Source of the DNA: an uncultured Bacilli bacterium
Lineage (GTDB): Bacteria; Bacillota_I; Bacilli_A; RF39; UBA660
Direction: 5' to 3'
Assembly (NCBI GenBank): GCA_947629025.1
Contig: CANRCC010000009.1
Span: 1-50,402, forward strand
DNA length: 50,402 nucleotides
Every line of letters begins with the position of its first letter. Position 1 is the first letter of the stretch. The notes beneath the pieces were generated by a model. That model did no database searches. It was given only the letters and a program-made list of their open reading frames with translations, and was not told the origin of the DNA. Below are positions 1 through 50,402 of the stretch, piece after piece. The translations under genes were made by a program, and so were the position numbers.

Positions 1-1
1 A

Positions 2-97
2 GAAACATTAAATACTATTATAAACACACTTATTGCAGTTTTTCTAAATAAAACGGAATTTCAAATAAAAATTAACGTTTTTTTAATAAAAAACTAA
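2..97 (+). CDS. possible 3' end of a gene truncated by the window edge
   Basis: Open frame from the left edge to TAA at 95-97 (ETLNTIINTLIAVFLNKTEFQIKINVFLIKN*); no family recognised. Confidence 0.25.
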   Translation, partial: ETLNTIINTLIAVFLNKTEFQIKINVFLIKN

Positions 98-104
98 AAA
101 CAAC

Positions 105-133
105 TTGATTTTTTCTGTTTAGTAGTGTAAAAT
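105..133 (+). promoter_or_regulatory. putative sigma-A promoter for the tRNA-Ile/tRNA-Glu unit
   Basis: TTGATT -17 bp- TAAAAT about 30 nt upstream of tRNA-Ile. Confidence 0.5.
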
Positions 134-161
134 TAAATAGCGTTAAGAAAACATTTTCTTT

Positions 162-238
162 GGACCTATAGCTCAGCTGGTTAGAGTGCACGCCTGATAA
201 GCGTGAGGTCGATGGTTCAAGTCCATCTAGGTCCACCA
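162..238 (+). tRNA. tRNA-Ile(GAT)
   Basis: Cloverleaf with GGACCTA/TAGGTCC acceptor, GAT anticodon in CCTGATAAG, GGTTCAAGTCC T-arm, encoded CCA. Confidence 0.97.
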
Positions 239-243
239 TTTAT

Positions 244-320
244 GGCCTGTTGGTGAAGTGGTTTAACACACCGCCCTTTCACGGCGGCATTCACGGGTTC
301 AAATCCCGTACAGGTCACCA
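244..320 (+). tRNA. tRNA-Glu(TTC)
   Basis: Acceptor GGCCTGT/ACAGGTC, anticodon stem CCGCC/GGCGG with TTC, T-arm GGGTTCAAATCCC, encoded CCA. Confidence 0.96.
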
Positions 321-332
321 AATAGTATTTTA

Positions 333-362
333 AAACCTATCTTAAATGAGATAGGTTTTTTT
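333..362 (+). terminator. Rho-independent terminator of the tRNA unit
   Basis: AACCTATCT-TAAATG-AGATAGGTT followed by a T run. Confidence 0.8.
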
Positions 363-488
363 GACAAAAAAATAAAAAAGTGGTATCATATATGCTCGAT
401 ATCAAGTAAATGTAAAGTTTATAAAAAAATATTGACTTATTTTATTTCTTGATGTTAAGATTAGTCTGTAAGATAATTCTTACAAAAT

Positions 489-521
489 TTGACATTTATA
501 GTGCATTAAAATGCATATAAT
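489..521 (+). promoter_or_regulatory. putative promoter of the structured RNA (21-bp spacer containing a palindrome)
   Basis: TTGACA (489-494) and TATAAT (516-521) with TGCATTAAAATGCA between them; predicted start near 528. Confidence 0.5.
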
Positions 522-527
522 ATGTTT

Positions 528-666
528 GGGTAAATGAGGTAGAAAGACACTAACTATCGCGGATATTGCGCAGGTAATATCTTAAGTGTAGGGGTATATC
601 CTCGATGAGATCCCAAGTGGTGCAAAGGGCATTTACTCAATAAGCTCATACATTATGTATGAGCTT
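528..666 (+). ncRNA. candidate structured RNA (or cis leader) ending in an intrinsic-terminator-like hairpin
   Basis: 9-bp closing stem GGGTAAATG(528-536)/CATTTACTC(630-638); internal stems ACACT/AGTGT, GATATT/AATATC and GGG..ATCcTC/GAGAT..CCC; possible pseudoknot GCGC(568-571)/GTGC(620-623); then perfect 11-bp hairpin 642-666. No known class recognised. Confidence 0.55.
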
Positions 667-690
667 TAATATTATTGAAAGGATTAATAT

Positions 691-1070
691 ATGAAAAGAA
701 TTTTAGGAAAAGTTGATAAAAAAATTGCTGAAAGATATAATTTAGAAGAATATGCGGGTAAATCTATTGTAATGTACGATAATGATAGAAAGCATTGTTT
801 AAAACATAAAGATAATTTGCTAGTCCTAAAATTTTTTATTATATACTAAATCATTTAGATGATATAATCAATTATCCTGATGATGTATTTTATAAGAAAA
901 GTACAAATACATTAGAATATTATAAAACTTATGAGGATGGTGTCTCAGTTAGGGTAAAAATTGAACCAGGAAATGAATTGAAGGCAAAAACATTTTTTAA
1001 AGTAACTAAGACAAAAATAGAAAATAGAAGAAAAAAAGAACAATATAATAAATATGTAATAAATAATTAA
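691..1070 (+). pseudogene. frameshifted small protein, tentatively a PBECR (phage-Barnase/EndoU/ColicinE5/RelE-like nuclease) type domain
   Basis: ATG at 691 with upstream GAAAGGA; frame 1 stops at 847-849. Adding one T in AATTTG near 817 restores MKRILGKVDKKIAERYNLEEYAGKSIVMYDNDRKHCLKHKDNFASPKIFYYILNHLDDIINYPDDVFYKKSTNTLEYYKTYEDG...VINN* to TAA at 1068-1070. Confidence 0.65.
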
Positions 1071-1096
1071 TTACAACAAAACTGGGGGGACTTTTC

Positions 1097-1576
1097 ATGA
1101 AAATAATTTTATCAGATAATATTATGTTAGAAAAAATAAATACTAAAAATAATGAACATAGTGAAATAATAAAAAAATTAGATAATGATAGTTTAATTAA
1201 AAAGTATATTATAGGAACATTTGATAATTTTAAACAATTATTATCCTATTATGATTTATATAATGATGAACTATTTAATAATGTGTATGCTGTAAGATAT
1301 AATAACAATATAGTAGGGGTAGTAGAATTAGATGGAAAAGAAAATGATTTATATTTAAATTATGCTATTTTAAGTAAATATAGAAATAAACATATTGGTA
1401 GTAAATTACTTAATAAAGTAACAAAATATCTTTTGACAGTAACAAAAAAGATTACTCTTTCAATTAAAGATGATAATGCTGCAAGCAAGAAAATTGCTAT
1501 TAAAAATGGATATAGGTCAAGTGATAAGAAAATATTAGGATATACCAATTACGAAATAAACAGGTTATCTAATTAA
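1097..1576 (+). CDS. GNAT family N-acetyltransferase
   Basis: GNAT-like motif YRNKHIGSKLLNKV and C-terminal NAASKKIAIKNGY. Confidence 0.8.
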   Translation: MKIILSDNIMLEKINTKNNEHSEIIKKLDNDSLIKKYIIGTFDNFKQLLSYYDLYNDELFNNVYAVRYNNNIVGVVELDGKENDLYLNYAILSKYRNKHIGSKLLNKVTKYLLTVTKKITLSIKDDNAASKKIAIKNGYRSSDKKILGYTNYEINRLSN

Positions 1577-1634
1577 TTTTTATGTTTGATATTGACCAAT
1601 TTAATATTAAATGATAAAATTATATTGCGCTTAT

Positions 1635-1725
1635 GGAGTGATACTCAAGAGGCTGAAGAGGCGCCCCTGCTAAGGGTGTAGGGTGGGTAACTGCCGCGAG
1701 GGTTCAAATCCCTCTCACTCCGCCA
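1635..1725 (+). tRNA. tRNA-Ser(GCT)
   Basis: GGAGTG/CACTCC acceptor, GCT in CCCCTGCTAAGGG, long variable arm, encoded GCCA end. Confidence 0.95.
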
Positions 1726-1735
1726 TTAAAGATTG

Positions 1736-1759
1736 AAACTCTATTAAAGAGTTTTTTAT
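1736..1759 (+). terminator. Rho-independent terminator after tRNA-Ser
   Basis: AAACTCT-ATTA-AAGAGTTT plus T run. Confidence 0.7.
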
Positions 1760-1831
1760 TTTAAAAAAGTTCTCTAATTTAGAGGATTTTTTCATTTTAT
1801 AGGAGAATATATTTTTTGAAGGGAGAAATAT

Positions 1832-3748
1832 ATGATTCTAAGACTTAGTAAAATAAAAAAAGAATATAAAATAAATAAAAAACGTAGTGATGTAATATTT
1901 AATAATCTAAATCTTAGTTTTAAATCTGGTGAATTTGTATGTGTATTAGGTGAAAGTGGTTCAGGTAAATCAACACTTATGAATATAATAGGAGGATTAG
2001 ATTTAGATTATAAAGGAAAAGTTTTAATTAATGATATGAATATAAAAAATATTAATTTAGATGATTATAGAAGAGATAAAATAGGCTTTATATTTCAAAA
2101 TTTTAATCTTATTTCAAATCTATCTGCATTAGAAAATGTAATGTTAAAACTAGATATGACTACTTTAAAGAAAAGTGAGAAAATAAAAAAGGCAAAAGAA
2201 ATACTAAAAAAGTTAGGATTAGAAAATGTATGTGATAAAAAGCCAAATGAATTATCAGGAGGACAAAAGCAAAGACTTGCGATAGCAAGAGTTTTAGTAA
2301 CAGATCCAGATATAATATTAGCAGATGAACCAACAGGCTCATTAGATACAGAAAATAGTAAAAAAGTATTAGAAATATTAAAGCAAATATCTAGTGAGGG
2401 TAAACTTGTAATAGTTGTAACTCATTCAAAAATGGTACTTGATTATTCAAGTAGAGTTATAACAATAAATGATGGTGAGGTTTTAACTGATGAGGTTATT
2501 AAAGATACATATCAAGATAAAAAAACATTATCAACAAGAAAACATAATATAAGTAAAACTACATCTATTAAATTTGCTATTAGAAATTTGTGTAAAAACT
2601 TAAAAAGAAATATTTTAATATCACTTGCATCAAGTATAGGGATAATTGGAATAATAATAAGCTTATATATTGGTGATGGGGTAAAAGATTTTATAAATGA
2701 AGAAATAAATAATAAAGCAAGTCCTAAAATATTAGATATAAAAAAGAAAGATAAAAATGATTTATATGAAACTAGTTACTTTAGCAAAGATGATATAAAT
2801 AATATATTAAATATTAAAAATATAAAAAAACTATATAAGCAAATTATTTATACAAATAGTTCAGTAATAAATTATAATAATGAAAAATATGATTTAGTAA
2901 CGCTTTCAAGCTATACTAATATTAAAAAAGATGAATTATATAAAGGAAATATACCAAAAGAAAATGAAATAATTATAAGTAAATATCTTGCAGATAAAAT
3001 AAGTAATAAAAAAGATTATAGTGATATACTAGGTAAAAATATTATTTTATATATTATAGATAATTCTAATAATCAACCATTTATGTTAAATGAATATGTA
3101 AAAATATCTGGAATATATAAAAGAGATAAAATATCTATAGTTGCAGATTGTATGTATGCATATATTTCATATGATACTTTAAATAATATTTATATAAAAA
3201 ATAATAAAGAATTAATGCCAACAGATTTAAGTGTTGAAGTATATAATAAAAATGATATAGAAAAAGTAAAACAAAAGATAAATAATCTAGATTTTAATGC
3301 AACATCTACTTCAAATATCATTAGTGATATTTATAATTATCTTGATATAGCAACATTTATATTATCTAGTTTTTCATTAATATCACTTGTTGTATCATCA
3401 ATAATGATTATTATTATAATGCATATAAATGTAGTTGAAAGAACAAAAGAAATAGGAATACTTAGATCTTTAGGAGCCTCTAAAAAAGATATAAAAACAA
3501 TATTTAAAAGTGAAGCTTTTTGTCTTGGATTTCTAATAGGTTTACTCTCATTTATTTTATCAATTATAATATCAATATTTATAAAAGGTATAATATATGA
3601 TAATTTTAAAATTAAATTTATAAATATAAAATTATCATTTATGATTTTTGGTTTAATTATTAGTATAATTATGTGTATAATATCAAGTTTAATACCAGCA
3701 AATAAAGCATCAAAAATAGATCCTATAAATGCACTTAGATATGAATAA
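1832..3748 (+). CDS. ABC transporter, fused ATP-binding and FtsX/MacB-like permease
   Basis: Walker A GESGSGKST, signature LSGGQKQR, Walker B ILADEPTGSLD; C-terminal FtsX-type ERTKEIGILRSLGASKKDI and TM segments. Confidence 0.95.
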   Translation: MILRLSKIKKEYKINKKRSDVIFNNLNLSFKSGEFVCVLGESGSGKSTLMNIIGGLDLDYKGKVLINDMNIKNINLDDYRRDKIGFIFQNFNLISNLSALENVMLKLDMTTLKKSEKIKKAKEILKKLGLENVCDKKPNELSGGQKQRLAIARVLVTDPDIILADEPTGSLDTENSKKVLEILKQISSEGKLVIVVTHSKMVLDYSSRVITINDGEVLTDEVIKDTYQDKKTLSTRKHNISKTTSIKFAIRNLCKNLKRNILISLASSIGIIGIIISLYIGDGVKDFINEEINNKASPKILDIKKKDKNDLYETSYFSKDDINNILNIKNIKKLYKQIIYTNSSVINYNNEKYDLVTLSSYTNIKKDELYKGNIPKENEIIISKYLADKISNKKDYSDILGKNIILYIIDNSNNQPFMLNEYVKISGIYKRDKISIVADCMYAYISYDTLNNIYIKNNKELMPTDLSVEVYNKNDIEKVKQKINNLDFNATSTSNIISDIYNYLDIATFILSSFSLISLVVSSIMIIIIMHINVVERTKEIGILRSLGASKKDIKTIFKSEAFCLGFLIGLLSFILSIIISIFIKGIIYDNFKIKFINIKLSFMIFGLIISIIMCIISSLIPANKASKIDPINALRYE

Positions 3749-3837
3749 ATATTATTTAAAAAAATATCATTTTATTACTTGAAAATATTAATATATGTGT
3801 TATAATTGATTTTGTCAGAAGTAAGAGAGGTAGTAGT

Positions 3838-4194
3838 ATGAATTACATTAATGGCGATACTTTTTTAGCAAATGTTTTCTTAACATTAATCGAAAGAAAA
3901 AAATTAGAGATTGAATTAAATGAACTAATAAAATTTGAGTATAATTACTTACAATTATTAGATGGTGAAAATAATATTTTAGAAAATTCAGTAGAAAATA
4001 TAATGAATTTTGTAAACACATATCAAGAATATCTTGAGGTTGTAGAAGATGGTAATACTAAACACATATATATATCTAATGAAGATGATTTTGCGTATGT
4101 TTTACTTGAAGAGTTTGAGAAAAATTTAAAAGATGCTAAAAAATATAGAAAAGCATTAAAAATGATAATTAATGATGAGAAAAAAAGTGCTTAA
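3838..4194 (+). CDS. hypothetical protein
   Basis: Promoter TTGAAA-16-TATAAT and GAGAGG-type RBS upstream; no family recognised. Confidence 0.7.
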   Translation: MNYINGDTFLANVFLTLIERKKLEIELNELIKFEYNYLQLLDGENNILENSVENIMNFVNTYQEYLEVVEDGNTKHIYISNEDDFAYVLLEEFEKNLKDAKKYRKALKMIINDEKKSA

Positions 4195-4198
4195 ATTT

Positions 4199-4229
4199 AT
4201 AAAATATCTGATTTAATCAGGTATTTTTA
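4199..4229 (+). terminator. Rho-independent terminator
   Basis: ATATCTGA-TTTAA-TCAGGTAT followed by TTTT. Confidence 0.6.
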
Positions 4230-4273
4230 TATGAAAAAAGTTAAACTCATGTTATAATATAAAAGGTGATTGT

Positions 4274-4747
4274 ATGAAAAAAATCAGTATTGTTTGTCTA
4301 ATAGTAGTTATAATTGATAGATTATTAAAGTTATTAGTAAATAGTACTCTTGATTTTTTAGTAAGATATGAAGTGATAAAAAACTTTTTTTCTTTAATTA
4401 ATTGCCATAACAAAGGAGCAGCATTTAGTATTTTAAATGGTAATGTATTATTTCTTATATTTATAACAATAGTTGCATTATATTTTATTATTTTATATAT
4501 AAGAAAAGAAAATGATTATAAATTAATTAATACTATATCATATGGATTACTTTTAGGTGGAATAATAGGAAATTTAATTGATAGAATAATATATGGTTAT
4601 GTTATTGATTATTTAAGTTTTACTATATTTAATTATAATTTTCCAATATTTAACTTTGCTGATATATGCATAGTTATAGGAGCATTATTACTTATATTTA
4701 TAGAATTAAGAGGTGAAAAAAATGAATCAAAGTCTAGTAGTAAGTAA
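4274..4747 (+). CDS. lspA: lipoprotein signal peptidase (signal peptidase II)
   Basis: DRLLKLLVN, NKGAAFSIL, GNLIDRIIYGYVIDYL and NFADICI motifs. Confidence 0.95.
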   Translation: MKKISIVCLIVVIIDRLLKLLVNSTLDFLVRYEVIKNFFSLINCHNKGAAFSILNGNVLFLIFITIVALYFIILYIRKENDYKLINTISYGLLLGGIIGNLIDRIIYGYVIDYLSFTIFNYNFPIFNFADICIVIGALLLIFIELRGEKNESKSSSK

Positions 4748-5627
4748 CTTGAATGAAGAAATTAGACTAGATAAATATTTGTCTAGTAATGAAAATATTA
4801 ATTTAACAAGATCAAAAATTCAAAAACTTATGGATAATAACTTAATTTTGGTAAATGGTAATAATGTTAAGAATAGTTATAAAGTTAAAAATAATGATGT
4901 AATAGATATAGGAGAATTAAAAGAAGATACAGATATTATTCCAGAAAAGATGAATTTAGATATAGTATATGAAGATGATGATGTTATTGTTATAAATAAA
5001 CCAAGTGGGGTAGTAGTTCATCCTGCTAGTGGTAATTATAAAAATACACTTGTAAATGGACTATTATATCATTCAAAAAGTCTTAGTAACATAAATGGAG
5101 AGTTTAGACCTGGTATTGTTCATAGAATAGATAAAGATACAAGTGGACTTTTACTTGTTGCAAAGAATGATAAAGCACACTTATCTTTAGCAAAACAACT
5201 TAAAGAAAAGACAATAAAAAGAAAATATATTGCACTTGTTGAGGGTGTTATTAATCATGATACAGGAACTATTGATGCACCTATTGGAAGAGATAAAAAT
5301 GATAGAAAAAAAATGACAGTAACAAGTGAAAATTCAAAAGATGCCATAACTCATTTTAAAGTACTTGAAAGATATAAAGATAAGACATTAATTGAATGTA
5401 CACTTGAAACAGGAAGAACACATCAAATAAGAGTTCATATGAAATATATTGGTCATCCAGTAGTAAATGATCCAGTTTATGGAAGAAAAAATGCAACATC
5501 TTTTGGGCAAATGCTTCATGCGAAGTTGATAGGATTTAATCATCCAACAACTAATAAATATTTAGAATTTAGTTGTGAGTTACCATTAGAATTTGAAAAA
5601 ATGTTAGATAATTGCAAGCAAGAGTAG
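4722..5627 (+). CDS. rluD: RluA/RluD family 23S rRNA pseudouridine synthase
   Basis: N-terminal S4-like domain, HRIDKDTSGLLLVAKN catalytic motif, GRTHQIRVH. ATG at 4722 preferred over the GTG at 4713 from RBS spacing. Confidence 0.93.
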   Translation: MNQSLVVSNLNEEIRLDKYLSSNENINLTRSKIQKLMDNNLILVNGNNVKNSYKVKNNDVIDIGELKEDTDIIPEKMNLDIVYEDDDVIVINKPSGVVVHPASGNYKNTLVNGLLYHSKSLSNINGEFRPGIVHRIDKDTSGLLLVAKNDKAHLSLAKQLKEKTIKRKYIALVEGVINHDTGTIDAPIGRDKNDRKKMTVTSENSKDAITHFKVLERYKDKTLIECTLETGRTHQIRVHMKYIGHPVVNDPVYGRKNATSFGQMLHAKLIGFNHPTTNKYLEFSCELPLEFEKMLDNCKQE

Positions 5628-5636
5628 GTGATAAAA

Positions 5637-6794
5637 ATGAAAATGACGTTAATGAATGAAAAAGATTTGCTTGTTATGAAAATTCTTCATTATTTTATAA
5701 TTAAACAAAATTATACTCCAATAATAATAAAAGGAGTAGAAGATGAAATATGGCTTGAAAATAAAAATAATGAGTTTAGTATTATTAGAATAGTTACAAA
5801 GCATATTCATAATGATGAACAATTAAGATATGATAGTTATAAAACAAAACATATAACAAGACAAATAAAAAGAAAGTTACTAGATTTTTCAATGAATATG
5901 ATTTCAATATATACTGATGTAGAGTATGTAAGTGATATTACAAAATATGATGATAAGAAATTTTCTAGTGTAGTTATAAAAAATGAAGATGATTTAATAA
6001 CTAATGAAATTCTTAATAAAAGATTTAAAAATATTAAAGATAATATGAAATTTGAAGAAGAAGATTTCGAATTAGTTGGAAGAATAACTAAAGATATAAC
6101 AACAAAAAATATAAAAGAAGTAGAAAAGAGGGAATCATTTATGAAAAATAAAAATATTTTATTAACCTATATATTAATATTAATAAATATAATTGTATTT
6201 GCGCTTATGTATATTTATGGTAATGGCTCAGAAGATATAAATACACTTATAAATTTTGGAGCAAATTATACACCACTTGTTAAATATGGACAATATTATA
6301 GATTATTAACATCTGCGTTTTTACATATTGGAGCTATTCATTTAATATTTAATATGTATGCTCTTTATATAGCAGGTAGCCAAATTGAATATGTATATGG
6401 AAAAATAAAATATATAATTATATATTTATTTAGTGCATTTATGGGCTCATTATTTACAATTGCCTTATCAAGTGAAAATGTAGTTTCTGCAGGAGCGTCA
6501 GGTGCAATATTTGGATTATTTGGTTCACTATTATATTTTGGATATAATTATAGAGGTTATATTGGTAATGCAATTATAAGTCAACTTGTACCGGTCATAA
6601 TACTAAATTTAGTTATTGGATTTTCAAATCCTAACATAGGTAATGCTGCACATATTGGAGGACTTATTGGGGGTTATATTATTTCAATGGCATTAGGTGC
6701 TAATATAAATGAAGAAAATAAAAATAAAATAAATGGAATTATAATATCTGTTATCCTAACAGCATTTATGATTTATATCGGATTTTTTAATTAG
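5637..6794 (+). CDS. rhomboid family intramembrane serine protease
   Basis: GASGAIFGLFG catalytic serine motif, HLIFNMYALY, and AAHIGGLIGGY. Confidence 0.93.
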   Translation: MKMTLMNEKDLLVMKILHYFIIKQNYTPIIIKGVEDEIWLENKNNEFSIIRIVTKHIHNDEQLRYDSYKTKHITRQIKRKLLDFSMNMISIYTDVEYVSDITKYDDKKFSSVVIKNEDDLITNEILNKRFKNIKDNMKFEEEDFELVGRITKDITTKNIKEVEKRESFMKNKNILLTYILILINIIVFALMYIYGNGSEDINTLINFGANYTPLVKYGQYYRLLTSAFLHIGAIHLIFNMYALYIAGSQIEYVYGKIKYIIIYLFSAFMGSLFTIALSSENVVSAGASGAIFGLFGSLLYFGYNYRGYIGNAIISQLVPVIILNLVIGFSNPNIGNAAHIGGLIGGYIISMALGANINEENKNKINGIIISVILTAFMIYIGFFN

Positions 6795-6808
6795 AGGAGG
6801 ATGATAAA

Positions 6809-7123
6809 ATGATTACACAAAGTTTTGAAATTTTAGATAAATATAAAGAAAGATTTAAAAATATAAGAGATTACAATCAACGTGAACTAGAAATTCTTAT
6901 TTTTGATTTAGGCAAAGAATGCTATGAAGATGATTATGAAATGCAGCTTGCATTAAATTGGATAAAATTAATAAGTAAAGTTCAAATTGGAATAGAATTA
7001 ACAGAAGAAGAAGAAAAATGTTTAAGTAGGGCATCACGCGGAAGTATTATTCTTCCTAGTGTGGTATGTGAGTCAAAGAAAAAAAGAGATAAATTATTAA
7101 AAATGGTAAATAAAAAGTCCTAA
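6809..7123 (+). CDS. hypothetical protein
   Basis: GAGGAGG RBS just upstream; convergent with rnhC. Confidence 0.7.
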   Translation: MITQSFEILDKYKERFKNIRDYNQRELEILIFDLGKECYEDDYEMQLALNWIKLISKVQIGIELTEEEEKCLSRASRGSIILPSVVCESKKKRDKLLKMVNKKS

Positions 7124-7139
7124 ATATTTAGGATTTTTT
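7118..7139. terminator. bidirectional terminator palindrome between convergent genes
   Basis: TCCTAAATATTTAGGA plus T tract; overlaps both stop codons. Confidence 0.7.
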
Positions 7140-8049
7140 CAGTGTTTTTAAAGTTAATTTTAGCAATTTCATATAGTTTATCTTTTCCATATTTAGAAAC
7201 TATTTTTCTTCCAAAATCATCAACTAATACTCCTGCACCTTTAGGTATAAAAGCATCAAGAGTATTACTCATTTTTTCCATTTCTTTTAAAAATAAATAT
7301 CTACTAATTAATGATGAACAAGCAACTGATAAACATTTATCTTCTGCTTTAGTAGTAAATGTTATTTTTCTAAATACATTATTTTCACTTTTTAAATAAT
7401 TATAATAATTTCTTTCAGGTGTAAATTGATCTACTACTACCATATCATATACAAAATTATCTTTTTTTAATAAACCAAGTAATACTTTATTATGTAGTAT
7501 TGCTTTAATTTTATTCATATTATCTCCATTTTCTTGCATTTTGTTATATGATTTACAATCTAAGATAAAAGATTCATAAGGAATCTTATCCATAATTTTT
7601 GGAACAATACTTAGTATTTTTTCATCTGTTAATTTTTTAGAATCACGAACACCTAATTCTTCTAAAAATGAGATATTTTCTTTATTAACATAAGATGCAG
7701 TTACTACAATAGGACCAAAGTAATCACCAGTTCCAACCTCATCTGAACCAATAGAATTAATAAAATAATAGTCAGTTTTATCAGTATCTTCCTTTTTTTC
7801 TTTCTTTTTATTATCTTCTATTACTTCTTTCCCATTTAATATTACTTCAGTTTCTTTCCAATAATTAGCATCTATATCTGCTGATACACCTTGAAATACT
7901 ACTTTACCAGATTCATATAATGTTATGACAGTATCTGCATCTTGTGCTTGAAATATTGCATACATAGGAGTTTTATCTCTTTTCATATATTTATAGTGTT
8001 CTATCATTTTTTCTTTTGTGTTATCACTTACTTTAAACGATATTGTCAT
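7120..8049 (-). CDS. rnhC: ribonuclease HIII
   Basis: SIGSDEVGTGDYFGPIVV catalytic motif, DSKKLTD, N-terminal DUF3378-like domain. Confidence 0.95.
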   Translation of the reverse strand: MTISFKVSDNTKEKMIEHYKYMKRDKTPMYAIFQAQDADTVITLYESGKVVFQGVSADIDANYWKETEVILNGKEVIEDNKKKEKKEDTDKTDYYFINSIGSDEVGTGDYFGPIVVTASYVNKENISFLEELGVRDSKKLTDEKILSIVPKIMDKIPYESFILDCKSYNKMQENGDNMNKIKAILHNKVLLGLLKKDNFVYDMVVVDQFTPERNYYNYLKSENNVFRKITFTTKAEDKCLSVACSSLISRYLFLKEMEKMSNTLDAFIPKGAGVLVDDFGRKIVSKYGKDKLYEIAKINFKNTEKILNI

Positions 8050-8140
8050 AAGTTTTCACCTCTTTATAATATTTTAACATAATTTCTTTATTTTTTTATA
8101 AAAATATAATATAATTATAGAAAGAATAGAGGTTGAAAAT

Positions 8141-8848
8141 ATGAGTTTAAATACTTTAGATATTGTAATAATAATGTTCATTTTAATGGGTGGTATAGTA
8201 GGTATGAAAAGGGGAGTTATTAAACAAAGTGTAATGACAATTGGAATGCTTATTGTAGTTATTTTGTCATTTATATTAAAAAATCCAGTTTCATCATTAA
8301 TGTATAAATATTTACCTTTTTTTACATTTGGTGGTCTATTAAAAGATTTAACAGTATTAAATATAATTTTATATGAATTAATTGCTTTTTCTATAGTATT
8401 TTCAATATTAAGTGCAATATTAGTAGTATTGATAAGAGTAAGTTCTATATTTGAAAGATTATTAAAATTTACAATAATACTTGCAATACCATCAAAAATA
8501 TTAGGATTTATTTTAGGAACTGTTGAATATTATTTAGTAGTATTTATCATATTATTTATTGTATCTAGTCCAATGTTTCATATAAAAGATATTGATTTTG
8601 TAAGAGAATCAAAATTAAAAGATACAGTTTTAAATAATACTTTAGGATTATCTAGTATGCTAAATAATACATTAGAAACATTTAATGATATAGATATTTT
8701 AATTAAAAATAAAGATAAATATTCTACGGATGAGTTTAATTGTAAGGCAGTAAATATTATGAAAGAAAATAAATTTTTAGGTGAAAAATCTTTAGATTAC
8801 CTATATTCAAAGGGTAAAGTAAATAATAAATGTAAGGTGAGTGATTAA
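8141..8848 (+). CDS. CvpA family membrane protein
   Basis: N-terminal NTLDIVIIMFILMGGIVGMKRGVIKQ and multiple TMs; position between rnhC and trxA. Confidence 0.8.
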   Translation: MSLNTLDIVIIMFILMGGIVGMKRGVIKQSVMTIGMLIVVILSFILKNPVSSLMYKYLPFFTFGGLLKDLTVLNIILYELIAFSIVFSILSAILVVLIRVSSIFERLLKFTIILAIPSKILGFILGTVEYYLVVFIILFIVSSPMFHIKDIDFVRESKLKDTVLNNTLGLSSMLNNTLETFNDIDILIKNKDKYSTDEFNCKAVNIMKENKFLGEKSLDYLYSKGKVNNKCKVSD

Positions 8849-8849
8849 T

Positions 8850-9161
8850 ATGAGTATAATAAATGTTGATTCAAAAAGTTTTGATAGTACTATAGATACT
8901 GGAGTAGTACTTGTTGATTTTTATGCTACTTGGTGTGGACCTTGTAAGATGCTTTCTCCAATTATAGATGAAGTATCAAATGAAATAAGTGATGTAAAAT
9001 TTGTAAAAGTTGATGTTGATAATTCTAATGATTTAGCAAATAAATATGGTATAACAAGTATACCAACATTATTACTTTTTAAAGATAAAAAATTAAAGGG
9101 AAAGACAGTTGGTTTTTTAACTAAAGATGATCTTATAAGATTTATAAATGAGAATAAATAA
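8850..9161 (+). CDS. trxA: thioredoxin
   Basis: VDFYATWCGPCKMLSPIIDE and the cis-Pro region TSIPTLLLF. Confidence 0.97.
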   Translation: MSIINVDSKSFDSTIDTGVVLVDFYATWCGPCKMLSPIIDEVSNEISDVKFVKVDVDNSNDLANKYGITSIPTLLLFKDKKLKGKTVGFLTKDDLIRFINENK

Positions 9162-9168
9162 TATATTT

Positions 9169-9200
9169 GTAAAGTTACTGTATAAGTAACTCTTTTTTTA
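9169..9200 (+). terminator. Rho-independent terminator of trxA
   Basis: AGTTACT-GTATA-AGTAACT followed by T7. Confidence 0.8.
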
Positions 9201-9250
9201 TTTACAAAGTATTAGCAATAATATATATTTATATTAGAGGAGGTATCAAT

Positions 9251-9745
9251 ATGTTTTGTTCAAATTGTGGAAATAAGTTAGAGGGGGATAGTAAGTTTTG
9301 TCCAAAGTGTGGAAATAATTTAGATGGGAAGCAAGAGGTTAAATACGCTAAAGCATCAAAAAGATTATATGCATGGTTTATAGATGAAGTACTTCTTTTT
9401 GCAGTTGGTTTTGTAATAGTACTTTTATTAATGCTATTTACTGGAGTTGATAACATTGAATCAAAAAATTATCAACTTACAATTATATTAAATGTTATTT
9501 TCGTAATTTATTTAGTAGTTACAGAGTCATCAGAAAAACAGGCTAGTATTGGAAAAAGATCTATGAATATAAAAGTTATAAATGAAGATAACAGTAAAAC
9601 TAAAGTAACTCAAATGCTTTTAAGAGTAATATTATATCTTATACCAGTTATACAACTTGCGTCATATATTACAATATTGGCAACAGAAAAAAAACAAGCA
9701 GTATGGGATATGATATTAAAGCAAGTTGTAGTTGAAGAAAATTAA
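9251..9745 (+). CDS. zinc-ribbon plus RDD family membrane protein
   Basis: MFCSNCGNKLEGDSKFCPKCGNNL zinc ribbon; RDD-like KRLYAWFIDEVLLFAVGF and QASIGKRSMNIKV. Confidence 0.85.
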   Translation: MFCSNCGNKLEGDSKFCPKCGNNLDGKQEVKYAKASKRLYAWFIDEVLLFAVGFVIVLLLMLFTGVDNIESKNYQLTIILNVIFVIYLVVTESSEKQASIGKRSMNIKVINEDNSKTKVTQMLLRVILYLIPVIQLASYITILATEKKQAVWDMILKQVVVEEN

Positions 9746-9756
9746 GGAGGATAATT

Positions 9757-10026
9757 ATGTATTGCAATAAATGCGGAAATAAGTTAGAAGAAAATAGTAA
9801 ATTTTGTCCAGCTTGTGGAAATAATATTGATGGGACACAAACTACTACTATTAGTAATAATGAAAAGGAAAAAGTATCTTTTGGTAAATGCTTCTTACAA
9901 TGTTTATTAGTAGCTATGATAGTATTTATATTATCGTTTTTTGTACATATATATTTCTTACAAGTATCATTACCAATATTAATTATACTATTTGGACCAT
10001 TTATTTTATATGTAATAAGACATTAA
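9757..10026 (+). CDS. zinc-ribbon domain membrane protein
   Basis: MYCNKCGNKLEENSKFCPACGNNIDG plus two TM segments; GGAGG RBS. Confidence 0.8.
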   Translation: MYCNKCGNKLEENSKFCPACGNNIDGTQTTTISNNEKEKVSFGKCFLQCLLVAMIVFILSFFVHIYFLQVSLPILIILFGPFILYVIRH

Positions 10027-10032
10027 AAAAAT

Positions 10033-10056
10033 AAAAACTGGATTTACCAGTTTTTA
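10033..10056. terminator. bidirectional terminator between convergent genes
   Basis: AAAAACTGG-ATTTA-CCAGTTTTT. Confidence 0.65.
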
Positions 10057-10602
10057 TATTGCTCTCATTAAATTTGCATTTTTATATGGATCATTTTTAT
10101 CAATTCTATCAATAAATAATATTCCATTTAAGTGATCATATTCATGTTGAAATGCTACTGAAAGTTCTTCTCTAAGTCTTAGAGTTTTTTTATTTCCATC
10201 CATATCATAAAATTCTACATTAAGTCTAGCATATCTTGGTACAATTCCCTCAGTTTCTCTATTAATACTAAGACAACCCTCACCACCATCAACATAAATA
10301 AGTTCTTCTGAATGACTAATTATTTTAGGATTTATAAATATATAATTTTCAAATTTTCCCTCTTCAATCTCTAAAACAATTACAAATATTCTTTTATTTA
10401 TTCCAATTTGAATTGCAGATAATCCCATACCAGGTCTTAAATTATACTTTTTAGCTTCTTCATCTATTTGACTTAAAGTAAGCATCTCAATAGAATCATT
10501 TATAAAATTTATATATCTTTGATCTAGAGGAAAAGTAACATCATGACTTTTTTGTCTTAATCTTTTATCTTTTTCATCTAGTATTTGCTTTGTTTTTATC
10601 AC
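10054..10602 (-). CDS. def: peptide deformylase
   Basis: GLSAIQIGI (motif 1), GGEGCLSI (EGCLS), QHEYDHLNGILFIDR (HEFDH-type). Confidence 0.95.
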   Translation of the reverse strand: MIKTKQILDEKDKRLRQKSHDVTFPLDQRYINFINDSIEMLTLSQIDEEAKKYNLRPGMGLSAIQIGINKRIFVIVLEIEEGKFENYIFINPKIISHSEELIYVDGGEGCLSINRETEGIVPRYARLNVEFYDMDGNKKTLRLREELSVAFQHEYDHLNGILFIDRIDKNDPYKNANLMRAI

Positions 10603-10710
10603 TATACATCACCCCAAATAAAACACATATATTCTATCATATTTTTGCTAAAAAGTAAAAAATATGGCCGTTTTCTATAGTTTTACCAAACAAAAAATAT
10701 TTATACTTAA

Positions 10711-10738
10711 AATAAAAAAGATCAAAGATCTTTTTTAG
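10711..10738 (-). terminator. terminator of the YjcZ-like gene
   Basis: Minus strand AAAAAAGATC-TTT-GATCTTTTTT. Confidence 0.65.
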
Positions 10739-10929
10739 AAGTTATTACCGCGATTAAAGAATCCAGCACCTAAAACAATTACAAGTAATATAAATAATAC
10801 TAATATAATCGCAGCACCATATCCAGAACCTTGACCATAGCCAGTATTTACTGGATATGCATAACCGCCTTGATTACCACAACATGGATTATTGTAACCA
10901 TAGCCACCGCTATATCCGTAATAATACAT
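10735..10929 (-). CDS. small Gly/Tyr-rich protein with YjcZ-like C-terminal TM
   Basis: C-terminal GYGAAIILVLFILLVIVLGAGFF resembles the YjcZ family motif; RBS AAGGAGG upstream. Confidence 0.6.
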   Translation of the reverse strand: MYYYGYSGGYGYNNPCCGNQGGYAYPVNTGYGQGSGYGAAIILVLFILLVIVLGAGFFNRGNNF

Positions 10930-11056
10930 ACTAAAACCTCCTTTTTATTTCCTATTATATTTTATTAATAATGTAAATAAAATGTTATTTAATTTACCTA
11001 AATATAGGTAAAAATATTTATTTATGGTATTATAAATAGTAAAGGATGGTATAAAT

Positions 11057-12199
11057 ATGATTAGAACATTAAATAAAATGGATAAATTATTATTAGTTCT
11101 TACAATTTTTATGTTTATATTTGGACTATTTATGATATTTGATGCTTCAAGTATGAGATCATTTTTAGATTATGGTGTTAATACAAAGTATTTTACTAAA
11201 CAATTAGTAATATTAGGTTTATGTTTTATACTTGCAATAATAATTATGTCAACGAGATTAAGTAAATATAACTCAATAATATATGCACTAGTAATAGGTC
11301 TTTTATTTATTCTTATTGCTTTATTAGTAACAGGGGTTGCTACTAACAATTCAAAAAGTTGGTTTTATATTGGTTCATTTGGTGTTCAGCCCAGTGAATT
11401 TGCAAAGGTTATAATTATATTATTTACTGCAGTATTTTATAATATGAATATAAAAAGACTTGATAATATAGTTGTTGCAGTTACGCCTCTTTTTATAGGT
11501 GCTCTTTTCACATTTTTAACGCTTCTTCAACCAGATGGTGGAACAGGTCTTATTTTATTTGGAATAACTACATTATTATTTTATGCATCACCTGTTTCTA
11601 AAGAAATTAAAATTAAAGTTACATTTGCTGGATTAATATTTCTAGTATTAATATTAGTTTTAGTATTAATTACAGGAAAAAGTCCATTATCAAAAATGCA
11701 ACAAGGAAGATTTAATTATTTAAAACCATGTACAAGATATCAAGATGATTCAGGTTATCAGGTATGTAATGGTTATATTGCAATAAATAATGGAAAATTA
11801 TTTAGTATAGAACCTGGAAATAGTAAACAAAAATATTTATATTTACCAGAAGCACATACAGATTTTATATTTCCAATAATTGTAGAAGAGATGGGACTTA
11901 TAACTGGTATAGTAATAATAATAATATATATGATAATAATATATAGAATATTATTAATAGGAAAAAGATCTTATAGTTTACTAAACTCAATTATATGTTA
12001 TGGAGTAGCATGTTATATATTTTTACATGTAGTAATTAATTTAACAGGAATATTAGGACTTCTTCCATTAACAGGAGTACCACTTCCATTTTTAAGTTAT
12101 GGTGGTTCATTTGCTTTATCACTTACAGCTGCAATCGCACTTGTTGAAAGAGTTGCAATAGAAAATTATGATTTTAAGAAAAAAATGATACTAAGATAG
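11057..12199 (+). CDS. FtsW/RodA/SpoVE (SEDS) family protein
   Basis: FGVQPSEFAK, LPEAHTDFIF, GVPLPFLSYGGSF motifs. Confidence 0.95.
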   Translation: MIRTLNKMDKLLLVLTIFMFIFGLFMIFDASSMRSFLDYGVNTKYFTKQLVILGLCFILAIIIMSTRLSKYNSIIYALVIGLLFILIALLVTGVATNNSKSWFYIGSFGVQPSEFAKVIIILFTAVFYNMNIKRLDNIVVAVTPLFIGALFTFLTLLQPDGGTGLILFGITTLLFYASPVSKEIKIKVTFAGLIFLVLILVLVLITGKSPLSKMQQGRFNYLKPCTRYQDDSGYQVCNGYIAINNGKLFSIEPGNSKQKYLYLPEAHTDFIFPIIVEEMGLITGIVIIIIYMIIIYRILLIGKRSYSLLNSIICYGVACYIFLHVVINLTGILGLLPLTGVPLPFLSYGGSFALSLTAAIALVERVAIENYDFKKKMILR

Positions 12200-12248
12200 G
12201 AGATTTTTACACCTTTATAGATAATTAATTTATAGGAGGTGTTTTTTA

Positions 12249-12965
12249 ATGGAAAAAATAAAAATGTATTTTAAGTACATAATATTTGTAATAGTAATTT
12301 TAATATTACTAATAATTTCAATATTTTTATACTATGATGCTATTAATAAAGAAGATAAAAAAGAAGATATCATAGTAGAGAAAAAAGAAAAAAAGGAGGT
12401 TAAAAAAGAAGAAACTAAAAAAGAAGAGGTAGTAGATGTAAAAAAATACATATATGTAGATGTTAAGGGTGCAGTAAATAATCCAAATGTTTATATGATT
12501 GAAGATGATAAAAGAGTGATTGATGCAATTAATATAGCAGGTGGATTAAAAGAAGATTCTGATATTAGTATAATTAATCTAAGTAAAAAATTAAAAGATG
12601 AAATGTGCGTTATAATATATACCAAAAAAGAAATAGAAGAGTATAAAAAGAAAAATCTAAGTACAAATGAAATAGAAGAACAGTTATATAAAAATATTCC
12701 TAAAATTGATAAAAATAATGATGCAGAAATAAAAGCTACATCAGATAGTAAGAATAAAGAAAATGTAGTACGAGGTAAAATATCTATTAATACTGCAACT
12801 ATAGAAGAATTACTAAATATAAATGGAATAGGAGAGAGTAAAGCAAAATCTATAATAGAATATAGACAAGCAAATGGACCATTTAGTACTATCGAAGATA
12901 TTAAAAATGTATCTGGTATAGGAGATGCATTATTTGAAAAAATTAAAGATAGTATTACAATCTAA
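12249..12965 (+). CDS. comEA: ComEA family competence DNA receptor
   Basis: N-terminal TM, SLBB-like YVDVKGAVNNPNVY, C-terminal helix-hairpin-helix ISINTATIEELLNINGIGESKAKSIIEYR. Confidence 0.92.
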   Translation: MEKIKMYFKYIIFVIVILILLIISIFLYYDAINKEDKKEDIIVEKKEKKEVKKEETKKEEVVDVKKYIYVDVKGAVNNPNVYMIEDDKRVIDAINIAGGLKEDSDISIINLSKKLKDEMCVIIYTKKEIEEYKKKNLSTNEIEEQLYKNIPKIDKNNDAEIKATSDSKNKENVVRGKISINTATIEELLNINGIGESKAKSIIEYRQANGPFSTIEDIKNVSGIGDALFEKIKDSITI

Positions 12966-15015
12966 TAAAATATTTTATATATTTTTATTAGTATCATTAC
13001 TTTATACATTTATATATGTAAATTTATATGATTATAAAGTAACAAATCAAACTAAATATACTGGATATATTAGTGATTATAGTATAGATGGTGATAAGTT
13101 ATCATTAATTATAAAAAGTAAAGATAAGATAAAAATAAATTATTATTTTAATTCTAAAAAAGAAAAAGAAAAATTTAATTTATCATATGGAGATTATATA
13201 GATATTTATGGCAAGGCAGAAAAACCAAGTGAAAATACAAATTTTAAATTATTTAATTATAGAAATTATCTTTTATCTAAAAAGATTAAATATGAAGTTT
13301 TAGCGTCTAATATTAAATTAAAAAGAAAAAACAAAAATATATTTTTTAAGTTAAAAATATCTATTATAAAAAGTATAGAAAAAAGAAAAAATACTAAAAA
13401 TTATTTAAAGGCATTTATAATTGGAGATAAAAATGAAATAGAAAAGTCATTTTTAGATTCTTATAAGTTCCTAGGAATTAGTCATTTACTTGCAATATCA
13501 GGAATGCATATATCATTAATATCTATTCTTATTTTTAAATTAATAAAAAAGAGATTACCAAACTTTAGTTATTTAATTGTATCTATTATTTTACTATTTT
13601 ATTTATTTTTAACAAATTTTACTATATCAATGGTAAGAGCGTGCTTAGAATTTATATTATTTAGTATAAATAAAGTATTTAAGTTTAATATAAAAAATAC
13701 AAATATAGTTATCTTATTATTATGTGTATTACTTTTATATAATCCATATTTTATATTTGATATAGGATTTAGATTTTCTTTTTCTATAAGTTATTCACTT
13801 ATGTTATTTAGACCAATAATTGATAAAGAAAAAAGATATATTATAAAATCTTTATTAATATCTGTAATTTCATTTTTAGTTTCTATACCAATTTTAATAA
13901 ATAGTTTTAATCAAATTAATATACTAAGTATAATTTATAATATTTTCTATGTTCCATTTATTTCATATATAATTTTTCCTATGGGATTATTAACATTAAT
14001 TTTTCCATATTTAGATGCAACTTATATTTATTTTATTAATATATTTGAAAATATTACTATGATACTAAGTAAAATAAAGATTTTATCTTTTGATGTTTCA
14101 AATATTCCAATTATACTATGTATTTTATATTATATTTTTATATATTTTTTAATAACTAAATTTAATAAGAAAAAAATAATAATATTATTTTTAATATTTA
14201 TTATATTTATTAATTATAAGAGATATTCATTTAATGCAAAAGTTACTTTTATTGATGTTTCTCAAGGAGATTCTATACTAATTAGGTTAAAAGATAAAAA
14301 TGTATTAATTGATACAGGAGGAAAAATAAATTATAAAGTAGAATCCTGGAGGAAAAGAAAATCAAAAAATAATATTACAAATTATACATTAATTCCATAT
14401 TTAAAAAAAGATGGAGTAAAGAAAATAGATTATTTAATATTAACTCATGGTGATTTTGATCATATGGGAGAAAGTATTAATTTAGTTAATAATTTTAAAA
14501 TAGAAAAAGTAATTTTTAATTGCGGAAAATATAATAATTTAGAAGAAATTTTAATTAATGTTCTAAATAAAAAGAAAATACCATATTATAATTGCGTTAA
14601 AAGGATAAATATAAATGAAAATATATTATATTTTTTAAATGATAATTTATATGATAATGAAAATGATAATTCAAATGTAATTTATACTAAAATTAATAAT
14701 TATAAATTTATTTTTATGGGTGATGTTACTATGAAAGTAGAAAATAACATAATAGAAAATTATAAATTAAATAATATAGATGTATTAAAGGTAGGTCATC
14801 ATGGAAGTAAGACAAGTAGTAGTAAAAAGTTTATAGAAAGTATAAATCCAAAATATTCTATTATTAGTGTAGGTAAAAATAATAAATATGGACATCCTAA
14901 TAAGGAAACGTTAGAAAATTTAAAAAATTCTAAAATATATAGAACAGATAAAAATGGAGGAATTATGTTTAATTTAAAAAATAATAAATTAAAAATAAAA
15001 ACTTGTTTTAGATAA
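12925..15015 (+). CDS. comEC: ComEC/Rec2 family DNA internalization protein
   Basis: HLLAISGMHISLI competence domain; metallo-beta-lactamase-like DVSQGDSILI, THGDFDHMG, KVGHHGSKTSSS. Start codon uncertain. Confidence 0.93.
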   Translation: MHYLKKLKIVLQSNKIFYIFLLVSLLYTFIYVNLYDYKVTNQTKYTGYISDYSIDGDKLSLIIKSKDKIKINYYFNSKKEKEKFNLSYGDYIDIYGKAEKPSENTNFKLFNYRNYLLSKKIKYEVLASNIKLKRKNKNIFFKLKISIIKSIEKRKNTKNYLKAFIIGDKNEIEKSFLDSYKFLGISHLLAISGMHISLISILIFKLIKKRLPNFSYLIVSIILLFYLFLTNFTISMVRACLEFILFSINKVFKFNIKNTNIVILLLCVLLLYNPYFIFDIGFRFSFSISYSLMLFRPIIDKEKRYIIKSLLISVISFLVSIPILINSFNQINILSIIYNIFYVPFISYIIFPMGLLTLIFPYLDATYIYFINIFENITMILSKIKILSFDVSNIPIILCILYYIFIYFLITKFNKKKIIILFLIFIIFINYKRYSFNAKVTFIDVSQGDSILIRLKDKNVLIDTGGKINYKVESWRKRKSKNNITNYTLIPYLKKDGVKKIDYLILTHGDFDHMGESINLVNNFKIEKVIFNCGKYNNLEEILINVLNKKKIPYYNCVKRININENILYFLNDNLYDNENDNSNVIYTKINNYKFIFMGDVTMKVENNIIENYKLNNIDVLKVGHHGSKTSSSKKFIESINPKYSIISVGKNNKYGHPNKETLENLKNSKIYRTDKNGGIMFNLKNNKLKIKTCFR

Positions 15016-15220
15016 ATAATAACAAAAAATAGTAATAAGAATATATTATTATTGAAGATATATTTATATTAATATTAATATTAATATGGGCATAATAAAA
15101 AAAGAATAAAAAATATATGAAATATAAGTATAAATAAGTATATATTTCATATATTTAATTAGTACGCTAACGTTATAGCGTTTATATAGATTAAAGAAAC
15201 TTATAATAGTTTCTTTTCTT

Positions 15221-15832
15221 TTACATTTTTCTATATAGTCCAATTGCTTTTCCAATAATTCTAACATTATCTAATATTATTGGATCCATAGTATCATTTT
15301 CAGGTTGAAGTCTAAAATAACCATTTTCTTTATAAAAAGTTTTTAATGTAACTTCATTTTCATCAGTCATCGCAACTACTATATCACCATTATTTGCAGT
15401 TTCTTGTTTTTGAAGTATAACTATATCACCATCATGAATTCCTGCATTTATCATTGATTCTCCCCAAACTTTTAATGTAAATACTTCTTTATGAGTAGGA
15501 ATTAAATATGTTGGTATTGTAAAAAATTCATCTGGTACTTCAATTGCTTCAATTGGATTACCTGCAGTAACTTTTCCAAGAAGAGGAACATCAACTACAT
15601 CTTCTTTTTCATATTCATTTTTAACAAGTAATTCAATAGTTCTATTTTTTGATCCAACCTTTTTAATATATCCTTTATTTTCAAGTGTATTTAAGTGCGC
15701 GTGTGTAGTAGCAGGTGATGATAATCCAAGTGCAGCACCAATTTCCCTAACAGTTGGTGGGAATCCATTTTTAGCAATACTTTTCTTTAAATAATCAAGT
15801 ACTTGGTTTTGTTTTTTTGTAAGTTTTTCCAT
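15221..15832 (-). CDS. lexA: LexA repressor
   Basis: N-terminal wHTH GFPPTVREIGAALGLSSPATTHAHL; Ala-Gly cleavage site (VTAGNP) and S24 motif WGESMINAGIHDGD. ATG at 15832 fits the AAGGAG RBS. Confidence 0.97.
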   Translation of the reverse strand: MEKLTKKQNQVLDYLKKSIAKNGFPPTVREIGAALGLSSPATTHAHLNTLENKGYIKKVGSKNRTIELLVKNEYEKEDVVDVPLLGKVTAGNPIEAIEVPDEFFTIPTYLIPTHKEVFTLKVWGESMINAGIHDGDIVILQKQETANNGDIVVAMTDENEVTLKTFYKENGYFRLQPENDTMDPIILDNVRIIGKAIGLYRKM

Positions 15833-15891
15833 TGAAAAAATCAACTCCTTTTCCTTAACAATTTAATGTTAACATAAAAAATGTAAAATGT

Positions 15892-15905
15892 CAAACAATT
15901 GTTCG
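15892..15905. promoter_or_regulatory. LexA-box-like site at the lexA promoter
   Basis: CAAAC-AATT-GTTCG, one mismatch to CGAAC-N4-GTTCG; overlaps the lexA -35 (TTGACA, minus strand, 15889-15894) of a TTGACA-17-TAACAT promoter. Confidence 0.75.
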
Positions 15906-15913
15906 AAATATAA

Positions 15914-15942
15914 TTGACACGAATATTTGTTCGTGTTAAAAT
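15914..15942 (+). promoter_or_regulatory. promoter of the 47-aa ORF with a LexA-box-like site in the spacer
   Basis: TTGACA (15914-15919) -17- TAAAAT (15937-15942); spacer holds CGAAT-ATTT-GTTCG (15920-15933), within ACACGAA/TTCGTGT arms. Confidence 0.8.
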
Positions 15943-15967
15943 GATATCAAGAAAAGGAGTGATAGAA

Positions 15968-16111
15968 ATGAAAAAATTTATTGGTTATGGAGTTATTTAT
16001 TTAATTGGATTAGGATGCGTTGTAGGGATGATGTTAAGGGTTGATAGTTTAGATAATAAAGTAGCAAATAACAATACAATAAATAAAACAAATTATGTTT
16101 TAAATAATTAA
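15968..16111 (+). CDS. 47-aa single-TM protein, putative SOS-induced (YneA/SosA-position) small membrane protein
   Basis: AAAGGAG RBS then MKKFIGYGVIYLIGLGCVVGMMLRVDSLDNKVANNNTINKTNYVLNN; divergent from lexA behind a LexA-box-like promoter. Confidence 0.75.
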   Translation: MKKFIGYGVIYLIGLGCVVGMMLRVDSLDNKVANNNTINKTNYVLNN

Positions 16112-16198
16112 TTTTAAAATGAAGGTTTTTATTAAAAAAAATATTGTATTTAATTTTTTTTTATATTATAATTGTACTATAGTAGGTGAAGAAAGAAT

Positions 16199-18046
16199 AT
16201 GAAGGATAGAAAAGTAATTGTTGTAATTACAATTATAATATTTATGGTAGTTTTAGGAATAGTGATATTAAATGGTGATGGAATATCAAGAGTAAAAAGA
16301 GTTTTAAAAGAAGATTATGATAGTATATATTGCATTGATGATAAATGTAGTGGAATATATGTACAAAAGAATCAAAAGAATGGTAGTCAAGTAAAGTTAC
16401 TTGATAAAAATGGAAATGTTATTGCAAAATATGATGAAAAAGGAAGTAAAGTTAAAGAACCATATTTCTTAAATAAAAATTATTTTTTAGCAAAGAAAGA
16501 AAACTCTAAAGATAATGTTACTTATTCTTTAAATAATAAAAAAGGTAAACAAATATATAAAACTAAAAATAAACTTGAATCTATAAATAATAAATTTATT
16601 CTTATGACTACACCAGCAAAGATAGGAGAAAAATATACAATACTTGATTTAAACGGAAAAGAAAAATATGGGAATATTAGTACTTATAAATCTTATTTAG
16701 ATGGAAAGTATATTTATATTGAAAGTGAAGAAAATAAATTTATACTTGATGATAAAGGTAATAAAGTTTTAGAAGATTATAAAATTGTTGAAGAAGTATC
16801 ATCTGATGATGACGATGTTTTATACTTAATAGTAAAAGATTCTAACGATTTAAACTATTATTATGATTTATCAAAAGCCAAAATAAAAGGTGAGGGATTT
16901 ACAACTTATAAGGTGAATAATGATAAATCACTTATTGTAACAAGAAAAGAAAACGATAAATTAGTTAATTATAATATAAGTTTAGATGGTAAAAAAGATG
17001 AAAAAACAACTAGTATATCAGATACTATTAAAAATATATCTAGTAAAATAGATGAAAAAAAATATTATCTATATACATTGAGCGTTGTATCTAATAATCA
17101 AAAAGAAGTATTAGTTGATAATAAAAGTGATAAATCATTTGGTATTTTAAATATTGAAACTAATGAATTTACAAGTTTATATTCTTATAGTAGTGATAAT
17201 TTCTATTCATCAATTTCTATATTAAAAAGTAGTAATAATAATAGTTATGCACAAATATCTTGTAGTTCTAATGTATGTGATAATACTAAAATGCTAGTAT
17301 TTGATCTAACAAATAGTGAAGAATTATTTGGAATAGATGGAAGTAATTTAGTAGCAACAGAGTATGTTCAATATGAAAATGGATATAAACAAGTAAGATA
17401 TTCATCTCAAACAGAAAAAGAAGAATATAAGGACAAGTACGTTTTATATGATAAAGATAATAATGAAAAAGCTATAAATGAAAATCAAATGTTAGTTATT
17501 GATTCAAATTATATTATGGGAAGTGTAGATGAAAAATCATTATTATTATATTTATCAAAAGATGATAAATTTATAAATGATGAAAAAAGTTTAGCTACTA
17601 TAATAAAAATAAATAATGAAGATTATTATAAATATGAATCAGGAAGTAACACATTTATAGTTAATAAAAATGGTAAAAAGTTATATGATATAAAAAATGA
17701 TGGAACTTTAGAATCAACTAGAAGTAATGTGTATGCGATTGGTAAAAATTCGATGAGAATATATACTATAGGTAGTGATGAAGTAAATACTTATAAATTA
17801 TTAGAAAATGAAACTTTAACTGATTCATTAAATAATAAAATTAGTCCTTTTGAAGATGTAATGTTTATAAATAATAATAAAGAAAATTATTTCAAAGTTA
17901 TAGGTAAAAAAGGAAATATAGTAAAACAAGTAAAAAATTCTCAAATAAAATCAGTTACAATAAATGAAGATATAAAAAGAGCATATATAGTTTCTCAAAA
18001 GAAGATAGACGGAAAAGTAAAATACGGATTATATATTGCAAAATAA
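16199..18046 (+). CDS. membrane-anchored extracytoplasmic protein with WG-like/beta-propeller-like repeats
   Basis: N-terminal TM; recurring short motifs such as KLLDKNGNVIAKY, TILDLNGKEKYGN, FILDDKGNKVLEDY. Confidence 0.6.
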   Translation: MKDRKVIVVITIIIFMVVLGIVILNGDGISRVKRVLKEDYDSIYCIDDKCSGIYVQKNQKNGSQVKLLDKNGNVIAKYDEKGSKVKEPYFLNKNYFLAKKENSKDNVTYSLNNKKGKQIYKTKNKLESINNKFILMTTPAKIGEKYTILDLNGKEKYGNISTYKSYLDGKYIYIESEENKFILDDKGNKVLEDYKIVEEVSSDDDDVLYLIVKDSNDLNYYYDLSKAKIKGEGFTTYKVNNDKSLIVTRKENDKLVNYNISLDGKKDEKTTSISDTIKNISSKIDEKKYYLYTLSVVSNNQKEVLVDNKSDKSFGILNIETNEFTSLYSYSSDNFYSSISILKSSNNNSYAQISCSSNVCDNTKMLVFDLTNSEELFGIDGSNLVATEYVQYENGYKQVRYSSQTEKEEYKDKYVLYDKDNNEKAINENQMLVIDSNYIMGSVDEKSLLLYLSKDDKFINDEKSLATIIKINNEDYYKYESGSNTFIVNKNGKKLYDIKNDGTLESTRSNVYAIGKNSMRIYTIGSDEVNTYKLLENETLTDSLNNKISPFEDVMFINNNKENYFKVIGKKGNIVKQVKNSQIKSVTINEDIKRAYIVSQKKIDGKVKYGLYIAK

Positions 18047-18070
18047 AAGTATAAACTTTATACTTTTATT
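18046..18070 (+). terminator. Rho-independent terminator
   Basis: AAAGTATAA-ACT-TTATACTTTTATTT. Confidence 0.7.
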
Positions 18071-18093
18071 TATTATTTTATAAAAAAGAATGG

Positions 18094-20085
18094 GTGGTCA
18101 TAGTGGATAATAGATCAGTAGACATTTTAAGGGGTCTTACAATTGATATTGTACAAAATGCTCATGGAGGTCATTTAGGAATTGGACTTGATGCTGCGCC
18201 AATTATGTTTACTTTATTTACAAAACATTTAAAAGTAAATCCCTCAATGCCTGATTGGGTAAATAGAGATAGGTTTGTAATGAGCGCAGGTCATGGCTCA
18301 GCGCTTTTATATGCAACTTTGTTTTTAAGTGGATATCAATTTACAATAGAAGATTTAAAAAATTATAGAAGATTAAATAGTAAAACTCCTGGACATCCAG
18401 AACTTGGAACATTTGGAGTTGATATTACAACAGGTGCATTAGGTTTAGGTTTTGCTAGTGCAGTTGGAATTGCTTTATCAGAAAAAATATATGAAGAAAA
18501 ATATAATAAAAAAGCTAAAAAATTATTTGAAAAGAAACCATTTCCACTAGTAGACTACTATACTTATGTACTTGTTTCAGATGGTGATCTTATGGAAGGT
18601 GTATCATATGAAGCAGCATCTTTTGCGGGTAATTATAATCTTGAAAAATTAATAGTTTTATATGATTCTAATAAAGTATCTATGGATGGCACTACTGATA
18701 TAACATTTAAAGAAGACGTATTACTTAGATTTTCTTCAATGGGATGGGATACATTTAATGTAAAAAATGGTAATTCTATAAAAGAAATTGATTCTGCAAT
18801 TAAAAAAGCAAAGAAATCAAGTAAGCCAAGCATAATAAAGATAAATACAACTATAGGATTTGGTTCAAAGTATCAAGGAACAAATAAAATTCATAATGGT
18901 GAATTAGAAAAAGAAGATTATGAACAACTAAGACAAAAATTAAAATTAGATGGTTTACCATTTACATTAATAAAGGAACCAGCAGAGAATATTAGAAATC
19001 AAGTTGTTACTCGTGGAATTAAAGAATATGATGCTTGGGAAAAAGTATATGCAGATTATAAAACTACTATGAATCAAGAACAAATATCTGAATTTGAAAA
19101 TATAGTATTTAATAAAGTTAATTTTGATTTAACTACATTAAATATAAATATTGATTATGATAAAAAAGAATTACTTAGAGATAGTAATAATAAAATAATG
19201 AATTTAATACCAATGGGACTTTCTAATTTTATAGGTGGAAGTGCAGATACAGTAACATCTACAAAAACATATTTAAATGATAGAAATATTTTATCTTCTA
19301 AAGATTATCTTGGAAAAAATATATGTTTTGGAGTCCGTGAGAATGCTATGGGAGCAATATTAAATGGTTTGGCATTATCTGGATTTAGACCTTTTGGTTC
19401 AACATTCTTAGCATTTAGTGATTATCTTAAACCATCTATTAGAATGAGTGCACTTATGAATTTACCAGTAACATATATATTTACTCATGATTCAATTACA
19501 GTTGGAGCAGATGGACCAACACATCAACCAGTTGAACAATTAGCGTCTCTTAGATCTATTCCAAATTTAAATGTATATAGACCTTGTGATATTAAAGAGA
19601 TAATTGGTGCATGGAATTGTATAATAAAAGATGGGAAACCTGCGGTTATATCATTAGCAAGAACAGAGGTTAAACCGCAAAAGGATTCTAATGTAAATAT
19701 GGTATCAAAAGGTGCATATATAATATCTGAACCAGATGATAGTGTAGATGCAGTTATAATCGCAACAGGAGCAGAGGTTCAAGTTGCAGTTTCAATAAAA
19801 GAAAAACTAAAAGCTGAAAATATTAATGTAAGAATAGTTAGTATGCCTTGTATGGAAAAATATGATGAACAACCTGAAAGTTATAAACAAGAATTATTTC
19901 CAGTTGGAACTAAGATATTTGTAATTGAATATGGAAGCTCTTTTGGATGGGAAAAATTTGTTTCTAGTTCTGATTATTTATTTACTGTTGATAAATTTGG
20001 TAAGAGTGCTAGTAAAGATGAAAATTTAAGTTATTTAGAGGTTAATCTAGATAATATAATTGTAAGAATTAAAAATTTACTTTAA
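18094..20085 (+). CDS. tkt: transketolase
   Basis: HGGHLGIGLDAAPIMFTLF, SDGDLMEGVSYEAASFAGN, FTHDSITVGADGPTHQPVEQLASLRSIPN. Confidence 0.97.
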   Translation: MVIVDNRSVDILRGLTIDIVQNAHGGHLGIGLDAAPIMFTLFTKHLKVNPSMPDWVNRDRFVMSAGHGSALLYATLFLSGYQFTIEDLKNYRRLNSKTPGHPELGTFGVDITTGALGLGFASAVGIALSEKIYEEKYNKKAKKLFEKKPFPLVDYYTYVLVSDGDLMEGVSYEAASFAGNYNLEKLIVLYDSNKVSMDGTTDITFKEDVLLRFSSMGWDTFNVKNGNSIKEIDSAIKKAKKSSKPSIIKINTTIGFGSKYQGTNKIHNGELEKEDYEQLRQKLKLDGLPFTLIKEPAENIRNQVVTRGIKEYDAWEKVYADYKTTMNQEQISEFENIVFNKVNFDLTTLNINIDYDKKELLRDSNNKIMNLIPMGLSNFIGGSADTVTSTKTYLNDRNILSSKDYLGKNICFGVRENAMGAILNGLALSGFRPFGSTFLAFSDYLKPSIRMSALMNLPVTYIFTHDSITVGADGPTHQPVEQLASLRSIPNLNVYRPCDIKEIIGAWNCIIKDGKPAVISLARTEVKPQKDSNVNMVSKGAYIISEPDDSVDAVIIATGAEVQVAVSIKEKLKAENINVRIVSMPCMEKYDEQPESYKQELFPVGTKIFVIEYGSSFGWEKFVSSSDYLFTVDKFGKSASKDENLSYLEVNLDNIIVRIKNLL

Positions 20086-20144
20086 TTCTTTTTTTTTGAC
20101 AATATTTTTATTATTTATTTAATATACTATATTAGGGTGATTCT

Positions 20145-20570
20145 ATGAGAACTTTTTATGTATTTAAAATAAATAATATGTTTCAAACATTTTATAATGA
20201 TAAATCAAGTATATTATTTAAGATGTTTAATGAAATATATAATTCTAAAGATGATGATCTTATAAATAATTTTAGATTATTTGAAAAGATAACAATACCA
20301 TTTAATAAAAGAATATTTAATAATTTTATAATGTTAAAACATAGAGATGATATTTATTATGATAAAAAAGAAAATAAACATTTTATTAATAGTGATAATG
20401 AAATGACAAAACTTACAGTTAATACAACACATTTAAAAATAAAGACAAATAAAAATGTAAATAGTTTTATTAAAGATATTATTGATAGTAAAGAAAATGT
20501 ATTTGTTATTGATTTTAAAAATAAGGATTATTTTTGGTTAAATCAAATTAATTATGAACCACTTGTATAA
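20145..20570 (+). CDS. sirA: SirA-like protein (sporulation inhibitor of replication family)
   Basis: N-terminal RTFYVFKINNMFQTFYNDKSSILFKMF and C-terminal FVIDFKNKDYFWLNQINYEPLV resemble remembered SirA ends; located between tkt and yneF as in B. subtilis. Confidence 0.65.
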   Translation: MRTFYVFKINNMFQTFYNDKSSILFKMFNEIYNSKDDDLINNFRLFEKITIPFNKRIFNNFIMLKHRDDIYYDKKENKHFINSDNEMTKLTVNTTHLKIKTNKNVNSFIKDIIDSKENVFVIDFKNKDYFWLNQINYEPLV

Positions 20571-20612
20571 ATTAATTATTTTTATTATAATATTTATGTA
20601 GGAGGAATAAAA

Positions 20613-20825
20613 ATGTTACATGATATATTATTAATTGTTGTAGGCCTTATTATAGGTGCGATTATAGGATTTTTTGTATCAAGAAAATATATGGAAAATT
20701 ATTTTAAGAAAAATCCACCAATTAATGAACAAATGATTAAAATTATGATGAGTCAGATGGGTAGAACACCAAATCAAAAACAAATTAATCAAGTTATGAA
20801 AGCAATGAAAACAGCAAATAAATAA
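20613..20825 (+). CDS. yneF: YneF family (UPF0154) protein
   Basis: N-terminal TM then [42 protein letters not shown]. Confidence 0.9.
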
Positions 20826-20855
20826 TACTCTTAATAAGAGTATTTTTATTTTATA
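20823..20855 (+). terminator. Rho-independent terminator
   Basis: AATACTCTTA-ATAAGAGTATT followed by TTTATTTT. Confidence 0.75.
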
Positions 20856-20893
20856 TTTAAAAAATATATGTTATAATTTTTTTAGGTGGTATT

Positions 20894-21214
20894 ATGGAAG
20901 ATAATTTTTCTAAAATTCAAAAAGAAGTAGATAAGTGGGCTAATCAATTTGAAAAGCCATATTTTTCTCCTCTTTCTATGTTAGCTTGTATGACAGAAGA
21001 ACTAGGTGAGGTATCAAGAGTTATAAATGTATTATATGGAGATAAGAATGCAAAAGATGGTGAAAATATAGATCATTTAGAAGAAGAATTAGGTGATTTA
21101 CTTTTTTCGATAATATGTATGGCAAATAAAGAGGGAATATCATTAGATAAAGCATACAAAAGAAAAATAGATAAATTATATAATAGAGATAATTATAGAT
21201 ATAAAAGAAAATAG
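20894..21214 (+). CDS. MazG-like nucleotide pyrophosphohydrolase
   Basis: CMTEELGEVSRVIN and HLEEELGDLLFSIICMANKEGISL. Confidence 0.88.
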   Translation: MEDNFSKIQKEVDKWANQFEKPYFSPLSMLACMTEELGEVSRVINVLYGDKNAKDGENIDHLEEELGDLLFSIICMANKEGISLDKAYKRKIDKLYNRDNYRYKRK

Positions 21215-21219
21215 TATTT

Positions 21220-21246
21220 TAATCAGGTAATATCCTGATTTTTTAT
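21220..21246 (+). terminator. Rho-independent terminator
   Basis: AATCAGG-TAATAT-CCTGATT followed by T run. Confidence 0.7.
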
Positions 21247-21271
21247 GCAGATGATAAAGGATGAAGTTATT

Positions 21272-23143
21272 ATGAATAGTATATTAGAACATATAAATTT
21301 TCCAAGTGATTTAAAAAACTTAAGTATTAAAGAGAAAAAATTATTAGCAGAAGAAATAAGAAAATTCATTATTGAAAATGTTTCAAAAAAAGGTGGACAT
21401 TTAGCATCTAATCTTGGTGTTGTTGAACTTACAATTGCACTTCATAGTGTTTTTAATATGCCAGAAGATAAAATAATATTTGATGTTGGTCATCAGACAT
21501 ATGTCCATAAAATATTAACTGGAAGAAAAGATAAATTTAATACATTAAGAGATTTAGATGGAATATCAGGATTTCCTAAAACATCTGAATCAGAATATGA
21601 CTTTTTTAATACAGGTCATAGTAGTACTTCTATTTCAGTCGCACTTGGTATGGCAAAAGCAAGAGATATTAAAAATGAAAAAAATCATGTAATTGCATTT
21701 ATAGGAGATGGTGCCTTAACAGGAGGAATGGCATTAGAAGCATTAAATGATGCGGGTAGTAGTAATACTAATTTAATTGTAATATTAAATGATAATGAAA
21801 TGAGTATTTCAAAAAATGTAGGTGCAATCTCGCAATTACTAAGTAAAATAAGAACTAAAAATGCATATTTAAAATCTGATAAATATATAAAGAAAATAGT
21901 AAATAAAATTCCTTTTATAGGAAAAATAATAATAAAAATTGCAAGAGGTATAAAACAAACAATAAAAAATATATTCATACCTAATATGTTTTTTGAAGAT
22001 TTAGGGTTTAAATATTTAGGTCCAATTGATGGAAATGATATTGAAAGACTAGAAGATATATTATATATGGTTAAAGAGTTAGATGGTCCAGTATTAGTGC
22101 ACGTAGTTACTAAAAAGGGTAAAGGTTATAAATACGCTTGTGAAAATCCAAATAAATATCACAGTGTTTCTGGTTTTGATATAAATACAGGAAAGATAAA
22201 AAAACAAAATAAAGATTATTCAAAAGTATTTGGTGATAAACTTGTATCTTTAGCAAGTAAAAATAAAAATGTAGTAGCAGTTACAGCTGCGATGTGTGAT
22301 GGGACAGGGCTTAGTAAATTTAAAGAAAAATTTAAAGATAGATTTTTTGATGTAGGAATAGCAGAACAACATGCTTTAGGTTTTGCAGCTGGTCTTGCAA
22401 AAGAAGGATTAATTCCAGTAGTACCAATATATTCATCTTTTTATCAAAGATGCTATGATCAAGTAATACATGATATATGTCTTCAAAATTTACATGTTAT
22501 TATGTGCGTAGATAGAGCAGGAATAGTAGGTAAAGATGGAGAAACTCATCAAGGTATATTTGATTTATCATTTTTATCTATAGTACCTAATTTAACTATT
22601 ATGGCACCAAAAAATTTTAATGAACTTGAAGAAATGCTTGAATTTGCAGTTAACTTAAATTCACCAGTTGTTATTAGATATCCAAAAGGTTCTGAAAGTT
22701 CAATTAAATTTAAAAACAAAAATAAATTAAATTTAGGTAAATTAGAATATATAAAAAAGGGAGAAGATATTACAATAATTTCTTATGGAAAAATGGTTTC
22801 AAGAGCAAAAGAAGTAAGTGATATTTTAGAAAAATCAAATATATCTTGTGAAATTATTAATTTAAGATTTTTAAAACCAGTAGATGAAAAAATGATACTT
22901 AAATCTATTAATAAAACCAAAAGGGTAGTAACTATTGAAGATGGAATTTTAAAAGGTGGTTTATCATCAATAATTAATGACATAATTATTAAAAATAATA
23001 TAAGTGATATTAAAATAAAATCATTTGGATATGACGATATATTTATTAAACAAGGAGAAATACAAGAAATAGAAAAACTATATGGTTTAGATAAAGAAAA
23101 GATAGCTTCAGATATTATAAATGAAATGAATATTTTAAAATAA
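21272..23143 (+). CDS. dxs: 1-deoxy-D-xylulose-5-phosphate synthase
   Basis: KKGGHLASNLGVVELTIALH, IGDGALTGGMALEALNDAG, DRAGIVGKDGETHQGIFDLSFL. Confidence 0.97.
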   Translation: MNSILEHINFPSDLKNLSIKEKKLLAEEIRKFIIENVSKKGGHLASNLGVVELTIALHSVFNMPEDKIIFDVGHQTYVHKILTGRKDKFNTLRDLDGISGFPKTSESEYDFFNTGHSSTSISVALGMAKARDIKNEKNHVIAFIGDGALTGGMALEALNDAGSSNTNLIVILNDNEMSISKNVGAISQLLSKIRTKNAYLKSDKYIKKIVNKIPFIGKIIIKIARGIKQTIKNIFIPNMFFEDLGFKYLGPIDGNDIERLEDILYMVKELDGPVLVHVVTKKGKGYKYACENPNKYHSVSGFDINTGKIKKQNKDYSKVFGDKLVSLASKNKNVVAVTAAMCDGTGLSKFKEKFKDRFFDVGIAEQHALGFAAGLAKEGLIPVVPIYSSFYQRCYDQVIHDICLQNLHVIMCVDRAGIVGKDGETHQGIFDLSFLSIVPNLTIMAPKNFNELEEMLEFAVNLNSPVVIRYPKGSESSIKFKNKNKLNLGKLEYIKKGEDITIISYGKMVSRAKEVSDILEKSNISCEIINLRFLKPVDEKMILKSINKTKRVVTIEDGILKGGLSSIINDIIIKNNISDIKIKSFGYDDIFIKQGEIQEIEKLYGLDKEKIASDIINEMNILK

Positions 23144-23202
23144 AAAATATTGTAAATAATAACAAAATATTTTATAATTAAACTATATTTAGGAGGTGTT
23201 TT

Positions 23203-24495
23203 ATGAATAATATAAGTATTTTACCAGCAGATTCTTATATGGTAATAAATAAGACTATCCTAAATGAACTAGATAATAAAATATTAACTATGTTATATCA
23301 ACCTATAATAGGTACAACTGCGGTTAATTTGTATTTAACATTAGTATGTGATCTTGATAAGAATGAATTTATGAGTATAGATGAAACTCATCATCATTTA
23401 ATGACTAGTATGAGGATGAGATTAGAAGATATAGTAGTCGCAAGAGAAAAATTAGAAGCAATAGGTCTTATAAAGACTTATTATAAAAAGGGTGAAGATG
23501 TTAATAATTATGTATATGAAATATTTTCACCAATAAGTGCATCTGAGTTTTTTAATCATCCAATACTTAATATAGTTTTATATAATAATGTTGGAAAAAA
23601 AGAATATGAAAGAATAGTTAATTATTTTAAAATCCCAAAAATTAATCTTAATTCGTATGAAGATATAACTAAAAATTTTGATGAAGTATTTGATACTACT
23701 CCTGGAAGTATGTTTGAAAATGCTTTAAATGATATTAAAAAAGTACATAAATTAAATATAGATATAGAACAAATAATAGATTTTGAATTATTAGAATCTA
23801 TCTTACCCGCAGGTCTTATAAGTAAAAAAGGATTTACTAAAGATATTAAAACTCTAATTAATAATATTTCATTTATATATAATTTAAAAGAAGAAAATAT
23901 AAAAAGTATAATAATAAATTCTGTAAATGAAAAAGGAAGTATTGATAAATCATTACTTAGAAAAAATGCAAGAAATTATTATCAATATGAAAATAGTGGT
24001 AAACTCCCATCACTTATATATCAAAAACAACCTGAATATTTAAGAAAACCAGTTGGTGATGAAAGTAAAAGAGCAAAAATGATATATGTATTTGAAACAA
24101 CGACACCATATAATTTCTTAAAAAGTAAATATAATGGAGCAAAACCAACAACAAGAGATGTAAATTTAATTGAAAGTTTAATGTTTGATTTACAACTAAA
24201 ACCAGCAGTTATAAATGTATTAATAGATTATGTAATTAGAGTTAATAATAAAAAGTTATCAAAAAACTTTGTAGAAACAATCGCAGGACAGTGGAAAAGA
24301 CTTAATATAATGACCGCAGAAGATGCGATGCTTCAAGCAGAAAAAGAATCTAAAATGAGAAAAACAACAGTAAAGAAAAATACCTATAAAAAAGAAGAAA
24401 AACTTCCAGATTGGTTTGATAAAGAAATAAAAGAAGATAAATTAGATAAAGAAGAAGAAGAAAAAGTAAAAGATATGTTAAAGGAGTTTATGTGA
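23203..24495 (+). CDS. dnaB: replication initiation and membrane attachment protein DnaB (Bacillus type)
   Basis: LPADSYMVINKTILNELDNKILTMLYQPIIGTTAVNLYLTL; C-terminal DnaD-like domain; followed by dnaI. Confidence 0.9.
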   Translation: MNNISILPADSYMVINKTILNELDNKILTMLYQPIIGTTAVNLYLTLVCDLDKNEFMSIDETHHHLMTSMRMRLEDIVVAREKLEAIGLIKTYYKKGEDVNNYVYEIFSPISASEFFNHPILNIVLYNNVGKKEYERIVNYFKIPKINLNSYEDITKNFDEVFDTTPGSMFENALNDIKKVHKLNIDIEQIIDFELLESILPAGLISKKGFTKDIKTLINNISFIYNLKEENIKSIIINSVNEKGSIDKSLLRKNARNYYQYENSGKLPSLIYQKQPEYLRKPVGDESKRAKMIYVFETTTPYNFLKSKYNGAKPTTRDVNLIESLMFDLQLKPAVINVLIDYVIRVNNKKLSKNFVETIAGQWKRLNIMTAEDAMLQAEKESKMRKTTVKKNTYKKEEKLPDWFDKEIKEDKLDKEEEEKVKDMLKEFM

Positions 24496-24502
24496 GGTAA
24501 TT

Positions 24503-25420
24503 ATGAAAAGTGCTAAAGAAATTACGATTGATAAGATTAATAAAAAAAATTTAGAAGATATTAATTTAGAGTTTTTTAAAGCAAAAAAAGATCCAGTATT
24601 TAATAATTTTGTAAGTAAGATAAATCTAAAAGATGAATATTTAGCTAAATATACATCAAAACTTATTCAGTGCGCAAAAGAAAAAGAAAATTGCAAAAGT
24701 TGTAAAGGTTTAGAATTTTGTAAAAATGAGGTTTTAGGATGTATATATACTCCAATTATAGAAGATGGTAATTTAATATTTTCACATACCATTTGTAATA
24801 AGAAGAAAAAGCTTTTAGACGATATAGATTATGTTAAAAATAGTTATGTATTTTCAGTATCAAAAGAAATAAGAAATGCTAGAATGAAAGATATATATGC
24901 AGATGATAAAAATAGAGTAGAAACAATTAAATGGATTACTACTTTTATTAAAAATTATAAAGCAAAAAAAACATATAAAGGTTTATATTTAAGTGGTAAT
25001 TTTGGATCAGGTAAATCATATTTAATATCTGCTATGATAAATGAACTTATAAAAGATAATTATAAAGGAGCACTTGTTTATTATCCAGAGTTTTTAAGAA
25101 GCTTAAAAGCATCATTTGGAAAAGACTTTGATGAACAATTTAATTATGTAAAAAATGTTGATTTACTACTTTTAGATGATATAGGCGCAGAAAATATAAC
25201 CTCATGGTCAAGAGATGAAATATTAGGTCCAATACTTCAATATAGAATGGATGAGAAATTACCTACGTTTTTCACATCAAATTTGAATTTAGAAGAATTA
25301 GAAAATCATTTAAGCGAGGGAAATGGAAAAGTAGATAAGTTAAAAGCAAAGAGAATAATTGAAAGAATTAAATATTTAACTGATGATATAAAGTTAATAA
25401 GTGAAAATAGAAGAAATTAA
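24503..25420 (+). CDS. dnaI: primosomal protein DnaI (helicase loader)
   Basis: AAA+ LYLSGNFGSGKSYL, LLLLDDIGAENITSWSRDEIL; zinc-binding-like C-x5-C-x2-C-x5-C N-terminal region. Confidence 0.92.
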   Translation: MKSAKEITIDKINKKNLEDINLEFFKAKKDPVFNNFVSKINLKDEYLAKYTSKLIQCAKEKENCKSCKGLEFCKNEVLGCIYTPIIEDGNLIFSHTICNKKKKLLDDIDYVKNSYVFSVSKEIRNARMKDIYADDKNRVETIKWITTFIKNYKAKKTYKGLYLSGNFGSGKSYLISAMINELIKDNYKGALVYYPEFLRSLKASFGKDFDEQFNYVKNVDLLLLDDIGAENITSWSRDEILGPILQYRMDEKLPTFFTSNLNLEELENHLSEGNGKVDKLKAKRIIERIKYLTDDIKLISENRRN

Positions 25421-25442
25421 TGTATCTAGGGGGGTAAAATAT

Positions 25443-27731
25443 ATGTTAATTAAAGAAAATAATTTAAAAAATATATCAAAGAAAAAACTTGTAGATATGA
25501 TAATTGATTTAGAAGAAACATACTATAGAGTTCAAAAAATAAATATTAAATCAAAAGAATTATTTGGTAGTAATATAAAATTAAAAAATAAACTTAAAAA
25601 AATAAGAAAAAATATTATAATGTTAAATAATGCTTTAGATGAAATAGATAGTAAAAAATCACGTAATAGAAGAGCTAAAATAGATAAGATAATATCTAGT
25701 AATCAAATAATAAAACTTGATTTTAATTTTCAAGTAAATACTTATGAATTATTTAATCAACTTAAATATGAAGATGACTTAAGAAAAAGATTAAATATAG
25801 TAAATAAACTAAAGAAAATATATTTTGATATTTTTATAAGAGTTTATGATGAATCTATAACTTATAAAAATCAAATAAAAGAAATATTATCATTTTTAAG
25901 CATTATATCAAAAGAAGATAGAAATGAAATAGTATTAATAGATTCTATTAATAGAAAACTAAATGAAAAAACAAAAACAAAAAATAATGAATATATTAAA
26001 AAAATAAATGATACATCTATTTTACAAGATACATATGATGAGGTAAAAGATAAATTATTATATTTTATTAAAAGTATAAAATTAGAAAAAATAGATAAAG
26101 ATTTAATAGATAGTGCTGATGATATAATAAATACCTTATCTAATATTGAAGATATTAATATAAAAATATGTATGTCAAATAGAATAATAGATTCAATAAA
26201 ATCAAGAAAAAGAAATTTTAAAAAAGAAGACGAAGAAAAATCAATTTTAAATATTGTTATGAGAAAATTTAAAAACTTTAAAGAACTTGCAGTAATAAAT
26301 AACAATAATATAGATAGTGTATCTACATCATATTTATATGATATAATAAGTACTCTTTTATATGATGAAAAAGGATATTTACCTATAAAGAAAATACTAT
26401 CTAAATATAAGAATGCTTTAATTGCTACGTCAAATGGTAAAAATATTTTAGAATATATAGTTGATTTATATCTTTTAAATTATGAAAAAGTAATTACAGG
26501 TGATAAAATAAATTATATTAATATAGACTATTTAAAAGAGGTATATTACTTATTTGTAAATGATCTTAATTTTAATCCATCACCAGAATTAATTTCTAAA
26601 ATAGATACGAAAATAAAAACATTTATTAGTAGATTAACAGTAGATAAAAATGAAAAACAAGTTTTAATAGATGATGTATCTTATAATACTTTATATGTAA
26701 AAAATGATAGAAGAAAAAATATTATAACAGAAGAATTAACAAAACTTTCTACATTTGATTTAAGTAAAAAATTAAATTATGAAGAAAAAAGTGTAGAAGA
26801 TAAAATGTTAGATGAACAAATTAATACATTAAGATCATCAAATACTAATAATCAAGTAGATTTAACACAAGAAAAGAATATTATGTTAGATGATAATTTT
26901 ACTGCATATAATTTTAAAATAACACCATCATCAAAAATTTTAAGAATAAGTGTTCCAGATATATCTAGTATGGTACAAGAATATAGTATGGTTGATAATT
27001 ATATGTATAATAAAATGTTAGATAAAGGAAAAATAGATAAGAGAATTTTAGATAAATTAAAATTTAAAAATTTAGAAAGAACATCTGCGATTACATTTAA
27101 AATAACATTTGATAAAAATAATGAACCTATAGATTTATATATTTATAAAAGTAATATTATTCCAAGTGTAGTAGATTCTAATGATAAAATGTATAGTCAA
27201 TTACTAGATTTATCAAATGATTTAGAAGAAAAAAATGATTATTATCTAAATCTAAATGATAATGATAGAATAAAAATAAACCTAAGAAATTTAGTTAATA
27301 AGATGTATTTAGAATATGCTAAAAAGTATAAAATTCCAATTATATATTCTGGAATAGAAAAGGTAAAAAGTATTAGTACAAAATTATATATGAATTTAGT
27401 TCCTATACTTGATAAACTAACTAAAGAAGAGGTAAAAAAATTATATGATATTCTTGTTACTAATTTAGGAGAATTTCATTATTCAGATAAGAGATTTGAT
27501 GTAGTAGGTGATTATGACCTTAATTTAATAGGTAAACCAAATTATATTCTTTTAGAAAATCAAAGAATAATTAAATCATTAATAATAAATAGTATTAATA
27601 ATGGAAATTTATATTATGATATGAAAAAAGATGCAATAAATGATGATATAAAGAAAATATTATCTGACTTAAATGCTTCAATTAATTATAAAGATGTATA
27701 TACACCAGAACTTTATATGAAAAGAAGTTAA
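25443..27731 (+). CDS. large uncharacterised Lys/Ile/Asn-rich protein in the dnaI-thrS interval
   Basis: 763-aa frame; ATG at 25443 follows the GGGGGG RBS; no family recognised. Confidence 0.75.
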   Translation: MLIKENNLKNISKKKLVDMIIDLEETYYRVQKINIKSKELFGSNIKLKNKLKKIRKNIIMLNNALDEIDSKKSRNRRAKIDKIISSNQIIKLDFNFQVNTYELFNQLKYEDDLRKRLNIVNKLKKIYFDIFIRVYDESITYKNQIKEILSFLSIISKEDRNEIVLIDSINRKLNEKTKTKNNEYIKKINDTSILQDTYDEVKDKLLYFIKSIKLEKIDKDLIDSADDIINTLSNIEDINIKICMSNRIIDSIKSRKRNFKKEDEEKSILNIVMRKFKNFKELAVINNNNIDSVSTSYLYDIISTLLYDEKGYLPIKKILSKYKNALIATSNGKNILEYIVDLYLLNYEKVITGDKINYINIDYLKEVYYLFVNDLNFNPSPELISKIDTKIKTFISRLTVDKNEKQVLIDDVSYNTLYVKNDRRKNIITEELTKLSTFDLSKKLNYEEKSVEDKMLDEQINTLRSSNTNNQVDLTQEKNIMLDDNFTAYNFKITPSSKILRISVPDISSMVQEYSMVDNYMYNKMLDKGKIDKRILDKLKFKNLERTSAITFKITFDKNNEPIDLYIYKSNIIPSVVDSNDKMYSQLLDLSNDLEEKNDYYLNLNDNDRIKINLRNLVNKMYLEYAKKYKIPIIYSGIEKVKSISTKLYMNLVPILDKLTKEEVKKLYDILVTNLGEFHYSDKRFDVVGDYDLNLIGKPNYILLENQRIIKSLIINSINNGNLYYDMKKDAINDDIKKILSDLNASINYKDVYTPELYMKRS

Positions 27732-27738
27732 TATATAT

Positions 27739-27767
27739 TGACATTAATAATATCTTAATATAAAATA
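27739..27767 (+). promoter_or_regulatory. promoter of the T-box/thrS operon
   Basis: TTGACA -17- TAAAAT. Confidence 0.75.
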
Positions 27768-27773
27768 AAATTG

Positions 27774-27978
27774 TAGTTGCGATGATTAGGACACGTTTAA
27801 TAATTTAACTTTTTTAAAGAGAGTTAGGAGTAGCTGAGAACCTAATAAAAAGAGTTATTAAATACTACCTATGAGCAGACTAAATAAAAGTTAGTCCGGT
27901 TTTAACCGTTATATTAATTAAGTAACAAGGTAGGATGGTACCGCGTTTATACGCTCCTTATATATAAGGAGTTTTTGT
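27774..27978 (+). promoter_or_regulatory. T-box leader (tRNA-Thr-responsive) with terminator
   Basis: T-box core AAGGTAGGATGGTACCGCG (27928-27945), candidate Thr specifiers ACT/ACC at 27864-27869, terminator CTCCTTATATATAAGGAG+T5; upstream of thrS. Confidence 0.92.
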
Positions 27979-27995
27979 TTATAGGGGGAAGAATT

Positions 27996-28454
27996 ATGAA
28001 TATTAGTTCAAAAAATATTATAGGAATTAAAGAATTTTTAGCAAATTATTTATTAAATGAAAAAGATGCAAAAAATATTGAAAGTAAAAGGAGAAATATG
28101 TCTCATGATAAAATGACTTTATATCTAATTAGTAAAGGTTATAATGTGCCAAATAGAATATCACTTAAAAGAATAAAAAAGTCTGATATATTAGATGGAC
28201 AAGTATTATTTGTTAAAGATGATTATGGTAAAGTAATTCCATATTATAATGATAGAAGAATTAGTCTTAAATCATTAGAAAAAGAGTTACGTTTAGAAAA
28301 AAGTAAATTAGAAGCACTAAATGCAAGAAAAAATTATTTAGTAAATAATTGTAGTACTCAAATAGATAGTGAAGATGAGCATATAACATGCAAAATAAAT
28401 AGAAATAAGGTACTAGCTAATAAGAATCATAAAATGAGAGGAATGGTTGGTTAA
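27996..28454 (+). CDS. uncharacterised protein between T-box and thrS
   Basis: GGGGGAAG RBS; 152 aa, charged; no family recognised. Confidence 0.75.
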   Translation: MNISSKNIIGIKEFLANYLLNEKDAKNIESKRRNMSHDKMTLYLISKGYNVPNRISLKRIKKSDILDGQVLFVKDDYGKVIPYYNDRRISLKSLEKELRLEKSKLEALNARKNYLVNNCSTQIDSEDEHITCKINRNKVLANKNHKMRGMVG

Positions 28455-28455
28455 T

Positions 28456-30207
28456 ATGATAAATATAAAAGAAAATGAAGAATTAAATATTTTAAATCAT
28501 AGCTGTGCACATTTACTTGCGCATGCAGTTAAAAGATTATATCCAAATGCAAAATTTTGGGTTGGACCTGTTATAGAAGAGGGCTTTTATTATGACATTG
28601 ATTTAGGTGATGATGTAATAAAAGAAGAAGATTTAGAAAAAATAGAAAGAGAAATGAAAAAAATATCAAAAAGTGATAAAAGAATTACTAGACTTGAAAT
28701 AACAAAACAAGAAGCACTTGATATGTTTAAAGATGATCCATATAAAGTAGATTTAATTAATAATATGAGTGATGATGAAATAATTAGTGCATATAAACAA
28801 GATGACTTTGTTGATTTATGTAGAGGACCACATATGCCTACAACTAAATCAATGAAATATTTTAAACTATTAAAAGTTTCAGGTGCATATTATAAAGGTG
28901 ATTCAAAAAATAAAATGCTTCAAAGAATATATGGTATATGTTTTAAAACAGAAGAAGACTTAAATAATCATTTACAATTACTAGAAGAAGCAAAACAAAG
29001 AGATCATAGAAAAATAGGTAAAGATTTAGAAATATTTACAAATAGTGAATTAGTAGGTAAGGGGCTTCCATTATGGCTTCCAAATGGTGCGCTTATTAGA
29101 ATGCTACTTGATAGATATATAACTGATAAAGAAATAAAATTAGGTTATAAACATGTATTTACACCTAGTTTAGGAAGTAAAAAATTATATGAGACAAGTG
29201 GACACTGGGATCATTATAAAGATGATATGTTTCCTGTTATGAAACTTGATGATGAAGAATATGTTTTAAGACCAATGAATTGTCCTCATCATATGATGAT
29301 TTATAAAAATTCTCTTCATTCATATAAAGATTTACCAATAAGACTTGCTGAAATAGCAAATGACTTTAGATATGAAGCATCAGGTGCAGTATGCGGAATA
29401 GAAAGAACTAGAGCATTTACTCAAAATGATTCACATATATTTGCAAGAGTAGATCAAATAAAAGATGAATTTGAAGGTGTTGTTAAATTAATACTTGATG
29501 TATATAAAGATTTTGGTTTTAAAGATTATGAATTTAGATTATCACTTAGAGATGAAAATGATAAAGAAAAATATTTTGATGATGATGAAATGTGGGAAAA
29601 AGCAGAATCAGAACTTAGAAATGTATTAACAGAACTTAATTTACCATTTTATGAAGCAAAAGGAGAAGCAGCATTTTATGGACCAAAACTTGATGTACAA
29701 GTTAAATCAGCAATTGGTCATGATATAAGTTTATCAACATGTCAACTTGATTTTCTTCTTCCAGAAAAATTTGACTTAAATTATATAGATAAAGATGGAG
29801 GAAAGAAAAGACCAGTTGTTATACATAGAGCAATACTAGGTTCACTTGATAGATTTTTAGCATTTCTTCTAGAAGAAACAAAAGGAGCTCTTCCACTTTG
29901 GCTTTCACCAGTTCAAGTAAATATAATACCAGTTAATAATGAATATCATTTAAGATATTCAAAAGAAATAGAAAATATGTTAAGAGAAAATGATATTAGA
30001 GTAGAACTTGATGATAGAGAAGAAAAAGTAGGATATAAGTTAAGAGAATCTGTAACAAGAAAAATACCTATTACACTAATATTAGGTGATAAAGAAAAAG
30101 AAAATGGAAATGTTTCATATAGAAGATATGGATCTGAAGAAACAGTAACAACATCAAGTGAAGATTTTATAATACTACTAAAAAATGAGATAGAAAATCA
30201 TAAATAA
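28456..30207 (+). CDS. thrS: threonyl-tRNA synthetase (no N-terminal TGS domain apparent)
   Basis: HSCAHLLAHAVKRLYP, RPMNCPHHMMIYKN, FRYEASGAVCGIERTRAFTQNDSHIF. Confidence 0.97.
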   Translation: MINIKENEELNILNHSCAHLLAHAVKRLYPNAKFWVGPVIEEGFYYDIDLGDDVIKEEDLEKIEREMKKISKSDKRITRLEITKQEALDMFKDDPYKVDLINNMSDDEIISAYKQDDFVDLCRGPHMPTTKSMKYFKLLKVSGAYYKGDSKNKMLQRIYGICFKTEEDLNNHLQLLEEAKQRDHRKIGKDLEIFTNSELVGKGLPLWLPNGALIRMLLDRYITDKEIKLGYKHVFTPSLGSKKLYETSGHWDHYKDDMFPVMKLDDEEYVLRPMNCPHHMMIYKNSLHSYKDLPIRLAEIANDFRYEASGAVCGIERTRAFTQNDSHIFARVDQIKDEFEGVVKLILDVYKDFGFKDYEFRLSLRDENDKEKYFDDDEMWEKAESELRNVLTELNLPFYEAKGEAAFYGPKLDVQVKSAIGHDISLSTCQLDFLLPEKFDLNYIDKDGGKKRPVVIHRAILGSLDRFLAFLLEETKGALPLWLSPVQVNIIPVNNEYHLRYSKEIENMLRENDIRVELDDREEKVGYKLRESVTRKIPITLILGDKEKENGNVSYRRYGSEETVTTSSEDFIILLKNEIENHK

Positions 30208-30236
30208 GAATAGAAAAATCTATTCTTATTTTATTT
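30204..30236 (+). terminator. terminator of thrS
   Basis: AATAAGAATAGA-AAAA-TCTATTCTTATT plus T-rich tail. Confidence 0.75.
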
Positions 30237-30249
30237 TAAAGCATAATAA

Positions 30250-30270
30250 AAGTAACAATATACTTGTTAC
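30250..30270 (-). terminator. terminator of rpmB
   Basis: Minus strand AGTAACAA-GTATA-TTGTTACT followed by TTTATT. Confidence 0.6.
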
Positions 30271-30464
30271 TAATTACTTTCAACTTTATTTTTTTTACTT
30301 CTTGTTATTCTTTTTAATGTTCTAGCTTCTCTAGCAGTAGTTTTAAATTTAACACCATTAATTGTTACATATTGAAAATTTAAGTTTTGTTTTTTATTAG
30401 TTCTATTATGAGCATGAGAAACATTTTTAGCTGAATTTGGTCTTTTACTAGTTAATTTTGCCAT
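30270..30464 (-). CDS. rpmB: 50S ribosomal protein L28
   Basis: RPNSAKNVSHAHNRTNKKQNLNFQ and INGVKFKTTAREARTLKR. Confidence 0.95.
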   Translation of the reverse strand: MAKLTSKRPNSAKNVSHAHNRTNKKQNLNFQYVTINGVKFKTTAREARTLKRITRSKKNKVESN

Positions 30465-30612
30465 ATTACTTCCTCCTCTTTATAAATCGTTTGCTTTATA
30501 ACTTTAACATATAATTGCTTTTAAGTCAATGAAATACTTAAAAAATATACTTAATTATATAGTATATTTTTTTAAAATGTAGTAAAATTAAACTAATAAA
30601 GGAGGAATAATT

Positions 30613-33510
30613 ATGAACTATTTACCACTCAACATAAAAACTAATTATTCACTTCTTAAAAGCTTAATAGATATTCCAAAATTAATAGAAAAATGTAAGA
30701 AACTTGGTTATAAGGTAGTAGGTATTGCAGATGAAAATATGTTTGGAGTAATGGAATTTTATAAAGAATGTATAAAAAATGATATTAAACCTATTGTTGG
30801 ACTTGAAATTTTATTAGATGATAAAAAAGTTTTACTTTATTGTAAAAATTATAATGGATATCAAAATTTATGTTTTATATCAAGTAATGAAATAAATATA
30901 GACTTATTAAAAGAAAATAGTAATGATTTAATTTGTATACTTCCATATGAGTCAATTAGTTTATATGATGATTTATCTTTTATTAATGATATATATATAG
31001 GATATAAAGATATAGAAGAAAGAAAAAATATAACAAATAAAAAATGTATATATATAAATGAGGTAAGATGCCAAGATAAAGAAGATATAGAATATTTAAA
31101 ATATTTATATATGATAAAAGATGGAAGAAAAATTAGTGATAATTATGAATATATATTTGATAAAAATAGTTATTTATTATCTTATGATGAAGTTATAGAA
31201 AATATTAATAAGATAGATTTGATAAATTATAAAGTAATTAATAGTGAAATAGATTTAAAAATAGAAACTAAAGATGATTTACTTCCAAAATATAATAAAG
31301 ATCCTAATTTTGATGATTTTAAATATTTATCTGATTTAAGTAAAAAAGGTTTACTTAAAAGATTTAATAATAAAGTTTCAATTGAATATGCAGATAGACT
31401 AATGTATGAACTTGATGTAATTAATAAGATGGGATTTTCTAATTATTTTCTAGTAGTATGGGACTTTATAAAATTTTCAAAACAAAATGGTATTTTAGTA
31501 GGTCCAGGAAGAGGTAGTGCGGTAGGTTCTTTAGTTAGTTATTCGCTTGGAATAACAGATATAGATCCACTTAAATATGATTTATTATTTGAAAGATTTT
31601 TAAATCCACAAAGGGTAACTATGCCAGATATAGATATAGATTTTGATTCAAATAGAAGAGGAGAAGTTATTAATTATGTATCAAAAAAATATGGAAATAA
31701 AAATGTTGCTGGAATAATAACTTTTTCAACATTAAAAGCAAAACAAGTATTAAGAGATGTACTTAGAATATTTGATTATGATAGTATTAAAACCGATAAT
31801 TTTATTAAATTATTTGATTCAAAATTAACTCTAGAAGAAAATAAAAATAATAGATTAATTAAAGAAGAACTTCAAAAAGATACTTTATTATCAAGAATGT
31901 TTGATATTAGTCTTCATTTAGAGGGACTAAAAAGACAAAGTTCTATACATGCTGCTGGGGTAATAATATCAAGTAAAAACTTAGATAGATATATACCTGT
32001 ATATAAAGTATCAGATGATGAGTTAGTAACAGGATATACAATGAATTACTTAGAAGAACTAGGACTTCTTAAAATGGACTTTTTATCAATAGATAATTTA
32101 AGTTTAATAAGTAAGTTATTACAAGAGATAGGTAATATTAAATTTAGTGATATACCACTTGATGATAAAAAAACAATTGAATTATTTAAAAGTGTAAATA
32201 CAGAGGGGATATTTCAGTTTGAATCAGCAGGAATGAAAAATGTACTTAGAAAATTTAATGTAACATCATTTGATGATTTAGTAGCGGCAATCGCACTTTT
32301 TAGACCAGGTCCAATGGAAAATATAGATTCTTATGTTAAAAGAAAAGAAAATAAAGAAAAAATAGATTATATACATGAAGATTTAAAACCTATTTTAAAA
32401 AGTACATATGGAATAATAATTTATCAAGAACAAATAATGCAAATTGCAAATGTAATGGCAGGTTATACACTTGGTGAAGCAGATATTTTAAGACGTGCGA
32501 TGGGTAAAAAAAGTGTTTCTATTATGGAAAGTGAAAGAGAAAAATTTATTACAAGAAGTATAAATAAAGGTTATTCAAAACAAGTAAGCACTAAAGTATT
32601 TGATTTAATTTATAAATTTGCTAATTTTGGATTTAATAAATCACATTCAGTTGGTTATGCAACAGTCGCATTTAAAATGGGTTATTTAAAAGCACATTAT
32701 CCAAATTATTTTCTAAGTCATCTTTTAACTATGGTAATAGGTAATGATATTAAAACCAAAGAATATATAAATGAGGCAAAAAATAATAATATAAAAATAT
32801 TAATGCCATGTATAAATAATAGTTTTTATGAGTATACAGTATTAGATAATAATATAAGATTTTCTTTAGCTAGTATTCATAATGTAGGACAAGCATCTAT
32901 AAAAGAGATATTAGAAGAAAGAGAAAAATCATTATTTAAAGACTTTTTAGATTTTATGAAAAGATGTTATAAGAAAATAAATAGAAGAACCCTAGAATAT
33001 TTAATTCATGCAGGATGCTTTGATATATTTAATTATAATCATAAAACACTAATAGAAAATATTGATATAGCAATAAATTATGCAGAATTAGCTAATGATT
33101 TAGATGAATCTTTGATAAGTAAACCAGAATTTGTAATATATGATGAATATACAAAAGATGAATTAATTTTAAAAGAATATGATACATTTGGTTTTTATTT
33201 AAGTTATCATCCTGTACAAAATAAAAGAAAAAATAATATTAATTCTTGTATGATAGAAAAAAACTTTAATAAAGTAATAGATATATATTTATTAGTTGAT
33301 AAAATTCGTGAAATAAAAACTAAAAAAGGTGATAAAATGGCTTTTGTAACAGGTAGTGATGAATATAAAGAAGTAGATTTAGTTATGTTTCCTAAAGTTT
33401 ATGAAAATAATTATAATATAAATAAAGGAGATATATTATTAGTTACAGGTAAAGTAGAAAAAAGAGTTAATGAATATCAAATAATAGTTAATAAAATAGA
33501 GAAAGTATAA
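30613..33510 (+). CDS. dnaE: DNA polymerase III subunit alpha (DnaE)
   Basis: GPGRGSAVGSLVSYSLGITDIDPLKYDLLFERFLNPQRVTMPDIDIDF, IHAAGVIIS, FNKSHSVGYATVAFKMGYLKAHYP. Confidence 0.96.
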   Translation: MNYLPLNIKTNYSLLKSLIDIPKLIEKCKKLGYKVVGIADENMFGVMEFYKECIKNDIKPIVGLEILLDDKKVLLYCKNYNGYQNLCFISSNEINIDLLKENSNDLICILPYESISLYDDLSFINDIYIGYKDIEERKNITNKKCIYINEVRCQDKEDIEYLKYLYMIKDGRKISDNYEYIFDKNSYLLSYDEVIENINKIDLINYKVINSEIDLKIETKDDLLPKYNKDPNFDDFKYLSDLSKKGLLKRFNNKVSIEYADRLMYELDVINKMGFSNYFLVVWDFIKFSKQNGILVGPGRGSAVGSLVSYSLGITDIDPLKYDLLFERFLNPQRVTMPDIDIDFDSNRRGEVINYVSKKYGNKNVAGIITFSTLKAKQVLRDVLRIFDYDSIKTDNFIKLFDSKLTLEENKNNRLIKEELQKDTLLSRMFDISLHLEGLKRQSSIHAAGVIISSKNLDRYIPVYKVSDDELVTGYTMNYLEELGLLKMDFLSIDNLSLISKLLQEIGNIKFSDIPLDDKKTIELFKSVNTEGIFQFESAGMKNVLRKFNVTSFDDLVAAIALFRPGPMENIDSYVKRKENKEKIDYIHEDLKPILKSTYGIIIYQEQIMQIANVMAGYTLGEADILRRAMGKKSVSIMESEREKFITRSINKGYSKQVSTKVFDLIYKFANFGFNKSHSVGYATVAFKMGYLKAHYPNYFLSHLLTMVIGNDIKTKEYINEAKNNNIKILMPCINNSFYEYTVLDNNIRFSLASIHNVGQASIKEILEEREKSLFKDFLDFMKRCYKKINRRTLEYLIHAGCFDIFNYNHKTLIENIDIAINYAELANDLDESLISKPEFVIYDEYTKDELILKEYDTFGFYLSYHPVQNKRKNNINSCMIEKNFNKVIDIYLLVDKIREIKTKKGDKMAFVTGSDEYKEVDLVMFPKVYENNYNINKGDILLVTGKVEKRVNEYQIIVNKIEKV

Positions 33511-33522
33511 AGGAGTGTTGTT

Positions 33523-34026
33523 ATGGGATTTTTAGTATTTTTGCCGTTTTTTAGTGCAGTTATAGTAGTTATGATTTTGTTTTATATATGTTATGCAATA
33601 TTAAAATTTATTTTATATGTTTTTAAAAGTTTTGGTTTATTAAGAATTGCTAAAAAAGAGAATTATAAATATCCATATGTAGTGTGGATACCATTTGTAT
33701 CTAATTATATTTTAGGTAAATATTGTATGGATAAAAAGAAAGGTATAATATATTTAATATTATCAATTATTAAGTTTTTAATTATGATAATATTCTTTAT
33801 GCTTAGTGAAATAAATGCTTTATATGATGCTTTATATACTATATCACTAATTTATTCTATTTTCTATTTTGTAATAGATATGATTGTAATGAATAAATTT
33901 TATAAAAAAGTATATAAAACTCCAGAATTATTTACAATATTATCAATAATAAGCTTTGGATTATTAAATTCTATCTTCATATATACTGCACGAATTAGAA
34001 AAATAACAAAAATTGATTTAAATTAG
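33523..34026 (+). CDS. hypothetical multi-TM membrane protein
   Basis: Several hydrophobic segments; RBS AAGGAG. Confidence 0.7.
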   Translation: MGFLVFLPFFSAVIVVMILFYICYAILKFILYVFKSFGLLRIAKKENYKYPYVVWIPFVSNYILGKYCMDKKKGIIYLILSIIKFLIMIIFFMLSEINALYDALYTISLIYSIFYFVIDMIVMNKFYKKVYKTPELFTILSIISFGLLNSIFIYTARIRKITKIDLN

Positions 34027-34027
34027 T

Positions 34028-34055
34028 AAAAATGACATAAGTTGTCATTTTTTAC
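34028..34055 (+). terminator. Rho-independent terminator
   Basis: AAAATGACA-TAAG-TTGTCATTTTTT. Confidence 0.75.
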
Positions 34056-34121
34056 ATTTTACATACAAATAAACATTTAAAATAAAAGAAAACTATAGTA
34101 TAATTATAATAGGTGAGGAAA

Positions 34122-35540
34122 ATGAATAAAACGAAAATGATAGCGACAATAGGTCCAGCGTCAGATAAAAAAGAAACTATAAAAGAAATGATTTTAAATG
34201 GAGTAGATGTTATTAGAATTAATATGTCACACTCAGATTTTGATTATGCAAGAAAAGTAATATTAAGTGTTAGAGAAATAGATGTTGAATTATCTACTCA
34301 GACTGGTATTATGATAGATACAAGAGGACCTGAAATTAGAATAGGTAATTTAGAAAGTAAAAAAGTAAAATTAGAAAAAGGAAAAATGATAAAAATTACA
34401 AAAAATAATATTGTTGGTAATTCTGATATTGTTTCAACAACATTTTCAGGACTTATAAAATATTGTAAATTAGGAGAAAAGATATTAGTTAATGATGGAA
34501 ATGTAGAACTTGTTGTTGAATCAAAAGATATGGATGAAATTATTTGCAGAATTAATAATGATGGATATATAAGAAGTAATTGTAGCATTAATATACCAGA
34601 TGCTGATTTTGTAATTAAATTTCTATCAGAATTTGATAAAGAAACAATTAAATTTGCTGTTTTAATGCAAGCAGATTACTTAGCACTTTCACATGTAAGA
34701 AATCAACTTGATGTATTAGATGTAAATGATTTACTAATTGAGTTAAATGATGATAGAATTCAGTTAATTAGTAAAATAGAAAATAAAGAGGCAATAGATG
34801 AGATAGAAAAAATACTAAAAGTAAGTGATGGCGTAATGGTTGCAAGAGGTGATCTTGGAATAGAAATAGATATAGAAAAAATTCCAAGTGTACAAAAAAG
34901 AATAGCAAAAGAGGCAAGAAAAAAAGAAAAAGTATGTGTAATTGCAACTGAAATGTTATCTACAATGCAAGAAAATCCAAGACCAACACGAGCAGAAGTA
35001 TCAGATGTTGCTAATGCAGTATTAGATGGAACTGATGCAGTTATGTTATCTTCTGAAACTGCAATAGGTAAATATCCTATTGAAACAGTAAGTACTATGA
35101 ATAGAATTATTGATGAAATCGAAAAAGAAATTGACTATAATGATTTACTTTTAGAATATGATAGAAACGATAAACTAGATATATCTATGGCAATCGCATA
35201 TTCTACAGTTGATTCTGCAAATAGAGTAAATGCAAAAGCAATAGTATGTTCAACACTTTCTGGTAATACTGCTAAAAAAATTAGTTATTATAGACCTGGT
35301 TGCCCTGTAATTGCTATTTCACCTGATGAGAAAACTATAAGAGGTTTATCAATAAATTATGGAATTATTCCGGTTAGAGTACCTATGGTTAATAGTACTG
35401 ATGAGATAGTAAATTTATCAAAAGAAGAAGTAAAAAAAATATTTGATATAGAAAAAAATGATAAAATAGTAATCGCAGGTAGTTTTCCACTTGAAGAAGT
35501 AGACTATACTAACTTTATGAAAATAGAAGAAATAAAATAA
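34122..35540 (+). CDS. pyk: pyruvate kinase
   Basis: KTKMIATIGPASDKKETI, MIDTRGPEIR, GVMVARGDLGIEI, ATEMLSTMQENPRPTRAEVSDVANAVLDGTDAVMLSSETA. Confidence 0.97.
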   Translation: MNKTKMIATIGPASDKKETIKEMILNGVDVIRINMSHSDFDYARKVILSVREIDVELSTQTGIMIDTRGPEIRIGNLESKKVKLEKGKMIKITKNNIVGNSDIVSTTFSGLIKYCKLGEKILVNDGNVELVVESKDMDEIICRINNDGYIRSNCSINIPDADFVIKFLSEFDKETIKFAVLMQADYLALSHVRNQLDVLDVNDLLIELNDDRIQLISKIENKEAIDEIEKILKVSDGVMVARGDLGIEIDIEKIPSVQKRIAKEARKKEKVCVIATEMLSTMQENPRPTRAEVSDVANAVLDGTDAVMLSSETAIGKYPIETVSTMNRIIDEIEKEIDYNDLLLEYDRNDKLDISMAIAYSTVDSANRVNAKAIVCSTLSGNTAKKISYYRPGCPVIAISPDEKTIRGLSINYGIIPVRVPMVNSTDEIVNLSKEEVKKIFDIEKNDKIVIAGSFPLEEVDYTNFMKIEEIK

Positions 35541-35557
35541 AAGGGAAGTGTTATAAT

Positions 35558-35722
35558 TTGGATATAACAAGAGAAAAATTAAGAGAAGTAAAAGAAGAAA
35601 TAGTTAAAAAATCTATTAGTGAGGAAAAGTTAGAACAAATAAAAAAAGATATATATATAAAATCACAAGAAAAATTAAAAGAATTAAGTAGTAATGATAA
35701 TGAGGAACAAATATATGAATAA
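35558..35722 (+). CDS. possible 54-aa charged protein (TTG start)
   Basis: MDITREKLREVKEEIVKKSISEEKLEQIKKDIYIKSQEKLKELSSNDNEEQIYE*; overlaps the next start by 8 nt; GGGAAG RBS. Confidence 0.5.
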   Translation: MDITREKLREVKEEIVKKSISEEKLEQIKKDIYIKSQEKLKELSSNDNEEQIYE

Positions 35723-36305
35723 TGATATACTTAATGATATATATAATGAAGAATATAATGATTTTATAAATAACTTTATTAAAAATAAACTATTAGAAGA
35801 TCCATCATTAATAGAAGAATATAAAATTTTAGAAATAGAATATGATATAGACGGTAAGAAAAAAGATATATATAAATTAGCATCAGAAAGAGATATAAAA
35901 AAGATTCAAATTGAAAGTGATAAAAATGAACTAGATTATAAATTTAGTCAAAATTTAATAACAAAAGAAAACTATGAAGAAAACGTAAAAGATATAAATA
36001 TAAAATTAAAACAGCAAAATTTACTATATGATGATTTAATATTTGATATAATTAATACAAGTGATATTAATACTATAAAAGAATCTATTGTAAAATACAA
36101 TTTAAATAGTATAGATTTAAGTAGACTTGCTGGTGCAATAAAATCAGTTTCAGAAAATAAAATAGATGAGTTTAGATCAAATAATAATAACTTTATGCTA
36201 GATAAATTATCATATTGGAATTATAAATATAATAAGATTTCAAAAGGAATAAGTAAAGCAAGAGAAGTAGAAAGCTTTATACTTAGTATTATAGAGGAAA
36301 AGTAG
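35715..36305 (+). CDS. hypothetical coiled-coil-like protein upstream of AbiEii-like gene
   Basis: 196-aa frame; ATG at 35715 behind GAGGAA; no family recognised. Confidence 0.7.
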   Translation: MNNDILNDIYNEEYNDFINNFIKNKLLEDPSLIEEYKILEIEYDIDGKKKDIYKLASERDIKKIQIESDKNELDYKFSQNLITKENYEENVKDINIKLKQQNLLYDDLIFDIINTSDINTIKESIVKYNLNSIDLSRLAGAIKSVSENKIDEFRSNNNNFMLDKLSYWNYKYNKISKGISKAREVESFILSIIEEK

Positions 36306-36334
36306 TTGCAATATTATAAATTTTGTCTTATAAT
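36306..36334 (+). promoter_or_regulatory. internal promoter for the AbiEii-like gene
   Basis: TTGCAA -17- TATAAT. Confidence 0.55.
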
Positions 36335-36367
36335 ATCAAACCAGTATTTAAAAAAGGGTTGAGGTTT

Positions 36368-37246
36368 ATGATTCAAATATATAATGATGAACAATTAAAA
36401 AATTTTATTAAAAAAGAAGCAAAAAGATTAAATATAAGTGTTCAAAATGCATATAATACATTTTTTTCAAGATTATTATTATATCATTTAAGTAAAAATG
36501 ATGAAGATAAAAACATATTAGTAAAGGGTAGTTTTGCACAATTAGTACACTTAAATAAAATGGTAAGACCTATTACAGATATTGATATAGCAAGTATTAA
36601 AACACATCATGATCCACTTATAACACTAATAAATGCATTATCTGATAAAGAGCAAAATATAGTTTATAATCTAAGAGGTAAACCAAAACAAACACAAACA
36701 GGAATATATAAAATACCAATTTGTGTACAATATGGAAAAATAAATCATCCAATAGGAATTGATTATAGAGAAAATTATCCTGTTATGTATAAAGAAGAAG
36801 AAAAAATTGTACCAAAAATATTTACTAACGATGAAGAATATAAAATTACTGTTCCATCTATAGAAGAAACTTTAGCAGAAAAACTATATGTTATTGTTAA
36901 GAAAAATATGATATATCAATTTAATACTAGGATGAAAGATTTTTATGATGTATATCAGTTACATGGTGGAGATTATGATTTAGATGTTTTTTCTTATTGT
37001 TTTGAAAAGATGCTAAGAAATAGTACATCAATAAATATTAGTGATGTTTCTACTGATTTTTTATCAAGAGAGTTTGTTAAATCAAGAGAGCAAGAATGGG
37101 AAAATAATAAAAGAAAGTATGAATTTTTAGATGATGAAATAGATTCAGAGGGTGCAATATATTATACAAGAGGTGTTTTAAGTGAACAACTTCAAAGAAT
37201 AAAACAAGGAAAAAATAAAGTATATTCATTATCTAGTGAAAAATAA
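36368..37246 (+). CDS. nucleotidyltransferase, AbiEii/AbiGii toxin family
   Basis: VKGSFAQLVHLNKMVRPITDIDIAS (G-S and DxD nucleotidyltransferase motifs), PSIEETLAEKLYVIVKKN, RMKDFYDVYQL. Confidence 0.82.
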   Translation: MIQIYNDEQLKNFIKKEAKRLNISVQNAYNTFFSRLLLYHLSKNDEDKNILVKGSFAQLVHLNKMVRPITDIDIASIKTHHDPLITLINALSDKEQNIVYNLRGKPKQTQTGIYKIPICVQYGKINHPIGIDYRENYPVMYKEEEKIVPKIFTNDEEYKITVPSIEETLAEKLYVIVKKNMIYQFNTRMKDFYDVYQLHGGDYDLDVFSYCFEKMLRNSTSINISDVSTDFLSREFVKSREQEWENNKRKYEFLDDEIDSEGAIYYTRGVLSEQLQRIKQGKNKVYSLSSEK

Positions 37247-37347
37247 TATGAAATGCCATATGGGAATATGTGGTAATGAATAAATTTTATTGTTAAATTT
37301 ATATATTTGTGTTAAAATTATATTAATTTTAAGAAGTAGGTGTTAGT

Positions 37348-40300
37348 ATGAAAAAATTTTTTATAGGTATACTTATTTTTATATTTAGTATATCAACATT
37401 TTTTATAATGAAAGAAACATTAGCAGTAGAAACTGTACAACCAGGAAATGGTACATTACAACTTGCTATAAATAATGCTAGTGATGGAGATACGTTAGTA
37501 TTAAAAAAGAATGAAACTTATCAAGGAGATATAACTATTGATAAAGATATAACTATATCAGGACCTGATAATGGTTATGCAACTATTTATGGTCAAATTA
37601 CAATAAAAAATGATTCAAAAAAGTTAAATGTAAGCTTAAAAAACTATATGAGTTCATCTGCATCAATAGATGGTTCAAGTAGCCTTAGTCTTGAAAATTT
37701 TAAAAAATATAAATATATTAATGCAGAAACTTCAGTAAATTTAACTTTGGATAATGTTAGTATATTTGCAATTGCTAGACCACCAGCAGGATTTAATGAA
37801 TACAATGATTTAGGTCCAATATCATTAAATATAGGTGAAAATGCAAATAACTCTACTATTAATATAAATAATTCAAAATTACGCGCATATTATGATGGTT
37901 TTCATTTATTATCTAATAATAATACAGTTAATATAACTAATTCAACAGTTGAAGGTAGACTTGCAGTTAACTTAGAAGGTGGAGAAAATAATACATTAAC
38001 ATTTGAAGGTGGAACAGTTAGTGGTAGAACAAGTATGAGTGTTAATGAAGAAGTAGTCGCAATTAATGGACAAAAAAATTTGAAAATTTCTATGAATAAT
38101 GTAGAAATTTCAGCTAGTGATATAAATAATAAAGAAAATAAGTATAGTGTATTTTCTTTTGATGGTGCAAATCAAAATTCAAAAGTTAAAATAGAATTAA
38201 AAGGTGATACTACTATAATAGATAATGCTACTGGTACTGATAGTATATTATTTAATTTTGGTAAATCTAATTTACCAGATAGTGATAATTCAATTACTAT
38301 TGCTAATACAGTAAAATTATCACCAAATACTATAAGCCGTAAATATAATAAAGATAGCAGTTATGCTGTAATAGGTATATATGATAAAGATGAAAATTGT
38401 ACTGTAAAAACTCATATGTTAAATACTACAATACCTTCATCTATGGTGCCAGCTTTAGAAGAAAAAGCAGGATATGAACTAGATGGATATTATTATATTA
38501 CCTCTAGTAATAATGATAGATTAAAGTTTGAACCAGATACAACAAATGTAAGTGAAAATATGGATATCCATATGAATTACATAAAGAAAATAAAAGTAGA
38601 TATACAAGGATCAGAAGAAAGTTTTACTACAGAAAGTGGAGTAACGTTATCAGAGTTTAGAAAAAACCAAAAAGCAAACGCAGCATTAGAAGCATTAAAA
38701 AATGATAAATTTTTAGGATATGTTGATGATAAAGGTAACGAAGTAGATGAAGATTATGTATTTACTGATGATACAACAATTTCTGCATTATATAAGATAG
38801 AAGTAACTATTAATGATAAACATTTTTATCTAAATAGTGGAGATACATTATCAGATTTAATTAAAAATGAAGAAGCTAAATCTTTATTAGAAGCATATAA
38901 GAAAGTTAATAAGAAATTTCTATATTTTCAAACACAAAGTGAAGAGAAAATAGATGATGATTATAAATTTATTACTGATGTAACAATTACTGCAAAATAT
39001 AAAATAGTAGTAACTATTGATGGTGAAGAATTTGAATTAGATGAAAATCAAGCACTTAAAGATTTAGACCAAAAAGATAAAACTAGATTAGATTCACTTA
39101 AAGATAAAAATATGACTTTTAAAGGTTTCTATGATGGTGACTTAAAAGTTGAAGAAAGTAAGACTTTTTCTGAAAATAAATCTTTAATATCAAAGTTTAC
39201 TGTAACAATAACAGTAGATAAAAATAAATATACTTTAGATTATTCTACTGATAATGTAAAAAAACTTGAAGATAATGAAGATTTAAAAGCAAAATTAGAT
39301 GAACTTACGAAAGTAGAAGGTAAAACTTTTTATAAATTTTTAAATGATTCTTATGAAGAAGTTACTTTACAAACAAATGCTGATCATGATATGACTATAA
39401 CTGCTAAATATAATGTAACTATAACTATAAAAGTTTCTACAAATACTAAAAAGTTTACTTTAGAAGAAGGAAAAACATTCGCTGATTTATATAAATTATA
39501 TAAAACAGATATAGATAATTTAAAAAGATCTATTAACTTAAATGAAATTTTTAAATATTTTGAAATTGATGGAGAAAATATAAAAGTAGAAGATAATACT
39601 AAATTTACTACAAATACAACTATAGTTGCAAAATTAGATATTCATATTGATTTAATAGTATTACCAACTTCAAAAGAAATAAATGTAGGAGATACATTAA
39701 CATTAGATCCAAAAATAATACCAGAAAATACAACAGATAAAATAAACTTTTTCTGGTTATCAAGTAATACTTCAGTTGCACAAATTACTGAAAAAGGTTT
39801 AATAACAGCAATATCACCAGGAAAAACACTTATTACTGTTCAGGCAGGAGGGGCAGTTTCAAATGCAACTACATTAATTGTAAAATCACCAATAACAAAA
39901 ATTGATTTAGATAAAAAAGAAGCATACTTAGATAAAGGAAATACCTTAAAATTAAATGCAACAATTACACCAGAAAATACAACAGATGATAAAACGCTTA
40001 CTTGGGATTCTAGTAATAAAAGTGTCGCAACTGTATCAAATGATGGATTAGTTAAAGCAATAGGAATAGGTGAAACAACTATAACAGTTACATCATCAAA
40101 TGGTATAAAAGCAACAGCAAAAATATATGTTAAAAATACAGGAAAAAAACCAAGTGTTACTTATCAAACACATGTGCAATATGAAAGATGGCAAGACTGG
40201 GTAAGAGATGGCGCTTTATCAGGAACAACAGGGAAAGAACTTAGATTAGAGGCAATAAAAATTAATTTAGAAAATAAAGACTATGAAGGTGATATAGAAT

Positions 40301-41055
40301 ATAAGGCTCATGTACAATATGAAGGATGGCAAGATTGGGTAAAAAATGGAGCTCTATCTGGAACAACAGGAAAAGCACTAAGACTAGAAGCAGTGCAAAT
40401 TAGATTAACTGGTGAAATGAATAAACATTATGATATATATTATAGAGTGCATGTACAAAGTTTTGGATGGCTTGGATGGGCAAAAAATGGAGAAAGTGCA
40501 GGAAGTGCTGGATATTCATATAGATTAGAAGCAATAGAAATAGTTTTAGTAGAAAAAGGTAAAACACCTCCAAAATCTAATGCTTTGCCATTTAAGTGTC
40601 ATAAAGTATCTTATCAAACACATGTGCAGTACCAAGGATGGCAAGAAACTAAATATGATAAAGATATGTCAGGTACAACAGGTAAAGCATTAAGATTAGA
40701 AGCAATAAAAATTGATTTAAAAAATAAAGACTATGAAGGTGATATAGAATATAAATCACATGTGCAATATGAAGGATGGCAAGACTGGGTAAAAAATGGT
40801 GCTATATCTGGAACAACTGGAAAAGCACTAAGACTAGAAGCAATTCAAATTAGATTAACTGGTGAAATGAGTAAACATTATGATATATATTATAGAGTGC
40901 ATACAGAAAACTTTGGCTGGCTTGGATGGGCAAAAAATGGAGAAAGCGCAGGAAGTGCTGGATATTCATATAGACTAGAAGCAATAGAAATAGTTTTAGT
41001 AGAAAAAGGAAGTCCTGCTCCAGGAAGTACAAATAATAAATTTCATCAAAAATAG
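37348..41055 (+). CDS. large secreted protein: N-terminal beta-helix-like region, five ~70-aa repeats, two Big_2 domains, six ChW repeats
   Basis: Signal peptide; NSTININNSKLRAY-type beta-helix pattern; Big_2 motifs SSNTSVAQITEKGLITAISPGKTLITV and SSNKSVATVSNDGLVKAIGIGETTITV; ChW motifs HVQYEGWQDWVKNGALSGTTGKALRLEAIQIRL. Confidence 0.88.
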   Translation: MKKFFIGILIFIFSISTFFIMKETLAVETVQPGNGTLQLAINNASDGDTLVLKKNETYQGDITIDKDITISGPDNGYATIYGQITIKNDSKKLNVSLKNYMSSSASIDGSSSLSLENFKKYKYINAETSVNLTLDNVSIFAIARPPAGFNEYNDLGPISLNIGENANNSTININNSKLRAYYDGFHLLSNNNTVNITNSTVEGRLAVNLEGGENNTLTFEGGTVSGRTSMSVNEEVVAINGQKNLKISMNNVEISASDINNKENKYSVFSFDGANQNSKVKIELKGDTTIIDNATGTDSILFNFGKSNLPDSDNSITIANTVKLSPNTISRKYNKDSSYAVIGIYDKDENCTVKTHMLNTTIPSSMVPALEEKAGYELDGYYYITSSNNDRLKFEPDTTNVSENMDIHMNYIKKIKVDIQGSEESFTTESGVTLSEFRKNQKANAALEALKNDKFLGYVDDKGNEVDEDYVFTDDTTISALYKIEVTINDKHFYLNSGDTLSDLIKNEEAKSLLEAYKKVNKKFLYFQTQSEEKIDDDYKFITDVTITAKYKIVVTIDGEEFELDENQALKDLDQKDKTRLDSLKDKNMTFKGFYDGDLKVEESKTFSENKSLISKFTVTITVDKNKYTLDYSTDNVKKLEDNEDLKAKLDELTKVEGKTFYKFLNDSYEEVTLQTNADHDMTITAKYNVTITIKVSTNTKKFTLEEGKTFADLYKLYKTDIDNLKRSINLNEIFKYFEIDGENIKVEDNTKFTTNTTIVAKLDIHIDLIVLPTSKEINVGDTLTLDPKIIPENTTDKINFFWLSSNTSVAQITEKGLITAISPGKTLITVQAGGAVSNATTLIVKSPITKIDLDKKEAYLDKGNTLKLNATITPENTTDDKTLTWDSSNKSVATVSNDGLVKAIGIGETTITVTSSNGIKATAKIYVKNTGKKPSVTYQTHVQYERWQDWVRDGALSGTTGKELRLEAIKINLENKDYEGDIEYKAHVQYEGWQDWVKNGALSGTTGKALRLEAVQIRLTGEMNKHYDIYYRVHVQSFGWLGWAKNGESAGSAGYSYRLEAIEIVLVEKGKTPPKSNALPFKCHKVSYQTHVQYQGWQETKYDKDMSGTTGKALRLEAIKIDLKNKDYEGDIEYKSHVQYEGWQDWVKNGAISGTTGKALRLEAIQIRLTGEMSKHYDIYYRVHTENFGWLGWAKNGESAGSAGYSYRLEAIEIVLVEKGSPAPGSTNNKFHQK
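40161..40560 (+). repeat. 400-nt ChW triplet, copy 1
   Basis: TTATCAAACACATGTGCA... to ...GTAGAAAAAGG; paralogous to 40611-41010, same length. Confidence 0.9.
40611..41010 (+). repeat. 400-nt ChW triplet, copy 2
   Basis: Same boundaries as copy 1, offset 450 nt. Confidence 0.9.
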
Positions 41056-41090
41056 AAAAAGATAACCTTTTTCTATTTTTATTTTTTAGT
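41048..41090 (+). terminator. Rho-independent terminator
   Basis: AAAATAGAAAAAG-ATAAC-CTTTTTCTATTTT plus T-rich tail. Confidence 0.8.
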
Positions 41091-41141
41091 TGCGTATAAA
41101 TAAAAGTAAATGGTATAATTTTTATAGGAAGTGATTCTTTT

Positions 41142-42347
41142 ATGAAAGTTGTTATAGTAGGTTCTGGACCATCAGGTTTGGCTTCAGCAATATATGCTAG
41201 AAAAAATAATAATGAAGTAATTATATTAGAAAGAAATAATGATATATGTAAAAAAATATTGTTAACAGGTAATGGTAAATGTAATTATTTTAATGAAAAC
41301 CAAGATATAACTCATTATCATAGTAGTAACGATAATTTAATTTCAAATATAATTACAGAAAAAAATCTAAATGATATATTAGCCTTTTTTGATGAATTAG
41401 GAATTGTACCTAAAATAAAAAATGGATATTATTATCCATATTCAAATCAAGCATCTAGTGTAAAACAAGTATTATTATCAAAAATAGATGAATTAGGTAT
41501 TAAAGTTATATATGATTATTTAGTAACAGATATAAAAAAAGAAAATGATAAATTTATAATTAATAATGATATTATATGTGATAAACTAATACTTTCGACA
41601 GGTTCAAAAGCTTATCCAAAAACTGGATCAGATGGAAATGGATATAATTTAGTTAAAAAATTTAATCATAATATAAATAAAGTAATGCCAGCTTTAGTAA
41701 AGTTAAAATCAGATGATAAATACTTAAAAGAATTAAAAGGAATTAGAAGTGATTGTAAAATTTCTATTTATAAAGATAATGAGTTTATAAAGTCAGAAAC
41801 TGGCGAAATACAATTAACAGATGATGCGATAAGCGGTATATGTGTATTTAATTTAAGTTATCTTGCAAATAAATATATTGAAAGTAAAAATAATGTACAT
41901 ATTTTAGTTAATTTTATACCATTTATAGATAATAAAGATGAATTATTAAAATATTTAGATGATAGATGCAAAAAAATTAAAAATAAAAAAATGAAAGAAT
42001 TTTTTGATGGATTACTTAATTATAAACTTTCAAATGTAATATTAAAGAAAAGTAATATTAATTTAGATTCATATTATAAAGATTTAAGTAAAAAAGAAAA
42101 AGAAACTTTAGTATCTAATATTAATTCATATGATTTTAATATTATATCATCATATTCATATGATAATTCACAAGTATGTATGGGAGGAGTTCCTTTAGAT
42201 GAAATTAATTTACTTACTATGGAATCAAAAAAAGAAAAAAATTTATATATTATAGGCGAATTACTTGATGTAAATGGTGATTGTGGTGGATATAATTTAA
42301 CATTTGCATTTATAACAGGTATGATATCAGGAATTAGTATAAAATGA
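41142..42347 (+). CDS. NAD(P)/FAD-dependent oxidoreductase, HI0933-like/BaiN-like flavoprotein
   Basis: VVIVGSGPSGLASAIYA, LLTGNGKCNY, LSTGSKAYPKTGSDGNGY, GELLDVNGDCGGYNLTFAFITG. Confidence 0.92.
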   Translation: MKVVIVGSGPSGLASAIYARKNNNEVIILERNNDICKKILLTGNGKCNYFNENQDITHYHSSNDNLISNIITEKNLNDILAFFDELGIVPKIKNGYYYPYSNQASSVKQVLLSKIDELGIKVIYDYLVTDIKKENDKFIINNDIICDKLILSTGSKAYPKTGSDGNGYNLVKKFNHNINKVMPALVKLKSDDKYLKELKGIRSDCKISIYKDNEFIKSETGEIQLTDDAISGICVFNLSYLANKYIESKNNVHILVNFIPFIDNKDELLKYLDDRCKKIKNKKMKEFFDGLLNYKLSNVILKKSNINLDSYYKDLSKKEKETLVSNINSYDFNIISSYSYDNSQVCMGGVPLDEINLLTMESKKEKNLYIIGELLDVNGDCGGYNLTFAFITGMISGISIK

Positions 42348-43921
42348 TAAGAGTAAGACAGTTAAAGGTAAGTATATTAAATGATACTAAAGAAGAATTA
42401 ATTAATAAAATAATAAAAAAGATAAATATTAAAAAAGATGAAATATTAGATTTAAAAATAGTAAAAAAATCAATAGATGCAAGATATAAAAATAATATAT
42501 ATTATATATACGAAGTAGAATTAAAATTAAAAGATGAAGATAAAATAATTAAATCAAAAGATGTATATGTTACTAATAATACAAAATATTCTTGCAAAGT
42601 AACTGGAAAAGAAAAAATAAAAGAAAGAATAGTTATAGTAGGATCTGGACCAGCTGGATTATTTTGCGCTTATATGCTTTCACTATATGGATATAATCCT
42701 TTAATAATTGAAAGAGGAGATAAAGTAGAAAATAGAGTTAAAAAAGTAAATGAATTTTGGAAAACAGGAAAACTTGATGAAAATTGTAATGTTCAATTTG
42801 GAGAAGGAGGGGCAGGTACTTTTTCAGATGGTAAATTAAATACATTAATAAAAGATAAAGAAAATAGATTTAAAAAAGTATTTGAGATATTTATATCAAA
42901 TGGCGCTAATGAAGATATAATGTATATAAATAAACCACATATAGGAACAGATTTACTTAGAAATATAATTATAAATATGAGAAATAAAATTATTAGTATG
43001 GGCGGAGAATTTAAATATAATTCATGTATGACTGATATAAAAATAAAAGATAATAAAATAAAGTCTATAATAATAAATAATAAAGAAGAAATTAAATGTG
43101 ATGCATTAGTTTTAGCAATAGGACATAGTGCAAGAGATACATTTTATATGCTTAATGATAAAGGTATAAATATGAATTCAAAACCATTTGCAATTGGAGT
43201 AAGAATACAACATTCACAAGATATGATTAATAAGTCTCAATATGGGAAATTTAGTAAATATCTTAAACCATCTGATTATAAATTAACATATACGTCAAAA
43301 TCAAATAAAGGAGTTTACTCATTTTGTATGTGTCCTGGTGGATATGTAGTAAATGCATCAAGTAATAATGGATATCTTGCAGTAAATGGAATGAGTAACC
43401 ATAAAAGAGATAGTAAGAATGCTAATAGCGCAATTGTAGTTCAAGTTACTAAAGATGATTTTGGACCTAATTTATTTGATGGATTAGAATTTCAAAAGAA
43501 ATTAGAAGACTTAAGCTTTTCTTCATGTAATGGTAAAATTCCTACACAACTATATAAAGATTTTAAAAATAAAAAAGTAAGCACAAAATTTAAAAGTATA
43601 ATTCCAGAATTTAAAGGACAATATGAATTTTATGATTTAAATAAAATATTGCCTAAATTTATATGCGATAATTTAATAGAAGCTATAGATTCATTTGAAA
43701 ATAAAATAAAAGGATTTTCTAATGATGATGCGATCTTATCAGCAGTAGAAACAAGAACATCATCACCAATTAGAATATTAAGAGATGAAAATTATATATC
43801 AAATATAGATGGAATATATCCTTGCGGAGAGGGTGCAGGGTATTCTGGAGGAATAACATCATCAGCAATAGATGGTATAAAAGTATTTGAATCAATTATA
43901 AAAAAATATTCTAATAAATAA
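42344..43921 (+). CDS. FAD-dependent dehydrogenase (COG2509-like)
   Basis: IVIVGSGPAGLFCAYML, NVQFGEGGAGTFSDGKLNT, YPCGEGAGYSGGITSSAIDG; ATGA overlap with the preceding gene. Confidence 0.92.
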   Translation: MIRVRQLKVSILNDTKEELINKIIKKINIKKDEILDLKIVKKSIDARYKNNIYYIYEVELKLKDEDKIIKSKDVYVTNNTKYSCKVTGKEKIKERIVIVGSGPAGLFCAYMLSLYGYNPLIIERGDKVENRVKKVNEFWKTGKLDENCNVQFGEGGAGTFSDGKLNTLIKDKENRFKKVFEIFISNGANEDIMYINKPHIGTDLLRNIIINMRNKIISMGGEFKYNSCMTDIKIKDNKIKSIIINNKEEIKCDALVLAIGHSARDTFYMLNDKGINMNSKPFAIGVRIQHSQDMINKSQYGKFSKYLKPSDYKLTYTSKSNKGVYSFCMCPGGYVVNASSNNGYLAVNGMSNHKRDSKNANSAIVVQVTKDDFGPNLFDGLEFQKKLEDLSFSSCNGKIPTQLYKDFKNKKVSTKFKSIIPEFKGQYEFYDLNKILPKFICDNLIEAIDSFENKIKGFSNDDAILSAVETRTSSPIRILRDENYISNIDGIYPCGEGAGYSGGITSSAIDGIKVFESIIKKYSNK

Positions 43922-43981
43922 TAGACAATAAGTTAAATTTATGATAATATCAAATTGTAAAGTAGGAGGTAGATTATAAAA

Positions 43982-44401
43982 ATGGCTGAAAAAGAAACAA
44001 AGAAAACAACAACAAAAAAGACAACACCAGCAAAAAAGACAACTACAAAAAAAGTAGAAGAAACAAGAACAATAACTGGATTAGAAGAAAAATATGAGGT
44101 AATATTAGTATATATTTTCTCTATACTTGGATTTATATTCTCATTAATGAAAGATAAAAGAATATCAAAAAGTATGAAATTTAATTATAACCAAGCAGGA
44201 ACTATGTGGCTTGTAAGTATTATACTTAATGTTGTATTAAATTTTGGTGGAGTATTTATTAATCCATTAAAATTTATGTCATATCCAATATCAATAATCC
44301 TATTTGTATTTTCATTAGTAGCAATGATAAAAGCATACAATGGAGAAAACTACAAAATTCCAGTTATCGCAGATATTTCAAAATCTATTTGGGGAGAATA
44401 A
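43982..44401 (+). CDS. membrane protein with Lys/Thr-rich N-terminal tail and DUF4870/Tic20-like TM domain
   Basis: MAEKETKKTTTKKTTPAKKTTTKKVEE followed by TM helices; Tic20-like similarity is tentative. Confidence 0.65.
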   Translation: MAEKETKKTTTKKTTPAKKTTTKKVEETRTITGLEEKYEVILVYIFSILGFIFSLMKDKRISKSMKFNYNQAGTMWLVSIILNVVLNFGGVFINPLKFMSYPISIILFVFSLVAMIKAYNGENYKIPVIADISKSIWGE

Positions 44402-44480
44402 TCCCTTTTTATTTTACACATTAATTATTAAATAGTATTAAAATATAAACTAATATGATATAATTATAGTGGTGAAGAAT

Positions 44481-45551
44481 ATGAAAGTAGTTATTTCTGC
44501 AGGTGGTACAGCAGGACATATAAATCCAGCACTTGCAATAATAGAAAAGATTAAAAAAGAAGAACCAAATAGTGAGTTTTTATATATAGGAACAACAAAT
44601 AGAATGGAAAAAGATATAATACCAAGTAAAAATATTCCATATATAGGACTTGAAATGAGTGGTTTAAAAAGAAAATTAACATTTGATAATATAAAAACAA
44701 TAAAAAAATTTTTTAATGCAATTAAAATATGTAAAAAAGAAATAAAAAAATTTAATCCAGATATTGTAATAGGCGCAGGTGGTTATGTAACTGCACCTGT
44801 TATATATGCTGCTAAAAAATGTGGATATAAAACTTTAGTTCATGAACAAAATAGCATACTAGGATTATCTAATAAAATGTTACTTAAATATACAGATATA
44901 CTATGTACATCTTTTGAAGATATGAAAGTAGATAAAGTAAAATATGTATATACTGGTAATCCATGCTTAGAATCATCAAAAGATAAAAAACCATATAATA
45001 AAACTGATTTTGGATTAAGTAAAACTAAAAAATTAGTATTAATTGTAATGGGTTCACAAGGATCATTATCAGTAAATAATATTATAAAAAATGCATTAAA
45101 TAAATTTGATAGTACTAAATATGAGGTTTGTATAATAACTGGTAAAAGTTATTATGAAGATTATAAAAAATTAAAAAAATCTAAAAATGTATTTATATTT
45201 CCATATATAGATGATTTAGTTAGATTAATTAAAGTTTCAGACTTAGTAGTAACAAGAGCAGGCGCAACTACTATGTGTGAGATTATATCAACAAAAACAC
45301 CAGCAATATTTATACCAAGTCCATATGTTACAGAAAATCATCAATCTAAAAATGCAATGACATTAGTAAATAAAAATGCTTCTATGATTATAGAAGAAAA
45401 AGACTTAAATGAAGATACATTAGTTACTAGCATTAATAACTTAATGAATGATAGTAATAAATTAAATTCTATGAAAAAAGAATTAAATAAAATAGAAGAT
45501 AAAAAAAGTACAACATTAATATATGAAGAAATAAAAAAATTAATAAAGTAA
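44481..45551 (+). CDS. murG: UDP-GlcNAc:undecaprenyl-PP-MurNAc-pentapeptide GlcNAc transferase
   Basis: SAGGTAGHINPALAI, HEQNSILGLSNK, MGSQGSLSVNN, TRAGATTMCEI. Confidence 0.96.
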   Translation: MKVVISAGGTAGHINPALAIIEKIKKEEPNSEFLYIGTTNRMEKDIIPSKNIPYIGLEMSGLKRKLTFDNIKTIKKFFNAIKICKKEIKKFNPDIVIGAGGYVTAPVIYAAKKCGYKTLVHEQNSILGLSNKMLLKYTDILCTSFEDMKVDKVKYVYTGNPCLESSKDKKPYNKTDFGLSKTKKLVLIVMGSQGSLSVNNIIKNALNKFDSTKYEVCIITGKSYYEDYKKLKKSKNVFIFPYIDDLVRLIKVSDLVVTRAGATTMCEIISTKTPAIFIPSPYVTENHQSKNAMTLVNKNASMIIEEKDLNEDTLVTSINNLMNDSNKLNSMKKELNKIEDKKSTTLIYEEIKKLIK

Positions 45552-45566
45552 TAGTAGGAGATTAAT

Positions 45567-46244
45567 ATGACTAGAAAAGTAAAAAGGAAAAAATTAAAGG
45601 TTGGAAGAGTAATATTAGTATTATTTATTTTAATTTTATTAATTATATTACTTAGTATTTTAATAAAAATACCAGTATTAGGATTTTATATATCAGGTAA
45701 TACTTATTATACTGATCAAGAAATACTAGATAAAACAAAACTTTCTAGTTATCCATCATTTTTTCTTACTAGTTCATTTAGTGTAAATTCTAAAGTTAAA
45801 AATGATAAATTAATAGATAATATCAAAATAAAAAAGACTATATTCTTAAAATTTAAAGTAATAGTTAATGAGAAAAAAATATTATTTTATAATTTAGAAA
45901 AGAAAAAATCAGTTGTAAAAGATGGTGATGATATAGATTACTATGATAAAGATTCACCAGTCTTAGTAAATAATATATCAAGTAAAAAAATATATAGTAA
46001 ACTTATAGAAAAAATGAGTAAAGTAGATAGTGATATATTAAAAAATATTTCAGAGATAAAATATGATCCAAATGATATTGATGATGAGAGATTTTTAATA
46101 TCAATGAATGATGGAAATTATGTATATTTAACTATAAGTAAATTTTCTAATATAAATAATTATGTTAAAATATCAAGAACACTTGGTGATAAAAATGGAA
46201 TACTTTATTTAGATTATGGAAATTACTTTGTTCCAAAAGAATAA
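45567..46244 (+). CDS. ftsQ: FtsQ/DivIB-type cell division protein
   Basis: N-terminal basic region plus TM, POTRA-like VLGFYISGNTYYTDQEIL; between murG and ftsA. Confidence 0.85.
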   Translation: MTRKVKRKKLKVGRVILVLFILILLIILLSILIKIPVLGFYISGNTYYTDQEILDKTKLSSYPSFFLTSSFSVNSKVKNDKLIDNIKIKKTIFLKFKVIVNEKKILFYNLEKKKSVVKDGDDIDYYDKDSPVLVNNISSKKIYSKLIEKMSKVDSDILKNISEIKYDPNDIDDERFLISMNDGNYVYLTISKFSNINNYVKISRTLGDKNGILYLDYGNYFVPKE

Positions 46245-46249
46245 TATAA

Positions 46250-46280
46250 GTTTTTTAACTAAAAAACTTTTTTTTTTAAT
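46250..46280 (+). terminator. Rho-independent terminator
   Basis: AAGTTTTTT-AACT-AAAAAACTTTTTTTTTT. Confidence 0.7.
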
Positions 46281-46321
46281 AAAATTATAGTATAATGTAA
46301 TTATTATAGAGGAGGGATTAG

Positions 46322-47578
46322 ATGAAGAAAATATTTTCATCAGTCGACATAGGGTCTAATTCTATAAAAATAGTAGTTGCAGAATTATTTGAAGAAAAAC
46401 TAAATGTATTAGCGTCTATAGTAAATCCTTCTTCTGGAATAAAAAATGGTATTATAGAAGATGATGAGAAATTTACTGAATCATTAAAAGATGCATTTAG
46501 TAAAATTAATACTTCACTTGGTTTAAAAATAGATAAAGTTATTGTAAATGTTCCAATGGAATATGCAGAATATTTAATATCTGAAGGTAGTACAACAATA
46601 ACAAATAAAGAAAAGATTGTAACAGGAACAGATATGGTAAATGCTCTTCAAGGATCAATTTATAATAAAATAGAAAAATCAAAAGAACTTGTTACTATAA
46701 TGCCAATAAAGTATAATGTTGATACTGCAAAACAAGATATAATAAACCCGAGAGGTCTTAGAGCAAATAAACTATCAGTAACATCAATGAGCGCAATAGT
46801 ACCAAAAAAAGAAATATATAAAGTTATATCACTTATTCAAAGTATGAATATAGAAGTAATAGATATATTATTTGGTATAATTGGAGATTATTATGAGTTT
46901 AAAAATGATAAGACAGATAAAACAGTAACAGGAGTTATTAATATAGGTTCTGATAAAACAGAAATTGCTATATTTAATAAAGGAATAATCGCATTATCAA
47001 ATGTGATAAATCAAGGGTCTAAAGTGATTGATAGTGATATTTCTTATGTATATAATATAAAAAGAGGACAAGCAAAAAAAATAAAAGAAATATTTGCACT
47101 TGCTCATAAAGATTATGCAAGTAGTTCTGATATATATGAAATAGTAAATAATTCAAATATAAAGACAAAAATATCACAATATGAAGTTAGTGAAATAGTA
47201 ATGTCTAGATTAAGAGAAATATTAGAAAATGCTAAAAAAGACTTAAATCGCTTAACAAAAAAAGAAATTAGTTATATAATAGTTACTGGGGGAATAAGCA
47301 ATATACCTGGATTTGATGTACTTTGTAAAGAAATCTTTTCAGATATTGCTATTGTAAGCAGTATAAAAACTATAGGAGTAAGAAATAATTGTTATTCATC
47401 TTCTCTTGGTATGATAAAATATTTTATAGATAAACTTAGTATAAGAGGAAAAGATTATACTATGTTTAGTGAAGAAGATGAAGTTGAATTAATAGAATCA
47501 AGAAAGAAAAGTAATTTGAATAATAATTCTGTATTTGGAAGATTATTTGAATATCTATTTGATAATAAGGAGGATTAA
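46322..47578 (+). CDS. ftsA: cell division protein FtsA
   Basis: [46 protein letters not shown]. Confidence 0.93.
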
Positions 47579-47580
47579 TC

Positions 47581-48639
47581 ATGGCAATCGAAACAGATCA
47601 ATTAGCAAAAATAAAGGTAATAGGTGTTGGTGGTGGAGGTAATAATGCTGTAAATAGGATGATAGAGTATGGAATACAAGGTGTTGAATTTATAGTAGCA
47701 AATACAGACCTTCAAGTTTTAAACAGTTCAAAAGCAAAAATTAAATTACAATTAGGTAATACAGGTTTAGGAGCAGGTGCTGATCCAGAAGTTGGTAGAG
47801 AAGCAGCTGTAGAATCAAAAGAAGCAATAACTGAAGTATTAAAAGGTGCAGATATGGTATTTGTAACTTGTGGTATGGGTGGTGGAACAGGAACTGGTGC
47901 TGCCCCAATAGTTGCAGAAATTGCACAAAGCTTAGGTGCCTTAACAGTAGGTATAGTAACTAAACCATTCTCATTTGAGGGAAAGAAAAGAGCTGAACAT
48001 GCAGCTGCTGGACTTGAAGAGTTAAAACAACATGTTGATACTTTAATTGTAATTCCAAATGATAGATTAAGAGATATTATTGATAAAACAACTCCAATGC
48101 TTGATGCATTTAAAGAAGTAGATAATGTTTTAAGATTAGGTGTTCAATCTATTTCAGATTTAATCGCAGTAACTGGACTTGTAAACTTAGACTTTGCTGA
48201 TGTTAAAGCTGTTATGGAAAATAAAGGAGATGCATTAATTGGTATTGGTGCAGCTATAGGTGAAAATAGAGCAGTAGAAGCTGCTAAACAAGCAGTTAGT
48301 AGCCCACTTCTTGAAACAGATGTAAGAGGTGCAACAGATGCAATTATAAATATAACAGGTGGTACAAATCTTAGCTTATTTGAAGTAGAAGATGCTGTAC
48401 AAGTTATTAGAGAAGCTGCAGGTACAGATATTAATACAATATTTGGTGCTGTAATTAATGATACATTAACAGATGAAATTGTTGTAACTGTAATCGCAAC
48501 AGGTTTTGATAAAGTAGGAGATCCATTTATAGAAACACCAACAATGACAACACAAGTAATTGATATGATAGATGATGATGAATCTGATGATGATATATAT
48601 GATATTCCAGAATTCTTAAAAAATAGAAGAAGTTTATAA
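47581..48639 (+). CDS. ftsZ: cell division protein FtsZ
   Basis: [33 protein letters not shown] tubulin signature, C-terminal [10 protein letters not shown]. Confidence 0.99.
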
Positions 48640-48654
48640 AAGAAAAAAACATTA

Positions 48655-48681
48655 AAAAGACCAAAAATATGGTCTTTTTTT
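48655..48681 (+). terminator. terminator of ftsZ
   Basis: AAAAAGACCA-AAAATA-TGGTCTTTTTTT. Confidence 0.85.
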
Positions 48682-48693
48682 GTCGTTAAATGA

Positions 48694-48723
48694 TTGACAA
48701 AAAGACCATAAAAAAGGTATACT
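48694..48723 (+). promoter_or_regulatory. promoter of the surface protein gene
   Basis: TTGACA -18- TATACT. Confidence 0.65.
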
Positions 48724-48763
48724 AATAATGTATAAATATAATAAGAATGGAAGGTACGCTTAT

Positions 48764-50402
48764 ATGGAAAAATTAAAAAGAAGAAAATATCAAATATTAA
48801 TAATGATAATGGTATTAGTAATAGGGATAATAGGAATAAATAAGATAGGGAAAATAGATAGAAATAAAGGAAAAATAAATATAGAAAAAGCATACGTAAA
48901 TAAAGTAAGCGCAAATATAAATGAATTATTAGAAACAGGGAAGATACAAAGTACAGATAAAGTAGAATATGAAGTAAAGTATAAGATAGATGGAGAAGAA
49001 AAAAGAAATATACAAATAAAAGTAAGTCTATCAGAAGAAGAATCAAAGTATGCAGAAATAGAAAAGATAAAAGAAGATAACATAGAAAGCGTACTAAGTG
49101 AAGATAGAAAAGAAATAACAATAAAAGTAAAAGAAGTAGAACCAAATAAGGAAAATAAAATAAAAATAATAATAAATGTAAAAAATGCTCCAAATGGATA
49201 TAAAATAAGTCCAGAAGTACAAATAAAAGAAGAAACAAAAGAAGAATATAAGAAAATAACAACAAAGGAATTAGAAGTAGAAACAATAAGTATAACAGGA
49301 GTAGTAAGAGATACAACAAAAAATGGAGTAAAAGATGTAGAATTAAAATTAGTAGATGAAAATGGAAAAGAAATAAAAAGAACATATACAGATAAAGATG
49401 GAAGATATACATTTAGTGATATAGAAGATGGAAAATATAAAGTAGAAGTAGAAGAAGAAAGATATGTAATAGATGGAAATAATATAATAGATACAAAAGA
49501 AAATGAAGTATTAGATATACAAATAAGAGAAGAAGAACCATTTAAAATAGAAGTAAAGAAATATATAAAGAAATTAAGAATAAATAATGAAGAATATACA
49601 TATGGAGAGATAGAGAAAGTACAACAATCAATAAAAGGGATAAAAGAGATAAGTGGAGAAATAGAATATAAAGTAGAAGTAAGAAATAAAGGAAACAAAG
49701 AGGGAGTAATAACAAGAGTAGAAGAAGAAATAGATGATGGATTAGAATTTAAAGAGAATAATGGATGGAAATTAAAAAATGGAAAAGTAAGGAATGAAGA
49801 ATTAGAAGGAGAGACATTAAAAAAAGGAGAAGTAAGAGAATTAAAATTAGTATTAGAAATAAAGAATACAAAAGAAGCAAGAAACTATATAAATAAAGTT
49901 ACAGTAAAAGGAGAAGTATACGAGAAAGTAAATTATATAGTAGATAATGAATTATATAAAGAAGAAGAGGTATTAGAGGGAGAGAAAATAAAAGAGATAA
50001 GTATGCCAGAAAAAAATGGAGTAAAGTTTAGTGGATGGTATACAGATAAGAATTATACAAATAGATATAATTTTGAAAAAGAAGTAACAAAAGATATAAT
50101 ATTATATGGAAAATATGAAGAAGCCGCAAAGAAATATATAGTAAAATTTATAGATGAGGGAAAAATAATAAGTACAAAAGAATATGAAGAGGGAAGTATA
50201 ATAGAAGCTCCAAATGATCCAAGTAAAGAGGGATATACATTTAAATATTGGAGTTTAAAAGAAAATGGAGAAAAATATAATATATTAACGCCAGTAAAAG
50301 AAGATATAACATTATACTCAGTATATGAAATAAATAAATATGATGTAGTATTTAAGAATTATGATGATACAATTCTTCAAGAAGAAAAAGTAGAGTATGG
50401 AA
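48764..50402 (+). CDS. putative secreted/surface multidomain protein (3' end outside window)
   Basis: Open to the window edge; MEKLKRRKYQILIMIMVLVIGIIGI signal/TM; SdrD/CNA-B-like ITGVVRDTTKNGVKDVELKLVDENGKEIKRTYTDKDGRYTFSDIEDGKYKVEV; DUF11-like ISGEIEYKVEVRNKGN; Listeria-Bacteroides-type KFSGWYTDKNYTNRYNFEKEVTKDIILYGKY repeats. Confidence 0.88.
   Translation, partial: MEKLKRRKYQILIMIMVLVIGIIGINKIGKIDRNKGKINIEKAYVNKVSANINELLETGKIQSTDKVEYEVKYKIDGEEKRNIQIKVSLSEEESKYAEIEKIKEDNIESVLSEDRKEITIKVKEVEPNKENKIKIIINVKNAPNGYKISPEVQIKEETKEEYKKITTKELEVETISITGVVRDTTKNGVKDVELKLVDENGKEIKRTYTDKDGRYTFSDIEDGKYKVEVEEERYVIDGNNIIDTKENEVLDIQIREEEPFKIEVKKYIKKLRINNEEYTYGEIEKVQQSIKGIKEISGEIEYKVEVRNKGNKEGVITRVEEEIDDGLEFKENNGWKLKNGKVRNEELEGETLKKGEVRELKLVLEIKNTKEARNYINKVTVKGEVYEKVNYIVDNELYKEEEVLEGEKIKEISMPEKNGVKFSGWYTDKNYTNRYNFEKEVTKDIILYGKYEEAAKKYIVKFIDEGKIISTKEYEEGSIIEAPNDPSKEGYTFKYWSLKENGEKYNILTPVKEDITLYSVYEINKYDVVFKNYDDTILQEEKVEYG

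Follow-up and report, generated by a model that had tools for sequence, protein, structure and literature searches.

A short LexA-controlled membrane protein gene divergent from lexA in RF39-like bacteria, a candidate minimal inhibitor of cell division

The window, i.e. the whole stretch of 50,402 nucleotides analysed here, carries a small ORF divergent from lexA that probably encodes, under repression by LexA as part of the SOS response, a minimal single-pass membrane protein delaying cell division. Its product is best read as doing the work of YneA and SosA in very short form, from a gene in the ancestral yneA slot; inhibition of division by this protein is likely, judged from its position, regulation and anatomy. 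Such a family would widen the range of checkpoint membrane proteins under LexA control by more than 100 loci in many genera of uncultured gut bacteria with small genomes, the gene being too short for family libraries to recognise. No Pfam or NCBIfam family was found for the window protein, and its relatives gave isolated weak matches only. A literature search returned no paper describing this small ORF in RF39-like bacteria.

The features of the locus are listed in Table 1. A first-pass annotation of this DNA had proposed a single-TM ORF divergent from lexA and two LexA-like boxes in the region between both genes, one overlapping the -35 element of lexA and the other lying wholly inside the promoter spacer of the small ORF. 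All of these could be read from the sequence and were confirmed. The small ORF starts 136 bp from the lexA start on the divergent strand, and the gene order in the window is lexA / small ORF - 615-aa ORF - tkt - sirA. The 615-aa ORF (16199-18046), which is membrane-anchored and situated between the small ORF and tkt, had no Pfam or NCBIfam match and was found at just one of 120 related loci. Two competence genes, comEA and comEC, are located near lexA as well, comEC on the side of lexA opposite the small ORF. Close to these three genes lies a SEDS (FtsW/RodA family) gene at 11057-12199, which scores under both the FtsW and the RodA equivalog cut-offs; several genus mates likewise have it on the contig that carries lexA.

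Table 1. Features of the lexA region, with positions in the window.
Feature	Position	Strand	Basis or remark
47-aa single-TM ORF MKKFIGYGVIYLIGLGCVVGMMLRVDSLDNKVANNNTINKTNYVLNN	15968-16111	+	ORF call, led by AAGGAG; orthologues; dN/dS
Shine-Dalgarno AAGGAG of small ORF	15954-15959	+	8 bp before ATG 15968; read from sequence
Promoter of small ORF	15914-15942	+	TTGACA 15914-15919, spacer 17 bp, TAAAAT 15937-15942
LexA box 2 CGAATATTTGTTCG	15920-15933	+	wholly within the 17-bp spacer of the small-ORF promoter
LexA box 1 CAAACAATTGTTCG (CGAACAATTGTTTG on minus strand)	15892-15905	-	3 bp in common with lexA -35
Promoter of lexA	15866-15894	-	-35 TTGACA 15894-15889, 17-bp spacer, -10 TAACAT 15871-15866
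lexA, 203 aa	15221-15832	-	TIGR00498 227 bits (cut-off 111); Peptidase_S24 and LexA DNA-binding domain
tkt (transketolase)	18094-20085	+	conserved neighbour of lexA-yneA locus
sirA (PF10747)	20145-20570	+	conserved neighbour of lexA-yneA locus

Box 1 and box 2 are the only sites within one mismatch of CGAACN4GTTCG in the 50-kb window. At up to three mismatches 21 sites were counted, which equals the background level, so only close matches to the box are informative. The whole 1.12-Mb genome contains both boxes and one weak site only for the pattern CRAAYN4GTTYG, and just three sites for GAACN4GTTC; the strict LexA regulon thereby looks small in this genome. A regulon consisting of lexA and the small ORF alone was considered and is ruled out by the box AGAACAATTGTTCG upstream of the recA start in the same genome; it had been missed because the first box pattern required a pyrimidine as first base, while this site begins with A. 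At least five genus mates have GAACAATTGTTC before recA, the same as at recA of the window genome. Other genera of the family have exact boxes before recA, uvrA, uvrB, recG, an nrdA-like gene and a radical-SAM gene, these genes being recognised from the start of their translations. The box in the small-ORF promoter is common to recA and lexA, and transcriptional control of the small ORF by LexA is, from the sequence, close to certain.

At the genus level, the small ORF was found beside lexA in all seven genomes with a lexA match, the six relatives being 33-53% identical to the window protein. For a broader comparison, lexA loci were taken from two sources, the family itself and MAGs recorded under the names Bacilli, Tenericutes, Erysipelotrichaceae, Candidatus Scybalousia and Candidatus Pelethosoma (the last placed in Mycoplasmatota by NCBI), and de-duplicated to 140 distinct loci, each with at least 250 bp upstream. 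A search for further loci at the order level gave only the same family, and the sample consists of that family and the named MAGs. A single-TM ORF of 36-64 aa, led by a Shine-Dalgarno sequence and divergent from lexA, is present at 120 of the 140 loci, with its start usually 111-160 bp from that of lexA, while the same ORF test was passed by 16 of 1460 dinucleotide-shuffled regions (1.1%). At 117 of these 120 loci box 2 directly follows TTGACA inside the promoter spacer, in most cases at 28-29 bp from box 1; when the same stretch was shuffled position by position, one mismatch or less was reached in 4 of 2400 shuffles. Conservation of the ORF as a protein in relatives, which the first-pass annotation had named as a test of its proposal, was also observed. 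The median dN/dS over 177 close pairs is 0.28 with most values between 0.08 and 0.3, figures that are descriptive and carry no statistical test, the pairs not being independent. The coding sequence thus appears to be under purifying selection. No consistent terminator was found 3' of the small ORF among the relatives.

A profile HMM built from 50 members was searched against 114 genomes and gave 52 matches at E<=1e-5, all of them on the lexA contig. By comparison of coordinates by eye, 50 matches lie within about 400 bp of lexA and the remaining two, in G083 and G069, at a distance of about 1.1-1.3 kb. The genomes without a lexA match among these 114 gave none, with a profile that was built on lexA-linked copies and has limited power for unlinked divergent members.

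Of the 20 loci that lack the standard ORF, three have a displaced copy, one has a truncated copy and 16 are without the ORF (about 11% of 140). At two loci (L033 and L067) a foreign gene is inserted between lexA and the ORF, which retains its own TTGAC(A/G)-box-TAA(G/A)AT promoter, and at a third (L051) the ORF is displaced downstream as the second gene behind a boxed 62-aa ORF. The truncated copy (L065, G043:C6:8561-12175) is a 28-aa TM-only version with both LexA boxes intact. It is followed by a terminator-like hairpin, and could be a natural minimal version or a decaying gene. Box 2 at one mismatch or less was found in just three of the 20 loci, namely L065, L051 and L046; in the last of these the second box lies close to the first near lexA, outside any small-ORF promoter. 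No clear second box is present in 15 of the 16 ORF-less loci, most of which have a different gene directly next. Taken together, the boxed promoter seems usually to move along with a displaced ORF, and where the ORF is absent the second box appears almost always to be gone too. In some genera (loci L046, L064 and L167) the divergent slot is held by an unrelated gene of about 190 aa, whose promoter spacer has no LexA box.

The first-pass annotation had compared the position of the ORF with that of yneA, and this comparison was borne out by its neighbours, its start distance and the spacer box. Bacillus velezensis records have the order lexA / yneA - recombinase (yneB) - DUF896 (ynzC) - tkt - sirA - yneF, and the order is the same in Cytobacillus, where the protein in the yneA slot is annotated as a LysM protein. 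In both, yneA starts 155 bp from the lexA start, and the yneA region contains a box at about 58-60, a second one after TTGACA and a third one past the -10 element. Among the relatives of the window genome, tkt, sirA or yneF follow the small ORF in many loci, and polA is another gene found after it. Because tkt/sirA/yneF, the divergent position and the promoter geometry are shared with Bacillus, slot and promoter are most simply read as inherited.

The likeness to YneA of Bacillus and Listeria consists of the divergent position (the yneA start being 155-160 bp from lexA), the box right after TTGACA, the N-terminal TM helix and tkt/sirA/yneF downstream. The proteins differ in size and domain content, YneA having 103-109 aa with a LysM domain and the window protein 47 aa without one, and the third box downstream of the -10 element is a feature of the YneA promoters that the small-ORF promoter does not share. 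Absence of LysM had been noted in the first-pass annotation and holds: the window protein had no Pfam matches and none of 50 members matched LysM, whereas both Bacillaceae YneA proteins did. Comparison with YneA by hhalign, whose power is low for a TM protein as short as 47 aa, gave a probability of 0.25% and one aligned column. By sequence, the small protein does not appear recognisable as YneA.

The window protein consists of a short K-rich N terminus, a TM helix at about residues 5-23 and a polar tail of about 24 aa. Among the members, the mean net charge is +2.1 for the N terminus and -0.6 for the tail, which has a median length of 23 aa, and because of this charge distribution around the TM helix the topology is probably N-in/C-out. 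An Asn-rich tail, pointed out in the first-pass annotation, is present in the window protein. This Asn-richness is for the most part peculiar to its AT-rich genome, the TM helix and the K-rich N terminus being more general. Just after the TM helix, a juxtamembrane motif R-x-E-x-[L/I/V/M]-[D/E/N] is found in 48 of 120 members against about one expected in shuffled tails. AlphaFold2 predicted a single helix over residues 2-45, with pLDDT above 90 in the TM part and down to about 51 at the end of the tail; the modelled tail is to be regarded as unreliable, and the model as uninformative on a partner.

Several SOS-induced division inhibitors are available for comparison. In Actinobacteria, ChiZ/Rv2719c and DivS are SOS-induced TM division inhibitors near lexA; both are larger than 47 aa, and ChiZ has a LysM domain. 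SosA of Staphylococcus aureus, compared here by position and layout, is likewise divergent from lexA and LysM-free with an N-terminal TM helix, and differs by its length of 77 aa against 36-64 aa. The membrane-proximal part of its extracellular tail matters, its C-terminus is linked to turnover by CtpA, and versions shortened to 47 or 37 aa (d30, d40) are inactive (PMC6851548). The TM helix of YneA binds TM7 of FtsW, and its LysM domain is required for inhibition, since YneA without peptidoglycan binding localises but fails to inhibit (PMC13396833); YneA is cleaved by CtpA (PMC6051672). SidA of Caulobacter crescentus, a 29-aa SOS-induced single-TM inhibitor that binds FtsW (PMC4211646), is similarly very small, but is proteobacterial and has no known relation to the small ORF.

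Based on these systems, the following course can be proposed. Upon DNA damage, activated RecA would cause LexA to cleave itself and quit box 2, which hides the spacer between the -35 and -10 elements. The derepressed ORF would then be expressed and its product inserted N-in/C-out, where the TM helix and the membrane-proximal tail would bind the enzyme that makes septal peptidoglycan, in all likelihood FtsW, and keep it inactive. After repair, LexA would repress the gene again, and a membrane protease of the CtpA type that reads C-termini would clear the protein. Induction, division arrest, the FtsW target and CtpA turnover are steps that we infer. Both the presumed target and the presumed protease are encoded in the genome: FtsW beside mraY (TIGR02614, 392 bits; cut-off 337.5) and a C-terminal processing peptidase with a PDZ domain (TIGR00225). 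The genome has two further SEDS genes, one of them the gene at 11057-12199.

As SosA d30/d40 and YneA without LysM are inactive, a 47-aa inhibitor must act otherwise than YneA; and as the TM helix with a short stub of SosA or YneA is insufficient, the short tail of this family must work in another way. YneA needs LysM and SosA at least part of its tail, while this family has neither LysM nor a long tail. It is quite possible, although we put it forward only tentatively, that a non-homologous or extremely eroded protein, retained in the YneA promoter slot over a large clade of gut Bacilli with reduced genomes, stops the septal synthase by its TM helix and about 20 juxtamembrane residues alone, with no peptidoglycan-binding domain. 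Such a mechanism would differ from that shown for YneA. As a candidate inhibitor of minimal size with approximately 120 naturally occurring variants, the family allows one to ask which part suffices to stop FtsW.

Other explanations of the gene were weighed against division control. That the ORF arose by chance, within a non-coding leader or between genes, might be suspected from its shortness, the AT-rich DNA and the locus that retains the promoter with 28 codons only; its recurrence far above the shuffled regions, purifying selection and the displaced copies, which retain the frame, the Shine-Dalgarno sequence and mostly the boxed promoter, refute this almost completely. A LexA-controlled membrane toxin of the TisB kind, which would depolarise the membrane and cause dormancy during SOS with no block of the divisome, is an unlikely alternative. 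Size, single TM helix and LexA control would fit it equally well, and the 28-aa TM-only version would suit a pore former. However, Rfam gave nothing significant near the gene, such as a known antitoxin RNA, and the gene is chromosomal, in one copy and fixed beside lexA over more than 100 loci, unlike the patchy distribution of toxin-antitoxin genes. The enrichment of the juxtamembrane R-x-E-x-L motif also speaks against a toxin and points to a protein partner.

Of similarly low probability, or slightly lower, is an SOS-induced regulator of another membrane process, such as DNA uptake, a transporter or a protease (CtpA/FtsH). The direct evidence, limited to regulation and topology, is compatible with it, and comEA and comEC are close by in this genome. 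On the other hand, comEC is found in none of the 120 loci in the region divergent from lexA, and in the window it stands on the opposite flank of lexA. Such a regulator is also less likely because both the yneA slot and the geometry of the promoter are common with Bacillus.

Some observations concern LexA and its boxes elsewhere. One genome of the family (G127) contains 18 exact LexA-type boxes, many of them CGAACRTAYGTTCG, far above the other members; its SOS regulon may be larger, or the boxes may be part of a repeated element. In 16 of 117 family genomes no lexA match was found, including some that are more than 90% complete and one in three contigs (G102); LexA-based SOS has possibly been lost in these, and one of them (G048) still has box-like sites. 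OR848527.1 (locus L284), deposited under the name Listeria phage LM 4-14-1, has a lexA-yneA pair and looks like a piece of bacterial chromosome within a phage collection.
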